A stretch of DNA of 64,000 bases from Polaromonas jejuensis NBRC 106434. GTDB lineage: Bacteria; Pseudomonadota; Gammaproteobacteria; Burkholderiales; Burkholderiaceae_C. Below are positions 1-64,000 of this stretch, piece after piece (the first letter of the stretch is position 1; each line of letters starts with the position of its first letter). The notes under the pieces were generated by a model. The model was not told the origin of the DNA. It saw only the letters and a program-made list of their open reading frames with translations, and searched no databases. The stretch covers positions 1 to 64,000 of the forward strand of contig NZ_BCYO01000018.1 of assembly GCF_001598235.1 (NCBI RefSeq), in the 5' to 3' direction. Made by a program: the position numbers and the translations under genes.

Positions 1-8
1 TGAAGAAC

Positions 9-1136
9 TTAGTTCAGGGCAGATTTCTTGCCGTCTTTGTAGACATACAAGGTGATGGCCGGGTTCTTCAACTCGCCATTGGGTTCGAACGCGATCGTGG
101 TGGTCACGCCCTTGTAGTTGGTCTTGATCAACTCAGGGGTGTAAACCTTTGGATCGGTTGAATTGGCACGCTTCATGGCGTCAACCAGCACGAAGGTTGC
201 GTCATAGGTGTACGGGCTGTAAATCTGGAATTGGCCGGGGTACTTGGCGTCATAACGCTTTTTCCAGGCTTCGCCACCAGGCATTTTGGCCAGCGATGCG
301 CCGCCTTCCGCGCAAACCACGTTGTTAAGGGTCTTGGCGCCACCGGCCAGCTTGGCTATTTCAGCCGTGCAGATGCCGTCACCGCCAAAGAATTTGACGT
401 TGCTCATGCCGAGCTGTTCCATTTGGCGCAGCATCGGGCCGCCTTGAGCGTCCATACCGCCGTAGAAGACCGCGTCGGGGTTCTTGGATTTGACGGCGGT
501 CAGGATGGCCATGAAGTCAGTGGCTTTGTCGGTGGTGAACTGCTCGTCAACCACGGTCATGCCTTTTGTCAGAGCCGTCTTTTTGAACACTTCAGCAACA
601 CCTTGGCCGTAGGCGGTACGGTCATCGATGATCGCCACTTTCTTCAGTTTCAGGGCATCAGCGGCATAAAAAGCCAGACCGGCGCCCAGGGCGTTGTCGT
701 TGGCGATGATGCGGTAGGTGGTTTTGTAGCCCGGCTTGGTCAGGTTGGGGTTGGTTGCCGCACCCGTGATGTGGGGAATGCCGCAGTCGTTGTACACCTT
801 GGATGCCGGAATCGTCGTGCCCGAATTCAGGTGACCGACCACGCCAGACACTTTGGCGTCGCACAGTTTTTGTGCCACGGCGGTGCCCTGTTTTGGATCA
901 GCGGCGTCGTCTTCAGCAACAATTTCAAACTTGATCTTTTTGCCGCCAATGACAACGTTCTGTGTGTTCAGGTCATCGATTGCCATCCGCGTGCCGTTTT
1001 CATTGTCCTTGCCGTAGTGCGCCTGCGAACCGGACATCGGCCCCACGTGGCCGATTTTGACCACTGCATCCTGGGCCACTGCCAAACCCGTCACTGCAGC
1101 GAGAGCCACCACGGTCAGTTTTAGTTTCATTTGCAT
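9..1136 (-). CDS. Branched-chain amino acid ABC transporter substrate-binding protein (LivK-type)
   Basis: Periplasmic binding protein of the type I (Leu/Ile/Val-binding) fold, 375 residues, the usual family length. The N-terminus is a Sec signal peptide with cleavage likely after AVAQ near residue 22. The mature protein opens with VKIGHVGPMSGSQAHYGKDN, typical of LivK/LivJ. It should deliver branched-chain or related amino acids to a LivHMGF permease. The start at 1136 has GGAG 7 bases upstream; a second ATG two codons later is possible. No permease or ATPase gene lies beside it inside the window, so its partner is either beyond base 1 or elsewhere. Substrate is not determinable from sequence. 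Confidence 0.93.
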   Translation of the reverse strand: MQMKLKLTVVALAAVTGLAVAQDAVVKIGHVGPMSGSQAHYGKDNENGTRMAIDDLNTQNVVIGGKKIKFEIVAEDDAADPKQGTAVAQKLCDAKVSGVVGHLNSGTTIPASKVYNDCGIPHITGAATNPNLTKPGYKTTYRIIANDNALGAGLAFYAADALKLKKVAIIDDRTAYGQGVAEVFKKTALTKGMTVVDEQFTTDKATDFMAILTAVKSKNPDAVFYGGMDAQGGPMLRQMEQLGMSNVKFFGGDGICTAEIAKLAGGAKTLNNVVCAEGGASLAKMPGGEAWKKRYDAKYPGQFQIYSPYTYDATFVLVDAMKRANSTDPKVYTPELIKTNYKGVTTTIAFEPNGELKNPAITLYVYKDGKKSALN

Positions 1137-1382
1137 AAAAACACTCCGATTAGGAAATTGCCATAAAAGGTTGAGAATATTTTTTTACTCAACGGGGCCG
1201 AACTTAACGCAATTTTCGGGCCCACACCATAGCAACGCCCCTAGGTTTTTTTCGATCAACGGGTTTACCCGATAAATGAGTGTCTTATGCAGTCTTGAGT
1301 TCGCCTGGCGCCCCAGTCAGGCAAGTGGGGACCTGCCGAAAACCCTGCCCCCAAGCACCGGCCTGGAGACCAGGTGGGTTAT

Positions 1383-1697
1383 TTAAGGTTCTTCCTGCGC
1401 AAAAGCCTGGCTCACGGATTGGCGCACGACGAGTTCAATCTCTTCGCGAAGCCTTGGTGCCAGCGTTTGGGTGTGCGCCAGGATCAACTCCCCCACGGCC
1501 TCCCGCAAACGGCGCTCCAGAACCAGGTCGATGCGTTGCAATACCCGCTGCACCATTTGCTCCTCCAGTTCGGCGGGAAGGGCCGCAGGGGCTTCGGTCT
1601 TGCCCAAAACGGGAGCAGAAGAAGACGGGGGCGGCGCAGGCCGAACCACCTCCGTCAATGTGGGAACGAAACGGGGCGGAAATGGCGGACGGCTCAT
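1383..1697 (-). CDS. Hypothetical protein downstream of holC
   Basis: A 104-residue protein I do not recognise as a named family. The first 40 residues are Pro/Ser-rich and probably disordered. Residues 42-100 (LEEQMVQRVLQRIDLVLERR and following) are rich in Glu/Arg/Leu with heptad-like spacing, suggesting long amphipathic helices or a coiled coil. It overlaps the stop of holC by four bases (ATGA), so it is the last gene of the pepA-holC transcript and is translationally coupled. A link to DNA polymerase III is only a guess from position. Confidence 0.7.
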   Translation of the reverse strand: MSRPPFPPRFVPTLTEVVRPAPPPSSSAPVLGKTEAPAALPAELEEQMVQRVLQRIDLVLERRLREAVGELILAHTQTLAPRLREEIELVVRQSVSQAFAQEEP

Positions 1698-2128
1698 GCC
1701 CCGGCCCCAGCCGCCAAATCATGCCGCTTCATGGCATACCCCCTGTCGGTGTAATGCTTCCAGCGATCGCGCGCGGCCAGACGGTCGTCATCGGCCAGCG
1801 TCACCACTTCAATCAAGCGCTCAAACCGTTCAAATTCAGCCGGTATGTCATGCCCAAGATTTACCAGCACGCCATGGTGTGGGCAGGCCGCGACGGACTC
1901 GGTGAGCAGCACTGGCGTGCCCGCCAGCTTGTTTTCCTGCGCATCGGCGCGGCAATGCGGCACAAACTCCGTCGGGGAGAAGCTCCACAACAAGTGATCG
2001 AGCTCAGCCAAAACCTCGGGTGCCGCCGTCACCACCACCTGTGCGCCGCTGAGGTAGGCCTTGCGCAGCAGACGGCAGCTGTACAACAGCTTGTCAGGCA
2101 CATTGAAGTGGAAGGCGATCTCGGTCAT
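1694..2128 (-). CDS. holC: DNA polymerase III chi subunit
   Basis: A 144-residue chi subunit of the polymerase III clamp loader, which contacts single-strand binding protein and psi. The start MTEIAFHFNVPDKLLYSCRL and the motif LWSFSPTEFVPHC are characteristic of HolC, and the length fits the family. The reading frame stays open upstream into pepA, but the ATG at 2128 overlaps the pepA stop (ATGA) and begins exactly where HolC proteins begin. The pepA-holC pairing is widely conserved in proteobacteria. Its own stop overlaps the next small gene in the same way, so three genes form one tightly coupled transcript. Confidence 0.93.
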   Translation of the reverse strand: MTEIAFHFNVPDKLLYSCRLLRKAYLSGAQVVVTAAPEVLAELDHLLWSFSPTEFVPHCRADAQENKLAGTPVLLTESVAACPHHGVLVNLGHDIPAEFERFERLIEVVTLADDDRLAARDRWKHYTDRGYAMKRHDLAAGAGA

Positions 2129-3648
2129 GCCCGGGTTTTGGCAGCAGGCTTGCTTTTCCGGGCGGGCCTGGACGTGGATGGCGCCTTCGCGGAAGCGCTC
2201 GCCGGTACCTGGCCCAGCAAATAATCCACCAGCAAAGGCACGGGGCGGCCCGTTGCGCCCTTGGCAGCCCCGCCTTTCCAGGCCGTGCCGGCAATATCCA
2301 GATGCGCCCACGGGAAGCTCGCCGTAAAACGCTGCAGGAACTTGGCCGCAGTGACCGCGCCACCCGCCCGCCCCGCCACATTCGCAACGTCGGCAAAATT
2401 GGTTTTCAGCCCTTCGGCGTAATCTTCATCCAGCGGCATTCTCCAGCACAGATCCAGGGAGGACTCACCGGCCTCGGCCAAGGACTGGGCCAGTGAGTCA
2501 TTATTTGAAAAGAGGCCGCTGCGCACCCCGCCAAGCGCCACCACGCAGGCACCGGTGAGCGTGGCAATGTCAACCACCGCACTGGGCTTGAAGCGCTCGG
2601 CATAAGTCAAGGCATCGCACAACACCAGCCGCCCTTCGGCATCCGTGTTCAGGATTTCAATGGTTTGCCCGCTCATGCTGGTCACCACATCACCTGGCTT
2701 GATGGCACTGCTGCTTGGCATGTTTTCGCAGGCGGGGATCAGCCCAACGACATTCAGCGCCGGCTGCAGATCGGCCAGCGCCCGGAAAGTCCCCAGCACG
2801 CTCGCGGCTCCGCACATGTCAAACTTCATCTCGTCCATTTCGCCCGCAGGCTTGATCGAGATCCCTCCCGTGTCAAAGGTGATGCCTTTACCGACCAGCA
2901 CCACGGGCGCCGCGGCCTTGGCCGCGCCGTCATAGCGCAGCACGATAAAGCGCAAAGGCTCTGCCGAACCTTGGGCCACGGCCATGAAGGAGCCCATGCC
3001 GAGTTTGGCCACCTCTTTGGGACCGAGTACTTCGACCTTGATTTTGGAAAACTTGGCCAAAGCCTTGGCCGCTCCCGCCAGCAAGTTGGGGGTGGCATAG
3101 TTGGCCGGCCGGTTAGCCCATTCCTTGGCATATTCAATGCCCTTGACCAACGCCGTGCCTTTATCGAAGCCCGGCTTGACGGCGGCCGTATTGCTGACCT
3201 CGATCACGATCTGCTGAAGTTTTGCCGGAGTGGCTTTTGACTTGGTGGTCGTATAGCTGTAGGCGGCTTCGCTGCAAGCCACCACGGCGGCATGCACCGC
3301 ATCGGCCTGGAGATCACTCAGCGCGCTGAGGCTGATAACCACGCGCCGGACATTGCTGGTCTTCAAGGTGCCCAACGCGGCATTCACCGCGGTACGAACA
3401 TTTTTCGGACTGCCGTCATCCGCCCCCACCAGCAGAACCCGGGTTGCCGCGATGCCCGCCGTGCGATAAGCACCGAGCAGCTTGCCCGGCTTGGTTTCAA
3501 GATCGCCAGACTTGATGGCCAGCGCAGCCAGTGCCGACAAGGGGTCGTCACCGGAAGAACTCAAGTCCTGGGGTATGAGTACCAGCAGGGCATCACATTT
3601 TTCGCTGCAAAGGCGGGCACGGGTCAGTGTTTTGAGTTCAAAGTCCAT
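2125..3648 (-). CDS. pepA: Leucyl aminopeptidase (M17)
   Basis: Cytosolic manganese/zinc-dependent leucine aminopeptidase, 507 residues. The M17 signature NTDAEGRL is present near residue 335, with metal-binding residues in the preceding KGITFDTGGISIKP segment around 250. The N-terminal macro-like domain and C-terminal catalytic domain are both complete. The last ~25 residues are Ala/Ser/Lys-rich and not part of the fold. It is the first gene of a pepA-holC-unknown operon and is divergent from lptF, from which it is separated by 58 bases; this arrangement is common in proteobacteria. E. coli PepA also acts as a DNA-binding regulator; whether that applies here is unknown. Confidence 0.96.
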   Translation of the reverse strand: MDFELKTLTRARLCSEKCDALLVLIPQDLSSSGDDPLSALAALAIKSGDLETKPGKLLGAYRTAGIAATRVLLVGADDGSPKNVRTAVNAALGTLKTSNVRRVVISLSALSDLQADAVHAAVVACSEAAYSYTTTKSKATPAKLQQIVIEVSNTAAVKPGFDKGTALVKGIEYAKEWANRPANYATPNLLAGAAKALAKFSKIKVEVLGPKEVAKLGMGSFMAVAQGSAEPLRFIVLRYDGAAKAAAPVVLVGKGITFDTGGISIKPAGEMDEMKFDMCGAASVLGTFRALADLQPALNVVGLIPACENMPSSSAIKPGDVVTSMSGQTIEILNTDAEGRLVLCDALTYAERFKPSAVVDIATLTGACVVALGGVRSGLFSNNDSLAQSLAEAGESSLDLCWRMPLDEDYAEGLKTNFADVANVAGRAGGAVTAAKFLQRFTASFPWAHLDIAGTAWKGGAAKGATGRPVPLLVDYLLGQVPASASAKAPSTSRPARKSKPAAKTRA

Positions 3649-3706
3649 AATTCAGGGTCTGGCAAGTAAAACAAAAATAAAGCAACGCAAAGCAAATATT
3701 CAGTCA

Positions 3707-4831
3707 ATGTTATTCCAATCTTCGATTCGCAAAGAGTTGGCACGCAGTTTCGGGGCGACGCTGGTGGTGCTGGTCACCATCGTGATGACCATCGTGTTGA
3801 TCCGCACGCTGGGCCAGGCCTCGCGCGGCTCCATCAGCCCACAGGATGTCATGCTCTTCATGGCATTTTCCGCACTCGGCCGCCTGCCAACCATACTGAC
3901 CCTGTCTCTCTTCATTGCCATGGTCAGCACTTTGTCGCGCATGTACCGCGACAGTGAAATGGTGGTCTGGTTCACCAGCGGCCAGGGACTGACCGGCTTT
4001 TTGAGGCCGCTGTTTCGGTTTGCCTGGCCCGTTCTGCTGGTCATCACCCTGATGGCGCTTTTTGTCTGGCCCTGGGCCAACCAGCAAACCAAGGACATGC
4101 AAAGCCGCTATGAACAACGCGGCGACCTGGACCGGGTGGCGCCCGGTCAGTTTCAGGAGTCCTCCGGTGGCAACCGCGTGTTTTTCATTGACCGCGATCT
4201 GGCCGGCGGGCAAGCCAGCAACAACGTGTTTATTGCGGCGACGGAGAAAGGCAAAAACTCCGTCACCACGGCACGCTCGGGCCGCGTGGAGACCCAGGGA
4301 GACACGCAATTCGTGATGCTGTCCAATGGACAACGGCTTGAAAACGTGATCGGGCAATCCGCCCTCAAAATCAGCGATTTTGAAGAGTACGGCACCAAAA
4401 CCGGCAGCTCGGGCAGCCTCAGCGAAAGCGAGCCGGAAGCCAAACTGCTGTCCACGCGTGCCCTGGCCAAGGTCCCCACGCGAAGCAATCTCAGTGAATT
4501 GGCATGGCGGGTGGGGCTGGCCCTGTCAGCCATCAACTTCGTGATTCTGGCGGTGGCGCTGGCCAGTGTGAATCCGCGTGGCGGGCGCAGCGGCAACATG
4601 ATTTTTGTGCTGCTGACCTTTGTGGTTTACAACAACCTGCTGAATCTGGGGCAGAGCTGGATTTTCGTGGGGCTGATCAGCTTCAGCAACTTCCTGCTGG
4701 CGCTGCATGGGGGCGTCCTGCTGCTGGGCCTGGGATGGCTGCTCAAGCGGCAATACAACTGGGTTTTCAGGCCGGCGGCACGCCTGCACCGCCCGCCGCC
4801 TGACGTGCGCGTACACGGGAGCCCCTCATGA
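3707..4831 (+). CDS. lptF: LPS export ABC transporter permease LptF
   Basis: Inner-membrane permease (374 residues) that with LptG and LptB extracts lipopolysaccharide from the inner membrane and passes it to LptC/LptA. The ATG at 3707 begins MLFQSSIRKELARSFGATLV, the standard LptF start; the frame extends upstream into the pepA region but that part is not protein-like. Three N-terminal membrane segments, a periplasmic beta-jellyroll domain (about residues 120-260) and three C-terminal membrane segments match the family. The stop overlaps the lptG start (ATGA). Confidence 0.95.
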   Translation: MLFQSSIRKELARSFGATLVVLVTIVMTIVLIRTLGQASRGSISPQDVMLFMAFSALGRLPTILTLSLFIAMVSTLSRMYRDSEMVVWFTSGQGLTGFLRPLFRFAWPVLLVITLMALFVWPWANQQTKDMQSRYEQRGDLDRVAPGQFQESSGGNRVFFIDRDLAGGQASNNVFIAATEKGKNSVTTARSGRVETQGDTQFVMLSNGQRLENVIGQSALKISDFEEYGTKTGSSGSLSESEPEAKLLSTRALAKVPTRSNLSELAWRVGLALSAINFVILAVALASVNPRGGRSGNMIFVLLTFVVYNNLLNLGQSWIFVGLISFSNFLLALHGGVLLLGLGWLLKRQYNWVFRPAARLHRPPPDVRVHGSPS

Positions 4832-5967
4832 AAACGATACGCCGCCTGATTTACGGCGAGGTGTTGGCCTCCATCGCGCTGGTTGCGCTGGGTTTTCTCG
4901 CCCTGTTTTTCTTTTTTGACTTCGTCGATGAGTTGCAGTATCTGGGCAAAAACAATGGCCTCAGCGCTGCTGCCGATGTCTACCAGATCCGGCATGCCCT
5001 GCTGTATGTGGCTTTGCTGGTACCCAACCACCTGTATGAACTCCTGCCCATCTCGGTGCTGATAGGCACCGTTTTTGTCATGGCCCGGCTGGCCCAAAGT
5101 TCCGAATACACGATTTTGCGCACCAGCGGACTGGGCCCCTGGCGGGCGCTCAAGCTGCTGCTGGCGCTGGGCGCTTTATTTGTGGTGCTTAGCTTTGCGG
5201 TGGGCGATTACCTGGCGCCTGTCAGTGAGCGCACCGCGCAACTCCTCAAGGCGCGCTACCAGGGCAAGATCACCATCGGACAGACGGGGGCCTGGCTGAA
5301 GGAAAAGCAGGCCGACAACAGCTTCGTGGTCAACGTCAAAACACTGTCATCCGGCAATGAAATGCATGACGTGCAGATTTTCGAATTCAACAACAAGGGC
5401 TTGATCGTTTCCACCACCGAGGCGCCGGTCGCGGTATTTTCCGCCGACGGCGCCTGGCTGCTTCAGCAGGCCCAGCGCGCGGAGTTTGCAGTCCCGACTG
5501 GTTTTGGTGGCAAATCTGAACAGGTGGCCAGGGTCAGGCGCGCCACCGTGGACGGCTTTCGCTGGCCCACCGAAATCAGCGCGGAAATGGTGTCGGTGGC
5601 GCTGCTCAAACCCGACCGCATGGCCACCATCGACCTCTTCAATTACATCCGCCATCTGGACGCCAATGGCCAAACCGCGCAGCGCTATGAAATCGAGTTC
5701 TGGAAAAAGGTGTTTTACCCGCTCAGCTGCCTGGTCATGGTGATGCTCGCCCTGCCCTTTGCCTACCTTCATTTCCGCTCTGGCGGTATTTCGGCCTATG
5801 TTTTTGCGGGCGTGATGATAGGTATCAGCTTCTTCCTGCTCAACAACGTGTTCGGCTACATCGGCAATCTGCGCAACTGGCAACCCTGGCTGGCGGCCGC
5901 CACACCGGGCCTGCTGTACATGGCCGTTTCGCTGGGCGCGTTTGGCTGGCTGGTCTTCAAGCGCTGA
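4828..5967 (+). CDS. lptG: LPS export ABC transporter permease LptG
   Basis: Second permease of the LptB2FG complex, 379 residues, the usual length. It has N-terminal membrane segments (LIYGEVLASIALVALGFLAL), a periplasmic domain and C-terminal membrane segments ending GAFGWLVFKR. It starts within the last codons of lptF, so the two partners are made in a coupled way. No terminator is seen before the cbiX-like gene 43 bases downstream. Confidence 0.95.
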   Translation: MKTIRRLIYGEVLASIALVALGFLALFFFFDFVDELQYLGKNNGLSAAADVYQIRHALLYVALLVPNHLYELLPISVLIGTVFVMARLAQSSEYTILRTSGLGPWRALKLLLALGALFVVLSFAVGDYLAPVSERTAQLLKARYQGKITIGQTGAWLKEKQADNSFVVNVKTLSSGNEMHDVQIFEFNNKGLIVSTTEAPVAVFSADGAWLLQQAQRAEFAVPTGFGGKSEQVARVRRATVDGFRWPTEISAEMVSVALLKPDRMATIDLFNYIRHLDANGQTAQRYEIEFWKKVFYPLSCLVMVMLALPFAYLHFRSGGISAYVFAGVMIGISFFLLNNVFGYIGNLRNWQPWLAAATPGLLYMAVSLGAFGWLVFKR

Positions 5968-6010
5968 CGCTGGTCGGCGCTGGCTCACCGTCACAAGCAA
6001 TATTCCCAAG

Positions 6011-6388
6011 ATGGCGCTTTCCGAATTGACAGCACCGGCAATTATTCTGCTCGCCCACGGCTCGCGTGACCCCCAGTGGCGGGCGCCGATTGAAGCCGTC
6101 GCCGCACGCATATGCGCCCGCGAGCCCGGCCGGGCCGTCTGCTGCGCCTACCTTGAGCTTTGCTCGCCCTCACTGCCCGAGGCCGCTACGGATTTAATAG
6201 CTAATGGTGCCCGTCAGATAAGGGTGTTCCCTCTCTTTCTTGGACTTGGCAAGCATGCAAGGGAAGACTTGCCACGGCTGATCGACGCCATCAGGGCCGC
6301 CCACCCCGGCGCCACGATTGAACTCCTGCCCACGGCGGGCGAGTACGATCAACTGACCGCACTGATGGCGGACATCGCACTGTCGTAG
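6011..6388 (+). CDS. CbiX/SirB-like sirohydrochlorin chelatase
   Basis: A 125-residue single-domain chelatase of the short CbiX class, which inserts Co2+ or Fe2+ into sirohydrochlorin (cobalamin or siroheme synthesis). The metal-binding histidines are visible: His16 in LLAHGSRDP and His82 in LGLGKHARED. Siroheme is the cofactor of sulfite reductase, so a place next to cysB is sensible. The start at ATG 6011 was chosen because the family begins just before ILLAHGS; it has only a weak ribosome binding site. Metal specificity cannot be read from the sequence. Confidence 0.87.
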   Translation: MALSELTAPAIILLAHGSRDPQWRAPIEAVAARICAREPGRAVCCAYLELCSPSLPEAATDLIANGARQIRVFPLFLGLGKHAREDLPRLIDAIRAAHPGATIELLPTAGEYDQLTALMADIALS

Positions 6389-6479
6389 CGCTTTACGCGG
6401 CGGATGTCGCAGAAAGACATCACGCGTTTCTTTAGGGCAATACAGGCATAATAAAGCCAATAATTAGCCTAAATTAGAT

Positions 6480-7424
6480 ATGAACCTTCACCAATTCCGC
6501 TTTGTTCAGGAGGCCGTACGCCGCAACCTGAACCTCACCGAAACGGCTCGCGCCCTGCATACCTCGCAGCCCGGCGTCTCCAAGGCCATCATCGAGCTGG
6601 AAGAAGAGCTGGGCGTGGAGATTTTTGCGCGGCACGGCAAACGCCTCAAGCGCGTGACCGAACCCGGTGCGCATGTCCTCAAAAGCATTGAACTGATCAT
6701 GCGCGAGGTGGGGAATTTGCGGCGCATCGGCGAGCAGTTTTCGGCGCAGGACAGCGGCACGCTGTCCATCGCCACCACCCATACCCAGGCCCGCTATGTC
6801 CTGCCGCTGCCCGTGGCCAAACTGCGCGAAGCCTTCCCCAAGGTCAACGTCAGCCTGCACCAGGGCTCACCCGACCAGGTGGCCCGCATGGTGCTGGACG
6901 AGGTGGCGGAGATCGGCATTGCCACTGAGTCGCTGACCCAGTATGACGATCTGGTGACCTTGCCCTGCTACGAATGGCAGCACATGCTGGTCATCCCGAT
7001 AGACCACCCGCTGGCCAAAAAGGAAAACATCAGCCTGGAAGACCTGGCCCAGGAACCACTGATCACCTACCACCCGTCGTTTACGGGGCGCACCAAGATC
7101 GATCACGCTTTTGCGGCCAGGCACCTGCAGCCACGCATTGCCCTTGAAGCCATTGACTCGGACGTGATCAAGACCTATGTGCGTCTGGGCCTTGGCGTCG
7201 GAATTGTTGCGGAGATGGCGCTCAAGGACGATGGCACGAACAGCGATCTGCTGGCCATTCCGGCGGGTCCGCTGTTTGGCGTGAACATTGCGCGCGTGGC
7301 CTTCAAGCGCAGCGCCTACCTGCGCAATTTCGTCTATAAATTTGCCGAGCTGCTCAGCGACAAGCTGGACAGAACACTCATCACCAAGGCCATGACCGGC
7401 CGCGTTAACGACTATGAGATTTAG
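6480..7424 (+). CDS. cysB: LysR-type regulator of sulfur assimilation, CysB family
   Basis: A 314-residue LysR-type regulator. The start MNLHQFRFVQEAVRRNLNLT and the helix-turn-helix (residues about 3-60) are typical of CysB/Cbl, as is the long effector domain with RYVLPLPVAKLREAFPKVNV. CysB activates sulfate uptake and reduction genes with N-acetylserine as inducer and sulfide/thiosulfate as antagonist in enteric bacteria. Likely targets in this window are sbp-cysTWA (31.0-35.1 kb) and the solitary sulfate-binding protein gene (62.5-63.5 kb); this is inference from function. Confidence 0.92.
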   Translation: MNLHQFRFVQEAVRRNLNLTETARALHTSQPGVSKAIIELEEELGVEIFARHGKRLKRVTEPGAHVLKSIELIMREVGNLRRIGEQFSAQDSGTLSIATTHTQARYVLPLPVAKLREAFPKVNVSLHQGSPDQVARMVLDEVAEIGIATESLTQYDDLVTLPCYEWQHMLVIPIDHPLAKKENISLEDLAQEPLITYHPSFTGRTKIDHAFAARHLQPRIALEAIDSDVIKTYVRLGLGVGIVAEMALKDDGTNSDLLAIPAGPLFGVNIARVAFKRSAYLRNFVYKFAELLSDKLDRTLITKAMTGRVNDYEI

Positions 7425-7428
7425 CTCC

Positions 7429-7513
7429 CCCCCGAAGCGGCCTGCAGCCACCTCCCCCTCGAGGGGGCGCCACCAGCGGCCCGGCAAAGCCGGTTCCGCG
7501 GTGGCCGCTTGAA
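7429..7513. repeat. GC-rich dispersed repeat, intergenic copy
   Basis: GC-rich palindromic stretch between cysB and the aminotransferase gene. It contains CCCCCTCGAGGGGG at 7454-7467 and a segment GGCCCGGCAAAGCCGGTTCC that recurs in inverted orientation at about 35820-35840. It probably belongs to the same composite repeat family as the copies at 12463, 33115 and 35811. Confidence 0.65.
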
Positions 7514-7534
7514 GAAATACCACACCTTGCGACC

Positions 7535-8710
7535 ATGACCACCATCCTCGAACGTACCCCCAAGCTGGAAAGCAAACTGCCATCCGTCGGCACCACCATT
7601 TTCACGGTGATGTCCACGCTGGCCGCCGAAAAAGGCGCGGTCAACCTCGGTCAGGGCTTTCCGGACTTCGAGTGCGACCCGCTGCTGGTCCATGCCGTCA
7701 CCGACGCCATGACCCGTGGCCTGAACCAGTACCCGCCCATGACCGGTGTGCCCGTGCTGCGCGAAGCGGTGGCCGCCAAGATCGCCAGGCTGCACGGCCA
7801 CAGCTACAACCCCCACACCGAGATCACCATCACAGCCGGCGCCACGCAGGCCATCATCACCGCCATCCTGGCCGTGGTGCACCCGGGCGATGAAGTGATC
7901 GTGCTGGAGCCCTGCTACGACAGCTATGTGCCCAATATCGAGTTGGCCGGCGGCACGGTGGTGCGCGTTCCCCTGACGCCAGGCACCTTCCGCCCTGACT
8001 TCGACAAGATTTCGCAGGCCATCACGTCCCGTACGCGGGCGATCCTGATCAACTCGCCGCACAACCCGAGCGCCACGGTCTGGAGCCAGGCCGACATGCT
8101 CAAGCTGCAAGAGATTCTGGCGCCCACCGACGTGCTGCTGATCAGCGACGAGGTGTATGAACACATGGTGTTTGACGCCGCCAAAGGCCAGGTCCACCAG
8201 AGCGCGGCCCGCTTTCCAGGCCTGGCGGCGCGTGCCTTCATCGTCAGCAGCTTCGGCAAGACCTACCATGTGACCGGCTGGAAGGTCGGCACGGTCGCCG
8301 CGCCGGCTGCGCTGAGCGCCGAGTTCCGCAAGGTGCACCAGTTCAATGTCTTCACCGTCAACACGCCGGTTCAGTACGGCCTGGCCGCCTATATGGCCGA
8401 CGACCGGCCTTACGTGGATCTGCCGGCTTTCTACCAGCGCAAGCGCGACCTGTTCCGCGCCGGGCTGGCCAATACCCGCTTCAAGCTGCTGCCCAGCGAA
8501 GGCAGTTACTTCCAGTGCGTGGACATTTCGGACGTCAGCGACCTCAATGAGGCCGAGTTCTGCCAATGGCTGACCACTGAAATAGGCGTGGCGGCCATTC
8601 CGCTGTCGGCGTTTTATGGCGACGGCTTTGACCAGCGCGTGGTGCGTTTCTGCTTTGCCAAGAAGGATGAGACCCTGCACGCTGCGCTGGAGCGTCTGGC
8701 CAAACTGTAG
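7535..8710 (+). CDS. PLP-dependent aminotransferase, methionine aminotransferase (YbdL)-like
   Basis: A 391-residue class I/II aminotransferase. The sequence shows the N-terminal NLGQGFPDF motif, the NSPHNPSA substrate-binding motif (about residue 170), and the PLP-lysine in SSFGKTYHVTGWKVG (about residue 245). The NLGQGFPDF start and overall pattern resemble YbdL/kynurenine aminotransferase-like enzymes that use methionine or aromatic amino acids. The GC-rich repeat separates it from cysB, so it may have its own promoter. Exact substrate is uncertain. Confidence 0.88.
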   Translation: MTTILERTPKLESKLPSVGTTIFTVMSTLAAEKGAVNLGQGFPDFECDPLLVHAVTDAMTRGLNQYPPMTGVPVLREAVAAKIARLHGHSYNPHTEITITAGATQAIITAILAVVHPGDEVIVLEPCYDSYVPNIELAGGTVVRVPLTPGTFRPDFDKISQAITSRTRAILINSPHNPSATVWSQADMLKLQEILAPTDVLLISDEVYEHMVFDAAKGQVHQSAARFPGLAARAFIVSSFGKTYHVTGWKVGTVAAPAALSAEFRKVHQFNVFTVNTPVQYGLAAYMADDRPYVDLPAFYQRKRDLFRAGLANTRFKLLPSEGSYFQCVDISDVSDLNEAEFCQWLTTEIGVAAIPLSAFYGDGFDQRVVRFCFAKKDETLHAALERLAKL

Positions 8711-8799
8711 GTGCCTCCTGACGGTGGGATGGGCGCTCCGCCTGCCTGATTCTCCACCGCTCGGGACAAGAATAGAACGACATAACAGGGAGTGCTTCC

Positions 8800-8958
8800 A
8801 TGTCGATTTCGCTCATTCTGCTCATCATTCTTATTCTTATGCTGGTCGGCGCCCTGCCGACTTGGGGGCATAGCCGAAGCTGGGGTTATGTTCCCAGCGG
8901 TGGCATCGGGCTGGTGCTTCTGATCCTGCTGGTGCTGCTGCTGATGGGACGCATCTAG
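8800..8958 (+). CDS. DUF3309 family small membrane peptide
   Basis: A 52-residue peptide starting MSISLILLIILILMLVGALP, followed by TWGHSRSWGYVPSGGIG and a second hydrophobic stretch LVLLILLVLLLMGRI. This two-helix hairpin with a central W-G-H-S-x-x-W-G-Y-x-P-S-G-G motif is the DUF3309 family, whose function is unknown. GGAG lies 7 bases before the ATG. A strong terminator follows at 8987, so this is a discrete short transcript. Confidence 0.85.
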   Translation: MSISLILLIILILMLVGALPTWGHSRSWGYVPSGGIGLVLLILLVLLLMGRI

Positions 8959-8986
8959 GCCGAACCCGCCGCTTGAATGATGCAGG

Positions 8987-9011
8987 GCCTTGCCGTTGCA
9001 AGGCGCTTTTT
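8987..9011 (+). terminator. Rho-independent terminator after DUF3309 gene
   Basis: Perfect 7-bp stem GCCTTGC / GCAAGGC with loop CGTT, followed by GCTTTTT. It ends the DUF3309 transcript. Confidence 0.85.
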
Positions 9012-9022
9012 ATGGGGCCGAA

Positions 9023-9049
9023 TCAGCTGTTGATCTGCGCCCAGGCCTT
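9023..9049 (-). pseudogene. Duplicate of the hrpA 3' end (KAWAQINS-stop)
   Basis: On the minus strand these 27 bases encode KAWAQINS and a stop, exactly the last eight residues of the intact hrpA that ends at 9109. The two DNA copies differ at five positions, all third codon positions, so the second copy is a diverged relative and not a recent slip. The bases just upstream of it (9050-9108) do not continue the hrpA similarity. It looks like the stump of an older hrpA end left after a recombination or replacement. Confidence 0.6.
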
Positions 9050-9108
9050 GTAGCTACGGCATAACAAGTCCTCCGGACAATTGTTAGCCTGCGCTGAAAA
9101 GCTTGTCT

Positions 9109-12100
9109 TCAACTGTTAATCTGGGCCCAAGCTTTTTCCAGCCGCTTCACGCTCACCGGCTGCGGCGTGCGCAGCTCCTGCGCGAAAAAGCTCACGCGCA
9201 ACTCCTCCAGCAGCCAGCGGAATTCCTGCATGCGCGCATCCACTGCGCCCTTGCGCTCGGCCACCAGGCGCCAATAGCGCTGCTCCTGCGGCCGCAACTC
9301 GGCCATGCGGGCGGCATCGCGGGCCGGGTCGGTGCGCCACTTTTCCAGCCGCAGGGTGATGGCCTTGAGGTAGCGCGCAAAGTGCTGCAGCTGAGCATAG
9401 GGCGTGGCGGTTAAAAACTTCTTGGGCACCAGGCGCTGCAACTGCTGTGCGGCATCCGCAGCCGCTTCGGCGGCATTTTTGCTGTCCTTGATCTTGCGCT
9501 GGGCCACCGCAAACTCCACCAGAATACCGGCCGCCAGGCGCGCCACTTCGCTGGCAATCAGGGTCAGCCGGCCGCGACCATCGTCCACCCGTTTTTTGAA
9601 TTCGGCTTCGTTGGTGGGCAGGGGGTCCAGCAAAAAGGCCCGGTCCAGCGCGACGTCAATGATTTGCGTGCGCAGCTCTTCCAGGGTGCCACCGCCCGAG
9701 TTGTCGGCCGCGCGCCCCACCAGCATGTAGGCCGTGGCCATTTTCTGCAGCTCGGGCAAATTCTTTTCAAGGTACTTCAGCGCGTCCCTGATCTGCAGGG
9801 AAAAGAGGCGGCGCAGGCCCGCACGGTGCCTGGCCGCCGCCACATCGGGCTCGTCAAACACCTCTATCGTGACCGCACCGCCGCCGTCGGCGCCCAGGTC
9901 CACCAGCGCCGGGAAGCCAATCAGCGTCTGCGCGCCCTTGCGGATTTCCATCAGCTCCGGCAACTCGCCAAAACTCCAGCTGGTGTAGCGCTCCGGTATT
10001 TTGGCCGCTACCTTTTCAGGAGCTGGCTGCGCCCGCCCCGCCTGGGCGGGAGGCCGATTTGATGCAGAACCTTGCGTCGCAACATCGTTTTTCGGCGCGC
10101 CGCTGCTCGGGCTGCCCAGATTTTTCAAGCCGGCCAGCGCCTGGAAAGCGCCGCGCGCCTGCGAACCCAGCTCGCCCTTGAGCGCGCCCAGGTTGCGGCC
10201 GGTGCCCAGCTGGCGCCCATGTTCGTCCACCACGCGGAAGTTCATGAACAGGTGCGGCGGCAGCATGTCCAGCTTCATGTCGGCGCGCTTGACGTCCAGC
10301 GAGGTCGCATCGCGCACCAGCTTGAGCACCGCGTCCGTCAGCGAACCGCTGCCGAAGACCTGCGGCTCGTTCAGCTGCTCGGCCATGCGCGTCGCGGTGT
10401 CGGGCAAGGGCACGAGCCGGGAGCGCGGCCGCTGGTGCAGCGTCTTGATCAGCGCCTGCACCTTGTCCTTGAGCATGCCAGGCACCAGCCACTCGCAGCG
10501 CTCGTCGTTGACCTGGTTCAGGGCAAAAATCGGCACCTCCACGGTCACGCCGTCGCGGGCATCGCCAGGCTCGTGCAGATAAGTCACCGCGCAGTCCACG
10601 CCGCCCAGGCGCAAGGTCTTGGGAAAGGCCTGCGTGGTGATGCCGGCGGCCTCGTGGCGCATCAGCTCTTCGCGGCTCAGCAGCAAAAGCCTGGGCTGAT
10701 TTTTGACTTCGTCCTTGTACCAGCGCTCGCAACTCGCGCCGCTGCAAATGTCGGCCGGCAATTGCTGGTCGTAAAAGGCGTAGATCAGCTCTTCGTCCAC
10801 CAGCACGTCCTGCCGGCGCGCCTTGTGCTCCAGGTCCTGCACCTGGGCAATCAATTTTTCATTGGCGGCCAGAAACGGCAGCTTGCTGTCCCAGTGGCCG
10901 GCCACCAGCGCTTCACGAATGAAGATTTCCCGCGCCGTCACCGGGTCCACCCGGCCAAAATTGACGCGCCTGCCGTTGTAGACCACCAGGCCATACAGCG
11001 TGGCCCGCTCCAGCGCCGTGACTTGCGCCGCCTTTTTTTCCCAGTGCGGATCCAGCAGCTGCTTCTTTAAAAGATGGCCACCCGCCTGCTCCAGCCACTG
11101 CGGCTCGATGTTGGCCAGGCCGCGGCCAAAAAGGCGCGTGGTTTCGACCAGCTCGGCCGCCACAATCCAGCGGCCCGGCTTCTTGTTCAGGCGCGCACCG
11201 GGGTGGCGGTAAAACCTGATGCCGCGCGCGCCCAGATACCAGTCTTCCTCGTCGCTCTTGCAGCCGATATTGCCCAGCAGGCCGCAGAGCATGGACAAAT
11301 GCAGTTGCTCGTAGCTGGCAGGCCTGTCATTCAGATGCCAGCCCTGCTCGCCGACCACGGTGTGCAGCTGCGAATGGATATCGCGCCACTCGCGCACGCG
11401 GCGGACGTTGACGTAGTTCTCGCGCAGCAGGCTTTCGTATTGCCGGTTCGACAATTTGTGCTCCGCCCCATGGCCGCCACGGCTGTCACCCAACCACTTC
11501 CAGAGCTTCAGGTAGCCGCTGAACTCGCTCTTCTCGTCGTCGAACTTGGCATGCTGCTGGTCGGCCTGCGCCTGCTTGTCCATGGGCCGGTCGCGCACGT
11601 CCTGCACGCTGAGGGCGCTGGCAATCACCAGCACTTCATCCAGCGCCTGGCGGTCCTTGGCCTCCAGGATCATGCGGCCCACGCGCGGGTCCAGCGGCAG
11701 TTTGGCCAGCGTGCGGCCCACGGGCGTGAGCTCGTTGTCGTCGTCCACCGCGCCCAGCTCGGCGAGCAGTTGGTAGCCATCGGCAATGGCGCGGCGCTGC
11801 GGCGGCTCGATGAAGGCGAATTCCTCGACGGCGCCCAGGTGCAGCGCCTTCATGCGCAAGATCACTGAGGCCAGCGAGCTGCGCAGGATTTCCGGGTCGG
11901 TAAAGCGCGCCCTGCCCAGGAAGTCCTGCTCGTCATACAGGCGTATGCAGATGCCGTCGGCCACGCGCCCGCAGCGGCCGGCGCGCTGGTTGGCTGCCGC
12001 CTGCGAGATCGGCTCCACCATCAGCTGCTCGACCTTGTTGCGAAAGCTGTAGCGCTTCACGCGCGCGGTGCCGGTGTCGATCACATAGCGGATGCCCGGC

Positions 12101-13131
12101 ACGGTGAGCGAGGTCTCGGCCACATTGGTGGCCAGCACAATGCGCCGCCCGGTGTGGCCGTCAAAAATGCGGTCCTGTTCTGCCTGGCTCAGGCGCGCAA
12201 ACAGCGGCAGCACTTCGGCATTGCGGGTCAGGGGCTGGTGCGCCAGGTGCTTGCGCAAATGATCGGCGGCTTCGCGAATCTCGCGCTCGCCGGGCAGAAA
12301 AATCAGGATGTCGCCGGCGCTGTGCGGGCTTTGCCAGAGCTCATCAACGCCATCGGCAATCGCGTCGTTCAAGTCGTAATCGCGCGACTCCTCAAAAGGA
12401 CGCCAGCGCTGCTCGACCGGAAACATCCGGCCGGACACCATGATCACAGGCGCCGGAACCATGGGCCCCCACGCTCCGCGCTGCGCGTCGTCGCTGCCCC
12501 CCGAGGGGGCTGCGCCCGACTTGGGGCGGCCCGGCGGCGGCGCGCTTGACGCAAAGTAATCGGCAAAGCGCTGCGCATCGATGGTGGCCGATGTGATGAC
12601 CACCTTCAGGTCGGGCCGGCGCGGCAGCAGCTGGCGCAGATAGCCCAGCAGAAAGTCGATGTTCAGGCTGCGCTCGTGGGCCTCGTCGATGATGAGGGTG
12701 TCATAGGCCCGCAGCAGCGGGTCGGTCTGCGTTTCGGCCAGCAAGATGCCGTCGGTCATGAGCTTGACCGAGGCGTCGCGGCTCAGCCGATCCTGAAAGC
12801 GCACCTTGTAGCCCACCACCTCGCCCAGCGGTGTTTTCAGTTCTTCGGCAATGCGCTTGGCCACGCTGGAGGCAGCAATGCGGCGCGGCTGGGTGTGGCC
12901 GATCAGCTTGCCCTGGCCGGCCGGGTAGTTGAGCTTGCCGCGCCCCATGGCCAGGGCGATCTTGGGCAGTTGGGTGGTTTTGCCCGAGCCGGTTTCGCCG
13001 CAGACGATGATGACCTGATGCGCCGTGAGCGCCGCAGTGATGTCATCGCGCTTGCCGGAAACGGGCAGCGAATCGGGGAAGGTGATGGCCAGAGGAGACA
13101 AGGAAGCAGACAAGGACGAACTAGCAGTCAA
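9109..13131 (-). CDS. hrpA: ATP-dependent RNA helicase HrpA
   Basis: A 1340-residue DEAH-box helicase, the usual HrpA size. Visible motifs are Walker A GETGSGKTT (about residue 45), DEAHERS (about 150), SAT in motif III, the helicase C and HA2 domains, and the long HrpA-specific C-terminal region. HrpA resolves stalled or collided ribosomes and unwinds structured RNA in E. coli. Two oddities: residues about 199-223 (PGRPKSGAAPSGGSDDAQRG and neighbours) interrupt the conserved segment between SATIDAQRFADYF and PVIMVSGRMFPVE and are encoded by a dispersed repeat; and the last eight codons are duplicated downstream at 9023-9049. The frame is intact. Confidence 0.95.
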   Translation of the reverse strand: MTASSSLSASLSPLAITFPDSLPVSGKRDDITAALTAHQVIIVCGETGSGKTTQLPKIALAMGRGKLNYPAGQGKLIGHTQPRRIAASSVAKRIAEELKTPLGEVVGYKVRFQDRLSRDASVKLMTDGILLAETQTDPLLRAYDTLIIDEAHERSLNIDFLLGYLRQLLPRRPDLKVVITSATIDAQRFADYFASSAPPPGRPKSGAAPSGGSDDAQRGAWGPMVPAPVIMVSGRMFPVEQRWRPFEESRDYDLNDAIADGVDELWQSPHSAGDILIFLPGEREIREAADHLRKHLAHQPLTRNAEVLPLFARLSQAEQDRIFDGHTGRRIVLATNVAETSLTVPGIRYVIDTGTARVKRYSFRNKVEQLMVEPISQAAANQRAGRCGRVADGICIRLYDEQDFLGRARFTDPEILRSSLASVILRMKALHLGAVEEFAFIEPPQRRAIADGYQLLAELGAVDDDNELTPVGRTLAKLPLDPRVGRMILEAKDRQALDEVLVIASALSVQDVRDRPMDKQAQADQQHAKFDDEKSEFSGYLKLWKWLGDSRGGHGAEHKLSNRQYESLLRENYVNVRRVREWRDIHSQLHTVVGEQGWHLNDRPASYEQLHLSMLCGLLGNIGCKSDEEDWYLGARGIRFYRHPGARLNKKPGRWIVAAELVETTRLFGRGLANIEPQWLEQAGGHLLKKQLLDPHWEKKAAQVTALERATLYGLVVYNGRRVNFGRVDPVTAREIFIREALVAGHWDSKLPFLAANEKLIAQVQDLEHKARRQDVLVDEELIYAFYDQQLPADICSGASCERWYKDEVKNQPRLLLLSREELMRHEAAGITTQAFPKTLRLGGVDCAVTYLHEPGDARDGVTVEVPIFALNQVNDERCEWLVPGMLKDKVQALIKTLHQRPRSRLVPLPDTATRMAEQLNEPQVFGSGSLTDAVLKLVRDATSLDVKRADMKLDMLPPHLFMNFRVVDEHGRQLGTGRNLGALKGELGSQARGAFQALAGLKNLGSPSSGAPKNDVATQGSASNRPPAQAGRAQPAPEKVAAKIPERYTSWSFGELPELMEIRKGAQTLIGFPALVDLGADGGGAVTIEVFDEPDVAAARHRAGLRRLFSLQIRDALKYLEKNLPELQKMATAYMLVGRAADNSGGGTLEELRTQIIDVALDRAFLLDPLPTNEAEFKKRVDDGRGRLTLIASEVARLAAGILVEFAVAQRKIKDSKNAAEAAADAAQQLQRLVPKKFLTATPYAQLQHFARYLKAITLRLEKWRTDPARDAARMAELRPQEQRYWRLVAERKGAVDARMQEFRWLLEELRVSFFAQELRTPQPVSVKRLEKAWAQINS
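12463..12536. repeat. GC-rich dispersed repeat inside hrpA
   Basis: Read on the minus strand this begins GGGCCGCCCCAAG, continues CGCAGCCCCCTCGGGGGGC and ends AGCGTGGGGGCCC. The same blocks in the same order occur in the cysW 5' end (33115-33232), and the second half occurs between genes at 35811-35901. It lies in frame within hrpA and adds about 25 residues. Confidence 0.7.
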
Positions 13132-13214
13132 AGCTGCTGATTATCGGCGTTCTCACCGGCCCGGGCGCCGCCTGGCCATGGTTTAAAGATGAATAAAAAG
13201 GGAATAGGGTCGTA

Positions 13215-14435
13215 TCAGGCGCTTGCCACGGGCAAGTCGACAATTTCTCCGCTGGTTTCGTCATACCAGGCGACGCGGCTGGGGTAGCTCCACGCGGTGC
13301 GCGACATGCCGCGTCCCAGGGCCACCGAAGTGGCTGCACGCGCATCAATCTTGCTCACCTTCAGTACACCCGTCCCGACATCCGCGGCCCACCGGGTTTG
13401 CTGCTTGCCCAGCGACCCGGCCTCCATGCGGGTATTGAGCACCACGGATTTGGACAGGCGTGCCTGGACCGTGCGCGCCAGCTGAATCAGCCGGCCGCTG
13501 TCATGGCAGCGATGCACCAGGAGCAAAAAACTGTCGTTGGCCAGACGGCCCATTTCCACATCGGCCGGCACCACCCGCCGCAACCGCGCAGCACACACAA
13601 AGAGCGCGTGGTTCACCGCCGGCAGGCCGTAGAGCTTTTCAAGCACATACAGGTTGGCGATGGAGAGCACGATGACCCCCAGCGGCACGGGCTCGTCGCG
13701 GTAACGCTTGAAGGCCGCACCCACCATATGCCCGGTTTCGTTGTGTGAGCGCATGCGGGTGACCGGGTCATAGCTGGGCCCGTAGGCCATCACCTGGTTC
13801 AGCTCTATCAGGTAGGCATAGCGGCTCCACAACACCGACGCCATCATGGTCAGGTAAATGGTTCCGGCGATGGCGCTCGCCACGTGCACCTGCCAGGGCA
13901 CATGGGCCCGGTCCAGCGCAATCCAGCTGAGCCCGGCCAGGGCCAGCAGCATGAAAAACACGCCCGAGACGGCCACCCAGGCCAGCCGGTCACCCCGCAA
14001 GGCACTGCGCAAGCTCAGGGCCAGTGCCAGCAGGCCCAGCAGGCAGGCGGTCGCCGTGCCCAACGCCAGCGCCTGCAACGGTTGAAGAAACCATCCAGCC
14101 ACCATCGTCACGACGGCAATCGCCGCCAGCGCCGTGATGGTGCAACGCCGGGTTTTGGGCCGGCGCAGGAGACCAAGGAGGGAAAACAACAGATAGGTCA
14201 GCAGCGCGGAAACCACGCAGGCCAGCTGTCCCAGAAAGCGCGCCAGCGTGTCGGCGCTTGCAAACCGCAACCAGCCCAGATAAGCCACGACAAAAAAGCC
14301 CGATGCGAGGGCCGACAAGGCCGCATTGAGCGCCACCCGGCGCACGCCACGTGTGAAAGCGAACACCGAGCCGGCCAGCATCAATGTGATCGTCCCGAAA
14401 AAACCGCCCCAAAAACCTGTTACAAATTGTTCCAT
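13215..14435 (-). CDS. Membrane protein with degenerate GGDEF domain
   Basis: About 406 residues from the ATG at 14435 (other in-frame starts: ATG 14465 and TTG 14483; none has a clear ribosome binding site). The N-terminal half holds six or more predicted membrane helices. From about residue 230 the pattern DPVTRMRSHNETGHMVGAAF resembles the start of a GGDEF domain (normally DPLTGLxNR). The catalytic loop reads GRLANDSFLLLV where active diguanylate cyclases have GGDEF, so it is unlikely to make cyclic-di-GMP. It may be a sensor or GTP/c-di-GMP binding relic. No partner gene is obvious; it is divergent from argA. Confidence 0.72.
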   Translation of the reverse strand: MEQFVTGFWGGFFGTITLMLAGSVFAFTRGVRRVALNAALSALASGFFVVAYLGWLRFASADTLARFLGQLACVVSALLTYLLFSLLGLLRRPKTRRCTITALAAIAVVTMVAGWFLQPLQALALGTATACLLGLLALALSLRSALRGDRLAWVAVSGVFFMLLALAGLSWIALDRAHVPWQVHVASAIAGTIYLTMMASVLWSRYAYLIELNQVMAYGPSYDPVTRMRSHNETGHMVGAAFKRYRDEPVPLGVIVLSIANLYVLEKLYGLPAVNHALFVCAARLRRVVPADVEMGRLANDSFLLLVHRCHDSGRLIQLARTVQARLSKSVVLNTRMEAGSLGKQQTRWAADVGTGVLKVSKIDARAATSVALGRGMSRTAWSYPSRVAWYDETSGEIVDLPVASA

Positions 14436-14639
14436 GGAGCTAAACCATACCTGCCCGGCCGACATAACGCAATGGGGCGCCAAATGTCCTATCCGGCCAA
14501 GGCCACTGGACTTCCTCCCTTACACTCATTGCAAATTTTTCTTTTTGCCGGGAAGGCAGCTCCGCCCCATGACGGACCTGCGGATTACCCGGCCTCCGCT
14601 ATTTTTGCCGATCCCTTCCTGACCCCCGAAAGCGCGCCC

Positions 14640-15989
14640 ATGTCTGCCGTCTTCAATTTCACCTTTGTCCCCTGGTTCCGCTCGGTGGCGCCCTACATCC
14701 ACAAGTTCCGTAACCAGACCTTTGTGGTGGCCATTTGCGGCGAAGCGATTGCCGCGGGCAAGCTGGCGCACCTGGCGCAGGACCTGGCCATGATCCAGAG
14801 CATGGGTGTGAAGGTCGTGCTGGTGCACGGCTTTCGCCCGCAGGTGAACGAGCAGTTGAAGGCCAAGGGGCACGCCGCGAAGTACTCGCACGGCATCCGC
14901 ATCACCGACGAGGTGGCGCTGGACTGCGCACAGGAGGCCGCCGGCCAGCTGCGTTATGAAATCGAAGCCGCATTCAGCCAGGGGCTGCCCAACACCCCCA
15001 TGGCCGGCTCCACCGTGCGCGTGATCTCCGGCAACTTCATCACCGCGCGGCCGGTGGGCATTGTCGATGGCGTGGATTTCCAGCATTCGGGCCTGGTGCG
15101 CAAGGTCGATGTGGCGGGCATTTCGCGCACACTGGACTTCGGCGCGATGGTGCTGATTTCGCCCTTCGGTTTTTCCCCCACCGGTGAGGCCTTCAACCTG
15201 ACCATGGAAGAAGTGGCGACCAGCGTGTCGATTGCGCTGCAGGCCGACAAGCTGATTTTCGTCACCGAGGTTCCTGGCATACGCATCAAGCCGGATGAGC
15301 CCGCGAGCGACGACAACCCCATAGACACCGAACTGCCGCTGGCGGCGGCCGAGAAGCTGCTGGCCCAGGTACCGGCGGGACAGCGCCCGAGCGACACGGC
15401 CTTTTACCTGCAGCACTGCGTGAAGGCCTGCAAGGCCGGCGTGGAGCGCAGCCACATCATCCCGTTTTCGGTCGATGGCGCGCTGCTGCTGGAAATTTAT
15501 GTGCACGACGGCATAGGCACCATGGTGGTCGACGAAAAACTCGAAGAACTGCGTGAAGCCACGGAGGACGACGTGGGCGGCATCCTGCAGCTGATCGAAC
15601 CGTTCGAAAAGGACGGCACGCTGGTCAAACGCAGCCGCACCGAGATCGAACGCGACGCCGCCAACTACACCATCGTCGAGCACGACGGCGTGATCTTTGC
15701 CTGTGCGGCACTCTACCCTTACCCCGAAGCCAAGACCGCCGAAATGGCCGCCCTCACCGTCTCGCCGCAAAGCCAGGGCCAGGGCGACGGCGAGAAAATC
15801 CTCAAGCGCATAGAGCAGCGCGCCCGCGCCGCCGGCCTGCAAAGCATATTTGTACTGACCACGCGCACCATGCACTGGTTCATCAAGCGCGGCTTTGTGC
15901 CGGTCGACCCGGACTGGCTGCCGGAAGCCCGCAAGCGCAAGTACAACTGGGACCGCAAGAGCCAGGTGCTGGTGAAAAAGCTGGGCTGA
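14640..15989 (+). CDS. argA: N-acetylglutamate synthase
   Basis: A 449-residue classical ArgA that acetylates glutamate in the first step of arginine synthesis. An amino-acid kinase-like domain (residues about 20-295, feedback site for arginine) is followed by a GNAT acetyltransferase domain (about 300-445) with the acetyl-CoA loop SPQSQGQGDGEKIL. The start MSAVFNFTFVPWFRSVAPYI matches the family; the frame is open far upstream but that stretch is only complementary to the membrane-protein gene. The genes around it are not arginine genes. Confidence 0.95.
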   Translation: MSAVFNFTFVPWFRSVAPYIHKFRNQTFVVAICGEAIAAGKLAHLAQDLAMIQSMGVKVVLVHGFRPQVNEQLKAKGHAAKYSHGIRITDEVALDCAQEAAGQLRYEIEAAFSQGLPNTPMAGSTVRVISGNFITARPVGIVDGVDFQHSGLVRKVDVAGISRTLDFGAMVLISPFGFSPTGEAFNLTMEEVATSVSIALQADKLIFVTEVPGIRIKPDEPASDDNPIDTELPLAAAEKLLAQVPAGQRPSDTAFYLQHCVKACKAGVERSHIIPFSVDGALLLEIYVHDGIGTMVVDEKLEELREATEDDVGGILQLIEPFEKDGTLVKRSRTEIERDAANYTIVEHDGVIFACAALYPYPEAKTAEMAALTVSPQSQGQGDGEKILKRIEQRARAAGLQSIFVLTTRTMHWFIKRGFVPVDPDWLPEARKRKYNWDRKSQVLVKKLG

Positions 15990-16031
15990 ATTTCGGCGGT
16001 CAGCCGGTCTATCAAAAGGGGAACTACCACC

Positions 16032-16280
16032 ATGCTTCAACTCCGCCCCAACTGCGAATGCTGCAACCGTGACTTGCCCAACGAGTCGCCTGATGCGCGC
16101 ATCTGCACCTTTGAATGCACCTTTTGCGTCGATTGCGTGAACACCCGGCTCAAGGGTGTCTGCCCCAACTGCGGCGGGGAGTTCACCGTGAGGCCGCGAC
16201 GACCGGCAGAGCTGCTCGCCAAATACCCGCCGTCGAACGAACGCGTGTTCAAACCCCACGGCTGCGGAGCGGCGCCATGA
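16032..16280 (+). CDS. DUF1272 domain protein (putative zinc-binding)
   Basis: An 82-residue protein, MLQLRPNCECCNRDLPNESP at the start, then CTFECTFCVDC and GVCPNCGGEF. Cys-x-x-Cys pairs and the ARICTFECTFCVDC block define DUF1272; they suggest a structural zinc ion. GGGGAA precedes the ATG. Its stop overlaps the ATG of a broken LysE-family gene, so the two were once coupled. Confidence 0.9.
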   Translation: MLQLRPNCECCNRDLPNESPDARICTFECTFCVDCVNTRLKGVCPNCGGEFTVRPRRPAELLAKYPPSNERVFKPHGCGAAP

Positions 16281-16514
16281 CCTTGACCACCCTGCTTCAT
16301 TGACCCGGCGGCCGCGCAAGCGCCGCAATACCTGGCCATTTCACGGGTGTTCGCAGGCATCGATTTTTCGGTCATGTTCGGCTACGCCTTGATCGGGGCG
16401 CATGCGGTCCGCCTGCTCAAAGCCCCTGCCACGCGCTGGATGGACCGGCTGTGCGGCAGTGCCCTGCTGGCGCTGGCCGGCTCGCTGGGGTTTTACCGCC
16501 GCGCCACCACCTGA
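16277..16514 (+). pseudogene. LysE/RhtB-family exporter, internally deleted
   Basis: The ATG at 16277 overlaps the DUF1272 stop and starts MTLTTLL, a typical start of LysE-family amino acid exporters. After seven codons the sequence jumps, in another frame, to the C-terminal end of the same family: FIDPAAAQAPQYLAISRVF, then FSVMFGYALIGAHAVRLL, and a final membrane segment ending GFYRRATT-stop at 16514. About 130 central codons are missing. The parts read as one gene that lost its middle by deletion. Confidence 0.7.
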
Positions 16515-16545
16515 GCTTCGGGCAAGCGGCAGGCTTTTGCTCCTG

Positions 16546-16593
16546 TTTTTATAGCTATTGATGCCTGCAATGCCTGGGCTGCGGCCGGTTTTT
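16546..16593. repeat. Short ATAGCT-type dispersed repeat
   Basis: T-tract, ATAGCT, about 20 variable bases, then GGGCTGCGGCC and another T-tract. The same layout occurs at 36741, 39453, 57744 and 62317 and, inside genes, at 20839, 21656 and 22441. Confidence 0.6.
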
Positions 16594-16694
16594 ATCATCA
16601 ATAACGGTCCCTTGGCGCCGTCCTGTACCGAAACCGGAACTATCTGACACACACGTACGCCGCAGCGCTAAACTTCACCTTGGAGGTGAACATC

Positions 16695-17393
16695 ATGCAT
16701 AGCGTTCACACGGCTCCGACCCTTCGCGAAGTCCGCATTCCTGCCGGCGATGCCTGGCTTTATGGCGACCTGGCCTTGCCTGCAGGTTTTTGTGGCCTGG
16801 TGCTGTTCGCCCACGGCAGCGGCAGCGGCCGGCATAGCGCCCGCAACCGGCAGGTCGCACAAAAGCTGCAGCAAGCCGGCATGGCCACCCTGCTGTTTGA
16901 CCTGCTCACGGCGCAGGAGGAGCAGGTCGACCAGCACACCAGCGAACACCGCTTTGACATGGCGCTGCTGACGCGCCGCATTCAGGACGCCACCCTTTGG
17001 GCGGCGGCGCAACCTGAGCTGCAGCATGCGCCCATCGGCTACTTCGGCGCCAGTACCGGCAGTGCCGCAGCGCTGATCGCCGCGGCCCGGCTGGACGCGC
17101 GCATCGCCGCCGTGGTTTCGCGCGGTGGCCGCCCCGACCTGGCTGGGCCTGTCGTGCTGGCTGCCGTCACCGCCCCCACCCTGCTCATCGTGGGAGGCGC
17201 CGACCACGGCGTGATAGCACTCAACGAAGAGGCCTACCAGCAGCTGCGCTGCGACAAGCAGATCGCCGTGGTTCCCGGGGCCACGCACCTGTTTGAAGAG
17301 CACGGAGCACTGGAACAGGTGGCCGAGCTGGCAGCCTCGTGGTTCACGGCCCATCTGGTGCGCGGCAGAAAGCACGTGGAGCACCCATCATGA
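16695..17393 (+). CDS. Alpha/beta hydrolase (dienelactone hydrolase-like)
   Basis: A 232-residue cytosolic alpha/beta hydrolase. The oxyanion region LFAHGSGSGRHSARN (about residue 35), the nucleophile elbow GYFGASTGSAA (about residue 117, Ser at the centre), an Asp in GGADHGV and a His in PGATHLFEE form the expected triad. An ideal GGAGGTGA lies 5 bases before the ATG at 16695. The stop overlaps the next gene by four bases, coupling it to a phosphoribosyltransferase; these two families are often paired or fused. Substrate unknown. Confidence 0.88.
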   Translation: MHSVHTAPTLREVRIPAGDAWLYGDLALPAGFCGLVLFAHGSGSGRHSARNRQVAQKLQQAGMATLLFDLLTAQEEQVDQHTSEHRFDMALLTRRIQDATLWAAAQPELQHAPIGYFGASTGSAAALIAAARLDARIAAVVSRGGRPDLAGPVVLAAVTAPTLLIVGGADHGVIALNEEAYQQLRCDKQIAVVPGATHLFEEHGALEQVAELAASWFTAHLVRGRKHVEHPS

Positions 17394-18058
17394 GGGACGT
17401 CCCTCTGCCCTTTCAGGACCGCCGCCAAGCCGGCCGCATCCTCGCCGAAAAGCTCGAACACTACCGCAACCGTCCCGGCCTGCTCGTGCTCGCCCTGCCG
17501 CGCGGCGGCGTGGCCGTGGGTTTTGAGGTGGCACACGCGCTGCAGGCCCCGCTGGATGTGGTCGTGGTGCGCAAGCTCGGCTTTCCGGGCCATGAGGAAT
17601 ACGCCATGGGCGCGATTGCCAGCGGCGGCGTGTGCGTGATGAATCGCCTGCCCGGCCTCACGGTCTCGCCCGAGGACCTGGCCACGGTCAGCGCACGCGA
17701 ACAGGCCGAGCTGGCGCGGCGCGAGCAGCTCTACCGCAGCCGATGCGCAGCAATTGACATCGGTGGCCGCACTGTGATCGTGGTGGATGACGGGCTGGCC
17801 ACGGGCTCGACCATGCGCGCGGCCGTGCTGGCCACTCGCCAGCAGCACCCGCTGCATCTGGCGGTGGCGGTGCCGGTGGGCGCCGAGGAAACCTGCCAGG
17901 AACTGCGGGATGAGGCCGACGAAGTCATCTGCGTCGCGACGCCACGGCCGTTTCGTGCCGTCGGCCTCTGGTACGAGAACTTCCTGCAGAGCAGCGACGA
18001 CGAAGTCCGCACGCTGCTGGAAGAGGCCCGGCGCGAACACGCATTGACCGGGCATTGA
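17390..18058 (+). CDS. Phosphoribosyltransferase-family protein
   Basis: A 222-residue type I phosphoribosyltransferase-like protein. The PRPP-binding motif VIVVDDGLATGSTM is present at about residue 125, and the N-terminal part VLALPRGGVAVGFEVA is typical of the ComF/PRT-like proteins that sit beside alpha/beta hydrolases. The start ATG overlaps the hydrolase stop (ATGA). The acceptor base and the physiological role are not known for this group. Confidence 0.88.
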   Translation: MRDVPLPFQDRRQAGRILAEKLEHYRNRPGLLVLALPRGGVAVGFEVAHALQAPLDVVVVRKLGFPGHEEYAMGAIASGGVCVMNRLPGLTVSPEDLATVSAREQAELARREQLYRSRCAAIDIGGRTVIVVDDGLATGSTMRAAVLATRQQHPLHLAVAVPVGAEETCQELRDEADEVICVATPRPFRAVGLWYENFLQSSDDEVRTLLEEARREHALTGH

Positions 18059-18107
18059 TGATTCACGGGCGGGGAAAAATCCAGGACACCGCGGCAACCC
18101 CCGCGCC

Positions 18108-21100
18108 CTAATGAAAATCGCGGCTGGATGTGCCGAGTCGCCCCAGCAGCGGCGTCAGGTCTTCCAGCCGGTGCGCCACCAGGTTACGGACGGCGCCATA
18201 GCCTTTTTCGGTTCCGCTTTCCTCACTGCGCTGCCATCTGCCGTACACCGCCAGCAGCCGGGCATGCAACACCTCGGCCCGCTGCGCCTCGCGCAGTGAT
18301 TTCCAGACAATCACATTGACCGGCCCGGTCTCGTCTTCCAGGGTGATGAAGACCGTTCCCTTGGCGGTTTGCGGCTGTTGGCGCACGGTGACAATGCCGC
18401 AGGCCGCCACCTGCTCTCCGTCGGGCAACGCATTCAGTTCGCCCGCGCTGAGCAAGCCTTGGCGAGCCAGGCGCGGCCTGAGCAAGGCCAGCGGATGGCG
18501 GCGCAGGGTCAGGCCGGTGGACTGGTAGTCGAACAGGATGTTTTCGCCCTCGGGCGTCTCGGGTAACACCAGCGCGGCTTCATGCGTGGGCACGGCCTTT
18601 AACAGCAGCGGAGCCGGCTTGATGGCCGACGCCTCCCAAACCTGCTGGCGCCGGTGACCGGCCAGGGGGCGCAGCGCATCGGCGGCGGCCAGCGCGTTGA
18701 TGTCCGGCGACCCCAGCTGCGCGCGCAAAACCAGGTCTTCCGTGGAAGTGAACGGCGCTTGCGCCCGCGCGTCCGCCAGGCGCCGGGCCGTTTTTTCAGA
18801 CAGGCCGGCCACCAGGCGCAAACCCAGTCGTACCGCGGGCTGGTCGGTATGGATGCCGGGGTATTGCGGCAAGCTGGCGGTTTCAAAGGCGGTCTCCAGC
18901 GTGCAGTCCCATTCGCTATGCATGACATCGACGGCGCGCACCTCCACGCCGTGCCGGCGCGCATCCTGCACCAGTTGCGAGGGTGAGTAAAACCCCATGG
19001 GCTGCGAATTGAGCAGCGCCGCCAGGAAGCAGGCGGGCTCACGGCATTTGAGCCAGCAGCTCACATAGACCAGTTTGGCAAAGCTGGCGGCATGGCTTTC
19101 GGGAAAGCCGTAGTCGCCAAAACCAAGAATCTGGCTGAAGATGCGCTCTGAAAATTCGGCGCTGTAGCCGTTCTTGATCATGGCATTGACCAGCCGGCCA
19201 TGAAAACGCTCCACGCCGCCCTTGCGCTTCCAGGCTGCCATGGAACGGCGCAAGTCGTCCGCCTCGCCGGGCGTGAAGTCGGCGGCGATCATGGCGATCT
19301 GCATCACCTGCTCCTGAAAAATGGGAATGCCCAGCGTGCGGTCCAATGCAGGATTGAGTGCCGGGTATTCGGGTTTGATCTCCCCTCCGTTCCTGATGAT
19401 TTCGCGATGCTTCAGGTAAGGGTGCACCATGCCGCCCTGGATAGGCCCGGGCCGCACGATGGCCACCTCCACCACCAGGTCGTAATAGTTGCGCGGCTGC
19501 AGGCGCGGCAACATGGACATCTGCGCCCGGCTTTCGATCTGGAACACGCCCACGGTATCCGCCGCGCAAATCATGTCGTAAGTGGGCGCATCGTCCGATG
19601 GAATCTGATGCATTTCCAGATGGCGGCCTCGCGTCTGATTCACCAGATCCAGGCAGCGCCGGATGGCCGACAGCATGCCCAGCGCCAGCACGTCCACCTT
19701 GAGCAGGCCCATGGCGTCCAGGTCGTCCTTGTCCCACTGGATGATGCGGCGCGCCTCCATGGCGGCAGGCTGCACCGGCACCAGGCGCGTCAGCTGGCCC
19801 TGCGTCAGCACAAAGCCGCCGACATGCTGGCTCAGGTGGCGCGGGAAGTCGATGAGCTGCACGGTCAGGTCCAGCCACTGCAGGAGCGGGCCGGCCGGCG
19901 ACTGAAGGCCGGCCTCTTCAAGTTTTTCTGCCAGCGCATCGCTGCCGTCAAACCAGAAATGCTCCTTGGCCAACTGCGCTATCAGTTCGGGCGCCATGCC
20001 CAGCGCCTTGCCCACATCGCGCAGGGCGCTGCGCGGCTGGTAGCTGATCACGGTGGCGGCAATGGCGGCGCGGTCGTGGCCGTATTTTTCATAGATGTAC
20101 TGGATGACTTCTTCGCGCCGCTGGTGCTCGAAGTCCACATCAATGTCGGGCGGCTCGCTGCGTTCGCGGCTGATGAAACGCTCAAACAGCAGCTTGCTTT
20201 CCACCGGGTTGACGGCCGTCACGCCCAGGCAAAAGCAGACCGCCGAATTGGCCGCCGAACCACGGCCCTGGCAGAGAATCCCCTCGCCCCTGGCAAAGCG
20301 CACGATGTCGTGCACGGTGATGAAGTACATCTCGTATTCAAGCTCTTCGATCAGTGCCAGTTCAAACGCGAGCTGCGTCCTGATTTTCCGGGGAATGCGG
20401 CCCGAATAACGTTTTTGCGCCCCCTGCCAGGTCAGCCGCCTGAGCCACCGTGCGGGTGTTTCGGCCGCAGGCACCATGTCCTCTTGCGGATAGCGGTACA
20501 GATTGCGGATCTCGTCAAGGCTGAAGCGGCAGCGCGCCGCCACCTCCAGCGTGGCGCGCAGCAGTGCCGCCGGGTAAATCTCGCTAAGGCGCATGCGCGG
20601 CCGCAAATGCGCCTCGGCATTGGCCTGCAGGGCAAAGCCGCATTCATGCACGGTCTTGCCCAGGCGGATGGCGGTCATCACATCGTGCAGGGGCTTGCGC
20701 GAGCGCACATGCATCAGCACGCTGCCGGCGGCCACCAGGCGGATGCCGGTGCGCAGTGCGACCGCCTGCAGTTGCTGCAGGCGCAGCGCATCGTCCAGGC
20801 CCTGCAACAACTCGACGGCGAGCCAGCTTCTCTGTTCTATTTTTGAGTCAAAAAGGCCTCTAGCCCAATCGGCATGGGCGCAAAGCGCTTCTACATTGAT
20901 AGCACCCTGGGAAGGGCAAAGCAGGATTTCGCAATCGGCCAGCCCTGAAAAATCCGTTTCGCCCAGCGCCACCCGATAGCCGCCTTTCTCATGCGCGTCA
21001 CCCACACGCCGCGCCTCGGTGATGAACTCGCACAGATTGCCCCAGCCTGCGGCGTCATGCGGCAGCACCACCAGGCGGAAGGGATAGGCCGCCTCGACCC

Positions 21101-21320
21101 AAAACTCGGCACCCGGCAGCAGCTTGAGCCCGTGCGCCTTCGCCGCGACATGCGCGCGCACCACGCCGGCCACCGAGCATTCGTCGGTGATGGCCAGCGC
21201 CCGGTAGCCCAGGCCTGCGGCGCGCTCGACCAGCTCTTCGGCATGCGAGGCGCCGCGCTGGAAGCTGAAATTGCTGAGCGCATGCAGCTCGGCATAGTCG
21301 GGAAGCGGGCCGCTGAACAT
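18108..21320 (-). CDS. dnaE2: Error-prone DNA polymerase DnaE2 (ImuC)
   Basis: A 1070-residue C-family polymerase, the translesion partner of ImuA and ImuB in the SOS mutasome. The N-terminal PHP domain (about residues 5-75), polymerase palm with the catalytic PDIDVDFEH (about residue 395), QGRGSAANSAVCFCLG just before it, and the C-terminal OB-fold (VNVIVWKS) are all present. It lies 9 bases after imuB. Residues about 139-161 (GAINVEALCAHADWARGLFD region) coincide with a copy of the short ATAGCT-type repeat. The frame is intact. Confidence 0.95.
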   Translation of the reverse strand: MFSGPLPDYAELHALSNFSFQRGASHAEELVERAAGLGYRALAITDECSVAGVVRAHVAAKAHGLKLLPGAEFWVEAAYPFRLVVLPHDAAGWGNLCEFITEARRVGDAHEKGGYRVALGETDFSGLADCEILLCPSQGAINVEALCAHADWARGLFDSKIEQRSWLAVELLQGLDDALRLQQLQAVALRTGIRLVAAGSVLMHVRSRKPLHDVMTAIRLGKTVHECGFALQANAEAHLRPRMRLSEIYPAALLRATLEVAARCRFSLDEIRNLYRYPQEDMVPAAETPARWLRRLTWQGAQKRYSGRIPRKIRTQLAFELALIEELEYEMYFITVHDIVRFARGEGILCQGRGSAANSAVCFCLGVTAVNPVESKLLFERFISRERSEPPDIDVDFEHQRREEVIQYIYEKYGHDRAAIAATVISYQPRSALRDVGKALGMAPELIAQLAKEHFWFDGSDALAEKLEEAGLQSPAGPLLQWLDLTVQLIDFPRHLSQHVGGFVLTQGQLTRLVPVQPAAMEARRIIQWDKDDLDAMGLLKVDVLALGMLSAIRRCLDLVNQTRGRHLEMHQIPSDDAPTYDMICAADTVGVFQIESRAQMSMLPRLQPRNYYDLVVEVAIVRPGPIQGGMVHPYLKHREIIRNGGEIKPEYPALNPALDRTLGIPIFQEQVMQIAMIAADFTPGEADDLRRSMAAWKRKGGVERFHGRLVNAMIKNGYSAEFSERIFSQILGFGDYGFPESHAASFAKLVYVSCWLKCREPACFLAALLNSQPMGFYSPSQLVQDARRHGVEVRAVDVMHSEWDCTLETAFETASLPQYPGIHTDQPAVRLGLRLVAGLSEKTARRLADARAQAPFTSTEDLVLRAQLGSPDINALAAADALRPLAGHRRQQVWEASAIKPAPLLLKAVPTHEAALVLPETPEGENILFDYQSTGLTLRRHPLALLRPRLARQGLLSAGELNALPDGEQVAACGIVTVRQQPQTAKGTVFITLEDETGPVNVIVWKSLREAQRAEVLHARLLAVYGRWQRSEESGTEKGYGAVRNLVAHRLEDLTPLLGRLGTSSRDFH
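20839..20906. repeat. Short ATAGCT-type repeat inside dnaE2
   Basis: On the minus strand: GTGCTATCAATGTAGAAGCG, then GCGCCCATGCCGATTGGGCT and AGAGGCCTTTTTGA. This matches the arrangement of the intergenic copies and falls in the loop after the PHP domain. Confidence 0.5.
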
Positions 21321-21329
21321 GCTGGGCTT

Positions 21330-22742
21330 TCAGGCAAAAAAGCCGTGCAAATACCAGGCGTGGCCGGCACCCGCCTGCGGCGCCCTTACCGATGTCTGCG
21401 ACGTCACGGACTTGACTGACAGGCGCTCGCGGTAAATCCACAGCAGGCCGGCCTGCTGGCTGCGGTAAATAAAGTAGTCACGAATGGCGGCGGGCCTGGC
21501 GCCAGCCTGGTCCGCCGACGCGAGCCAGCCCGTCACCTCCAGGCGCTGCGGCCCGGCCAGCCGCAGCAGCCGGCCCTGGTAGACCGGGCTGTCGCCCACC
21601 GTCTGCAAGCGCAGCGGCTCGGGCAGCAGCCAGCTCGGGTACAGGGCTTCATGTTTGATGTCATTTTGGCCTGTAGCCCTTTCAGGATGGGCGCTACCAG
21701 CTATCAACTTAAGAGCACCTTGCGCGCTGATCCAGCGCTGCATCTGCTCGGGCCGGTGGTCGGCACAGGGCTGCCAGGCTTGCACCTGCGCCTCACCCAG
21801 GCGTGCGCTCAAGCGTTCTATCAGCTCCACCGCACTGTCACCCTGCTGCCTCGCCTCCATCAGCAGGCTGCCGGTGGCGGCGGCTGAATCGAGCAGCTTT
21901 TCGGTTTCAAGCGACTGCAGGCTCAAGGCATGGACCGGGGCCGGCAAACGCTGCTGCGCCAGATGTTCGGCGATCAGGCGCGCCACATGGCGCAAATCCT
22001 GGGCGGGCTGGGCCGTGCGTATCAGCAGCTCGCCGGTGGGCGCGACATCGCGCCGCTTGTCCAGGTGCCAGACCAGCTTCAAGGCGCTGAGCCCGCTTTG
22101 GCGGCCCAGCAGCCAGGCCTGCAAATGCAGCAGCAACCGCTCGACCCCGGCCATGAGCGCCGGCGCATGGATGATCAGCGCATCCAGTTCCAGCTTTTCA
22201 TCGAAACACTCGGGCAGCAGCAGCCATTCGTAGCTATCTGGCACCTGACCGCGCGCGCGGTCCAGCGCCTGCAGCAGCGGTGCGCCAAAGCGCCTGGCCA
22301 CGCCGTCGCGCGGCAGGCGCAGCAGGTCGTCCCAGCTGCGGCAGCCGATACGTTCGAGCACGCCCAGGTGCGGGCGCGCGGCGCTGAGGGTGTTCATGGG
22401 CAGGTCGGCCACGCGCTTTCCCACGATGCCCGCAGCACGCAGTCGCAAGCGCCCAAGCGCTATTAAAGATGTAGCACCTTGCGCCCGGCTGATCTGGGCT
22501 GGCAGCTGATTTGACTCAAAAAACTGCGCCGCACGCCGCTCCAGCAGCTGCGCCAGCCGGCTCAGGCCGCCAAACAGGCGCAGGCTGCCGGCCACCTCCA
22601 TCAGCACGGCTTCGTCGACCAGGGCCACACGCGGCGTCAAGCCCAGCGCCAGGCTGGCCAGCGCCCGCTGCGCTGCCGCCGCGTCCATGGGCGCCGGTCC
22701 GGGCTCAGTGGGAATGCAGGCTTGCAGTGCGATCCAGCGCAT
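21330..22742 (-). CDS. imuB: Y-family polymerase-like protein ImuB
   Basis: A 470-residue ImuB, the non-catalytic Y-family hub of the ImuA-ImuB-DnaE2 mutasome that links DnaE2 to the beta clamp. The start MRWIALQACIPTEPGPAP lacks the N-terminal catalytic Asp of active Y-family polymerases, as known for ImuB. The start at 22742 has GAGAGG six bases upstream and overlaps the end of imuA by 38 bases; the longer upstream frame is Cys/Trp/Arg-rich shadow sequence. Two stretches (about residues 86-101 and 345-363) coincide with copies of the short dispersed repeat. Confidence 0.93.
   Translation of the reverse strand: MRWIALQACIPTEPGPAPMDAAAAQRALASLALGLTPRVALVDEAVLMEVAGSLRLFGGLSRLAQLLERRAAQFFESNQLPAQISRAQGATSLIALGRLRLRAAGIVGKRVADLPMNTLSAARPHLGVLERIGCRSWDDLLRLPRDGVARRFGAPLLQALDRARGQVPDSYEWLLLPECFDEKLELDALIIHAPALMAGVERLLLHLQAWLLGRQSGLSALKLVWHLDKRRDVAPTGELLIRTAQPAQDLRHVARLIAEHLAQQRLPAPVHALSLQSLETEKLLDSAAATGSLLMEARQQGDSAVELIERLSARLGEAQVQAWQPCADHRPEQMQRWISAQGALKLIAGSAHPERATGQNDIKHEALYPSWLLPEPLRLQTVGDSPVYQGRLLRLAGPQRLEVTGWLASADQAGARPAAIRDYFIYRSQQAGLLWIYRERLSVKSVTSQTSVRAPQAGAGHAWYLHGFFA
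21656..21710. repeat. Short ATAGCT-type repeat inside imuB (second)
   Basis: On the minus strand: GATAGCTGGTAGCGCCCATC, then AAAGGGCTACAGGCCAAAAT. It is the best match in the window to the intergenic consensus and encodes the LIAGSAHPERATGQNDI segment of ImuB. Confidence 0.6.
22441..22485. repeat. Short ATAGCT-type repeat inside imuB (first)
   Basis: On the minus strand: GGTGCTACATCTTTAATAGC, then GCTTGGGCGCTTGCGACT. This is a shorter and weaker member of the family, encoding GATSLIALGRLRL of ImuB. Confidence 0.45.
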
Positions 22743-23508
22743 GGTGGACCTCTCGCGTTGAAACCGAAGAAAACACCGCCGCCAGCGGCAAGGCGCCGGC
22801 CTCTTCGCGCTGACGCCGCACGCGCTCCCGGCTGGCCGCCAGCAGCGCCGCCAGTCGGGCCGGACGGGTGTCCAGCAGCACCGGCAAAGCCAGCGGCGGG
22901 CCCCGGCGCTTGAGCACATGGAGCAACAGATTGCCAGCCTCACCCTCCGTGCCTTCGAGCAGCAAACGCAGCGGCGCGGGCGACGACTCCTGCTGGGCAC
23001 TGAGGGCGCGAAACACAAACAGCAGCTTGTGGTGCGCCTGGGCGGCCATCTGCAGGCGGCGCAAATGGGCACTGCGAACCTCGGGCAGCCAGGCCAGCAC
23101 GGCGGCCACGTCGGCACACTGCAAGGCTTCGCGCGTGGCCCAGAGCAGCGCAGGCCCATCCCCTCCTTTGGCCTGCACCAACAGCAGGCGCTGCATGTTG
23201 AGCTGGCGCGCGCCCAGCGCCGGGCCAAAAGGCAGGTAAGGCGCGCCCACCAGCACCACCAGTTGGTCAGGCGACGCAAGCTGCGTGGCTGCCAGCGCCG
23301 GCGCGATCAAACCCCACTCATGCAGGCCGGCTTGCGGCTGCAGCACCTCAATCAACGCCCCCTGCGGCCAGCCGCCACCGGGCAACACATCGTTGAGCGC
23401 CGCGTAACCCGTGTCCACCGTCTGCAGGCTTGTACTGCCCAGCTCACCCGCGCGCCAGACATGCGCAAGGTCCGGCAAGGCTCGGTTCACAGGAATCGGG
23501 GAAAGCAT
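22705..23508 (-). CDS. imuA: SOS mutasome protein ImuA
   Basis: A 267-residue RecA/SulA-like protein that is the first gene of the imuA-imuB-dnaE2 damage-inducible mutagenesis operon. The N-terminal part LPGGGWPQGALIEVL (about residues 43-57) corresponds to the RecA-like P-loop region. The C-terminal tail mediates contact with RecA and ImuB in characterised systems. A LexA box lies 39 bases upstream of the start. Confidence 0.9.
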   Translation of the reverse strand: MLSPIPVNRALPDLAHVWRAGELGSTSLQTVDTGYAALNDVLPGGGWPQGALIEVLQPQAGLHEWGLIAPALAATQLASPDQLVVLVGAPYLPFGPALGARQLNMQRLLLVQAKGGDGPALLWATREALQCADVAAVLAWLPEVRSAHLRRLQMAAQAHHKLLFVFRALSAQQESSPAPLRLLLEGTEGEAGNLLLHVLKRRGPPLALPVLLDTRPARLAALLAASRERVRRQREEAGALPLAAVFSSVSTREVHHALDRTASLHSH

Positions 23509-23530
23509 GGGGTGGGCTCAATCGGGTAAA

Positions 23531-23554
23531 ACATCCAGTCAAATAACTGGATGT
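23531..23554. promoter_or_regulatory. 9-bp perfect inverted repeat overlapping the LexA box
   Basis: ACATCCAGT, six bases, ACTGGATGT. The right arm is shared with the LexA box that follows. It could form a leader hairpin or be a second operator half. Confidence 0.45.
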
Positions 23555-23562
23555 AAACACAG
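23547..23562 (-). promoter_or_regulatory. LexA (SOS) box of imuA-imuB-dnaE2
   Basis: CTGGATGTAAACACAG fits CTG-N10-CAG with the outer TA bases of the gamma/beta-proteobacterial consensus CTGT-N8-ACAG (one mismatch, G for T). It lies upstream of imuA, the expected place for SOS control of this operon. Confidence 0.75.
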
Positions 23563-23652
23563 TATATTGCCTGATTCAAGCCCGTGCAATGACCCCTTCG
23601 CCCCGCTCGGGCGTGCGCCGCCCTCCCCCTTCAAGGGACTGATTTCATTGGG

Positions 23653-23692
23653 AAAAAAGAAAAAGCGCCAGGGTGCAGCCAACCCGGCGCTT
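23653..23692 (-). terminator. Rho-independent terminator after dsbB
   Basis: On the minus strand AAGCGCCGGGTT, short loop, ACCCTGGCGCTT, then a long T-rich run. It lies 18 bases beyond the dsbB stop. Confidence 0.8.
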
Positions 23693-23710
23693 GATGAGAA
23701 AGCGTTGCGC

Positions 23711-24217
23711 TCAGCGCTGGCGTGTCAGCCGGGCGATCAGGACCAGCCCCACGAGACCAATCGCCACAAAGCACAGGAAAGACCAGTTGGCGATCGAGCC
23801 GCCCAGAAAGGTCCAGTCGATCTTGGTGCAGTCGCCGCTGCCCTTGAAGATCATGGGGATGGCGCGCTTGAGCGGAAAGGTTTCGATCATTCCGTAAAAG
23901 TCGCGGCCACAAGAAGCCACTTCAGGCGGATACCACTGCAAAAAGCTCTGGCGCGCCGCCACGAAAGCGCCAAAGCCGGCCATCAGCACCAGCAGACTCG
24001 AACCCGTGATCAGCACGCCTTTGCTCCTGGCCAAGGCGGTGATGCCCGCCACAATCGCCACCAGCAGCAGCGCATAACGCTGCACGATGCACATGGGGCA
24101 AGGCTCCAGGCCCACCACATGCTGCAAGTACAAGCCAAAAGCCAGCATGGCCACACAGGCCAGAGACACCAGCGCCAGCACGCGGCGCGGCACGGCATCG
24201 AAATAAGTCAAAAACAT
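23711..24217 (-). CDS. dsbB: Disulfide bond formation protein DsbB
   Basis: A 168-residue inner-membrane quinone reductase that reoxidises DsbA. Four membrane helices are visible. The first redox pair is CPMC in GLEPCPMCIVQRY (about residue 40), and the second pair is the Cys in VASCGRDFYG and GSGDCTKIDW. The start ATG at 24217 has AAGGA six bases upstream; an ATG two codons earlier (24223) has its GG directly against it and is less likely. A terminator follows. Confidence 0.93.
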   Translation of the reverse strand: MFLTYFDAVPRRVLALVSLACVAMLAFGLYLQHVVGLEPCPMCIVQRYALLLVAIVAGITALARSKGVLITGSSLLVLMAGFGAFVAARQSFLQWYPPEVASCGRDFYGMIETFPLKRAIPMIFKGSGDCTKIDWTFLGGSIANWSFLCFVAIGLVGLVLIARLTRQR

Positions 24218-24223
24218 CGTCAT

Positions 24224-24590
24224 CCTTTTATCAAACCTCCATCAAGATTGTGCGATGGTTCGTGAGTTTAGATGGCGAGAAGTTCCCGGGTGGGACGAAC
24301 GGATTGATGCAAGCACCCTGGTCAGCCAACTTGTGCACGCCTCTTTTTGCAAAAGGCGCATGTTGTGAAGAGGCATCAAGCCAGGTCAAAGGATGAAAAC
24401 CACGCACCGAATGGTCGGTTTTGGCCCTTTTTCAGGCATAGTGCCTGCTGGCGAAGACGTCTCGCAACTTACCCAGCAAGGGGAAGCGCGAAAAACACTG
24501 GGCGGTGACTTTGGCAAAACCAATAGACCGTCGCATTCATGCAGAACAGCGATCTAACCCCATGACAGCAAACAGTTTTCTCGAATTCTG
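24224..24590. other. Non-coding stretch between dsbB and the integron-like site
   Basis: About 370 bases without a convincing gene. An integron integrase gene would be expected here on the minus strand, but none of the three minus-strand frames shows tyrosine recombinase motifs over a useful length. One frame contains a short protein-like run (FAKVTAQCFSRFPLLGKLRD) that I cannot place. Confidence 0.5.
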
Positions 24591-24656
24591 CGCGCCGTGT
24601 TATTCCGCAACGCGCCATGTTATTCCGCAGTTTTGCGGGATATATCAAAGTTAGGC
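24591..24656 (+). promoter_or_regulatory. attI-like recombination site
   Basis: Two tandem 20-base units (24591-24610 and 24611-24630) differ at two positions, each containing TGTTATTCCGCA. They are followed at 24647 by AAAGTTAGGC, whose G-TTAGGC is the integron crossover consensus GTTRRRY. Class 1 attI has the same order: two TGTTA-containing direct repeats about 20 bases apart, then AAAGTTAGGC about 30 bases on. This is pattern similarity and has not been tested. Confidence 0.5.
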
Positions 24657-24684
24657 ACCCTAAAACACGCACTTCGGAGGATCG

Positions 24685-25317
24685 ATGCTCACAACACGCT
24701 ACATGGTCAGCAACAAGAATCTGCCATCGATCTTCCAAAAGATCATCGACGGCGCTGCGCCCGACAAGTTCACCATGGCGCATCTAAAGGGCATCGGATT
24801 CACGAGCAGCAACGATCAAGCAGCACTACCCGTGCTCAAGGACCTTAAATTTCTCGCTGCAGACGGATCCCCTACGAAGCGCTACCACCAGTATCGCGAC
24901 AAGTCTCAATCCCGACGCGTACTCGGCGAAGCGATTCGAGAAACGTACGAAGATCTCTTTCACATCAACGAGCATCCTTCGGAGGCCGATCGCCAGGCCG
25001 TCATTGGACGCTTCAAGTCCACGCACAACGTCACTGACCTTGTCGCGGAGCGCCAGGCTGCTACCTTCTTTGCGCTACTGAAGCTCGCAGACCTCAGCTC
25101 ATCGGCAAGGCACACATCCAAGGCGGCCGAAGCCGCCATACCTCCGGCCCCGACGGTACCCGAGCCCAGTCCTCCGAAGGCGCAGCGCTCGCTCGAACTG
25201 CCGCACGGCTTCAGCGGCCTTCGCTACAACATTGAAGTGCATCTACCTGCGACGAAGGACATAGAGGTCTACAACGCGATCTTCAAGTCCCTGCGGGAGC
25301 ATCTTCTCAATGATTGA
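24685..25317 (+). CDS. DUF5343 family protein
   Basis: A 210-residue protein with GGAGG four bases before the ATG. Residues about 1-125 resemble DUF5343: LPSIFQKIIDGAAPDKFT, LKGIGFTSSNDQAALPVLK and DGSPTKRYHQYRD read like a winged-helix fold. A Pro/Ala linker (about 145-165) leads to a C-terminal segment, FSGLRYNIEVHLPATKDIEV, seen at the end of several DUF5343 proteins. Function unknown. The stop overlaps the start of the HEPN gene by eight bases, so the two proteins are probably made together. It may regulate or neutralise the HEPN protein; this is inference. Confidence 0.75.
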   Translation: MLTTRYMVSNKNLPSIFQKIIDGAAPDKFTMAHLKGIGFTSSNDQAALPVLKDLKFLAADGSPTKRYHQYRDKSQSRRVLGEAIRETYEDLFHINEHPSEADRQAVIGRFKSTHNVTDLVAERQAATFFALLKLADLSSSARHTSKAAEAAIPPAPTVPEPSPPKAQRSLELPHGFSGLRYNIEVHLPATKDIEVYNAIFKSLREHLLND

Positions 25318-25897
25318 CTCTCGCGACCTCCGCGACTGGCTATTCCGTGGATTGATGTTTGAGGCGGAGGCTGATCGATTCAGACTGGCCGGAATCCGTG
25401 TCGGTGCCGACACGGAGGCATCGGAACGGACGCTCTTTGCCGATCAACTAGCGCCCTTTGGAGTGGACCTGCGGGGTGAAGCGTTGAGAATGGCACGGCT
25501 TTATGCCCTGCTGTATTGCTTCGAGAACTCCGTACGAGAACTGGTGACTCAGCGACTTCGAGAGCGTCACGGAGAGGATTGGTGGACGCAGAAGGTTCCT
25601 CGAAAGGTTCAGGAGTTCGCGACCACGAGGCAGAAGGATGCGAAGGACAACTCTTGGCTAGAGGGACATACCAAGGACCCGCTGAGCTTTGTTCAATTCG
25701 GCCACTTGTCGGACATCATCATTGCGAATTGGGACGACTTCTCCGATCTGATCAGTTCGCAGCACTGGTTGAAGCAGCGTTTGGATGAACTTGAACGCGC
25801 GAGAAACTTCATTGCGCACAACCGCTATTTGCTCCCAGCAGAGTTCCAGCGTATTGAGATGTATGTGAATGACTGGAATCGAATGGTCGGCTTGTAG
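25310..25897 (+). CDS. Swt1-type HEPN domain protein, putative RNase
   Basis: A 195-residue all-helical protein. The segment LLYCFENSVRELVTQRLRER (about residues 67-86) and the motif Arg165-Asn-Phe-Ile-Ala-His170 near the C-terminus fit the HEPN superfamily RxxxxH (often RNxxxH) catalytic signature; the pattern is closest to the Swt1-like HEPN group. Many HEPN proteins are metal-independent ribonucleases in toxin-antitoxin and anti-phage systems. It overlaps the DUF5343 gene, and its stop lies directly at the attC-like half-site. Codon use (CGA, TCG, CTA present) and lower GC differ from the neighbours and suggest transfer. RNase activity is inferred. Confidence 0.75.
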   Translation: MIDSRDLRDWLFRGLMFEAEADRFRLAGIRVGADTEASERTLFADQLAPFGVDLRGEALRMARLYALLYCFENSVRELVTQRLRERHGEDWWTQKVPRKVQEFATTRQKDAKDNSWLEGHTKDPLSFVQFGHLSDIIIANWDDFSDLISSQHWLKQRLDELERARNFIAHNRYLLPAEFQRIEMYVNDWNRMVGL

Positions 25898-25907
25898 GGT
25901 GCCTAAC
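25895..25907 (+). repeat. attC-like half-site, right arm of the 13-bp inverted repeat
   Basis: TAGGGTGCCTAAC. GCCTAAC followed by CCCTCG is the usual start of a cassette attC site (R'' box, spacer, start of L''). The remaining attC stem and closing GTTRRRY are absent. Confidence 0.5.
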
Positions 25908-25928
25908 CCCTCGTATATGGACTCCCCC

Positions 25929-26141
25929 TCAACAGCAGCGCCCCACCCGTCCCTTGTCGCCGTAGCGCGCTTCCTGGCGTTCGCGGAAGAAGGCCTCGTA
26001 GCTCATCACCGGCTGGTCCGGGTGCTCGCGGCGCTGGTGCGCCACATAGGTGCCGTAGTTGGGCACGCCGACCATCAGCCGGGCGGTCTGGCCCAGGTAG
26101 CTGCCGACAGATTGGCCGAGGCTGGCTATTTCTTTCAGCAT
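25929..26141 (-). CDS. ybdD: YbdD/YjiX family protein
   Basis: A 70-residue protein of the YbdD/YjiX family, the constant small companion of CstA/BtsT carbon-starvation transporters. The block VGVPNYGTYVAHQRREHPDQ followed by FFRERQEARYG and a C-terminal CC pair is diagnostic. It follows cstA by seven bases on the same strand. Its last codons are intact, so the neighbouring island stopped just outside this gene. Confidence 0.9.
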   Translation of the reverse strand: MLKEIASLGQSVGSYLGQTARLMVGVPNYGTYVAHQRREHPDQPVMSYEAFFRERQEARYGDKGRVGRCC

Positions 26142-26148
26142 AGCGGCC

Positions 26149-28218
26149 TCAGGCGGTAAGCAAGGGGCCGCCGGCCTCCTGTACCGTCGGCTTGTGGCTG
26201 CGCCGGGCCACCAGGCAGGCGCGGATGCCGAACACCAGCACGCTGAGCACCACAAACATGAAGAACACGCACAGGCCGGCATCCAGGTAGTCGTTGAAGA
26301 CGATGCGCTGCATCTGGCCCAGGGCCTTGGCGGGCGCCAGCAGCTCACCCTTGTCCAGGGCAGCCTGGTATTTGTGGGCGTGGGCCAGGAAGCCGATCTT
26401 CGGGTTCTCGTGGAACACCTTCTGCCAGCCGGCCGTCATGGTGCAGGCCAGCAACCAGGCGGTGGGCAACAGCGTCACCCAGGCGAAGCGCTCGCGCTTC
26501 ATCTTGAACAGCACCACGGTGCCCAGGACCAGCGCCACGCTGGCCAGCATCTGGTTGGAGATGCCGAACAGCGGCCACAGCGTGTTGATGCCGCCCAGCG
26601 GATCGACCACGCCCTGGTACAGGAAGTAGCCCCAGGCCGCCACGCACAGGCCGGTGGCCAGGCCGTTGCTGATCCATGAATCGGTGCGCTTGAGCGCCGG
26701 CACGAAGGTGCCCAGCAAATCCTGCAGCATGAAGCGGCCGGCGCGGGTGCCGGCGTCCACCGCGGTCAGGATGAACAAGGCCTCGAACAGGATGGCGAAG
26801 TGGTACCAGAAGCCCATCATGGCCTTGCCGCCCAGCATCTGCGAGAAGATTTGCGCCATGCCCACGGCCAGCGTGGGCGCGCCACCGGCGCGGGCGATGA
26901 TGGTGTGCTCGCCCACGTCCTTGGCGGTCTGCAGCAGCATGTCGGGAGTCACCACAAAGCCCCATTGCGAGATGACCTGCGCGGCGCTTTCGGCCGTCGG
27001 GCCAAGCACGGCCAGCGGACTGTTCATGGCGAAGTACACGCCGGGCTCGATGATGGACGCGGCCACCAGCGCCATGATGGCGACGAAGGATTCCATCAGC
27101 ATCGCGCCGTAGCCGATGAAGCGGGCGTGGCTCTCGTTCTCGATCAGCTTCGGCGTGGTGCCGGAGGAGATCAGCGCATGGAAGCCCGACACCGCGCCGC
27201 AGGCGATGGTGATGAACAGGAAGGGAAACAGGCCGCCGGCCCACACCGGGCCGCTGCCGTCGATGAAGCGCGTGGTGGAGGGCATCTTCAGGTCCGGCGC
27301 CACCAGCACGATACCGATGGCCAGCGCCACGATGGCGCCGATCTTCAGGAAGGTCGACAGGTAGTCGCGCGGCGCCAGCAGCAGCCACACCGGCAGTACG
27401 GAGGCGATGAAGCCGTAGCCGATCAGCATCCAGGTCAGCTGCTTGCCGTCAAAGGTGAACAGCGGCGCCCACTCGGCGCTCTGCGCCACCTGGCCGCCCA
27501 TGACGATGGAGAGGATGAGGAACACCACGCCGATCACCGACACCTCGCCGATGCGCCCCGGGCGGATGTAGCGGGTGTAGACGCCCATAAACAGCGCCAG
27601 CGGAATGGTGGCCGCCACGGTGAACGTGCCCCAGGGGCTGTCGGCCAGCGCCTTGACCACGATCAGCGCCAGCACCGCCAGGATGATGACCATGATCATG
27701 AAGGTGCCGAACAAGGCGATCACGCCGGGTATCGGCCCGAGTTCGGACTTGATCAGGTCGCCCAGCGAGCGGCCGTCGCGCCGGGTGGAAATGAACAGCA
27801 CGATGAAGTCCTGCACCGCCCCGGCAAACACCACGCCGGCCAGTATCCACAGCATGCCCGGCAGGTAGCCCATCTGCGCGGCCAGCACCGGACCGACCAA
27901 TGGACCGGCACCGGCAATCGCCGCAAAGTGGTGGCCGAACAGCACAAACTTGTTGGTCGGCACATAGTCCAGCCCGTCGTTGTGGCGCATCGCTGGCGTG
28001 GCGCGCTTCGCGTCCAGCGACAGCACATGCCTGGCGATGAACTGGCTGTAGAAGCGGTAGGCGATCAGGTAGACCGCCAGCGCCGCCACCACCACCCACA
28101 GGGCGTTGACGGTTTCGCCGCGGTGCAATGCGATGGTGGCCAGGGCGCCAGCGCCGCCGAGGGCGATCAGCGCCCACAGGGCCGTGCGGGCCAGGGGGTT
28201 TTTGGTGAAGGTGTCCAT
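26149..28218 (-). CDS. cstA: Carbon starvation protein CstA (pyruvate/peptide transporter)
   Basis: A 689-residue membrane protein with about 18 hydrophobic segments. The N-terminal FGHHFAAIAGAGPLVGPVLA and GGAPTLAVGMAQIFSQMLGG blocks identify CstA/BtsT. In E. coli this family imports pyruvate (BtsT, CstA), and peptides have also been proposed. The ATG at 28218 with AAGAGA upstream gives the canonical start MDTFTKNPLARTALWALIAL. It forms an operon with ybdD and is divergent from a histidine kinase gene only 127 bases away. Confidence 0.94.
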   Translation of the reverse strand: MDTFTKNPLARTALWALIALGGAGALATIALHRGETVNALWVVVAALAVYLIAYRFYSQFIARHVLSLDAKRATPAMRHNDGLDYVPTNKFVLFGHHFAAIAGAGPLVGPVLAAQMGYLPGMLWILAGVVFAGAVQDFIVLFISTRRDGRSLGDLIKSELGPIPGVIALFGTFMIMVIILAVLALIVVKALADSPWGTFTVAATIPLALFMGVYTRYIRPGRIGEVSVIGVVFLILSIVMGGQVAQSAEWAPLFTFDGKQLTWMLIGYGFIASVLPVWLLLAPRDYLSTFLKIGAIVALAIGIVLVAPDLKMPSTTRFIDGSGPVWAGGLFPFLFITIACGAVSGFHALISSGTTPKLIENESHARFIGYGAMLMESFVAIMALVAASIIEPGVYFAMNSPLAVLGPTAESAAQVISQWGFVVTPDMLLQTAKDVGEHTIIARAGGAPTLAVGMAQIFSQMLGGKAMMGFWYHFAILFEALFILTAVDAGTRAGRFMLQDLLGTFVPALKRTDSWISNGLATGLCVAAWGYFLYQGVVDPLGGINTLWPLFGISNQMLASVALVLGTVVLFKMKRERFAWVTLLPTAWLLACTMTAGWQKVFHENPKIGFLAHAHKYQAALDKGELLAPAKALGQMQRIVFNDYLDAGLCVFFMFVVLSVLVFGIRACLVARRSHKPTVQEAGGPLLTA

Positions 28219-28345
28219 TGTCTCTTTGCTTTTTGGGTGGAATGGAGGGGGGAACCGGCAGTGTGCAGCGCACCGCACGGCGCCGCATCTGTGTGCTTGC
28301 GGGGCGGCCGCCGTGTCATTACGTAATGGTTTTCCCGTAGCGGCC

Positions 28346-29740
28346 ATGGGGCAAAATCGCCCGATGGGCGAACAAGGTTTCAGATTGCATTTACGGGCGA
28401 TGGTGCTGCTGCTGGCGGCCGTGCCGCTGCTGCTGGCGATCGCCGCCGTGGTCTGGGTGGTGCGCCAGCAATCCGACCGGCTGGCGCAGGCGCAGATCGC
28501 CGCCATGCAGCCCATCCTGCTGCAGGCGCGCAAGGACGAGCTGCAGCACTTTGTGCAGATCGGGCGCCGCGCCGTGGCCCGGCTGTACGAGCAGACTGGC
28601 CACGATCCACAGGCCCGGCAACAGGCGCTGGAACTGCTGCGCCGCATGGACTTTGGCAACGACAACTACTTCTTCGTCTACGACCTGCAAGGCAACAGCC
28701 TGATGCACCCGCGCCTGCCCGACCTTGAAGGCCACAGCCAGTGGGAGTTGCGCGACAGCGCGGGCGCGCCCATCATCCAGCAACTGGTACGCCAGGCCCA
28801 GGCCGGTGGCGGTTTTGTCGACTACATGTGGAACCGCCCCTCCACCGGGCGTGATGAGCGCAAGCTCGGCTACGTGGAGCTGGTGCCCGAATGGGGCTGG
28901 GTCATGGGCACCGGCCTGTACCTCGACCACCTGCAGGAAACCCAGGCGCTGATCACCCGCTCCACCGCCCAGGCCGTGCAGCAGACGCGCCAGCAGATTC
29001 TGCTCATCGCCTCGGCCGCGCTGCTGCTGGTGGCTGGCGGTGGCCTGGCGCTGAACCTGTACGAGCAGCGCGCCGCCGACACCAAGCTGCGCGCCATGGC
29101 GCAAAAAGTGGTGCATTCGCAGGAAGACGAGCGCTCGCGCGTGGCCCGCGAGCTGCACGACGGCATCAGCCAGCAGTTGTTGTCGGTGAAATTTGTCGCC
29201 GAGTCGGCCCTGCTGCAGCTGGAGCGCGGCAACGCCGATGCGGCCCCCACGCTGCGCCAGGGCGTAGCCATGCTGCAAGGCCTGGTGCGCGACGTGCGCC
29301 GCATCTCGCACGACCTGCGTCCCACCCTGCTGGACGACGTGGGCCTGGCCAGCGCGCTGGCGCAGATCGCCCGCGAGTTTGGCGAGCGCAGCGGCATCCA
29401 GGTCGAAACCCAGGTTGCCAGCCTGCCGCCCATCCCCGAAGCCGTGGCCACCGCCGTGTTCCGGGTGGCGCAGGAAGCCCTGGGCAATATCGAAAAGCAC
29501 GCCGGCGCGCAGCATGTGCAACTGCAGCTGTCCTACGGCGATAGCGGGCTGGCGCTGCAGCTGCGCGACGACGGCGCCGGCCTCGACGTGCCGGCCACGC
29601 TGCGCCAGGCCCGCTCCGGCCTGGGCCTGACGAATATGCGCGAGCGCATCGAGATGCTGGGTGGCAGCTTCAGCCTGGCTTCCGCCCCCGGCGCCACCCT
29701 GCTCCGCGCCCACATGCCTGGCGCCGTGCTGAAAGCCTGA
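28346..29740 (+). CDS. Sensor histidine kinase with Cache domain
   Basis: About 464 residues from ATG 28346 (ATG 28364 is equally possible; neither has a strong ribosome binding site). Layout: membrane helix about 15-35; periplasmic single Cache domain about 45-195 with DFGNDNYFFVYDLQGNSLMH and PEWGWVMGTGLYLD; second membrane helix about 210-235; HisKA_3 dimerisation/phosphoacceptor box ERSRVARELHDGISQQLLSV; and a HATPase_c domain with SGLGLTNMRERIEMLGG. Cache domains of this type bind small carboxylates. Being divergent from cstA, it most likely senses pyruvate or a related acid and controls cstA; this is inference. Confidence 0.9.
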   Translation: MGQNRPMGEQGFRLHLRAMVLLLAAVPLLLAIAAVVWVVRQQSDRLAQAQIAAMQPILLQARKDELQHFVQIGRRAVARLYEQTGHDPQARQQALELLRRMDFGNDNYFFVYDLQGNSLMHPRLPDLEGHSQWELRDSAGAPIIQQLVRQAQAGGGFVDYMWNRPSTGRDERKLGYVELVPEWGWVMGTGLYLDHLQETQALITRSTAQAVQQTRQQILLIASAALLLVAGGGLALNLYEQRAADTKLRAMAQKVVHSQEDERSRVARELHDGISQQLLSVKFVAESALLQLERGNADAAPTLRQGVAMLQGLVRDVRRISHDLRPTLLDDVGLASALAQIAREFGERSGIQVETQVASLPPIPEAVATAVFRVAQEALGNIEKHAGAQHVQLQLSYGDSGLALQLRDDGAGLDVPATLRQARSGLGLTNMRERIEMLGGSFSLASAPGATLLRAHMPGAVLKA

Positions 29741-29745
29741 ATACC

Positions 29746-30375
29746 ATGCCCACCCCTGCCTCCATTCGCCTGCTGATCGTTGACGACCACCCCATCGTGC
29801 GGAACAGCCTGAGCGTCCTGCTCGACGCCTACGGCCCGCCCATGCAGGTCGTGGCCCAGGCCGGCAGCGCCGAAGAAGCCCTGGTGCAGGCCGAGCAGAC
29901 CCAGCCCGACATCGTGCTGACCGACCTGCAGATGCAGCCCACCAGCGGCATCCAGTTGATTGAGCAGCTGAGCCAGCGCCAGCCCGCCATCCGCTACGTG
30001 GTGTTCACCGCCTCCACGCAGGACGAGCACATGCTGCAGGCCTTCGATGCCGGCGCGCAAGGCTTTGTGGTCAAGGAGTCCGAAGCCGGCGAACTGGTCA
30101 AGGCCATCGAAGCCGTGATGGGCGGCGCCACCCACTTCCCCGCCGGGTTAAAGCGCGCGCTGGACCGGCGCCAGCAGCAGCCCGCGCTGACCGTCCGCGA
30201 AACCGAGGTGCTGGCGCTGGTGGCCCAGGGGCTGACCAGCAAGGCGATTGCCCGCGCATTGGACATCGACTCGCGCACGGTGGATGCGCACCGGGCGAAT
30301 ATCCGGCAGCGCTTTGGGCTGGAGAGCAGTGCGGCGCTGTTGCGATTTGCCATGGAGAACTGCGGACGGAAGTAG
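29746..30375 (+). CDS. NarL/LuxR-type response regulator
   Basis: A 209-residue response regulator. The receiver domain has LLIVDDHPIVRNSL, phosphoacceptor Asp in PDIVLTDLQMQ, and the conserved Lys in GFVVKESEAGE. The C-terminal LuxR helix-turn-helix (about 140-200) reads LTVRETEVLALVAQGLTSKA. It starts five bases after the kinase stop and is its obvious partner. Likely target: the cstA-ybdD promoter. Confidence 0.93.
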   Translation: MPTPASIRLLIVDDHPIVRNSLSVLLDAYGPPMQVVAQAGSAEEALVQAEQTQPDIVLTDLQMQPTSGIQLIEQLSQRQPAIRYVVFTASTQDEHMLQAFDAGAQGFVVKESEAGELVKAIEAVMGGATHFPAGLKRALDRRQQQPALTVRETEVLALVAQGLTSKAIARALDIDSRTVDAHRANIRQRFGLESSAALLRFAMENCGRK

Positions 30376-30435
30376 CGGGTCAGGTGCTGCTTTAGCGGGC
30401 AGGCTGCTGGATAATCGTAGGTGCCACTTGCGCCG

Positions 30436-30489
30436 CTGGCCGGGATATGCGCCCGGCCAGGCATCTCCGGAACACCTGCGACAGGTGTT
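30436..30489 (+). other. Two perfect hairpins downstream of the response regulator
   Basis: CTGGCCGGG / CCCGGCCAG (9-bp stem, 7-base loop, 30436-30460) and AACACCTG / CAGGTGTT (8-bp stem, 3-base loop, 30471-30489). Neither is followed by a T-run, so these are not classical terminators. The second could be an operator for the DUF1801 gene. Confidence 0.4.
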
Positions 30490-30558
30490 ACCAATGATGC
30501 CAAGTTTTTTGGCGCCAAGCTAATCCGAAAACAAAAGCCTGCAAGAAAAGAGGAGAAC

Positions 30559-30975
30559 ATGAAAAAGTCGGATTCGACCGAGGGCCAGTCGGCATCTGAG
30601 CTGATTGACAAAAGAATCGCGGAGCTCGGGGACTGGCGCGGGCAGACCTTGAGCAGGATGCGCAAGCTCATCAAAGAGGCAGACCCGGACATCGTGGAGG
30701 AGTGGAAGTGGATGGGCACTCCCGTCTGGTCTCACGACGGGATCATCTGCACCGGCGAGTCTTACAAGGAAAAAGTGAAGCTGACCTTCGCCAAGGGGGC
30801 TTCGTTGAAGGACCCGGCCAAGCTCTTCAACGCGAGCCTCGACGGGAACGCAAGGCGCGCGATCGACATCCATGAGGGGGAAGAGGTCGACTCGAGCGCA
30901 TTCCAGGCGCTCATCCGTGCCGCGGTCGCCCTCAATACACCCGCCGGAAAGGCAAGGCCAAGGCGAGCGAAGTAG
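30559..30975 (+). CDS. DUF1801 domain protein
   Basis: A 138-residue cytosolic protein of the DUF1801/YdhG-like family, with RMRKLIKEADPDIVEEWKWM (about residues 34-53) and GIICTGESYKEKVKLTFAKG as family blocks. The Lys/Arg/Ala-rich C-terminal tail (GKARPRRAK) may bind nucleic acid or be disordered. AGGAG lies three bases before the ATG. Function unknown; it stands alone. Confidence 0.85.
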   Translation: MKKSDSTEGQSASELIDKRIAELGDWRGQTLSRMRKLIKEADPDIVEEWKWMGTPVWSHDGIICTGESYKEKVKLTFAKGASLKDPAKLFNASLDGNARRAIDIHEGEEVDSSAFQALIRAAVALNTPAGKARPRRAK

Positions 30976-31032
30976 GCTACATGTGCGGCGCCTTAGGGGC
31001 GTAGCTCGTGGTGACGCGGACTAATTCAGGCG

Positions 31033-32121
31033 TCAACCCTCCACAAACACCCTGGCCTTGCGCGGCGTCACCACCAGCATGTCGCCTTCGCGCAAACCCA
31101 TCTCCTTGAACTGCTGCGAAGGCATTTGAGCTTCGATGATGGAGTCGCCCGACGCATTGCCCTTCTGCTCGTAGCCTTCCGCCGGCACCAGCTCCAGCCG
31201 CGCGATCGGGCCGATCACGATGGCGCGCTCCAGGTGCGCGACTATGCCTTCGGCACCGGGCGAATAACGCTGCACCTCCAGATCATGCGGACGCACATAG
31301 GCAAAGGCCTTGGCGTCCTGCGCGTCGGCGTGCTCGGGGGAATCGATGCGCAGGCCTTCAAGATGCACTTCGCCTTCGTGGGCGCGGCCATGGAACAGGT
31401 TCACATCGCCCAGAAAGCCATAGACAAACGGGCTGGCCGGATGGTCCCACACCTGTTGCGGCGAGCCGATCTGCTCGACCTTGCCCTGGTTCATCAGCAC
31501 CACGCGGTCGGCCACTTCCAGCGCTTCTTCCTGGTCGTGCGTGACAAAAATGCTGGTCACATGCAGGTCGTCGTGCAGGCGGCGCAGCCAGCGGCGCAGT
31601 TCCTTGCGGACCTTGGCATCCAGCGCGCCAAAGGGCTCGTCGAGCAGCAGCACCTTGGGCTCCACCGCCAGGGCTCTAGCCAGCGCAATGCGCTGGCGCT
31701 GGCCGCCCGAGAGCTGCGACGGAAAGCGGTCGGCCAGCCAGTCGAGCTGCACCAGGCTCAGCAGCGAATGCACTTTTTCCCTGATCTGCGCTTCGCTGGG
31801 GCGCGAGGCCCGCGGTTTGACGCGCAGGCCGAAAGCCACATTTTCAAACACCGTCATGTGGCGAAACAGCGCGTAGTGCTGGAAGACGAAGCCGACCTGG
31901 CGCTCGCGCACATGCACGTCGGTGGTGTCTTCGCCGCTGAAGAGGATGCTGCCGCGGTCTGGCGTTTCCAGGCCGGCAATGATGCGCAGCAGCGTGGTCT
32001 TGCCGCAGCCCGAGGGGCCGAGCAAGGCGACCAGCTCACCCGATTCAATGTCCAGGCTCACGTCGCCCAGCGCCTGGAAGTCGCCAAAATGTTTGCTGAC
32101 GTTGCGGATTTCGATGCTCAT
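31033..32121 (-). CDS. cysA: Sulfate/thiosulfate ABC transporter ATPase
   Basis: A 362-residue ATPase of the sulfate importer. Walker [10 protein letters not shown] (about residue 35), signature [15 protein letters not shown], Walker [13 protein letters not shown] and the switch His in FVTHDQEEA are all intact. A C-terminal TOBE-like regulatory domain follows. It is the last gene of hydrolase-sbp-cysT-cysW-cysA and is separated from cysW by an inverted pair of a small repeat. Confidence 0.96.
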
Positions 32122-32141
32122 GGTGTTTCTTTCGTCTTGCT

Positions 32142-32232
32142 CCCTCTCCCCTTGGGAGAGGGTTGGGGTGAGGGTCTGCGTTCAGGAGACGGGGTCCGCC
32201 CTCACCCTCGCCCTCTCCCAGCGGGAGAGGGG
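32142..32232. repeat. Inverted pair of a CCCTCTCCC repeat
   Basis: CCCTCTCCCCTTGGGAGAGG and GGTGAGGG face CCCTCACCCTCGCCCTCTCC and GGGAGAGGGG across about 30 bases. The whole can fold as nested hairpins. Its distal arm overlaps the last codons of cysW. Confidence 0.75.
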
Positions 32233-33248
32233 ATAAGAGAAGGCCGCTCGGGCGGCAAATCGGCCGCGGCTTTCATGTCTGCTTCGTGGCGCCATTCGGC
32301 CACCGACTTGATGGCCAGGGTGACCAATGCCAGGATGGCCAGCAGCGAGGCCACGGCAAACGCGGCCACCGACTGGTATTCGTTGTAGAGAATTTCCACA
32401 TGCAGCGGCAAGGTGTTGGTCTGCCCGCGGATGTGGCCGGAGACCACAGACACCGCGCCAAACTCGCCCATGGCCCGCGCATTGCACAGGATCACGCCGT
32501 AGATCAGGCCCCACTTGATGTTGGGCAGCGTGACATGCCAGAAGGTCTGCCAGCCGCTGGCGCCCAGCACAATCGCGGCCTGCTCTTCGTCATTGCCCTG
32601 CGCCTGCATCAGCGGAATCAGTTCGCGAGCGATGAAGGGAAAGGTCACAAACACGGTGGCCAACACAATGCCGGGCACGGCAAAAATGATCTTGATGTCA
32701 TGCGCCTGCAGCCACGGGCCCAGCCAGCCCTGCGCGCCGAACAGCAGCACATAAATCAGGCCGGCCACCACGGGCGAGACGGAGAACGGCAGGTCCACCA
32801 GCGTGGTCAAAAACGACTTGCCGCGAAACTCGTACTTGGCAATGGCCCAGGCCGCGGCCACGCCAAACACCAGGTTGAGCGGCACGGCAATCAGCGCCGC
32901 AATCAGCGTGAGCTTGATCGCCGACCAGGCGTCGGGCTCCTGCAGCGCGGCGATGTAAGCGCCAAAGCCCTTGCGCAAGGCTTCGGTGAACACGGCGGCC
33001 AGCGGCAGCACGAGAAACAAGAACACGAATACAAGAGCCACTGTGATCAGCGTGTAGCGCACCCACGGTGCTTCCGTCGTTCCGGCCGTGACGCGGCGAA
33101 CGGGCTGTGAAGGAGTGCGCCGCGAAGGGCCGCCCCGAGCAAGCACAGCCCCTTTTTCGTCGGCAAGGGGCAGCGCAACGCCGGAGGCACGCGTAGCGTT
33201 CTCGAAGAGCGGCGTAGCCACAAGCGTGGGGGCCTGTTTATCGTTCAT
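32202..33248 (-). CDS. cysW: Sulfate/thiosulfate ABC transporter permease CysW
   Basis: A 348-residue permease with six membrane segments and the EAA-type loop (around [20 protein letters not shown]). The core from about residue 65 to 330 is normal CysW. The first ~60 residues are extra compared with typical CysW and are encoded largely by a copy of the GC-rich dispersed repeat (33115-33232). The last ~12 residues ([12 protein letters not shown]) are encoded by the CCCTCTCCC repeat. Start overlaps the cysT stop (ATGA). The frame is intact, and both tails are probably tolerated cytoplasmic extensions. Confidence 0.93.
33115..33232. repeat. GC-rich dispersed repeat inside the cysW 5' end
   Basis: Reads GCGAAGGGCCGCCCCGAG, CACAGCCCC, GGGGCAGCGCAACGCC, CACGCGTAGCG and CAAGCGTGGGGGCC on the plus strand. 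The block order is as in the hrpA copy (12463-12536, opposite strand); the second half also matches 35811-35901. Confidence 0.65.
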
Positions 33249-34138
33249 GCTGGTGCTCCCGCGTTGCGGCGCTGCCAGGCTTGCAGCGCATTGATGACCA
33301 GCAGCAGGATGAAGGACAGCACCAGCATCACCACAGCCACGGCGGTGGCGCCGGCGTAGTCGTACTGCTCCAGCTTGCCGATGATGATGAGCGGCGTGAT
33401 TTCAGAAATCATGGGCATGTTGCCGGCAATGAAAATCACCGAGCCGTATTCACCGATGGCGCGTGCAAAGGCCATGGCAAAGCCGGTCAGCAAGGCAGGC
33501 GTGATGGCCGGCAGGATCACCCTGGTGAAAATCTGCAGGCGCGTGGCGCCCAGCGAAGTGGCTGCTTCTTCAAGTTCTTTTTCCGCGTCTTCCAGCACCG
33601 GCTGCACCGTGCGCACCACGAATGGCAGGCCGATGAAGATCAGCGCAATCACCACGCCGGCCGGCGTGAAGGCCAGCTTGATGCCCATGGGCTCCAGATA
33701 CTGGCCTATCCAGCCGTTGCCGGCCAGCAAGGCCGTGAGCGAAATGCCGGCCACGGCGGTCGGCAGCGCAAACGGCAGGTCCACCAGCGCATCGACGATT
33801 TTCTTACCCGGAAACCTGTAGCGCACCAGCACCCAGGCCAGCAGCAGGCCAAACACCAGATTCACCACGGCCGCAAACAGGGAGGCGCCGAAAGTGAGGC
33901 GGTAAGAGGCCAGCACGCGGGGCGACGTGACAGCCGTCACAAACTGCTCCCAGCTGAGCGTGAAGGTCTTGAAGAACAGCGCCGACAGCGGAATCAGCAC
34001 GATCAGGCTCAGGTACAGGACCGTGTAGCCCAGCGTGAGCCTGAAACCCGGCAGCACGCGTTTGGCCGATCGCTTGCCACCGCCGCGCGCTCCCGCCGCC
34101 ACCGCGGTGGGTGGCTGGGTAGAAGATAAGGCGCTCAT
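33245..34138 (-). CDS. cysT: Sulfate/thiosulfate ABC transporter permease CysT
   Basis: A 297-residue permease (also called CysU) with six membrane helices. The segment [20 protein letters not shown] and the EAA loop [20 protein letters not shown] are typical. It follows sbp by three bases and overlaps cysW by four, so the importer subunits are made from one coupled mRNA. The first ~25 residues are a Gly/Arg/Lys-rich cytoplasmic leader. Confidence 0.95.
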
Positions 34139-34141
34139 GGC

Positions 34142-35134
34142 TTACTTGACGGTGTAGAGCTTGTCGAACTGGCCGCCGTCATTGAAGTGGATTTTTTGCG
34201 CTTCATCGAGGCTGCCAAACAGCTCCTGCACCGTGAACAGCTGCAGCGGCTTGAAGGTGGCGGCGTATTTTTTCAGCACCGCCTGCGAACGCGGGCGCAG
34301 CGCATGGCGGGCGGCAATTTCCTGGCCTTCGTCCGAGTAGAGGTAGTTCAGGTAGGCCTTGGCCAGGTCGGCCGTGCCCTTCTTGGCCACGGTGCGTTCG
34401 ACCACGGCGACCGGGTTTTCAGCCAGGATGCTGATGGAGGGGTAGACCGCATCGACCTTGCCCTCGCCAAACTCCTTGTTCACCGACAGCACTTCCGACT
34501 CGAAGGTGATCAGCACGTCGCCGATGTTGCGCTGCAGGAAGACGGTGGTCGCGTCGCGGCCGCCCTTGCCCAGCACCGGCACGTTTTTGTAGAGCTTGCC
34601 GACGAACTCGGCGGCCTGCGCGTCGCTGGCGCCCTTCTTCTTGGCATAGCCCCAGGCGGCCAGGTAGGCGTAGCGGCCGTTGCCGCCGGTCTTGGGGTTG
34701 ACCACCACCACCTGGATGCCGGGCTTGGTCAGGTCATCCCAGTCCTTGATGTGCTTGGGGTTGCCGTTGCGCACCAGGAACAGCATGGTGGAGGTGGTGG
34801 GCGAGGCATTGTCGGGGAAGCGCTTGGCCCAGTCCTTGGCGACCACGCCGGCGCGGGCGAGGAACTCCACATCGGTGGAGGTGTTCATGGTCACCACGTC
34901 GGCGTCCAGGCCGTCGGCCACGGAGCGCGCGACGGCGCTGGAGCCCGCATGCGACTGGTCGATCTTGATGTCCTTGCCGGTGGTCTTCTTGTAATGGGCG
35001 ATGAAGGCGGCGTTGTAGTCTTTGTAAAACTCGCGCGCCACGTCGTACGAGCCGTTGAGCAGGGTTTGTGCCGAAGCGATACCGCCTGCGGCCAGAGCCA
35101 GGCTTGCCAGCGCGAGTTTGAGTTTTGAGGTCAT
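34142..35134 (-). CDS. sbp: Sulfate-binding periplasmic protein
   Basis: A 330-residue type II periplasmic binding protein. The Sec signal peptide MTSKLKLALASLALAAGGIA is cleaved near SAQ-T. Sulfate-site blocks LLNGSYDVAREFYKDYN, DQSHAGSSAVARSVADGLDA and VVNPKTGGNGRYAYLAAWGY are clear. The ATG at 35134 overlaps the stop of the upstream hydrolase gene (ATGA); the frame extends upstream but only as a shadow of that gene. It feeds CysTWA. CysB control is likely by function. Confidence 0.94.
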   Translation of the reverse strand: MTSKLKLALASLALAAGGIASAQTLLNGSYDVAREFYKDYNAAFIAHYKKTTGKDIKIDQSHAGSSAVARSVADGLDADVVTMNTSTDVEFLARAGVVAKDWAKRFPDNASPTTSTMLFLVRNGNPKHIKDWDDLTKPGIQVVVVNPKTGGNGRYAYLAAWGYAKKKGASDAQAAEFVGKLYKNVPVLGKGGRDATTVFLQRNIGDVLITFESEVLSVNKEFGEGKVDAVYPSISILAENPVAVVERTVAKKGTADLAKAYLNYLYSDEGQEIAARHALRPRSQAVLKKYAATFKPLQLFTVQELFGSLDEAQKIHFNDGGQFDKLYTVK

Positions 35135-35733
35135 GCGATTTCCAGGGATCCAAAAGGTGAGGAAAAAACGGAGGTTGAAGACGATGCAGCGTCGGGGCCA
35201 GCGGCCCTCAGTGGAACATCGCCGGCCAGGGACTGCAGCAGGGCCAGGCCCAGCGGCCATTCGCCATGGCCCGACTCGATGTTGATGTGGCCGGCGTCCT
35301 GCATGCGCACGAACTCGCTGCCCCAGGCGCGGGCATAGGCGCCCGCCAGGCGCACCGGGCAGAAAGGGTCGTTGCTGCTGGCCACCAGCACGTTGCGGTA
35401 AGGCAGCTTCTGGTAAGGCACGGGCGCGAAGTCGCTCAGCACGGCGCGGCGTTCCGGGTCGGCCGGGGCCACCAGCAGGGCGCCCTGAATCCGCGCGGCC
35501 GCCTCAGGCGGCAAATGCGTGGTGGCAATGCAGCCCAGGCTGTGCGCCACCACCACCACCGGTTCGCCTTGCTGCAGGATGGTGCGGGCGATGGTGGACA
35601 CCCAGGCCTTGCGGCTGGGGGTGATCCAGTCGTCTTGCTGCACGCGCACGGCGCCGCTCAGGCGCTCGGTCCACAGGCTTTGCCAGTGGCCGGGGCCGGA
35701 GTCGCGCCAGCCGGGAACAATGATGAAGCGCAA
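35131..35733 (-). CDS. RBBP9/YdeN-family alpha/beta hydrolase
   Basis: A 200-residue serine hydrolase-like protein. The family start FIIVPGWRDSGPGHWQSLWT, nucleophile elbow VVAHSLGCIA (about residue 65), Asp in NDPFCPV and His in DAGHINIESGHGEWP make the triad. The C-terminal ~20 residues are Ser-rich. Its stop overlaps the sbp start, so it is cotranscribed with the sulfate importer; a role in sulfur ester use is a guess. Substrate unknown. Confidence 0.87.
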   Translation of the reverse strand: MRFIIVPGWRDSGPGHWQSLWTERLSGAVRVQQDDWITPSRKAWVSTIARTILQQGEPVVVVAHSLGCIATTHLPPEAAARIQGALLVAPADPERRAVLSDFAPVPYQKLPYRNVLVASSNDPFCPVRLAGAYARAWGSEFVRMQDAGHINIESGHGEWPLGLALLQSLAGDVPLRAAGPDAASSSTSVFSSPFGSLEIA

Positions 35734-35810
35734 AATGGTGGTCCTCAGCGAGTTTCAAGCAAGTGAGCCACGCCATGCTCCATTGCGACCAACGGCAGTG
35801 CCGTTTGCAA

Positions 35811-35901
35811 GCCGGGGCCGCGGAACCGGCTTTGCCGGGCCGCAGGCGCAGCGGCCCCCTCGGGGGGCAGCGCATTACGCGAAGCGAAAAGCGTGGGGGC
35901 C
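35811..35901. repeat. GC-rich dispersed repeat, intergenic copy
   Basis: Contains GCCGCGGAACCGGCTTTGCC, which is the reverse complement of part of the copy at 7429-7513. It continues with GCGGCCCCCTCGGGGGGCAG and ends AAAGCGTGGGGGCC, like the copies in hrpA and cysW. It lies just beyond the peroxiredoxin stop. Confidence 0.7.
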
Positions 35902-35903
35902 AT

Positions 35904-36554
35904 TTACTTGTTCGGCTGGGGCGTGATGCGCAGGTAAGGCTTGACGGCCTTGAAACCCTTGGGAAAGCGCTGGGCGAGTTCGGCCGGGTCCTGCAGGCTG
36001 GGCACGATGATCACGTCGTCGCCGTCTTTCCAGTTCACGGGCGTCGCCACCTTGTAGCCGTCGGTCAGCTGCAGCGAGTCGATCACGCGCAGGATCTCGT
36101 CGAAGTTGCGGCCGGTGCTGGCGGGGTAGGTAAAGGTGGTGCGGATGACCTTGTTCGGGTCGATGATGAAGACGCTGCGCACCGTGGCCGTGGCGCCGGT
36201 GCTCAAGGCGTTCGGGTGAATCATGTCGTACAGGTCGGCCACCTTGCGGTCGGCATCGGCCAGGATGGGGAAATTCACCGTGGTGTTTTGCGTTTCGTTG
36301 ATGTCATTGACCCACTTGCCGTGCGACTCCAGCGGGTCCACGCTGATGGCAATGGGCTTGACATGGCGCTTGGCAAACTCGCCGCCCAGCGCCGCGGTTT
36401 TGCCCAGCTCGGTGGTGCAAACCGGCGTGAAATCAGCGGGGTGGGAAAACAGCACGACCCAGGAGTCACCTGCCCACTGGTGAAAGGAAATCTTGCCTGC
36501 GGTGGAGTACTGGGTGAAGTCGGGGGCAATGTCGCCGAGTCTGAGAGTCGCCAT
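35904..36554 (-). CDS. 1-Cys peroxiredoxin (Prx6 type)
   Basis: A 216-residue peroxidase. The peroxidatic Cys46 sits in HPADFTPVCTTELGK, the hallmark of the Prx6 subfamily. The C-terminal domain (DGYKVATPVNWKDGDDVIIV) is the Prx6 arm. It reduces H2O2 or alkyl hydroperoxides using an external thiol. The ATG at 36554 was chosen as the family start MATLRLGDIAPDF; the upstream extension is not conserved-looking. Sulfur uptake genes lie downstream, but no co-transcription is implied because a repeat intervenes. Confidence 0.94.
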   Translation of the reverse strand: MATLRLGDIAPDFTQYSTAGKISFHQWAGDSWVVLFSHPADFTPVCTTELGKTAALGGEFAKRHVKPIAISVDPLESHGKWVNDINETQNTTVNFPILADADRKVADLYDMIHPNALSTGATATVRSVFIIDPNKVIRTTFTYPASTGRNFDEILRVIDSLQLTDGYKVATPVNWKDGDDVIIVPSLQDPAELAQRFPKGFKAVKPYLRITPQPNK

Positions 36555-36869
36555 GCTGTGTTCCTTTGAGTTGTTTGGAGCCATGCATTGTGGGGAGCCG
36601 GCGTTAAAACTCAAAAGAATATATCGCTCTTAATTTATGGCGCTAATTGAATATGCGGGGTAAAAGGGCCTGGGCAGGATGTCGCTCCGCCCCTTGCTTG
36701 TGCCGGCCATCACGCCAGAGCGGGCCCAGGCATCGCTCTGTTTTTGATAGCTTCCTGCGCTTATCCTTCAAGGGCTTGAGGCATATTTTCATAAAAATAC
36801 GGCACCTTGGGCTGCTCAAACAAGCCCCCAAGGTATTTGCAATGCCAGGACTCAGCGCAATGCCGGGAC
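36555..36869. other. Intergenic region with short ATAGCT-type repeat
   Basis: No gene seen. Bases 36741-36789 hold TTTTTGATAGCTTCCTGCGC followed by AAGGGCTTGAGGCATATTTT, one of the clearest copies of the short repeat. A near-duplicate ATGCCAGGACTCAGCGCA / ATGCCGGGACTCAGGATG pair (36841-36880) sits at the end of the LysR gene. Confidence 0.6.
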
Positions 36870-37787
36870 TCAGGATGCGTGATCGACCAGTTGCTCGCCC
36901 CGCATGTGCTTGCCCAGAAAGTCCAGAAAGCTGCGCACCGCCGGCACCTGCCCGCGGCGCGAGGGAAACACGGCGTGGGCCACGCCCGGCTTGGGCGCCC
37001 AGCCGGGCAGCACGGGCACCAGCAGCTGGGCCTGCTGCTCGGCGGCGCTGAGCGAGTCGGGCAAGAAGCCCATGCCTGTGCCGGCCAACATCGCCAGCTT
37101 CAGCGTCTGCAGGTCGTCGGCCACATAGCGTGGCTGGTGCTGCAACAAAAATTCCTGGCCGCCGGGCCCGACCAGGGACCAGGACGAACGGCCATCCACC
37201 CATGACATGGCCACGGTGTCCAGCCGCGCCAGGTCTTCAAGCTTTTCAGGCCGGCCCTGGCGGGCCAGCAGCGCCGGGCTGGCCAGCAGGTGGCTGCCGC
37301 CAGAACCGAGGTTTTTGACCACCAGACTGCCGCTGTCGTCCAGCGTGGGCCGCACCCGCAGCGCGATGTCTATGCCCTCTTCCACCAGGTCCACCACCCG
37401 GTTGGTCACCCGCATGTCGACCTTGACATGGGGATAGAGCGCCATGTAGCGGGGAATCAGGTAACCCAGCGTGCTTTGCGCCAGGGTCACCGGGCAGGTG
37501 ATGCGCAGCGTGCCGCGTGGCTCCACCTGCATCTGCGCCACCGCTTCCGCAGCGGCCAGGGCTTCATCGCGCATGGCGCTGCAGTGGCGCAGGTAAATCT
37601 CACCGACCTCCGTCAGCGACAGCTTGCGCGTGGTGCGCTGCAGCAGCCGCACCCCCAGCCGCTCTTCCAGCTCGGCGACACGGCGCGACAGGCGCGATTT
37701 GGGCAGGCCCAGCGAGCGCCCGGCGGCGGCAAAACCGCCCCGCTCCACCACCTCGGCGAAGTACAGCATGTCGTTCAAGTCTTGCAC
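36870..37787 (-). CDS. LysR-type regulator, divergent from azoR
   Basis: A 305-residue LysR-type regulator. The helix-turn-helix (residues 2-60) reads FAEVVERGGFAAAGRSLGLP. The effector domain is of the CrgA/AaeR-like group that often controls quinone or azo reductases, with RGTLRITCPVTLAQSTLGYL. It is transcribed away from azoR with 158 bases between, so it most likely controls azoR and itself. Inducer unknown; quinones or electrophiles are plausible. Confidence 0.9.
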   Translation of the reverse strand: MQDLNDMLYFAEVVERGGFAAAGRSLGLPKSRLSRRVAELEERLGVRLLQRTTRKLSLTEVGEIYLRHCSAMRDEALAAAEAVAQMQVEPRGTLRITCPVTLAQSTLGYLIPRYMALYPHVKVDMRVTNRVVDLVEEGIDIALRVRPTLDDSGSLVVKNLGSGGSHLLASPALLARQGRPEKLEDLARLDTVAMSWVDGRSSWSLVGPGGQEFLLQHQPRYVADDLQTLKLAMLAGTGMGFLPDSLSAAEQQAQLLVPVLPGWAPKPGVAHAVFPSRRGQVPAVRSFLDFLGKHMRGEQLVDHAS

Positions 37788-37820
37788 GGAGCCTCCAAAA
37801 TCATGGCAACTGTCTCACTC

Positions 37821-37834
37821 ATAGAACAATCTAT
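37821..37834. promoter_or_regulatory. Candidate LysR operator between regulator and azoR
   Basis: ATAGA-ACAA-TCTAT, a perfect 5-bp dyad with the T-N11-A shape of LysR boxes; a second half-site CAATCTAT lies near 37876. Confidence 0.45.
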
Positions 37835-37945
37835 CGCGATTTTACGGACTTATCAATCAATCGACTCACCCGCACAATCTATCCCATGGCTGCGATTCAT
37901 GGTGAACACGGCCAAACAACCTGATTCACAACTTAAGGAACTCAC

Positions 37946-38596
37946 ATGAACAAGCTTCTTCACATCGACTCCAGCATTCTTGGCGGCAACTCGGTTTCGC
38001 GCCAGCTCACGGCCCAGATCGTCGCCTCATGGCGCGCCGCCAAACCCGACACCGAAATCAGCTACCTGGACCTGGCCGCCGACACCCCCAGCCACCTCTC
38101 GGCGGAGTCCCTGGGTTTTCGTGCACCGGCCGGCGCAGAACTCAGCGAAGAGCAAAAGCGCGAAAACGCCATTTCCGAAGCCCTGGTGTCCCAGTTCATG
38201 GCTTCTGACGTGATCGTGGTCGGCGCACCGCTGTACAACTTCGCCATCCCCAGTCAGCTGAAAGCCTGGATTGACCGCGTGGCACAGGTCGGCCGCACCT
38301 TCAAATACACCGAAAAAGGCCCCGTGGGCCTGGCCGGCGGCAAGACCGTCATCGTGGCTTCCACCCGCGGCGGTGTCTACTCGACCAGCGATGCCGGCAA
38401 TGCCATGGAACACCAGGAAAGCTACCTGAAGACCGTCTTCGGTTTCTTCGGCATCACCGACGTGCGCTTTGTGCGCGCCGAAGGCCTGGCCATGGGCGAA
38501 GCCGCCAAAACCGCAGCCCTGGCAGCCGCCGAAGTTGAAATCACGGCCCAGACCCAGACCGCTGCCAACCAGCCTCAAGCTGCCCTGGCAGCCTGA
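37946..38596 (+). CDS. azoR: FMN-dependent NADH-azoreductase
   Basis: A 216-residue flavodoxin-fold quinone/azo reductase. The FMN phosphate loop [17 protein letters not shown] and the block [20 protein letters not shown] with [11 protein letters not shown] are diagnostic of AzoR. AAGGA stands seven bases before the ATG. It reduces quinones and azo compounds by two-electron transfer. Expression is probably governed by the divergent LysR regulator. A strong bidirectional terminator follows. Confidence 0.94.
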
Positions 38597-38631
38597 GAGA
38601 AGGAGCAGCAGGCTTCACAGCCTGCGCCCAT

Positions 38632-38661
38632 AAAAAAAGCCCGCAACCGCGGGCTTTTTTT
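38632..38661. terminator. Bidirectional terminator between azoR and the FMN reductase gene
   Basis: A-run, GCCCGC, AACC loop, GCGGGC, T-run of seven. It serves the two convergent genes on either side. Confidence 0.92.
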
Positions 38662-38694
38662 GCGTGATCGAGCGAGCCTGCCAATGGGCTCCCA

Positions 38695-39246
38695 TTAACC
38701 CACGTGCGTTTTCACCCAGTTCACGTACTGGTCCACCCAGCCCTGCAAAAACTTCTTGATGCCATCCCCAGCGCTGCCGTCCGGATTGAAAACCCCCTCT
38801 TTGGCCTGAATAAAAGCCTCTGGCTGGCCCAGTGCCGGCACATCGAGGTAAGCCAGTATGTTGCGCAGGTGCTGCTGGGCCAGTGCCGTGCCAATGGCGC
38901 CGACGGAGATGCCGATCACCCCCGCGGGCTTGCCCGCCCATGCGTTCTGGCCGTAGGGGCGAGAAGCATGGTCAATGGCATTTTTCAGCACGCCGGGAAG
39001 CGAGCGGTTGTATTCGGGCGTGATAAACAACAAACCCTGCGCCGCCGCGATCTCGCCCTTGAGGCGCTTCACCTGCTCGGAAGGGTTGCCGTCATCGTCC
39101 TGGTTGTACAGCGGCAAGTCGTCAATACGCACATGGGTAAAGCTGAATTCGGCCGGAAACAGCTTTTCAAGTGCTTTGCCGAGCTTTTTGTTGAAGGAAT
39201 CCTTGCGAAGACTGCCAACGACGACAGCGATGTTGTATCGGGCCAT
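38695..39246 (-). CDS. NADPH-dependent FMN reductase (ChrR/YieF-like)
   Basis: A 183-residue flavodoxin-fold oxidoreductase. The FMN-binding loop VVGSLRKDSFNKKL and the block PEYNRSLPGVLKNAIDHASR identify the NADPH-dependent FMN reductase family that includes quinone and chromate reductases. It faces azoR across a shared terminator, so the pair is a small quinone/electrophile-defence cluster. Confidence 0.92.
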   Translation of the reverse strand: MARYNIAVVVGSLRKDSFNKKLGKALEKLFPAEFSFTHVRIDDLPLYNQDDDGNPSEQVKRLKGEIAAAQGLLFITPEYNRSLPGVLKNAIDHASRPYGQNAWAGKPAGVIGISVGAIGTALAQQHLRNILAYLDVPALGQPEAFIQAKEGVFNPDGSAGDGIKKFLQGWVDQYVNWVKTHVG

Positions 39247-39452
39247 GAAATTCTCCAGAAGGTGATCAAAAAAACGATCAGGGAATTGATGAAGGAAACG
39301 GAGCGCCCATTATGCAGAGCCCCTTGAAACCGTGCCAAACTTTTACCAGCGCACAAAAAACACCCGCATACAGGGCCTGGTAGGCGCAACGGGTGCTCAG
39401 CCACTAACACCGGGCCCGACAGCCGGGGCCAGCTCGACCTGTCTGTCGCTCC

Positions 39453-39501
39453 TTTTTTGATAGCTTCTTGCGCCCGATACATGCGGGCTACGGCCATTTT
39501 T
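39453..39501. repeat. Short ATAGCT-type dispersed repeat
   Basis: TTTTTTGATAGCTTCTTGCG, variable loop, GCGGGCTACGGCCATTTTT. It lies between the FMN reductase gene and slyX. Confidence 0.6.
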
Positions 39502-39540
39502 CCTTCTAGATCCTGGGTTCTGCAAAGCCATTTGGCCCGG

Positions 39541-39759
39541 TCAATAATGCGGCGGCAAGTCGTCGCCTGGCCTGGCCAGCGCGCCAGTCCCCGCGTCCGG
39601 AATCTGCTGCCTAAGCTGACCGACCTCACGAACCAGCCTGTCGATTTGCTGCTGCTGGCGGATGATCACCTGGTTGAGCTGGTCCACCAGGTCTTCGGTG
39701 AAGCTGGCCTTGATTTCCAGATCGGTCAGGCGCTGTTCGGTATCGTTCAAATGTTCCAT
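39541..39759 (-). CDS. slyX: SlyX family protein
   Basis: A 72-residue, almost wholly helical coiled-coil protein. The pattern QRLTDLEIKASFTEDLVDQL and VIIRQQQQIDRLVREVGQLR, then a C-terminal PPHY, is the SlyX family, a small cytosolic protein of unknown function. The ATG at 39759 (MEHLND) fits the family better than the upstream in-frame start. Confidence 0.9.
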   Translation of the reverse strand: MEHLNDTEQRLTDLEIKASFTEDLVDQLNQVIIRQQQQIDRLVREVGQLRQQIPDAGTGALARPGDDLPPHY

Positions 39760-39844
39760 GTCCCTATTGGACACGATTGAACAAGGAGCAGGCCTGGCGC
39801 TGGGGCAGCACACGATTCAGGACTGAAGCAAGTCGATTGTTCCG

Positions 39845-40855
39845 TTATCCCTCAAAGGCGGGGATGCCATCGCCGACAAGAAGGGACAGTTGCCGGCGCG
39901 TGGGCAGGCCGTCGGAATCGCCGGGAAACTGGACCACCCGCGCGCCTATGGCGTTGCCCCTGGCCACGGCAGCGGCCAAGGGCAAGCCCTCGAGCAGAGC
40001 GCTAATCACCCCCGCCGCGAAACCATCTCCCGCCCCCACGGTATCGACCACCTGGGCCACGGCGGCTGCCGCCACGGTGCCATGACGGCCCGCACGGTCG
40101 GCGAAGTAAGCGCCCTGCGGGCCAAGCTTGACGACCACCTGCTGCGCCCCCAGGGCAAGGTAAAAGTCGGCGATGCCTTCGGCACTGTCGCGCCCCGTCA
40201 GCAACCGCCCTTCGGCCAGGCCAGGCAGCACGGTGCCGGCGGTCTCGGCGGCGAGGGCGTTCAGGCACTCGACCATCTCGGACTGGGAGGGCCACAGGCG
40301 CGGCCGCAGATTGGGATCGAAGGAGATGGAGGCGCCGGCCGCGCGGGCCTGCCTGGCCAGCGTGAAGACCAGTTCGCGGGTGGCCGCCGACAGGGCCGGC
40401 GTGATGCCGGTGAGGTGCAGGTGACGGGCTGGAAAGCCGCCGCCCGCCTCCGCGCTGGGCAAATCCGCCAGGCCCAGATGGCTGGCGGCGGAGCCGCGCC
40501 TGAAATACTCGACCTGCGGATCGCTGCCGTCCGCGCTGCGGGTCTTCAGCATGAAGCCGGTGGGGTGCAGCTCGTCCATCGCCACATGGCGGCAGTCAAT
40601 GCCCTCGCGTGCCATCTCGTCAAGAAGAAACTGCCCGAATGAATCCTTGCCGACACGGCTGATGTAGCCCACGCGCAGGTCCAGCCGGGCCAGTCCGGTC
40701 GCCACATTGAGTTCGGCCCCCGCCGTGACGCGGTGGTAGTCGGCCACTGTGGACAGCGCGCCGGGCCGCGTGGCGGCAAACAGGGCCATGGGCTCACCCA
40801 CGGTGAGCACGTCGAAGGCTGGGATAAAGGTAGAGGTAAAGGGCTTCATGCTCAC
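39845..40855 (-). CDS. kdgK: 2-keto-3-deoxygluconate kinase
   Basis: A 336-residue PfkB-family kinase that phosphorylates 2-keto-3-deoxygluconate to KDPG. The N-terminal DVLTVGEPMALF and the C-terminal catalytic DTVGAGDGFAAG (base Asp in GAGD) are present. The GTG at 40855 overlaps the uxaA stop (GTGA); ATG 40849 is an alternative start. It is the last gene of the sugar-acid operon and completes hexuronate breakdown. A KDPG aldolase gene is not in the window. Confidence 0.9.
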   Translation of the reverse strand: MSMKPFTSTFIPAFDVLTVGEPMALFAATRPGALSTVADYHRVTAGAELNVATGLARLDLRVGYISRVGKDSFGQFLLDEMAREGIDCRHVAMDELHPTGFMLKTRSADGSDPQVEYFRRGSAASHLGLADLPSAEAGGGFPARHLHLTGITPALSAATRELVFTLARQARAAGASISFDPNLRPRLWPSQSEMVECLNALAAETAGTVLPGLAEGRLLTGRDSAEGIADFYLALGAQQVVVKLGPQGAYFADRAGRHGTVAAAAVAQVVDTVGAGDGFAAGVISALLEGLPLAAAVARGNAIGARVVQFPGDSDGLPTRRQLSLLVGDGIPAFEG

Positions 40856-42387
40856 ATCACCGCCCCAAGCTGCCAGGGCAGGAACTCGTTGTCGCCCAGG
40901 CCGTTCTGCTCGCTTTTGCTGGCGGCGCCGGAGGCCGTCGCAATCATCAAATGAAACAGCGCTTCGCCGGCCTCGGCAATGCTGCTGCTACCGTCCACGA
41001 TGCCGCCGCAGTCGAAGTCCATGTCCAGCTGCATGCGCTGGAACATCGGCGTGTTGGTGGCAAGCTTCAGGGACGGTGTGGGTTTGCAGCCATAGGTGGA
41101 ACCGCGCCCGGTGGTGAAGCAGATCAGGTTGGCGCCGCCAGCGACCTGGCCCGTGGCCGACACCGGGTCGTAGCCCGGCGTGTCCATGAACACCAGGCCT
41201 TGCGCGCGCACCGGCTCGGCGTACTCGAGCACGTCCATCAGGCCGCTGCTGCCGGCCTTGGCCACGGCACCCAGCGACTTTTCCAGGATGGTGGTGATGC
41301 CGCCCGCCTTGTTGCCCGGTGATGGGTTGTTGTTCAGGTCGCCGCCGTGCAGCGCGGCATAGCGCTCCCACCATTGCAGGCGCTGCATCAGCTTGTCGGC
41401 CACGGCGGGCGACACGGCGCGGTGGGTCAGCAAATGCTCGGCCCCGTAGATCTCCGGCGTTTCCGACAGGATGGCGGTGCCGCCGTGGCGCACCAGCAAA
41501 TCCACCGCCGCGCCCAGCGCCGGGTTGGCGCTGATGCCGGAGTAGCCGTCCGAGCCGCCGCACTGCAGGCCCACGACCAGGTGGCGCAAGGGCACCGGAA
41601 CGCGCCGCGCCTGGTTGGCGCTTGCCAGCATGCCCTGCAGCAAGGTCTTGCCCTGCTCTATGGTTTCGCGCGTGCCGCCCTGCTCCTGGATGGTCAGCGT
41701 GGCGAACAGCCCCGGTTCGCGGGCGCGCAGGGTTTCGACCAGCGGCGCGATCTGGTTGACCTCGCAGCCCAGGCCGATGATCAGCACGCCGGCAAAGTTG
41801 GGATGGTCGGCATAGCCGCGCAGGGTGCGCTGCAGCAGCTCCAGCCCTTCGCCATTGCCGCCCATGCCGCAGCCGCTGCCGTGGGTAATCGCCACCACGC
41901 CGTCCACGTTGGGAAACTCGGCCAGCGCATCGCCGCGGAAGGCATCAGCGATATGGCGGCAAACGGTCGCCGAGCAGTTCACGCTGGAGATCACCCCCAG
42001 GTAGTTGCGTGTGGCCACACGCCCGTCCGGGCGCACAAAGCCCTGAAAACTCAGCGACGCATCCGGCGCAGGCTGGGGCCGAAAGGCCGCGCCGACCGCC
42101 AAGTCACCCCCCGACGAGACCATGCCAACGTTATGCACATGAACATGGTCCCCTGCCGCGATGTCGGTGCTGGCCACGCCTATGGGCTGGCCGTACTTGC
42201 GCACGACGGAGCCCGCGGCGATGGCCTGCAGCGCCAGCTTGTGGCCCGAGGGAATCGTTTGCTGGATACCCAGGGAGACCGCGCCCACCGTTATTTGCGT
42301 GCCGGCCTCGAGGGTTTGACGCGCCACCGCGACGTTGTCATCGGCGGACAGTTGGATGGCGGACGGCGTTGGCAAGGAAGAAGTCAT
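40852..42387 (-). CDS. uxaA: Altronate dehydratase
   Basis: A 511-residue UxaA-family enzyme, D-altronate to 2-keto-3-deoxygluconate. An N-terminal SAF domain (about residues 10-100, with AGDHVHVHNVGM) precedes the UxaA catalytic domain with THGSGCGMGGNGEGLELLQR and GLQCGGSDGYSGISANPALG. The same fold covers galactarate dehydratase; the neighbouring uxaB points to altronate. It is followed by kdgK with a 4-base overlap. Confidence 0.92.
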   Translation of the reverse strand: MTSSLPTPSAIQLSADDNVAVARQTLEAGTQITVGAVSLGIQQTIPSGHKLALQAIAAGSVVRKYGQPIGVASTDIAAGDHVHVHNVGMVSSGGDLAVGAAFRPQPAPDASLSFQGFVRPDGRVATRNYLGVISSVNCSATVCRHIADAFRGDALAEFPNVDGVVAITHGSGCGMGGNGEGLELLQRTLRGYADHPNFAGVLIIGLGCEVNQIAPLVETLRAREPGLFATLTIQEQGGTRETIEQGKTLLQGMLASANQARRVPVPLRHLVVGLQCGGSDGYSGISANPALGAAVDLLVRHGGTAILSETPEIYGAEHLLTHRAVSPAVADKLMQRLQWWERYAALHGGDLNNNPSPGNKAGGITTILEKSLGAVAKAGSSGLMDVLEYAEPVRAQGLVFMDTPGYDPVSATGQVAGGANLICFTTGRGSTYGCKPTPSLKLATNTPMFQRMQLDMDFDCGGIVDGSSSIAEAGEALFHLMIATASGAASKSEQNGLGDNEFLPWQLGAVM

Positions 42388-42424
42388 GGCAAAAGAATGA
42401 ATAAATGAAAAACTCCGGCCGGGC

Positions 42425-43570
42425 TCAGGCGGCCGTCAGCGCGGCCCGCAGGCGAGGCTGTGCAAGCTCAAGCCCGCGCTCCTGCGCAAGGGCCAGCACG
42501 GGGCCCAGGCGGCGCTGCTTTTTCTGCGCATGGTTTTGCGCGATGTCGGCGATGCGATGGTTCAGGAAGGGGTTTTCAAATCGCTCGCGCAGCTGCACCA
42601 GGTACAACTCGGCGTCGGCGCGCTGGCCCAGCGACTCGAAGACCGGCACGATCTCCTCGGCCCACAGGGCTTCCAGTTCGGCGCGCTGCACCGCATCGGC
42701 CATGGCCTCGCGCACGGTCTGCCCGGCCGGCCGGCCCAGCGCTTGCCAGCGTTCGGCCAGGTAGGTGTGGCCGGCATTCAGCAAAAACAGCTTGAGGCGT
42801 TCATGGTGGGCCAGATCGTCGGTCAGCACGATGGCCGGATGGCTGCACGGCAGCAGCAGCCCGGCCTGGCGCTCTATGGCCCACAGCGCATAGGGCTCGG
42901 CGACCGCGCCCACGGGCTGCAGCGCTTCCGAAACGATGCGGTCGACCAGTGAATTGGCCCAGACGCAATGCGCTTGCAGCCAGTGCGCGAAGGCCTCGGC
43001 AAGGCCCCAGCGCCGCGCCAGCGAAATGACCAGGTCACGCAGCACATCGCCATTGCGCTCTATCAGTTCGCAGGGCAGCAGGGTCAGCGGCGCGTCGGGG
43101 CGCTGCTGCCAGCGGCCATGCAGCAACACCAGCAGCTTGGCCGGGAAACTGGCCGGCGCCGCGTGGCCAGGCGCCAGCAGCGCAGCGCCTTCGGCCTCAT
43201 CGGCCTCGTCGAGCTGGTAACCACGGTCGGCGGTGTTGGAGACAATGACCTGCACATCCTGCGCGACGGCCTGGCGCAGTTGCGGCCAGTGCGTGCCGGC
43301 CTGCAGCGCCTCGCGCACCGCCGTGCATTGCACGGTCCGGTCCATGCGTTCGCCGGCCGCCAGCCCGCGTATGCGCACCGGGTAGCCGGCGCCCCCGGCC
43401 AGCGCCGCGACGCGGGCCGTACTGTCGGGGCTGCTCGTGCTCTGCACCACGGTGATGCCGCCCAGGGCCGCACCGGCGCCGCCCTCATGGGCCAGCGCCT
43501 CGGAGACAAACAGGTCGACATGAGCCTGCAGAAAACGGCTGGTGCCAAACTGGAGTATGGGCTGGGACAT
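42425..43570 (-). CDS. uxaB: Tagaturonate reductase-like mannitol dehydrogenase family protein
   Basis: A 381-residue enzyme of the polyol/hexuronate long-chain dehydrogenase family. The N-terminal ILQFGTSRFLQAHVDLFVSE, the segment VIVSNTADRGYQL, and the catalytic-region KLFLLNAGHTYLAERW are as in UxaB. It would reduce D-tagaturonate to D-altronate. The ATG at 43570 (MSQPILQFG) was preferred over a TTG three codons upstream. It is shorter than E. coli UxaB (about 480), as in many non-enteric homologues. Confidence 0.85.
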   Translation of the reverse strand: MSQPILQFGTSRFLQAHVDLFVSEALAHEGGAGAALGGITVVQSTSSPDSTARVAALAGGAGYPVRIRGLAAGERMDRTVQCTAVREALQAGTHWPQLRQAVAQDVQVIVSNTADRGYQLDEADEAEGAALLAPGHAAPASFPAKLLVLLHGRWQQRPDAPLTLLPCELIERNGDVLRDLVISLARRWGLAEAFAHWLQAHCVWANSLVDRIVSEALQPVGAVAEPYALWAIERQAGLLLPCSHPAIVLTDDLAHHERLKLFLLNAGHTYLAERWQALGRPAGQTVREAMADAVQRAELEALWAEEIVPVFESLGQRADAELYLVQLRERFENPFLNHRIADIAQNHAQKKQRRLGPVLALAQERGLELAQPRLRAALTAA

Positions 43571-43575
43571 GGTGC

Positions 43576-44586
43576 TCAAACCTCGACGATGGCCTTGACC
43601 ACGCCCGCGCCGGGATTGAGCAACTGCACGAAGTCGGCCGGCACATCGGCGAGCTTGAGCCTGTGGGTGTTCAGCGCCGTGGTGGGAACCTTGCCGGCGC
43701 GCATCGCGGCGAGCACGGTCTCAAAGTCTTCGGCCGTCGCATTGCGGCTGCCCAGCAGGGTGGTCTCGCGCTTGTGAAATTCGGGGTCGGAAAAGGTAAT
43801 GGTGTCGCGCACCACCGAGATCAGCACGTATTTGCCGCCGTGGGCCACAAACTGGAAGCCGCGCTCGATGGCCTTGGCATTGCCCGTGGCATCGAAGACC
43901 AGGTCAAAAAACTCGCCGCCGGTGGCGGCGCTGAGTTGCGCTTCGTCATCGGTGCCCAGCGCGACCGCGCCGGCAACGCCCAGTTCGCGCTGGCAAAAAT
44001 CAAGCCGGTCCCGGCGCGAGTCCAGCGCCGTCACCACCGCACCGCGCAGCCGGGCAAACACCATGGCCGCCATTCCTATCGGCCCGGCACCGACCACCAG
44101 CACGCGCTGGCCGGCTTGCACGTCGCCGCGACGCACGGCATGCGCACCAATGGCCAGGAATTCGATCATTGCGGCCTGGTCCAGCGTCACGCCTTCGGCC
44201 TTGTGCACGAACTCTTCGGGCAGCGACAGGTATTCGGTGAAAGCGCCATCGCGGTGCACGCCCAGCACCTGGATGTTGACGCAGCAATTGGTCTTGCCCT
44301 GTCGGCATGCCACGCATTTTCCGCAGGACAGATAAGGCATCACATAGACCTCATCGCCGGCCGCCAGACGCCCCCCCGGCACCGCCTCCTCGATCACGCC
44401 CGACAGCTCGTGACCCATGACACGCGGGTACTGCAGAAACGGCTGGTTGCCGGTGTAGATATGCAGGTCGGTGCCGCAGACGCCGACACGCCGCACGCGC
44501 AGCAGCACTTCGCCGTCGCCGCGCGCGGGGCGCTCGCGCTGTTCCGCGCGCAGGGTTCCAGGGGTGTCACAGATCACAGTCAGCAT
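43576..44586 (-). CDS. lgoD: Zinc alcohol dehydrogenase, L-galactonate 5-dehydrogenase (LgoD)-like
   Basis: A 336-residue medium-chain zinc dehydrogenase. Catalytic-zinc residues are in GVCGTDLH and GHE; structural-zinc cysteines are in SCGKCVACRQGKTNCC; the Rossmann motif is VVGAGPIGMAA. The blocks GNQPFLQYPRVMGHE and SDPEFHKRETTLLGSRNATA are close to E. coli LgoD (YjjN), which oxidises L-galactonate to D-tagaturonate. Tagaturonate is the substrate of the next gene, uxaB, which supports the call. Confidence 0.8.
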   Translation of the reverse strand: MLTVICDTPGTLRAEQRERPARGDGEVLLRVRRVGVCGTDLHIYTGNQPFLQYPRVMGHELSGVIEEAVPGGRLAAGDEVYVMPYLSCGKCVACRQGKTNCCVNIQVLGVHRDGAFTEYLSLPEEFVHKAEGVTLDQAAMIEFLAIGAHAVRRGDVQAGQRVLVVGAGPIGMAAMVFARLRGAVVTALDSRRDRLDFCQRELGVAGAVALGTDDEAQLSAATGGEFFDLVFDATGNAKAIERGFQFVAHGGKYVLISVVRDTITFSDPEFHKRETTLLGSRNATAEDFETVLAAMRAGKVPTTALNTHRLKLADVPADFVQLLNPGAGVVKAIVEV

Positions 44587-44648
44587 GTCGGTTCTCGCAG
44601 GATTTCAAAAAAAGGAGGCGGTGAAAAACGGGCGTACAGGGCCAGGCA

Positions 44649-45419
44649 TCAGCCGCCGTGGTACTTCTTGTAGATGGCGGTCAGCTTGCCGTTCTGGGTG
44701 TTCTTGGTGACCCAGTCATTGAGCCAGGTCTTGAACTCGGGCTCGTTCTTGCGCACGCCAATGCCCAGCGGCACGGTCTGCATGACGAACTTGGTGACCA
44801 GGTCTTTTTGCGGCGACTTGGCGAGCACCGCGTTCACGATGGCGGGCGAGGTGGCGACGATGTCGGCCTGGCCGCTCACGGCGGCGGTCACCAAGGTGGC
44901 GTCATCGTCATAGCGGACCATTTGCGCGCCCTTGGCGCCCTGCGTGGCGACGCGGTCGTTGTTGGAGCCGCGGGTGGTGGCAACGCGCTTGCCGTTGAGG
45001 TCGTCGAAGTTCTTGATGGCCGCGGCCTTGGGACCGGCGACCACGGCCAGAATCTGGGCATAGGGCGTGGAGAAATCAATGACCTTCTCGCGCTCCGGCG
45101 TCACCGACAGCGAAGCCACGACGATGTCGGCCTTGCCGGTCTGCAGAAAGGGAATGCGGTTGGGGCTGGTGGTTTGCACCATTTCCAGCGCCACCCCCAG
45201 ATCCTGGGCCAGCAGCTGGGCGGTTTCGACGTCGGAGCCGACGGGCTTGAGCGCGTCGTTGACAAAACCATAAGGCGGCGAGCCGGTGTCCACGGCGATA
45301 CGGATCTTCTTGGCTTCACGGATGTCCTTGAGCAAGTCCGCGTGGGCGGCGCCGCTGGCAAAAGCAAACAGGACGGCCGAAGCCAGAACACCGCGCAGGA
45401 AAAGGGAAGTCTGTTTCAT
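44649..45419 (-). CDS. ABC transporter periplasmic substrate-binding protein (family 3)
   Basis: A 256-residue type II binding protein with signal peptide (cleavage near AAHA-D, about residue 28). The amino-acid-binding family 3 pattern IRIAVDTGSPPYGFVN, VALEMVQTTSPNRIPFLQTG and IVVASLSVTPEREKVIDFS is clear. The family normally binds polar amino acids or opines, but this gene lies inside a sugar-acid operon between the transporter ATPase and lgoD, so a sugar acid such as L-galactonate is a reasonable ligand. GGAG lies nine bases before the ATG. Confidence 0.9.
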   Translation of the reverse strand: MKQTSLFLRGVLASAVLFAFASGAAHADLLKDIREAKKIRIAVDTGSPPYGFVNDALKPVGSDVETAQLLAQDLGVALEMVQTTSPNRIPFLQTGKADIVVASLSVTPEREKVIDFSTPYAQILAVVAGPKAAAIKNFDDLNGKRVATTRGSNNDRVATQGAKGAQMVRYDDDATLVTAAVSGQADIVATSPAIVNAVLAKSPQKDLVTKFVMQTVPLGIGVRKNEPEFKTWLNDWVTKNTQNGKLTAIYKKYHGG

Positions 45420-45474
45420 CGATAAGTCTCCAGTTGAAATAAAAGTGCTTGGGGTGGGAAATTGCCGCGCGGCT

Positions 45475-46186
<712 letters not shown>

Positions 46187-46203
<17 letters not shown>

Positions 46204-46837
46204 TAAAACTCCTCTCAAGGCGGCGGCTCAGCACGGACAGCGGATAACACAACGCGAAATAAAGCGCGGCGACGATGACGAAAATGACAAAGGGCTCGAA
46301 GGTCGAGTTGTTGATGATCTGGCCCGCGCGTGCCAGCTCGACAAAGCCGATGGCCGAAGCCAGCGAGGTGTTCTTGACGATTTGCACCATGAAGCCCACG
46401 GTGGGCGGCGTCGCGATCTTCACCGCCTGCGGCAGGATCACATGCAGCATCTGCTGATGCCATTTCAGGGCCAGGCACTCCGCGGCCTCAAACTGGGTAC
46501 GCGGCACCGATTCGATGCAGCCGCGCCAGATTTCACCCAGGTAGGCCGAGACATAAATGGAAAGCGCCAGAGCCGCCGCCGTGAGGGGCTGCACATCGAT
46601 CCCGATGGACGGCAGGCCGAAGTAGGCCAGCGGCAGCAGCACCAGCAGCGGCAGGCCCTGGATCAACTTGATGTAGAGCGACATCAGCGTGCGCGTGGCA
46701 CGCGAACCGTAAAGACGTGCCAGCGCGACGACAAAGCCCAGCAGGCCGCCGCCCACGAAGGCCAGCACGGACAGCCCCACGGTCCAGAGCAGGCCGTCGA
46801 ACAAAAACTTCAAATGCGCAAGATTCAGGAATCCCAT
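46187..46837 (-). CDS. ABC transporter permease (HisM/ArtM type), first
   Basis: A 216-residue His/Glu/Gln/Arg-type permease. Five membrane helices, with the N-terminal LLWTVGLSVLAFVGGGLLGF and the EAA-type loop AAECLALKWHQQMLHVILPQ. It heterodimerises with the permease encoded 13 bases upstream. The start at 46837 has AAGGGAAA upstream. Confidence 0.92.
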
Positions 46838-46850
46838 CGTATGCTTTCCC

Positions 46851-47534
46851 TTACAGAGGTGTACCCAGGCGCCGCCGCCGGGGGAAGGCGAGCTGCGCAA
46901 CCAGCCAGAAAACGGCGCGCATCACCAGGGACATCAGCAGGTAGGCCACGGCCACGATCAGATAGGTTTCGACCGAGCGGAAGGTGTCCGACTGGATGCG
47001 GTTGGCGACGGCGGTCAGCTCCTCGGCCGAAATCTGCGAGCAGATGGAAGAAGCCAGCATCAGCAGCACGTACTGGCTGGTGAGGGCCGGGTAAACGCGC
47101 TCTATGGCCGGCGGCAAAACCACATGGCGCAAGGTCTGCCAGCGCGACAGCGCGATGCACTCGGCCGCCTCCAGCTGGCCGCGCGGAATGGAGTCGATGC
47201 CGGCGCGCACGATCTCGCTGGTGTAGGCGCCCACGTTGATGACCAGCGCGATGGTGGCGGCCGTGAAGGCGCCCACCGGCAGGCCCAGGGAGGAAACACC
47301 GAAATAGACGATAAAGATCTGAACCAGCAGTGGCGTGTTGCGAATCAGCTCGACATAGCCGCTTGCGACACGGGCCAGCCAGACCGAACGCCCGGTCTTC
47401 GTGAGGGCGCAAAAAACGCCCAGCAGAAAGCCGAAAACCGTGGCCGACAGCGACAGGGCCAGCGTGGTCCAGGCGCCAGCCAGCAAGTCCGGCCAGTAAG
47501 CCAGCGGTGCGCTGAAATCAAGGGAATAGTGCAA
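46851..47534 (-). CDS. ABC transporter permease (HisQ/ArtQ type), second
   Basis: A 227-residue permease and the first gene of the sugar-acid operon. Membrane segments LLAGAWTTLALSLSATVFGF and the EAA loop AAECIALSRWQTLRHVVLPP are typical. The start is probably the TTG at 47534, because GGAG lies seven bases upstream and no ATG is available; a TTG further upstream (47609) lies inside the operator region. Confidence 0.88.
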   Translation of the reverse strand: MHYSLDFSAPLAYWPDLLAGAWTTLALSLSATVFGFLLGVFCALTKTGRSVWLARVASGYVELIRNTPLLVQIFIVYFGVSSLGLPVGAFTAATIALVINVGAYTSEIVRAGIDSIPRGQLEAAECIALSRWQTLRHVVLPPAIERVYPALTSQYVLLMLASSICSQISAEELTAVANRIQSDTFRSVETYLIVAVAYLLMSLVMRAVFWLVAQLAFPRRRRLGTPL

Positions 47535-47598
47535 GTGGGTTCTCCGCTCGCGGGCGGGGCCTGGGTCTGCACCGGCGCCCCTTACCTGCGATATTTTT

Positions 47599-47639
47599 GG
47601 TAAGGCCAATTTTGCAACAATTCAAAGATTGGCCTTACC
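47599..47639. promoter_or_regulatory. 12-bp perfect inverted repeat, candidate GntR operator
   Basis: GGTAAGGCCAAT, 17 bases, ATTGGCCTTACC. It lies just upstream of the sugar-acid operon and shares the GGCCAA half-site with the direct repeats nearer the gntR gene. Confidence 0.6.
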
Positions 47640-47781
47640 GTAGAAACCCTAATAAACCCGACGACATTGGAAGCATGCCGGACTTTTATTTTCTTAAAAG
47701 GCCATTTCTATAGGTGATACCGACAATATTGGCAAGAATCGCTGTAATGTAGAGTCTGAACGATCAGCGGATTCATGATGA

Positions 47782-47807
47782 CGGTCAGGCCAATGCGGTC
47801 AGGCCAA
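47782..47807. promoter_or_regulatory. Direct repeat CGGTCAGGCCAA x2, candidate GntR operator
   Basis: Two identical 12-base units at 47782-47793 and 47796-47807 (14-base period) just before the gntR start. They carry the same GGCCAA core as the inverted repeat at 47599, consistent with autoregulation. Confidence 0.5.
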
Positions 47808-47851
47808 ATAAACAGAGATCTGAACACCCGCTTTCTTGAAAGGTGCTCTGC

Positions 47852-48562
47852 ATGACGGAAATCACGGAAAACATGGACCCCAGCCGGCTGGTCGAAACGC
47901 GTCGTCTTTACCAGCAAATTGCCGATCGGGTCCGTGCACTGATCCAGCGCGGCGACTACCCCACCGGTAGCCGCCTGCCCCCGGAACGGGATCTGGCGCA
48001 TCAATTGGGCGTATCGCGTCCCTCGCTGCGCGAGGCATTGATTGCGCTGGAAATCGAAGGCAGCGTCGAGATTCGCATGGGGTCCGGCGTCTATGTCTGC
48101 AGCCGCGCGCTGCGGCGACCCGGCCTGGCCGTGGCGATGGGCGAGAGTCCGGCCGAGTTGATGCAGGCGCGCAGCGCGGTCGAAGGCGCGGTCGCGTCCC
48201 TGGCCTCTGCCAACGTCACCCGTGAAGGTCTGGCGCGGGTTCAGGAGGCTATCGATGCGATGCGGGAGGACATTGCCCAAGGGCGCGACGTTCTGGACCA
48301 TGACCGGCAGTTCCACATTTGCATCGCCGAAATGAGCGGCAACTCGGTGCTGGTAAGCCTGGTCGGCACCCTGTTCGACGAACGGCGCAGCCCCCTGGCC
48401 TCCCACATGCGCAATCGTCTGGAGGCGCAACCGACTTGGGGCGCCGCGCTGGCCGAACACGAGCAGATCTTGCGCTGTCTGTCGCTACGCGACCCTCTGG
48501 CCGCCGAGTCGGCGATGCGGGCCCACATCCGGGCCGCCGCGGACCGCTGGGTGATTTCCTGA
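47852..48562 (+). CDS. GntR/FadR-family regulator of the sugar-acid operon
   Basis: A 236-residue FadR-type regulator. The winged helix (about residues 15-80) has GSRLPPERDLAHQLGVSRPS; the helical FCD effector domain (about 95-230) has metal-binding DHDRQFHICIA and HEQILRCL. It is divergent from the ABC transporter/lgoD/uxaBA/kdgK operon and by analogy with ExuR/UxuR-type control is probably its repressor, released by a hexuronate or aldonate. AAAGGTG precedes the ATG at 47852. Confidence 0.9.
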   Translation: MTEITENMDPSRLVETRRLYQQIADRVRALIQRGDYPTGSRLPPERDLAHQLGVSRPSLREALIALEIEGSVEIRMGSGVYVCSRALRRPGLAVAMGESPAELMQARSAVEGAVASLASANVTREGLARVQEAIDAMREDIAQGRDVLDHDRQFHICIAEMSGNSVLVSLVGTLFDERRSPLASHMRNRLEAQPTWGAALAEHEQILRCLSLRDPLAAESAMRAHIRAAADRWVIS

Positions 48563-48695
48563 GCTGGCAAGCCGATGCGCCTTGCGCAGAGTTCCGGCTG
48601 CGCCCATGAATACCACGCGGCCGTTGCCGGCTTGAATGGCCCCGTGCAGCGCGGGTAGAGCGGCCGCCCTTTTCAGGCCAGCCGCACGCCGCCGC

Positions 48696-49490
48696 TTAGA
48701 AGCCTGGCAGCACCGAGCCCTTGAACTCGGTCTGGATGAACTTGCGGATTTCTTCGGAATGGTAGGCCTTGACCAGCTTGGCCACCCAAGGCTTGTCCTT
48801 GTCGGCTTCGCGCACGGCGATCAGGTTGACGTAGGGTCCCTTCGGATTCTCCAGGGCGATGGCATCCTTGACAGGATTCAGGCCAGCGGAAATGGCGAAG
48901 TTGGTGTTGACCGCCGAGGCGTCAAGGTCGTCGAGTGAGCGCGGCAACTGGGCTGCGTCCAGTTCCACAAACTTCAGCTTCTTGGGGTTTTGCACCACAT
49001 CGAGTGGCGTGGCCTTCAGGCCAGCGCCCTCCTTCAGCTTGATCAGGCCCTTGTCCTGCAACAACAGCAGCGCGCGGCCGCCGTTGGTGGGGTCGTTGGG
49101 CAAGCCAAAGCGCGCGCCTTCCTTGAGCTCGCTCAGGCTCTTGACCTTCTTGGAATACAGGCCCATGGGGAAGTTGACGGTGTAGCCCACCGAGGTGAGC
49201 TTGTAGCCGCGATCCTTGATCTGGGCATCGAGGTAAGGCTTGTGCTGGTAGGCGTTGGCGTCCAGGTCACCGGCCGCCAGGGCGGCGTTGGGCTGCACGT
49301 AATCACTGAACTCGATCACCTGGATCTGCAGGCCGTCCCTGGCGGCGACTTTCTTCACTTGCTCGAAAATCTGCGCGTGCGGGCCGCCCGTCACACCGAC
49401 CTTGATGGGCTTGTCCTGGGCCAGTACGAGGCCCGCTTGCACGGCGATGGCCAGTGCGATGGCGCTTTTGAGGGCATTGCGTTTGTTCAT
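48696..49490 (-). CDS. metQ: Methionine-binding lipoprotein-type periplasmic protein
   Basis: A 264-residue NlpA/MetQ-family binding protein for the MetNI methionine importer. The signal peptide MNKRNALKSAIALAIAVQAG ends near LAQD; no lipobox Cys is seen, so this MetQ is likely free in the periplasm, as in some betaproteobacteria. KVGVTGGPHAQIFEQVKKVA, DYVQPNAALAAGDLDANAYQ and FGLPNDPTNGGRALLLLQ are family blocks. AAAGGA stands before the ATG. Confidence 0.93.
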   Translation of the reverse strand: MNKRNALKSAIALAIAVQAGLVLAQDKPIKVGVTGGPHAQIFEQVKKVAARDGLQIQVIEFSDYVQPNAALAAGDLDANAYQHKPYLDAQIKDRGYKLTSVGYTVNFPMGLYSKKVKSLSELKEGARFGLPNDPTNGGRALLLLQDKGLIKLKEGAGLKATPLDVVQNPKKLKFVELDAAQLPRSLDDLDASAVNTNFAISAGLNPVKDAIALENPKGPYVNLIAVREADKDKPWVAKLVKAYHSEEIRKFIQTEFKGSVLPGF

Positions 49491-49661
49491 GGGATGCTTC
49501 CTTTACAAAAAAATAATCGATCCGGAATGGATCTCGGGTTCAAGAATTCGGCGCCAGCGCCACGTTGTTCAGTTTCGGCCGCCTCAGGGGCCGGACTCAG
49601 GATCAAATCGGCTCCCGGCGCTTGATGGTCAAGCGCCAGTAGCTCACAAATCAATAGCGTT

Positions 49662-50327
49662 TTAACGGTGGCTGAGGCGCCGCACGGCCCAGTCGCCCAG
49701 GCTTTGCACGGCCTGCACAAACAGGATCAGCACCAGCACCACGGCCAGCATCACTTCAGGCAGGAAGCGCTGGTAACCGTAGCGAATGCCCAGATCGCCC
49801 AGCCCGCCGCCGCCAATGGCGCCGGCCATGGCCGAATAACCGGTCAGGCTGACAAAGGAAATCGTCAGCCCCGCCACAATGCCGGGCAGCGCTTCGGGCA
49901 GCAGCACCTTCAGCACGATCTGCCGCGTGGTGGCGCCCATGGCCTGGGCCGCTTCGATCAGCCCGTGATCCACCTCGCGCAGGGAGGCTTCCACCAGCCG
50001 CGCCATGAAGGGCGCCGCGGCAATCGTGAGCGGCACCACGGCCGCCGCCGTGCCGATGGACGAGCCGGTCAGCAAACGGGTCAGCGGAATGATGGCCACC
50101 AGCAGGATGATGAAGGGCGTGGAACGCACGGCGTTCACGATGCCGCCCACCACGCGGTTGAACACCGGGCTTTGCAGCACGCCGCCCTGGTCCGTCAGCC
50201 GCAGGAACACCCCCAGCGGAATGCCCAGCAGCGCGCCGACCAGGCCCGAAATACCGACCATGACGAGGGTCTCCCACAGCGAGGTGACGAACAGCTCAAC
50301 CAGGGCTTGCGAAAAATTATCAAACAT
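49662..50327 (-). CDS. metI: Methionine ABC transporter permease
   Basis: A 221-residue permease with five membrane helices. The MetI blocks NAVRSTPFIILLVAIIPLTR and the coupling loop AAQAMGATTRQIVLKVLLPE are present, followed by SFVSLTGYSAMAGAIGGGGL. It lies between metN and metQ, three bases after metN; 171 bases separate it from metQ. Confidence 0.95.
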   Translation of the reverse strand: MFDNFSQALVELFVTSLWETLVMVGISGLVGALLGIPLGVFLRLTDQGGVLQSPVFNRVVGGIVNAVRSTPFIILLVAIIPLTRLLTGSSIGTAAAVVPLTIAAAPFMARLVEASLREVDHGLIEAAQAMGATTRQIVLKVLLPEALPGIVAGLTISFVSLTGYSAMAGAIGGGGLGDLGIRYGYQRFLPEVMLAVVLVLILFVQAVQSLGDWAVRRLSHR

Positions 50328-50330
50328 GGC

Positions 50331-51386
50331 TTAAGCCTCCACCGTTGCCAGGTTGTTGACCTGGTCGACATGCACGCCGGCCCCGCGCAAATGGGCGACC
50401 GCCGCATTGAGCTGCTCACGCGCACCGCGTGCAAACACCGCCAGGGTGCCAAAGGGCTTGCCCTGAATCTCGTCGACCTGGCCATGCACGATGGACAGAT
50501 CGATGCCGAAGCGGCGAATCACGTCGGACAGCAGGGGCCGGTCCGACTCGTCGCCGGCAAACGCCAGGCGCAGCAACTGGCCTTCTTCGGGATGCTCGGC
50601 ATTCATCAGCGTGCGAATGCGCGCCAGCACGCTGTCGGGCAGCTCCTGCGGCACGATCTCGGCAATCAGGCTGCGCGTGGTCTCGTGCTGCGGACGCGTG
50701 AACACCTCAATCACCGGGCCGCTTTCGACAATACGCCCGGCGTCAATCACCGCCACGCGGTCAGCCACCTGCTTGATCACCTGCATCTGATGCGTGATCA
50801 GCACAATCGTGAGGCCGAATTCCTTGTTGATCTGCCTGAGCAGGCCAAGAATGGAGCGTGTGGTTTCCGGGTCGAGTGCCGAGGTGGCTTCGTCAGACAG
50901 CAGCACCTTGGGCCGGTTGGCCAGCGCTCGCGCAATGCCCACCCGCTGCTTTTGGCCGCCGCTGATCTGCGCGGGATAGCGGCCTGCCAGCGCCGTCAGG
51001 CCCACCAGTTCCAGCAAAGGCTGGACGCGGCTCTTGATTTCCTGCGCGGAAAGGCCGGCGATCTCCAGCGGCAAGGCCACGTTGTCATACACCGTGCGCG
51101 ACGACAGCAGGTTGAAATGCTGGAACACCATGCCAATGTCGCGCCGCGCGACACGCAGCGCGTCGTCATCCAGCGTGGTCAGTTCGCGCCCGCCCACCGC
51201 TACCAGCCCGGCGGTGGGCCGGTTCAGCAGGTTGATCACGCGCACCAGGGAGCTCTTGCCCGCGCCGCTGCGACCAATGATGCCGAACACCTCGCCTGGC
51301 TGAATTTGAAGATCGACGCCCTTGAGCGCCTCGACCGGGCCTGCAGGACCCTTGTATGTTTGGAAAATACCCTTGAGCTCGATCAT
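50331..51386 (-). CDS. metN: Methionine ABC transporter ATPase
   Basis: A 351-residue ATPase. Walker [10 protein letters not shown], signature [15 protein letters not shown], Walker [13 protein letters not shown]. The C-terminal NIL (ACT-like) domain, about residues 265-345, binds methionine and shuts down transport in E. coli MetNI. First gene of metN-metI-metQ. No SAM riboswitch was recognised in the 210 bases upstream. Confidence 0.95.
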
Positions 51387-51596
51387 GTAAACCGCTTATG
51401 GCCTCTCGTTTTTTGTGGAAACGTATTGGGCTCTTTTTTGAACAAGGTGTGAATTTAAAGGAAATCAAACAAAACTCAAAAGAATATTAAATAGGCTGAT
51501 TAGATGATTTTGTGATTAATCAATGCCTGGCCAGCCCCAAGCCTCATGATTTTCGCCGTGTTGCCATGTTTTCGGGGGATGAGGGAAAATTGCCGC

Positions 51597-52019
51597 ATGA
51601 AGCCACGCATCACAGTGATCACGATTGGCGTTGATGATCTGGAAAGGTCACTCCGGTTTTACCGCGACGGCCTGGGGTTCCCGACCCAAGGCATCGTGGG
51701 CACTGAGTTTGAGCATGGCGCCGTGGCCTTTTTTGAATTGCAGGCGGGCCTGAAGCTGGCCATCTGGCCGCGCAAGGAGATTGCCCATGACGCCGGCATC
51801 GCGCCCAGGAACCTGAGCCCTACCGAATTCACGCTCGGGCACAACGTGGCCTCGAAAGCCGAGGTGGACGCCGTCATGCAACAGGCCAGAACGGCCGGTG
51901 CCGCGATCGTCAAGGAGGCTCACGATACCTTCTGGGGCGGCTACGCCGGCTACTTTCAAGACCCTGACCGGCATCTGTGGGAGGTCGTGTGGAATCCTCA
52001 GTGGACCGTGCAGGAGTGA
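51597..52019 (+). CDS. VOC family (glyoxalase-like) protein
   Basis: A 140-residue vicinal oxygen chelate protein. The start TVITIGVDDLERSLRFYRDG and the C-terminal GYAGYFQDPDRHLWEVVWNP mark the two beta-alpha-beta-beta-beta modules. Metal ligands would include the Glu of LWEVVW. Reaction unknown. Divergent from metN; the ATG at 51597 is the natural start of the fold. Confidence 0.9.
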   Translation: MKPRITVITIGVDDLERSLRFYRDGLGFPTQGIVGTEFEHGAVAFFELQAGLKLAIWPRKEIAHDAGIAPRNLSPTEFTLGHNVASKAEVDAVMQQARTAGAAIVKEAHDTFWGGYAGYFQDPDRHLWEVVWNPQWTVQE

Positions 52020-52158
52020 GGCGTAGCGATCGCTCCAAACCGACCGCGCGCGCCATTTCGGCTGACCCGAAGCAACGCTGACGCGCATGGCCGGCAACAC
52101 AGTGAGTTCCCCAAAGCACAAAGGCGGCGCTATTCGCCGGGGTATGGATCCTGCCGGT

Positions 52159-52596
52159 CTATGCCGCGCTGGCGCTGCGCAGCTGTGGGCTCAACAGGGG
52201 ATGTGCGCGATGAGACATCAGGGCTTTGGACGAAGAATGCACAGGCCCGGCTGCCCCAAGCGGCAAGCCTGCAGGGCGACTTTCTGCAAACTCTGGCAGG
52301 TACACGGCCAGTTCGTCGAAGTTGGCCACTATCCATGGACATACCCAATGGCGAACCCAGCGGCTCAGTGCAATTCTCGGGTCACCCATCCGAAGGCTGT
52401 CTACAAACCGCGGCTTGCTGAATGAGCGCGCCACACACCGCTCCACCAGCGGCGTAGCCTCATCGGCGATCCAGTCCAGGAACGCAGGTGACATCCTGAG
52501 ACAACTCGCCTTCACAAGATCAATCACCAGATTGTCTAGCGCGCCAATGGCAATGATGGAAGCTTCCTTGGCGGAAATGGGGTGGGTGCGAATCAT
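52159..52596 (-). CDS. Hypothetical protein
   Basis: A 145-residue protein I do not recognise. The first 95 residues (MIRTHPISAKEASIIAIGAL, AFLDWIADEATPLVERCVAR, WVRHWVCPWIVANFDELAVY) look like a folded helical protein; the last 45 are Ser/Pro/Ala-rich and low in structure. Composition is less GC-extreme at third positions than in the neighbours. It could be a real small gene or a fragment of one. Confidence 0.5.
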   Translation of the reverse strand: MIRTHPISAKEASIIAIGALDNLVIDLVKASCLRMSPAFLDWIADEATPLVERCVARSFSKPRFVDSLRMGDPRIALSRWVRHWVCPWIVANFDELAVYLPEFAESRPAGLPLGAAGPVHSSSKALMSHRAHPLLSPQLRSASAA

Positions 52597-52757
52597 GGTG
52601 CGTTAAAAGCTGGCGCAGGAAAATGCCGGAAAGAACGCTTATCCTGCACGAGCGACATGACACCTTCATGTCGCTCGACCCGCCGGCTCATCTCGTGAAA
52701 AACGGCCCACGCGGCCCCATGCCTTGCCTGAACCACCCCAAGCAGTGAAAATAACTC

Positions 52758-54236
52758 ATGCCGGCCAATGTGCAATGCCCCTGCGATGAAGGAATCATCA
52801 AGGCACAGCCCGCCTGCACCGGGCCGCCAACGCCCCGAAAAGGCCATGCCCTGGCCGCCACCATCCTCGGCTCTTCCATGGCCTTTATTGACGGCTCGGT
52901 CGTCAACATCGCCCTGCCCGCCATCCAGCGCGACTTTGCCGGCAGCGCAGGCGCCAACCTGGCCGCCATGCAGTGGGTGATCAATGCCTACCTGCTGGCG
53001 CTGGGATCCCTGTTGCTGGTGGGCGGCTCACTCGGCGACCGGTACGGGCGGCGAACCATTTTCATCATCGGCATTGCCATCTTTACCACCGCCTCTGCGG
53101 CCTGCGGGCTGGCCTCCGGCACGCAGGCACTGATTGCCATGCGGGCGCTGCAGGGCGTGGGCGCGGCCTTGCTGGTGCCAGCCAGCCTGGCCATCATTGG
53201 CAACGTCTTCGAGGGCGAAGCGCGTGGCAAGGCGATCGGCACCTGGGCGGCGTGGGCGGCCATCACGGGGGCGGCGGGGCCGGTGCTGGGCGGCTGGCTG
53301 GTGGATGCCGTGTCGTGGCGTGCCATCTTTTTCCTCAATGTGCCCCTGGCAGTGGCCACCATCTGGCTGGCCGTCTATGCGGTGCCTGACAGCCGCGACC
53401 CGGATGCGCCGCGGCATTTCGATTGGCTGGGTGTGCTGCTGGTGGCCGTTGGCCTGGGCACCCTGACCTATGGGCTGACGCTGGCGCCCGGGCGTGGATG
53501 GGGCCACGCGAGCGTGCTGTGGCCCATGGTGTGCGGCGTCGCCGCGCTGGCGGCTTTTGGCGTGGCGCAGGCGCGGGTGCATGCGCCCATGATGCCCCCG
53601 GCTCTTTTCAAGTCGCGCGATTTTGTGGGGGCCAACCTGCTGACATTGCTGCTTTACTTTGCACTGGCCGGTGTGCTGTTTTTCCTGCCCTTTGTGCTGA
53701 TCCGCGCCTTCAGTTATTCGGCTACCGCAGCGGGCGCCACGCTGCTGCCTTTTTCCATCATTTTGGGTTTGCTGTCATCAACGGCCGGCAAGGCCATGCA
53801 TCGCTTTGGCGCCAGGTTCATGCTCACCTGGGGCCCGGTGATCGCAGCGGCTGGCCTGGCGCTGATGGCGCTGCCGAGCGTGGGGTGGTCGTATTGGGCG
53901 GGTTTTTTTCCTGCCATGGTGGTGCTGGGCCTGGGCATGACGATTGCTGTGGCGCCGCTCACCACCACCGTGATGAACGCCGTGCCTTCGTCGCATGCCG
54001 GCATTGCTTCGGGCGTGAACAATGCAGTGGCGCGCGTGGCGAGTTTGCTGGCCGTGGCCATGTTGGGCGTGGTCTTTTCCCTGGCGTTGGGCGGGCAGAT
54101 GCAAGGCGCTTCGGCCGAGGCGCTGATCAGGGCGTTTCGCTTCGTGGTGTTTGCCGCGGCGCTGTGTGCGCTGGGTGCGGCCGCCTGCGGCGCCCTGTTC
54201 CTGAGGCCTGCGCTCGCACCAGAGAGCCGGCCCTGA
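52758..54236 (+). CDS. MFS multidrug exporter, DHA2 (EmrB/QacA) type
   Basis: A 492-residue transporter with about 14 membrane helices. Motif A GGSLGDRYGRRTIFIIG, the N-terminal motif D LAATILGSSMAFIDGSVVNI and antiporter motif C (AITGAAGPVLGGWLVD) point to a proton-driven drug exporter. No membrane-fusion partner or TetR regulator is adjacent, so it probably works alone. Substrates unknown. Confidence 0.92.
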   Translation: MPANVQCPCDEGIIKAQPACTGPPTPRKGHALAATILGSSMAFIDGSVVNIALPAIQRDFAGSAGANLAAMQWVINAYLLALGSLLLVGGSLGDRYGRRTIFIIGIAIFTTASAACGLASGTQALIAMRALQGVGAALLVPASLAIIGNVFEGEARGKAIGTWAAWAAITGAAGPVLGGWLVDAVSWRAIFFLNVPLAVATIWLAVYAVPDSRDPDAPRHFDWLGVLLVAVGLGTLTYGLTLAPGRGWGHASVLWPMVCGVAALAAFGVAQARVHAPMMPPALFKSRDFVGANLLTLLLYFALAGVLFFLPFVLIRAFSYSATAAGATLLPFSIILGLLSSTAGKAMHRFGARFMLTWGPVIAAAGLALMALPSVGWSYWAGFFPAMVVLGLGMTIAVAPLTTTVMNAVPSSHAGIASGVNNAVARVASLLAVAMLGVVFSLALGGQMQGASAEALIRAFRFVVFAAALCALGAAACGALFLRPALAPESRP

Positions 54237-54412
54237 GCCGTCATGGCCGGCGACAAGGCCTGGGCTTAAAATTGCGGGTCCGGGCGGCAGCGCATCGCCC
54301 CGCATTTATTCCCTCCGACGCGTTCCCCGGCGCGCCTCGACCCGCACCCTGCCCCGCCAGCCGCCTTGAAAGCCGGCTGACGTTCGCACTTCACCCGCCT
54401 AAAGTTCTGCTC

Positions 54413-55690
54413 ATGCCATTTTCTTCACTGGGTATTTCGTCCGCGCTCTTGCCCGCCCTGCTCCGCGCCCTGGCCGAAAAAGGCTATCTGGCGCCGACAG
54501 CCATTCAGGCGGCGGCGATTCCCGCCATCTTGCAGGGGCGCGACCTGGTCGCTTCGGCCCAGACCGGCTCAGGAAAAACCGCGGCGTTCTCTCTGCCCTT
54601 GCTGCAGCAACTTGCCAATGCGCCTGCCGGCACGCCACGGCGCGTGCGCGGGCTGATTCTCGTGCCCACACGCGAGCTGGCGGCGCAGGTGGGCGAATCC
54701 ATCGTCAGCCTGGGCAAATACCTGCCGCACCGGATCAAGGTGGCGGTGGTATTTGGCGGGGTATCCATCAACCCGCAAATGATGAACCTGCGCGGCGGCG
54801 CCGACATCGTGGTGGCCACGCCGGGCCGCCTGCTGGACCTGGTTGAGCACAACGCGCTGAGTCTTGCCGCAGTCAGCACGCTGGTGCTGGACGAAGCCGA
54901 TCGCCTGCTCGACATGGGCTTTGGCGAGGAACTGGGCCGCATCCTGAAACTGCTGCCGCCCAAGCGCCAGAACCTTTTTTTCTCGGCCACCTTTCCGCCG
55001 GCCATCGAGGCGCTGGCCCAAAGCCTGCTGCGCGACCCCCTGCGCATTGAAGTGCAGGCGACGCCCGAGGCCAAGCCCGACATCGCCCAGCGGGCCATTG
55101 AAGTGGATGCAAGCCGGCGCACCCAGCTGCTGCGCCATCTGGTGCAAAGCGAGCGCTGGAGCCGCGTGCTGGTGTTTGTGGCGACCAAGCACGCCGCCGA
55201 AATCGTGGCCGACAAGCTGCGCAAGGCCGACATCGAGGCCGAGCCCTTTCACGGCGAACTGAGCCAGGGCAAACGCAATCAGGTCTTGCTGGACTTCAAG
55301 GCCAGCACCGTGCAAGTGGTGGTGGCCACCGATGTGGCCGCCCGCGGCATCGACATTGCACAAATGCCGGTGGTGGTGAACTACGACCTGCCGCGCTCCG
55401 CCGTGGATTACACGCACCGCATTGGCCGCACCGGCCGCGCCGGCGAAAGCGGCCTGGCCATCAGTTTTGTGAGCGCAGGCACCGAGGCGCACTTCCGGCT
55501 GATTGAAAAGCGCCAGCATGTGAGCGTGCCGCGTGAACAGATCGCCGGATTTGAACGGCTTGAAGTGCTGGTGCCCAATCCGGCTGACCCGTCCGCCAAT
55601 GGCGGCATCAAGGGCACACGCCCGAGCAAGAAAGACAAGCTGCGCGCTGCGGCCGCCGCCCTCGCGCAGGGAACGCCCCCCAAAGACTGA
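54413..55690 (+). CDS. rhlE: DEAD-box RNA helicase (RhlE-like)
   Basis: A 425-residue ATP-dependent RNA helicase. Q-motif GYLAPTAIQ, motif I AQTGSGKT, motif II DEAD in VLDEADRLLDMGF, motif III SAT, and motif VI HRIGRTGRAGE are all present; the LDMGF run after DEAD is common in RhlE. The C-terminal ~50 residues are Lys/Ala-rich. RhlE acts in ribosome assembly and RNA decay. The ATG at 54413 is the only start that gives the family N-terminus; the frame is open upstream through the MFS gene. Confidence 0.92.
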   Translation: MPFSSLGISSALLPALLRALAEKGYLAPTAIQAAAIPAILQGRDLVASAQTGSGKTAAFSLPLLQQLANAPAGTPRRVRGLILVPTRELAAQVGESIVSLGKYLPHRIKVAVVFGGVSINPQMMNLRGGADIVVATPGRLLDLVEHNALSLAAVSTLVLDEADRLLDMGFGEELGRILKLLPPKRQNLFFSATFPPAIEALAQSLLRDPLRIEVQATPEAKPDIAQRAIEVDASRRTQLLRHLVQSERWSRVLVFVATKHAAEIVADKLRKADIEAEPFHGELSQGKRNQVLLDFKASTVQVVVATDVAARGIDIAQMPVVVNYDLPRSAVDYTHRIGRTGRAGESGLAISFVSAGTEAHFRLIEKRQHVSVPREQIAGFERLEVLVPNPADPSANGGIKGTRPSKKDKLRAAAAALAQGTPPKD

Positions 55691-55742
55691 GTGGCCTCCA
55701 AACCGGCGGCTCCGGCTGCCGGCAAGTGATGGCAGGGATGAT

Positions 55743-56075
55743 TTACTCGTCGCCGAAGTCGTCCAATGGGTTGTCCTGCGAATCACCCTGCGGCCTGGCC
55801 GTGCGATGGCCGGGCTTGCTCAGCACTTCGACATAAAACTGAGCGCCTCCGTCTGCCAGCAGGGCGTCAATCGAGCGGATCAAATCGGCAATGGACACTG
55901 GCACAGCGCTGGCTTCGTCGACACCGGACCTGCAATCAAAGTCCCAGAAATCAACACCGGCCGGCAGGGCCTTGGCGCGTTCGCGTTTGACGTACTTGCG
56001 GATGTCGTGTTTGCTCGCTTCCAACAGGCGATCGCGGTTCTTGCCTTCAATATTGAGCTGGTAGGTTTTTCTCAC
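55743..56075 (-). CDS. DUF6172 family protein
   Basis: A 110-residue protein beginning MRKTYQLNIEGKNRDRLLEA and continuing IRKYVKRERAKALPAGVDFW. This K/R-rich start and the DFDCRSG block are typical of the DUF6172 proteins seen across proteobacteria; function unknown. The acidic tail DNPLDDFGDE is probably disordered. It is convergent with the helicase gene. Confidence 0.8.
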   Translation of the reverse strand: MRKTYQLNIEGKNRDRLLEASKHDIRKYVKRERAKALPAGVDFWDFDCRSGVDEASAVPVSIADLIRSIDALLADGGAQFYVEVLSKPGHRTARPQGDSQDNPLDDFGDE

Positions 56076-56229
56076 GGGTATCCTTGGTGTGTCATGTGTG
56101 TGGCGAATGCCGCCGGCAGGCGCATCAGAATTGCGCAGCCTGATTCAGAAGCGTTCGATTATCGGTCCCGACACGGTGCCAGGCCAAACAGCCCCTTTAC
56201 CGGCCAATGCGTAAGCACCGGAACTGAAG

Positions 56230-56340
56230 GTGGTGAGCGGGACGCTGTTTGCGCTGTTTTTCATGGGCGCGGTACTGCAGCTGCGGCGCTTGCACAGCAG
56301 GAATGCCGCGCCGGCCGGCGCACTGGCGGCTGCCCGCTGA
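56230..56340 (+). pseudogene. Possible C-terminal fragment of a membrane protein
   Basis: An open stretch of 36 codons (VVSGTLFALFFMGAVLQLRR and a short Ala-rich tail) that reads like the last membrane helix of a transporter. No upstream continuation is found in frame. Could be chance. Confidence 0.25.
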
Positions 56341-56354
56341 GCGGGCGAAGAGCG

Positions 56355-56903
56355 TCAGGCGGCCAATAAAACCTTGTCAATGGCCTCGTGCAGGTGCTGC
56401 AGGCCGAAGGACACATCGGTGAACACGCCGTTGACATAAAACGCCGGTGTCCCTCGCACGCCCAGATGCTGCCCGCCCTGCATGTACTCCTGCACACGCT
56501 GCAGGTAGACATGGTCATTCATCTCGTTCTGGAAGCGCGGCAGGTTCAACCCCACCTGCCCGGCGTAATCGAGCAGGTGCTTTTCCTTGAGATGCTGCTG
56601 GTGCTCAAAAAGCAGTTCGTACATCGGCCAGAACTTGCCCTGGGCGCCGGCGGCTTCCGCCGCTTCGGCGGCCAGTTCGGCATGCGGGTGTATCTCGCGC
56701 AAGGGGAAGTGGCGAAAGACAAAACGCAGCTGGCGGTCAAAATGGGGAAGCATGATTTTCAGCGCCGCATGGGCCTGAAAACACGAGGGGCATTCAAAGT
56801 CGCCGTACTCAATGAGTGTGACCGGGGCGGAGCCCGCGCCACGAATGTGGTCGGTGGCCTCGTCCGGCGATAGCAAACGGTCCGGGTTGGTGTGGGCGCT
56901 CAT
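56355..56903 (-). CDS. DsbA-like thioredoxin-fold protein, cytosolic
   Basis: A 182-residue DsbA-family protein without a signal peptide. The active-site CPSC lies in YGDFECPSCFQAH (about residue 40), the cis-Pro loop is GTPAFYVNGV, and a helical insertion lies between. Similar proteins form one group of cytosolic thioredoxin_4 domains of uncertain substrate. Not linked to the dsbB gene at 24 kb. Confidence 0.88.
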   Translation of the reverse strand: MSAHTNPDRLLSPDEATDHIRGAGSAPVTLIEYGDFECPSCFQAHAALKIMLPHFDRQLRFVFRHFPLREIHPHAELAAEAAEAAGAQGKFWPMYELLFEHQQHLKEKHLLDYAGQVGLNLPRFQNEMNDHVYLQRVQEYMQGGQHLGVRGTPAFYVNGVFTDVSFGLQHLHEAIDKVLLAA

Positions 56904-57026
56904 GAGAATGACCTTTCAACAGTGCGCTAACGGCGCTTTCACGCGCCGTCCGCACAGTATGCGCCGCTGCCGCATCCTGATCAATGCGGCAGCACAGGCC
57001 ATGCCCACAACCCGGCTTTGGGGCGG

Positions 57027-57275
57027 TCAGCCTGCCGCGGCGGCGTTCTCCAGCGCTTCGTCAAGCGCCTTGCAGGAGGGGGAGCACACGGCCTGGGATT
57101 TACCCAGCACCTTGCGTGTGCCCATCAGGGAGCGGGCCCGATGTTTGCCGCACATGAAACACGACATGGTGGCGGCACCAAAAGACGTAGTAGCGGCAAA
57201 CGGGGAACCCGACACCTTGGACTTGTAGCGCAGGCCGTCAGCGAGGACAGCGGTTTTGGCGTCAGCTCTTGCCAT
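57027..57275 (-). CDS. Small conserved-looking protein with Cys motifs
   Basis: An 82-residue protein. SCFMCGKHRARS at about residue 38 and AVCSPSCKALDEAL near the end give two Cys pairs (C-x-x-C and C-x-x-x-C), suggesting a zinc ribbon or a redox site. The start overlaps the end of the gene at 57262 by 14 bases, so the two are coupled. I do not recognise the family. Confidence 0.65.
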   Translation of the reverse strand: MARADAKTAVLADGLRYKSKVSGSPFAATTSFGAATMSCFMCGKHRARSLMGTRKVLGKSQAVCSPSCKALDEALENAAAAG

Positions 57276-57639
57276 GGTTTGGATCTTCCTTGGGTTGGTT
57301 GGTTGAGTGGTTCGAGGCCCGGCGCATGGCGCGGTTCAGGGCCTCCTTGGCCTCGCGTTCTGCAGCCAGCGAGGCATCCAGCGCCGAGCGGCAAAGCCCC
57401 GCATACTGGTAGTTGACGTTTTCGTACAGCTCGGCCGCCGCCGGATGGGTATCGAGCAAGGCGCCCAGCGCCGTACCGGGTTCGACATCGCCCAGTTCGT
57501 TGACCAGGTGCAGCACCACGGAGCGGTACTGCTCGGCACCGACCGGCTCGGTACTGCATTCAAGCCGCTCCAGCAGCTCGGCCAGCACATGCGTTACCGT
57601 CAGGTCGGTTTTGTGGGGGTGTGGTTTGATAGCGTTCAT
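57262..57639 (-). CDS. Hypothetical protein, coupled to a Cys-motif protein
   Basis: A 125-residue protein from ATG 57639. The body is predicted helical (HVLAELLERLECSTEPVGAE, YRSVVLHLVNELGDVEPGTA, EREAKEALNRAMRRASNH) with a polar tail rich in Asn/His/Lys. I do not recognise the family. It overlaps the downstream Cys-motif gene and likely forms a two-gene operon with it. Confidence 0.65.
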   Translation of the reverse strand: MNAIKPHPHKTDLTVTHVLAELLERLECSTEPVGAEQYRSVVLHLVNELGDVEPGTALGALLDTHPAAAELYENVNYQYAGLCRSALDASLAAEREAKEALNRAMRRASNHSTNQPKEDPNHGKS

Positions 57640-57743
57640 GGACAAAATTTGGGGACTCCATCCCCAAATACAAGCAGCTGGCGGGGTCTGCACCGCAGCG
57701 CCTGCCGGTGTTTTCCTAGCCCCGGCGGGCCTTAACCGCTATA

Positions 57744-57792
57744 TTTTTCATAGCTGGCAACGCTTGTCCGTCGTGGGCTGGAGCCGTATTTT
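57744..57792. repeat. Short ATAGCT-type dispersed repeat
   Basis: TTTTTCATAGCTGGCAACGC, loop, GTGGGCTGGAGCCGTATTTT. It lies in the 298-base gap between 57640 and 57937, where no gene is seen. Confidence 0.55.
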
Positions 57793-57937
57793 ACTGCAAA
57801 AAGCATGCCAAGGCACTATCCCGGCATATCGAGAGGTCTTTCGCCAAAAACAAAACCGCCGCCAATCCCCCAAATACCTGCGCGAGAAGCTCTTGATTTG
57901 CCAGCCGATTCCGCGCCGACGACCCATGCGCCCTCGC

Positions 57938-58843
57938 TCACGCGGGCAGGCCTTTCACGGCCAGATGGTTCACCAGCAGCTGCGCTGCAGCCGACAGGCC
58001 GGCTTCATCCCGAAAGCAGATGGCAAAACGGCGACTGGCCCAGGGCTCGTCCAGCGGCAGTACCCGCAGGCCATAGGTGCGCGCATAGGCCTCGGCCACT
58101 TCATGCGGCACCACGCTGATGGCCAGGTTGGCGCGCACCACCCGCAGTGCGGCCTCAAAGTTGGAGACGATGACGCGGTGCACGATGGCCTTGCCTAGCA
58201 GCGCGGCGGCACGCTGCAGCATCACCTGCACGGCGCTGTGCACCGGCAGGCTGACATGTTCGTAGTCCAGCGTCTGCTCGAAGCGCAGGGTCTCGTGTAC
58301 GGCCAGCGGGTGTGAGGGATGGACCACGATGGCGAGGTGGTCGGTGCGGTAGCTGCGCGACTGCAGGCCCGTCAGGTCGGCGGCGTCCCAGCAGATGCCG
58401 ACCGAGGCCACGCCCTCCTTGATGCCGCGAATCACGTCTGGGCTGACTCTTTCTTCCATGTTGACCTGGATGTCGTGGTGCGCCGGCGCCTGCAAAAAGG
58501 CCGCCACATCATCGGCCAGGGACTCCGCCATCACGGAAGCCGTGGCCAGGATGCGCACCTGGCCGCGCACACCCTGCGCGTAAGCGGCCATGTCGCGCTC
58601 GATGCGGTCGGCGCTGGCCAGCATGGTGCGCGCGTGCTCCAGCAGGCTCTCGCCGGCCGGCGTGGGTTCGACGCCGCGCCGCCGCCGTATCAGCAGCGGG
58701 GTTCCTACCGTGTCTTCCAGCTGCGCCAGCCGCTTGCTGATGGCCGAGCCGACGATATGGGCCTGCTCGGCGGCCCGGGCGATGCTGCGTGTCTCGCACA
58801 CCGCAGCGAACAGCCTCAGGGTGGTCATGTCCAGGTCTCTCAT
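57938..58843 (-). CDS. LysR-type regulator divergent from the lyase/CoA-transferase cluster
   Basis: A 301-residue LysR-type regulator. The helix-turn-helix covers about residues 5-62 (RSIARAAEQAHIVGSAISKR). The ATG at 58843 has CAGGAG six bases upstream; an in-frame TTG lies 16 codons earlier. It is transcribed away from the HMG-CoA-lyase-like gene with a dyad at 58896-58909 between them, so it is the likely activator of that operon. Confidence 0.9.
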   Translation of the reverse strand: MRDLDMTTLRLFAAVCETRSIARAAEQAHIVGSAISKRLAQLEDTVGTPLLIRRRRGVEPTPAGESLLEHARTMLASADRIERDMAAYAQGVRGQVRILATASVMAESLADDVAAFLQAPAHHDIQVNMEERVSPDVIRGIKEGVASVGICWDAADLTGLQSRSYRTDHLAIVVHPSHPLAVHETLRFEQTLDYEHVSLPVHSAVQVMLQRAAALLGKAIVHRVIVSNFEAALRVVRANLAISVVPHEVAEAYARTYGLRVLPLDEPWASRRFAICFRDEAGLSAAAQLLVNHLAVKGLPA

Positions 58844-58895
58844 GGGCAACTCCTGCCGGGCGACTGACTCGCCTTGCCTTGCATTAGCCAACTAT

Positions 58896-58909
58896 CCATT
58901 CCGAAATGG
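58896..58909. promoter_or_regulatory. Candidate LysR operator
   Basis: CCATTCCGAAATGG, a near-perfect dyad (CCATT / AAATGG) midway between the two divergent starts. Confidence 0.4.
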
Positions 58910-58993
58910 AACGACACTGCTTCCAAAATTGATCATTAAAAGCATTTGGGAAATTCTAAACTGAGGGCCAAATTTCAATCACGGAGACAGTCA

Positions 58994-59983
58994 GTGACTA
59001 TGCTTTCGGCCACCTCGGCCTCAAATACGGGACCGGCTTTCCCAAGGCCCTCCTTACCCGGACAAGCCTGCATTCGTGAAGTGGGCCTGCGCGACGGGCT
59101 GCAAAGCCTTGCCAGCGTCATGCCCACCGCGCACAAACTGCAATGGATTCGCGAGGCTTACGACGCCGGTCAGCGCGAAATCGAGGTCGGCTCCTTTGTG
59201 CCGGCGCGCCTGCTGCCGCAGCTGGCCGACACCGCCGAGCTGGTGGCCTTTGCGAAAACACTGCCGGGCCTGGTCACCTCGGTACTGGTGCCCAACCTCA
59301 AAGGCGCCGAACGCGCCATCGAATCAGGTGCCGATCTGATGCTGCTGCCGCTCTCGGCCAGCCATGCCCACAGCCTGGCCAATTTGCGCAAGACACCCGA
59401 TGAAGTGGTCGAGGAGATCGCCCGCATCCGCGCCGCGCGCGATACCTCGGGCTCCGCCATCCGCATCGAAGTAGGCTTCAGCACGGCCTTTGGCTGCACG
59501 CTGCAGGGCCGGGTGGAACCGGCCGAAGTGCTGCGGCTGCTCCAGGCCGTGCTGGACGCCGGGGCAGACTGCGTGGGCCTGGCCGACACGGTGGGCTATG
59601 CCGACCCGGAGATGGTCCGCCAGCTGTTTGAGCTGGCGCTGCCCATCGCCGGCGAGCGCTTGAACTGCGGCCACTTCCACGATACCCGCGGCTTGGGGCT
59701 GGCCAATGTCTATGCCGCGCTGCAAACCGGCATCACGCGCTTCGACGCCTGCCTGGCCGGCATCGGCGGCTGCCCGCACGCGCCCGGCGCCAGCGGCAAT
59801 GTGGCCAGCGAAGACCTGGCCTACATGTTTGCCAGCATGGGCATAGCCACCGGCATCGACTTCGACAAGCTGATGGCTTTGCGCGCCAAGGTAGCCGGCT
59901 GGCTGGAAGGCGAAACCCTGCACGGCACCCTGTGGCGCGCAGGCCTGCCCAGAACCATGCGGGCCGCGGCGGTCACTGTATAA
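58994..59983 (+). CDS. HMG-CoA lyase-like acyl-CoA lyase
   Basis: A 329-residue enzyme of the HMGL-like TIM-barrel family. The N-terminal metal-site block IREVGLRDGLQ and the C-terminal loop GIGGCPHAPGASGNVASEDL with its catalytic Cys are present. Homologues cleave HMG-CoA, citramalyl-CoA or related 3-hydroxy-3-methyl acyl-CoAs. The GTG at 58994 has GGAG seven bases upstream and is preferred to the ATG two codons later. With the CoA-transferase next door it can activate and split a branched hydroxy-diacid; the acid is unknown. Confidence 0.88.
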   Translation: MTMLSATSASNTGPAFPRPSLPGQACIREVGLRDGLQSLASVMPTAHKLQWIREAYDAGQREIEVGSFVPARLLPQLADTAELVAFAKTLPGLVTSVLVPNLKGAERAIESGADLMLLPLSASHAHSLANLRKTPDEVVEEIARIRAARDTSGSAIRIEVGFSTAFGCTLQGRVEPAEVLRLLQAVLDAGADCVGLADTVGYADPEMVRQLFELALPIAGERLNCGHFHDTRGLGLANVYAALQTGITRFDACLAGIGGCPHAPGASGNVASEDLAYMFASMGIATGIDFDKLMALRAKVAGWLEGETLHGTLWRAGLPRTMRAAAVTV

Positions 59984-60009
59984 ACACCCCCTTTCCCAAA
60001 GAAACCTGC

Positions 60010-61218
60010 ATGCAAAACCATCCCCCTTCCGCCGCACCGCAGCCGCTGGCCGGCCTGCGCGTCGTTGAATTCACCCACATGGTCATGGGCCCCACCTGCG
60101 GCATGGTGCTGGCCGACATGGGGGCCGAGGTCATCAAGGTCGAGCCCCTGGACGGCGATCGCACCCGCCACCTGCTGGGCGCCGGCGCGGGCTTTTTCCC
60201 GCTGTTCAACCGCAACAAGAAAAGCATAGGCATCAACCTGCACGATGCGACCGGCGCGGAAGTGGCGCGCAAGCTCTGCGCCAGCGCCGATGTGGTGGCC
60301 GAAAACTTCAAGCCCGGCACCATGGCCAAATACGGCCTCGACTACAGCGCCTTGAGCGCCGTCAACCCGCGTGTGATTTATGCCAGCCACAAGGGCTTTC
60401 TGCCCGGCCCCTACGACCACCGCACCGCGCTGGACGAGGTGGTGCAGATGATGGGCGGCCTGGCCTACATGACGGGCCGCCCCGGCGACCCGCTGCGCGC
60501 CGGCACCAGCGTGAACGACATCATGGGAGGCCTGTTTGGCGCCATCGGCGTGCTGGGTGCGCTGATCCAGCGCGGCATCACCGGCAAGGGCATGGAGGTG
60601 CAGTCGGCGCTGTTCGAGAACAATGTGTTCCTGGTCGGCCAGCACATGCTGCAATACGCCATCACCGGCCAGCCGGCCGCCCCCATGCCCGACCGCATTT
60701 CAGCCTGGGCGGTGTACGACGTGTTCACGGTGAAGGATGGCGAGCAGATCTTCCTGGCGGCAGTCAGTGATTCGCAATGGGCCACGTTCTGCGATGTGCT
60801 GGGGTTTGCCGACCTCAAGGCCGACCCGCGCTACACCACCAACAACCAGCGCGTCACCCTGCGCCCCACCCTGCTGCCCCTGCTGCGCGAACGCCTGGCC
60901 GCCCGCAGCGCGGCGGACCTGGCGGCACTGTTTGAAAAAGCGGGCCTGCCCTTCGCGCCTATCCGCAAGCCCGAGGAACTCTACGACGACGAGCACCTGC
61001 TGGCAACGGGCGGCCTGGCCGACATCACGCTGCCCGATGGCAAGCGCGCCGGCGAAACCGCGAAAACCACGCTGTGCCCCTTCACCATGGACGGCCAGCG
61101 CCTGGGCGTGCGGCTCAACCCCCCAACGCTGGGTGAACACACGCGGGAACTGCTCGCCGGCCTGGGCTACACCGCCGGCGCGATCGAAAGCCTGCACAGG
61201 CAGGCGGCCGTGGCCTGA
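60010..61218 (+). CDS. CaiB/BaiF family CoA-transferase
   Basis: A 402-residue class III CoA-transferase. The N-terminal LAGLRVVEFTHMVMGPTCGM and GAEVIKVEP, and the catalytic Asp region AGTSVNDIMGGLFGAIGVLG (about residue 175) are typical. It transfers CoA, probably from succinyl-CoA, to an acid that the adjacent lyase then cleaves. Follows the lyase gene by 26 bases. Confidence 0.92.
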   Translation: MQNHPPSAAPQPLAGLRVVEFTHMVMGPTCGMVLADMGAEVIKVEPLDGDRTRHLLGAGAGFFPLFNRNKKSIGINLHDATGAEVARKLCASADVVAENFKPGTMAKYGLDYSALSAVNPRVIYASHKGFLPGPYDHRTALDEVVQMMGGLAYMTGRPGDPLRAGTSVNDIMGGLFGAIGVLGALIQRGITGKGMEVQSALFENNVFLVGQHMLQYAITGQPAAPMPDRISAWAVYDVFTVKDGEQIFLAAVSDSQWATFCDVLGFADLKADPRYTTNNQRVTLRPTLLPLLRERLAARSAADLAALFEKAGLPFAPIRKPEELYDDEHLLATGGLADITLPDGKRAGETAKTTLCPFTMDGQRLGVRLNPPTLGEHTRELLAGLGYTAGAIESLHRQAAVA

Positions 61219-61271
61219 ATGGCCCGGACCACTTCGACGATTTCAACGATTCATTAAAAACGGAGACAAGC

Positions 61272-62285
61272 ATGACTGCAGCAACGACAAAACTCACGAA
61301 AACCAGCCGCCGACAAACCCTGCGCGGCCTGGGCGCCCTGCTGCTGGGCGGCAGCTTCATCAGCACGCCGCTGGCGGTGCTGGCACAAACGGGGGAGCGG
61401 GCCGTGCGCTTTATCCTGCCGGTGGGGGCCGGTTCGGGGGTGGACACCATTGTTCGCGCCGCCGGCGTCGCGCTGGGCAAGACGCTGGGGCGCCCGGTCG
61501 TCGTTGACAACCAGCCCGGCGCCGGCGGCATTGTGGGCACGGCGAACCTCGTCAAATCGGCACCCGACGGCATGACGCTGAGCGTGGTCTCCAACAACCA
61601 TGTGGTCTACCCCAGCGTCTACAAGTCACTGCCGTTCGACCCAATTGCCGACATCACCCCCATCTGCGTGCTCGGCAGCACGCCCTTTGTGCTGGTGGTC
61701 AATCCGCTCCGCTTGCCGGCCAGCAACGTCAAGGAGCTGGTGGCGCTGCTCAAGGCCAAACCCGACGCCTACAACTACGCCTCATCCGGCAACGGCACCA
61801 TCCTGCATCTGGCCGCTGAAATGTTTATGGAAGAGGCGCAGGTCAAGGCCAAGCACATCCCGTACAAGGGGGTGGGCCCCATGATTGCCGACCTGATTGG
61901 CGGACAGGTGGATCTGGGCGTGCTGGCGCTGCCTGCAGTTCAGGCGCATCTCAAAAGCGGTGCCCTGCGCGCCATCGGTGTGGGCGGCAGCAGCCGCGTA
62001 GCTGCGGCCCCCGACATCCCTACCATCGCCGAACAGGGCCTGCCCAACTACAACATCGAAGGCTGGTTTGCCGTGGTGGGCCCGGCCAAACTGCCGGCGG
62101 CCGAGGTCAAGCGCATCCAGGCCGCAGTGACTGCCGCCTATGCCACGCCGGAAGTGAAAGAAGCCATGGCCAAACAGGGCAACACCATCAACCCGAGCAG
62201 CCCGGAAGCGGCCGCGCAGTATTTCCGCAGCGAACTCGCCAAGTACGCCAAGCTGGTCAAAAAGGCCGGGGTTGAATTGCAATGA
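61272..62285 (+). CDS. Bug family (TctC-like) periplasmic binding protein
   Basis: A 337-residue Bug receptor. Twin-arginine-like leader SRRQTLRGLGALLLGGSFIS, then the family pattern VRFILPVGAGSGVDTIVRAA and VVVDNQPGAGGIVGTANLVK. Bug proteins bind carboxylates for TctAB-type transporters, but most in Burkholderiales lack a linked permease, as here. Its position suggests it captures the substrate of the lyase/CoA-transferase pathway. Confidence 0.92.
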   Translation: MTAATTKLTKTSRRQTLRGLGALLLGGSFISTPLAVLAQTGERAVRFILPVGAGSGVDTIVRAAGVALGKTLGRPVVVDNQPGAGGIVGTANLVKSAPDGMTLSVVSNNHVVYPSVYKSLPFDPIADITPICVLGSTPFVLVVNPLRLPASNVKELVALLKAKPDAYNYASSGNGTILHLAAEMFMEEAQVKAKHIPYKGVGPMIADLIGGQVDLGVLALPAVQAHLKSGALRAIGVGGSSRVAAAPDIPTIAEQGLPNYNIEGWFAVVGPAKLPAAEVKRIQAAVTAAYATPEVKEAMAKQGNTINPSSPEAAAQYFRSELAKYAKLVKKAGVELQ

Positions 62286-62316
62286 GACCCCACTCCAGGC
62301 AGCGTCAACCACTATG

Positions 62317-62363
62317 TTTTCAATAGCATCTTGCACCCACCAATAAAGGGCGCCAGCGGGATT
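62317..62363. repeat. Short ATAGCT-type dispersed repeat
   Basis: TTTTCAATAGCATCTTGCAC, loop, AAGGGCGCCAGCGGGATTT. A weaker copy between the Bug gene and the second sbp gene. Confidence 0.45.
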
Positions 62364-62463
62364 TGAGCGACAAACCTGGCCGGATGCCCGCGCCGGCAGG
62401 GTTGACAGATTGGCTTGTGTGACAGTTCAGCTGCACCGTGGATGGACGACGCGAATGAGCGAT

Positions 62464-63489
62464 TTACTTGGGCGCGTAGATCTGGTCGAAGGAGCCGCCA
62501 TCCACAAAATGGTCCTTGGCCTTGCTCCAGCCGCCAAAGGCCTGGTCTATGGTGAAGAGATTCAGCTTGGGGAACTGCCTGGCGTACCTGGCCTTGGCTT
62601 TCTCGCTGGTGGGACGGTAGTAGTTCCTGCCGGCAATGTCCTGCCCTTCGTCGGAGTACAGGTACTCCAGGTAGGCCTGGGCCACCTTGCGGGTGCCCTT
62701 GCGGTCGACGGTCCTGTCCACCACGGCCACCGTGGGCTCGGCCACTATGCTCGCGGAAGGCACCACCATCTCAAACTTTTCGGCGCCGAATTCCTTGAGC
62801 ACCAGAAAGGCCTCGTTTTCCCAGGCGATCAGCACATCGCCCACGGCGCGCTGCGCAAACGTGATGGTGGAGCCGCGGGCGCCCGTGTCGAGCACCGGCA
62901 CGTTTTTGTAAAGCCTGGTGATGAAGTCCCTGGCGCCGGCGTCGCCGCCGAACTTGCGCTTGCCGTATTCCCAGCCTGCCAGGTAATTCCACTGGGCGCC
63001 GGCCGAGGTCTTGGGGTTGGGGGTGATCACGGCCACGCCGGGCTTGATCAGGTCGTCCCAGTCCTTGATGCCCTTGGGATTGCCCTTTTTGACCAGGAAA
63101 ATAATGGTCGAGGTGTAGGGCGCGGAATTGTGCGGCAGGCGTTTTTGCCAATCCGGGGCCACCAGGCCGCCGTTTTTGACCAGCGCGTCAATATCCGGCG
63201 CCAGCCCCAGGGTCACCACGTCGGCGTCAATGCCGTCAATGACGGAGCGGGCCTGTTTGCCGGATCCGCCGTGCGACTGCCTGATGCTCACGTCCTGGCC
63301 GGCTTTGGCCTTCCAGTATTTGGCAAACGCCGCGTTGTATTCCACATAAAGCTCACGGGTGGGGTCATAAGACACATTGAGCAGCGTCACCGGCGGCTGC
63401 TGGGCATGGCTGGCCAGAACTGACCCTGCCAGCGCTACGGCCAATGCCAGGCGGGTAGAAACATTGATAAAGTGGCGACGTGAACTCAT
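62464..63489 (-). CDS. Second sulfate-binding periplasmic protein, solitary
   Basis: A 341-residue sulfate/thiosulfate-binding protein with signal peptide [20 protein letters not shown] (cleavage near SHAQ). [40 protein letters not shown] and [20 protein letters not shown] are as in Sbp/CysP. It is clearly related to the sbp of the cysTWA operon but distinct in sequence and has no permease genes nearby. It may share CysTWA and widen its substrate range, for example to thiosulfate. Confidence 0.92.
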
Positions 63490-63728
63490 GGTTGGCTTTC
63501 TTTTCCAAAAAATGCATTTGAATGCGAACAAAATGGATTCTGGAAGCTGGCCTTGAAAACTGGAACGAATAAAAACTCAGTTCTTTATTCCTTAAACATC
63601 CTAGGATTCGCCACCCTGGGAAACTCGAAGCGACAATAAGCCGCTACAGGCGCCTTTGGCCGACTGGAAGCCGACGCGATTGAGCCCGGCCGGCCCCTCA
63701 ACCCACGATTTACGAAAGAATCACGCAC

Positions 63729-64000
63729 ATGGCACGTCTCGTTCACTGCATCAAGCTCGGCAAGGAAGCCGAAGGCCTGGACTTTCCCCCGTATCCCGGC
63801 CCGCTGGGCAAGCGCCTCTGGGAACAGGTCAGCAAGGAAGCCTGGGCCGAATGGATGAAGCAGCAAACCATGCTGGTCAATGAAAACCGGCTGAATCTGG
63901 CCGATGCGCGCGCCCGCCAATACCTGGCGCGGCAAATGGAAAAACACTTTTTTGGCGAAGGTGCCGACGTGGCGCAAGGCTACGTGCCCCCGAGCAGCAC
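63729..64000 (+). CDS. yggX: Probable Fe(2+)-trafficking protein, cut by window end
   Basis: Ninety codons are visible, beginning [20 protein letters not shown] and continuing [19 protein letters not shown] and [20 protein letters not shown]. This is YggX, a small cytosolic protein that protects iron-sulfur clusters from oxidants; the family is about 90 residues long, so only the last one or two residues and the stop are missing. The family Cys lies in VHCIKLGK. Confidence 0.95.

Follow-up and report, generated by a model that had tools for sequence, protein, structure and literature searches.

The window considered here, by which is meant the whole stretch of 64,000 nucleotides of Polaromonas jejuensis NBRC 106434 that was analysed, contains two overlapping genes on its forward strand that had been picked out, from the letters alone, as a two-gene module of a DUF5343 protein and a Swt1-type HEPN protein; both halves of that description hold. 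Gene A (24685–25317) encodes a DUF5343 protein of 210 residues (PF17278, E 1e-41; 143 bits against a Pfam cut-off of 27), and gene B (25310–25897) encodes a Swt1-type HEPN protein of 195 residues (PF18731, HEPN_Swt1, E 5.7e-12; 46.4 bits against a cut-off of 27.5), for which Pfam also returns a second match, to the SAV2148-like HEPN family, at 33.8 bits (cut-off 26.4). An ORF check of the window found both reading frames intact and overlapping by eight bases, as had been noted; the RNFIAH motif is where it was said to be, at residues 165–170 of B (R165-N-F-I-A-H170), and a ribosome-binding-like GGAGG stands ahead of A. That the pair lies on an island of lower GC content was also borne out, its value of 0.559 (against 0.634 for the whole window) being one that only 1.8% of 628 windows of equal size are as low as. 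Rfam gave no matches on the window, and NCBIfam gave none for either A or B.

When the two proteins are compared with the profiles of PADLOC-DB, A matches PDC-M34A (245.7 bits, E 1.4e-73, over positions 3–207 of a profile of 208) and B matches PDC-M34B (E 7.8e-71, over positions 3–191 of 192). On the strength of these profile matches the pair is a member of PDC-M34, a two-gene phage-defence candidate that was already present in PADLOC-DB 2023 (2.0.0), and which it resembles in both genes, in their order, in their length and in being matched over the whole of each profile; there is no difference in the genes. The idea that this might be an unlisted system was ruled out, since PADLOC has both of its genes as PDC-M34. 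The original prediction had added that no function was known to have been described for such a pair, and this stands in so far as a full-text search of 5.39 million open papers found none for either 'DUF5343' or 'PDC-M34'. Its conserved two-gene unit, its HEPN motif and its cassette-like carriage are supported, its HEPN fold moderately so, and its designation of the pair as a toxin-antitoxin or defence candidate was sound. What the library entry as displayed does not state is carriage by an integron, and it is the carrier that is the new part: to judge from the flanking sequence, the pair is carried as an integron gene cassette in an integron relic that has no integrase.

The cassette and its attachment sites

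The term 'cassette-like' had been used of this locus, and it proves to be literally right. The pair is bracketed by a 16-nt inverted repeat, the two arms of which, GTTAGGCACCCTAAAA (24650–24665) and TTGTAGGGTGCCTAAC (25892–25907), are 94% complementary and contain integron R' and R'' cores, all on the forward strand. The R' core, GTTAGGC at 24650–24656, fits GTTRRRY and marks the junction of attI and cassette; the R'' core, GCCTAAC at 25901–25907, fits RYYYAAC and is the start of an attC, the rest of which is missing. Between them these define a gene cassette at 24651–25907. A complete attC is absent from its 3' end, which retains no more of one than the R'' core with a handful of bases, and a fold-based scan found none in the window, so that the cassette is to be regarded as a truncated one.

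Ahead of the junction lies an attI-type site (24510–24650, with its core at 24611–24655, forward strand). A homologous segment is present in at least 12 of the 61 genomes of the genus (four candidates having been scored per genome), and those of G073, with 43 of the 46 core bases, and of G012, with 35, stand immediately next to a complete integron integrase gene, intI, which is the reason for calling it an attI-type site. The assignment depends mainly on these two genomes, because among the eight fetched loci having an integrase over the cut-off only three reached 26 or more bases of the 46-base core; in the pattern search for this core, reversed-pattern controls gave hits in 4 of 15 genomes, and rows with three mismatches were discarded. 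An integrase over the cut-off is present in 8 of the 61 genus genomes. None was found in the P. jejuensis genome, where the best candidate is a tail fragment (G000:C1:518309–518533) scoring 100.9 bits against the 265 of the cut-off, and a search of positions 22001–28000 with six IntI proteins (E 0.01) found no integrase gene or remnant beside the attI of the window; two other loci, L054 and L065, do carry an integrase remnant beside their attI-type sites.

The genes to either side we take to be dsbB and ybdD. An attI-type site beside dsbB is common only to one other genome, G067 (33 of 46 core bases); at 28 further dsbB loci (L025–L052) the best core match was 26 of 46, as against 25 in 30 shuffles, the contig ending short of the place in at least one of them (L035). 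The dsbB-side site of G067, L056 (G067:C1:2474500–2479000), has a pair of consecutive attI-like segments, together with two small genes and an end that resembles that of an insertion sequence. Rfam, run on four loci, returned a tRNA together with two rows far below their gathering scores.

As to what became of the attC, positions 25913–25937 appear to be an end remnant, about 25 nt long, of an insertion sequence of the IS110/IS1111 type. The next gene, presumably ybdD-like (25929–26141, reverse strand), has its stop codon inside this remnant. Many other places have the sequence behind GCCTAAC following an R''-like box, and a reading of it as a conserved 3' part of the integron was ruled out by one of these, L159 (G000:C14), at which it is the end of an IS110-family element: a transposase gene of the IS110 family (Transposase_20, 1e-27; DEDD_Tnp_IS110, 1.2e-9) lies there about 220 nt upstream of it, and the end is placed after TCTAACA. 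Targeting of attC by the IS1111 family was reportedly described by Tetu and Holmes in 2008 and by Post and Hall in 2009. L159 is like such cases in having an IS110-family transposase and an element end just after R'', whereas the window retains only the 25 nt or so of the end. Since the end in L159 belongs to an element with a transposase gene, and since IS1111-family elements that target attC are known (see the excerpted text of PMC11187229), the attC of the window cassette was most likely split by an IS1111-type element, of which about 25 bases would be left, now joined to the 3' terminus of the gene that follows. At another locus, L071 (G024:C9, 1900–2540), there are four copies of an end of IS110/IS1111 type, three of which are repeated in tandem, in units of 152 bp, behind the end of a cassette.

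Conservation and spread of the pair

The co-occurrence of DUF5343 and Swt1-type HEPN genes, which the original prediction had taken as the thing to look for, was found from both sides. In a search of genome contigs with B, A was found beside it in 11 of 12 loci, the twelfth contig beginning inside B (at L014, A matches over residues 123–208 only). With the PDC-M34B profile, 369 genomes of the class gave seven hits including that in the genome of origin, and A adjoins B in five of the six others, the sixth hit being a larger, different HEPN protein. With the PDC-M34A profile, 398 genomes of the phylum gave nine hits, again including the genome of origin, and B lies beside A in five of the eight others (by tblastn). 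In the remaining three (G415, G119, in which A is split in two frames, and G286) the gene after A encodes another protein, of about 170 residues; such a swap of partner behind DUF5343 can be seen at L174, L176 and L177. One of these alternative partners was scanned, giving DUF4145 below the cut-off (E 0.0021, 18.5 bits against 23.1), and no clear Rx4-6H motif was seen in it by eye; DUF4145 is itself a HEPN family according to the excerpted text of PMC3710099. The A proteins that have the alternative partner end in a motif related to the conserved C-terminal motif of A.

Among 61 relatives (the genome of origin included) A is present in that genome only, so that the system must be called patchy. 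The hosts of the loci are as diverse as Acidovorax, Lysobacter, Bradyrhizobium and a Verrucomicrobiales MAG, and despite this broad range the distances of A and of B are correlated (r 0.965, for 55 pairs from 11 loci), which argues that the two genes move together. Their overlap is 8 or 11 bases in 7 of 10 loci and, in the other three, varies with the start codon chosen. No number is given for dN/dS, as dS is saturated.

Searches of phage records found no match for A or for B. Plasmids gave B in two records, at below 60% identity, and no A; viral contigs gave B over 40 residues in one locus and no A, nor was any A found in the B-matched viral locus at E < 0.6. Of 10 neighbouring proteins of other copies of the pair that were submitted to PADLOC, eight had no match, one at L003 matched PDC-S01 and one at L005 weakly matched LmuB; with eight of the ten unmatched, support for a defence island is thin. 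At L185 (2049–3011) a protein labelled by eye as TIR-like lies directly downstream of the DUF5343/HEPN pair.

A second case of integron carriage is found at L005 (Betaproteobacteria bacterium UBA5582), where a pair having 60% and 72% identity to that of the window lies between attC sites at 4248–4316 and 5585–5654. Unlike the attC of the window these are complete, and, with z values of -4.3 and -3.0, their bottom strands fold better than all of 200 shuffles; on the opposite strand, at 2808–3473, is an integrase-like gene that, at 221 aa, is apparently incomplete. A strict attC scan missed these sites and a looser, fold-based scan found them, although the latter also misses sites, for example one seen by eye in L054 (the fold of which is no better than that of 12 of 200 shuffles). 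That same scan, with its known misses, found no attC flanking the pair in L003, L004, L006–L014 or L170–L175; most copies of the pair seem to live outside integrons. By sequence, there are now two distinct places (the window and L005) to which PDC-M34 has been carried in the form of an integron cassette, and these two cases add to the reports of integrons stocking anti-phage genes. Cassettes holding anti-phage systems are reported in the excerpted text of PMC12444791, and those that it cites from Vibrio and from mobile integrons are like the window in that a candidate defence gene is the cassette; the window differs in having a single cassette, at an integrase-less attI and with a broken attC, and no long array.

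The two proteins and a possible mode of action

In B the residues R165, N166 and H170 do not vary across the alignment of homologues (11 of 11), and the Rx4-6H motif is present. Its AlphaFold2 model has a mean pLDDT of 75.8, with block means of 76–96 over residues 61–190 and of less than 58 over residues 1–50. When this model was compared with Foldseek's candidates using VIA-align, the top row was the C-terminal region of AbiA (Z 7.6, rmsd 3.6, 114 aligned), and others near the top were the C-terminal domain of yeast Swt1 (Z 7.3, rmsd 2.6, 105 aligned), the AbiF dimer (Z 7.3, rmsd 3.8, 134 aligned) and HepT (Z 6.6, rmsd 3.5, 113 aligned), all of these values being below a Z of 8 and hence in a range that can be due to chance for helical bundles. 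The nine best rows we nevertheless take to belong to a single superfamily, that of the HEPN proteins. Foldseek alone found no PDB match to the model under E 0.001 (best E 0.75), and so the predicted HEPN fold finds support in the best VIA-align rows (Z 6.6–7.6) but not in Foldseek by itself; structure comparison may be said to group B moderately with HEPN proteins. A sequence search of the PDB with profiles of A and B gave four matches and one match, with best E values of 0.35 and 0.28 respectively.

Two known groups invite comparison. With the Abi2/Swt1 HEPN group (PMC3710099) B shares its match to HEPN_Swt1, the Rx4-6H motif and the presence of AbiF and Swt1 among its best structural rows; the architectures given for that group in the excerpted part of the source are fusions or restriction-modification neighbours, DUF5343 not being named there, and an 'Integron cassette HEPN' family (PDB 3jrt) is also given. 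HepT-MntA (HEPN/MNT) is like the window pair in having a small HEPN protein, a predicted RNase, with a partner gene, and differs in the nature of that partner; membership of this system was ruled out, since A matches DUF5343 alone in Pfam up to E 10 and has no match to the MNT nucleotidyltransferase.

The model of A (mean pLDDT 73.8) has a disordered region at residues 140–175 and a C-terminal helix at 193–208; the pLDDT of this linker is below 50, and behind it is a conserved tail, 14 of the 37 positions of A that are invariant in the alignment of homologues falling within residues 181–207. Foldseek alone found no match to the model under E 0.001. The best rows from VIA-align are a winged-helix repressor (Z 4.7, over 59 residues) and then the winged-helix domains of helicases, with the DNA-recognition domain of BpuJI also among the best (Z 4.2 over 132 residues). 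The description of A as winged-helix-like is thus weakly supported: winged-helix proteins are indeed among the best rows, but with a Z of 4.7 at most the reading is a lead and not a result.

The most likely role of B is that of a HEPN endoribonuclease by which the cell would be arrested, with A as its putative keeper and sensor. A fuller proposal, to which we give somewhat better than an even chance, is that a PDC-M34 HEPN pair was captured as a single cassette, and that A holds the RNase B until infection releases it. The cassette would have been loaded at attI by an integron integrase, and may now be fixed there, its attC having been broken by an insertion sequence and no integrase gene being left at its side. 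A single transcript, begun upstream in the platform of the integron, would serve for both proteins, and the gene overlap suggests that their translation is coupled. A would restrain B by way of the strand-helix motif conserved at its C terminus, which is borne on the disordered linker, and its N-terminal part would sense some signal of infection, perhaps a nucleic acid; B, once freed, would dimerise and cut RNA, and the infected cell would stop growing. What the sequence itself shows is the presence of both genes and the way in which they overlap, the conserved motif of B, their co-occurrence, the junction of attI with the cassette and the shortened attC; the mechanism is a proposal. Weighing against it are the lack of a Foldseek match for B and the Z values below 8, the weak winged-helix reading of A, the three A hits with another partner, the thin defence-island support, the missing promoter-like site and the fact that the fold-based scan placed attC sites around the pair in L005 alone.

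If instead the pair were a type II toxin-antitoxin system, A would be an autorepressing antitoxin, with a DNA-binding front and a toxin-binding tail, and B an RNase toxin, the whole serving to stabilise the element and not to counter phage. The order of A then B with an overlap would suit this, as would the structure of A, since many antitoxins are likewise laid out with a folded front followed by a disordered linker and then a conserved tail. It is the leader that makes this reading rather unlikely. Only 28 nt separate the recombination core from the start codon of A, leaving hardly any possibility of a promoter within the cassette, and a consensus scan found no promoter-like site in 24224–25960, the platform side included; in contrast, integron toxin-antitoxin cassettes are described as having promoters of their own (PMC11023631). 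Ordinary integron cassettes, for their part, depend on the promoter of the platform (PMC11014356). Infection-triggered defence is favoured over plain addiction on account of the short leader and this comparison of promoters, which tip the balance towards a platform-expressed defence cassette without settling the matter.

The lack of a promoter-like site could equally be expected of a silent, decaying passenger, its genes stranded with neither promoter nor integrase and doing nothing in the host. Such a reading would also accommodate the absence of an integrase, both beside the pair and (over the cut-off) in the genome, and the attC broken by an insertion-sequence remnant, but we consider it improbable given that both frames are intact, that the conserved residues are kept and that GGAGG stands ahead of A. 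Much the same low probability attaches to the view that B, a HEPN protein with A as its adaptor, serves to bind or process RNA in host RNA metabolism rather than in conflict. There is a precedent for this in eukaryotic Swt1, a protein of nuclear RNA surveillance whose HEPN domains, as described in PMC3710099, sense RNA and are inactive, but a catalytic-type motif invariant in 11 of 11 homologues, a patchy spread (9 of 398 genomes and 7 of 369, with the genome of origin alone among 61 relatives) and carriage by integrons in the window and at L005 all speak against it. As a defence candidate, PDC-M34 now has a clearly testable form, namely a two-gene cassette of 1.2 kb with one predicted catalytic histidine.

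Related sites across the genus

Attachment sites of the attI type that lack an integrase are found at four orthologous loci in the genus (L058–L062; L054, L055, L065 and L067; L066 and L068; L069 and L070), with 13 occupied sites in all. Both flanks of these are 82–96% identical between species, and the cassettes differ in length and in sequence; when 16 first-cassette stretches of 420 nt (one from the window, two from other sites and the rest from the 13 sites at the four loci) were compared by blastn and tblastx, none resembled another at E 0.001. At one of these loci two genomes, G026 (L066) and G075 (L068), are without the same stretch of about 1.1 kb, which in G073 bears intI (L158, about 1193–2331, in reverse orientation). 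The gap has an identical left edge in both, and right edges 8 bases apart, yet the cassettes are different. With the same stretch lacking in both, the flanks conserved and the cassettes nevertheless different, exchange of cassettes by an integrase from elsewhere is suggested, although the different cassettes may instead be leftovers of longer ancestral arrays after loss of different members.

A wider picture can be put forward tentatively, as one that we think may well not be correct: that the genus holds scattered, integrase-less attI docking sites each loaded in trans with a cassette or two that can be exchanged, several such cassettes carrying HEPN or nuclease genes, the DUF5343/HEPN pair being the load of the dsbB-side site. 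Among the paper titles listed, none concerns dispersed attI sites, and if the picture is true, such sites with their species-specific cassettes would make the in-trans loading of chromosomal integron sites directly testable. Ten cassette proteins gave, in Pfam, one match each to HEPN, DUF4145, an Mrr nuclease and a tautomerase, with one to HNH below the cut-off and five having none; these were picked by eye, so that their make-up is no measure of enrichment. Motifs resembling RN..xH were noticed by eye in cassette proteins encoded at L159 (1011–1709) and L160 (1777–2427) and by a 310-aa ORF in L065, each lacking a Pfam match, and it is possible that these are HEPN-type proteins as yet unlisted.
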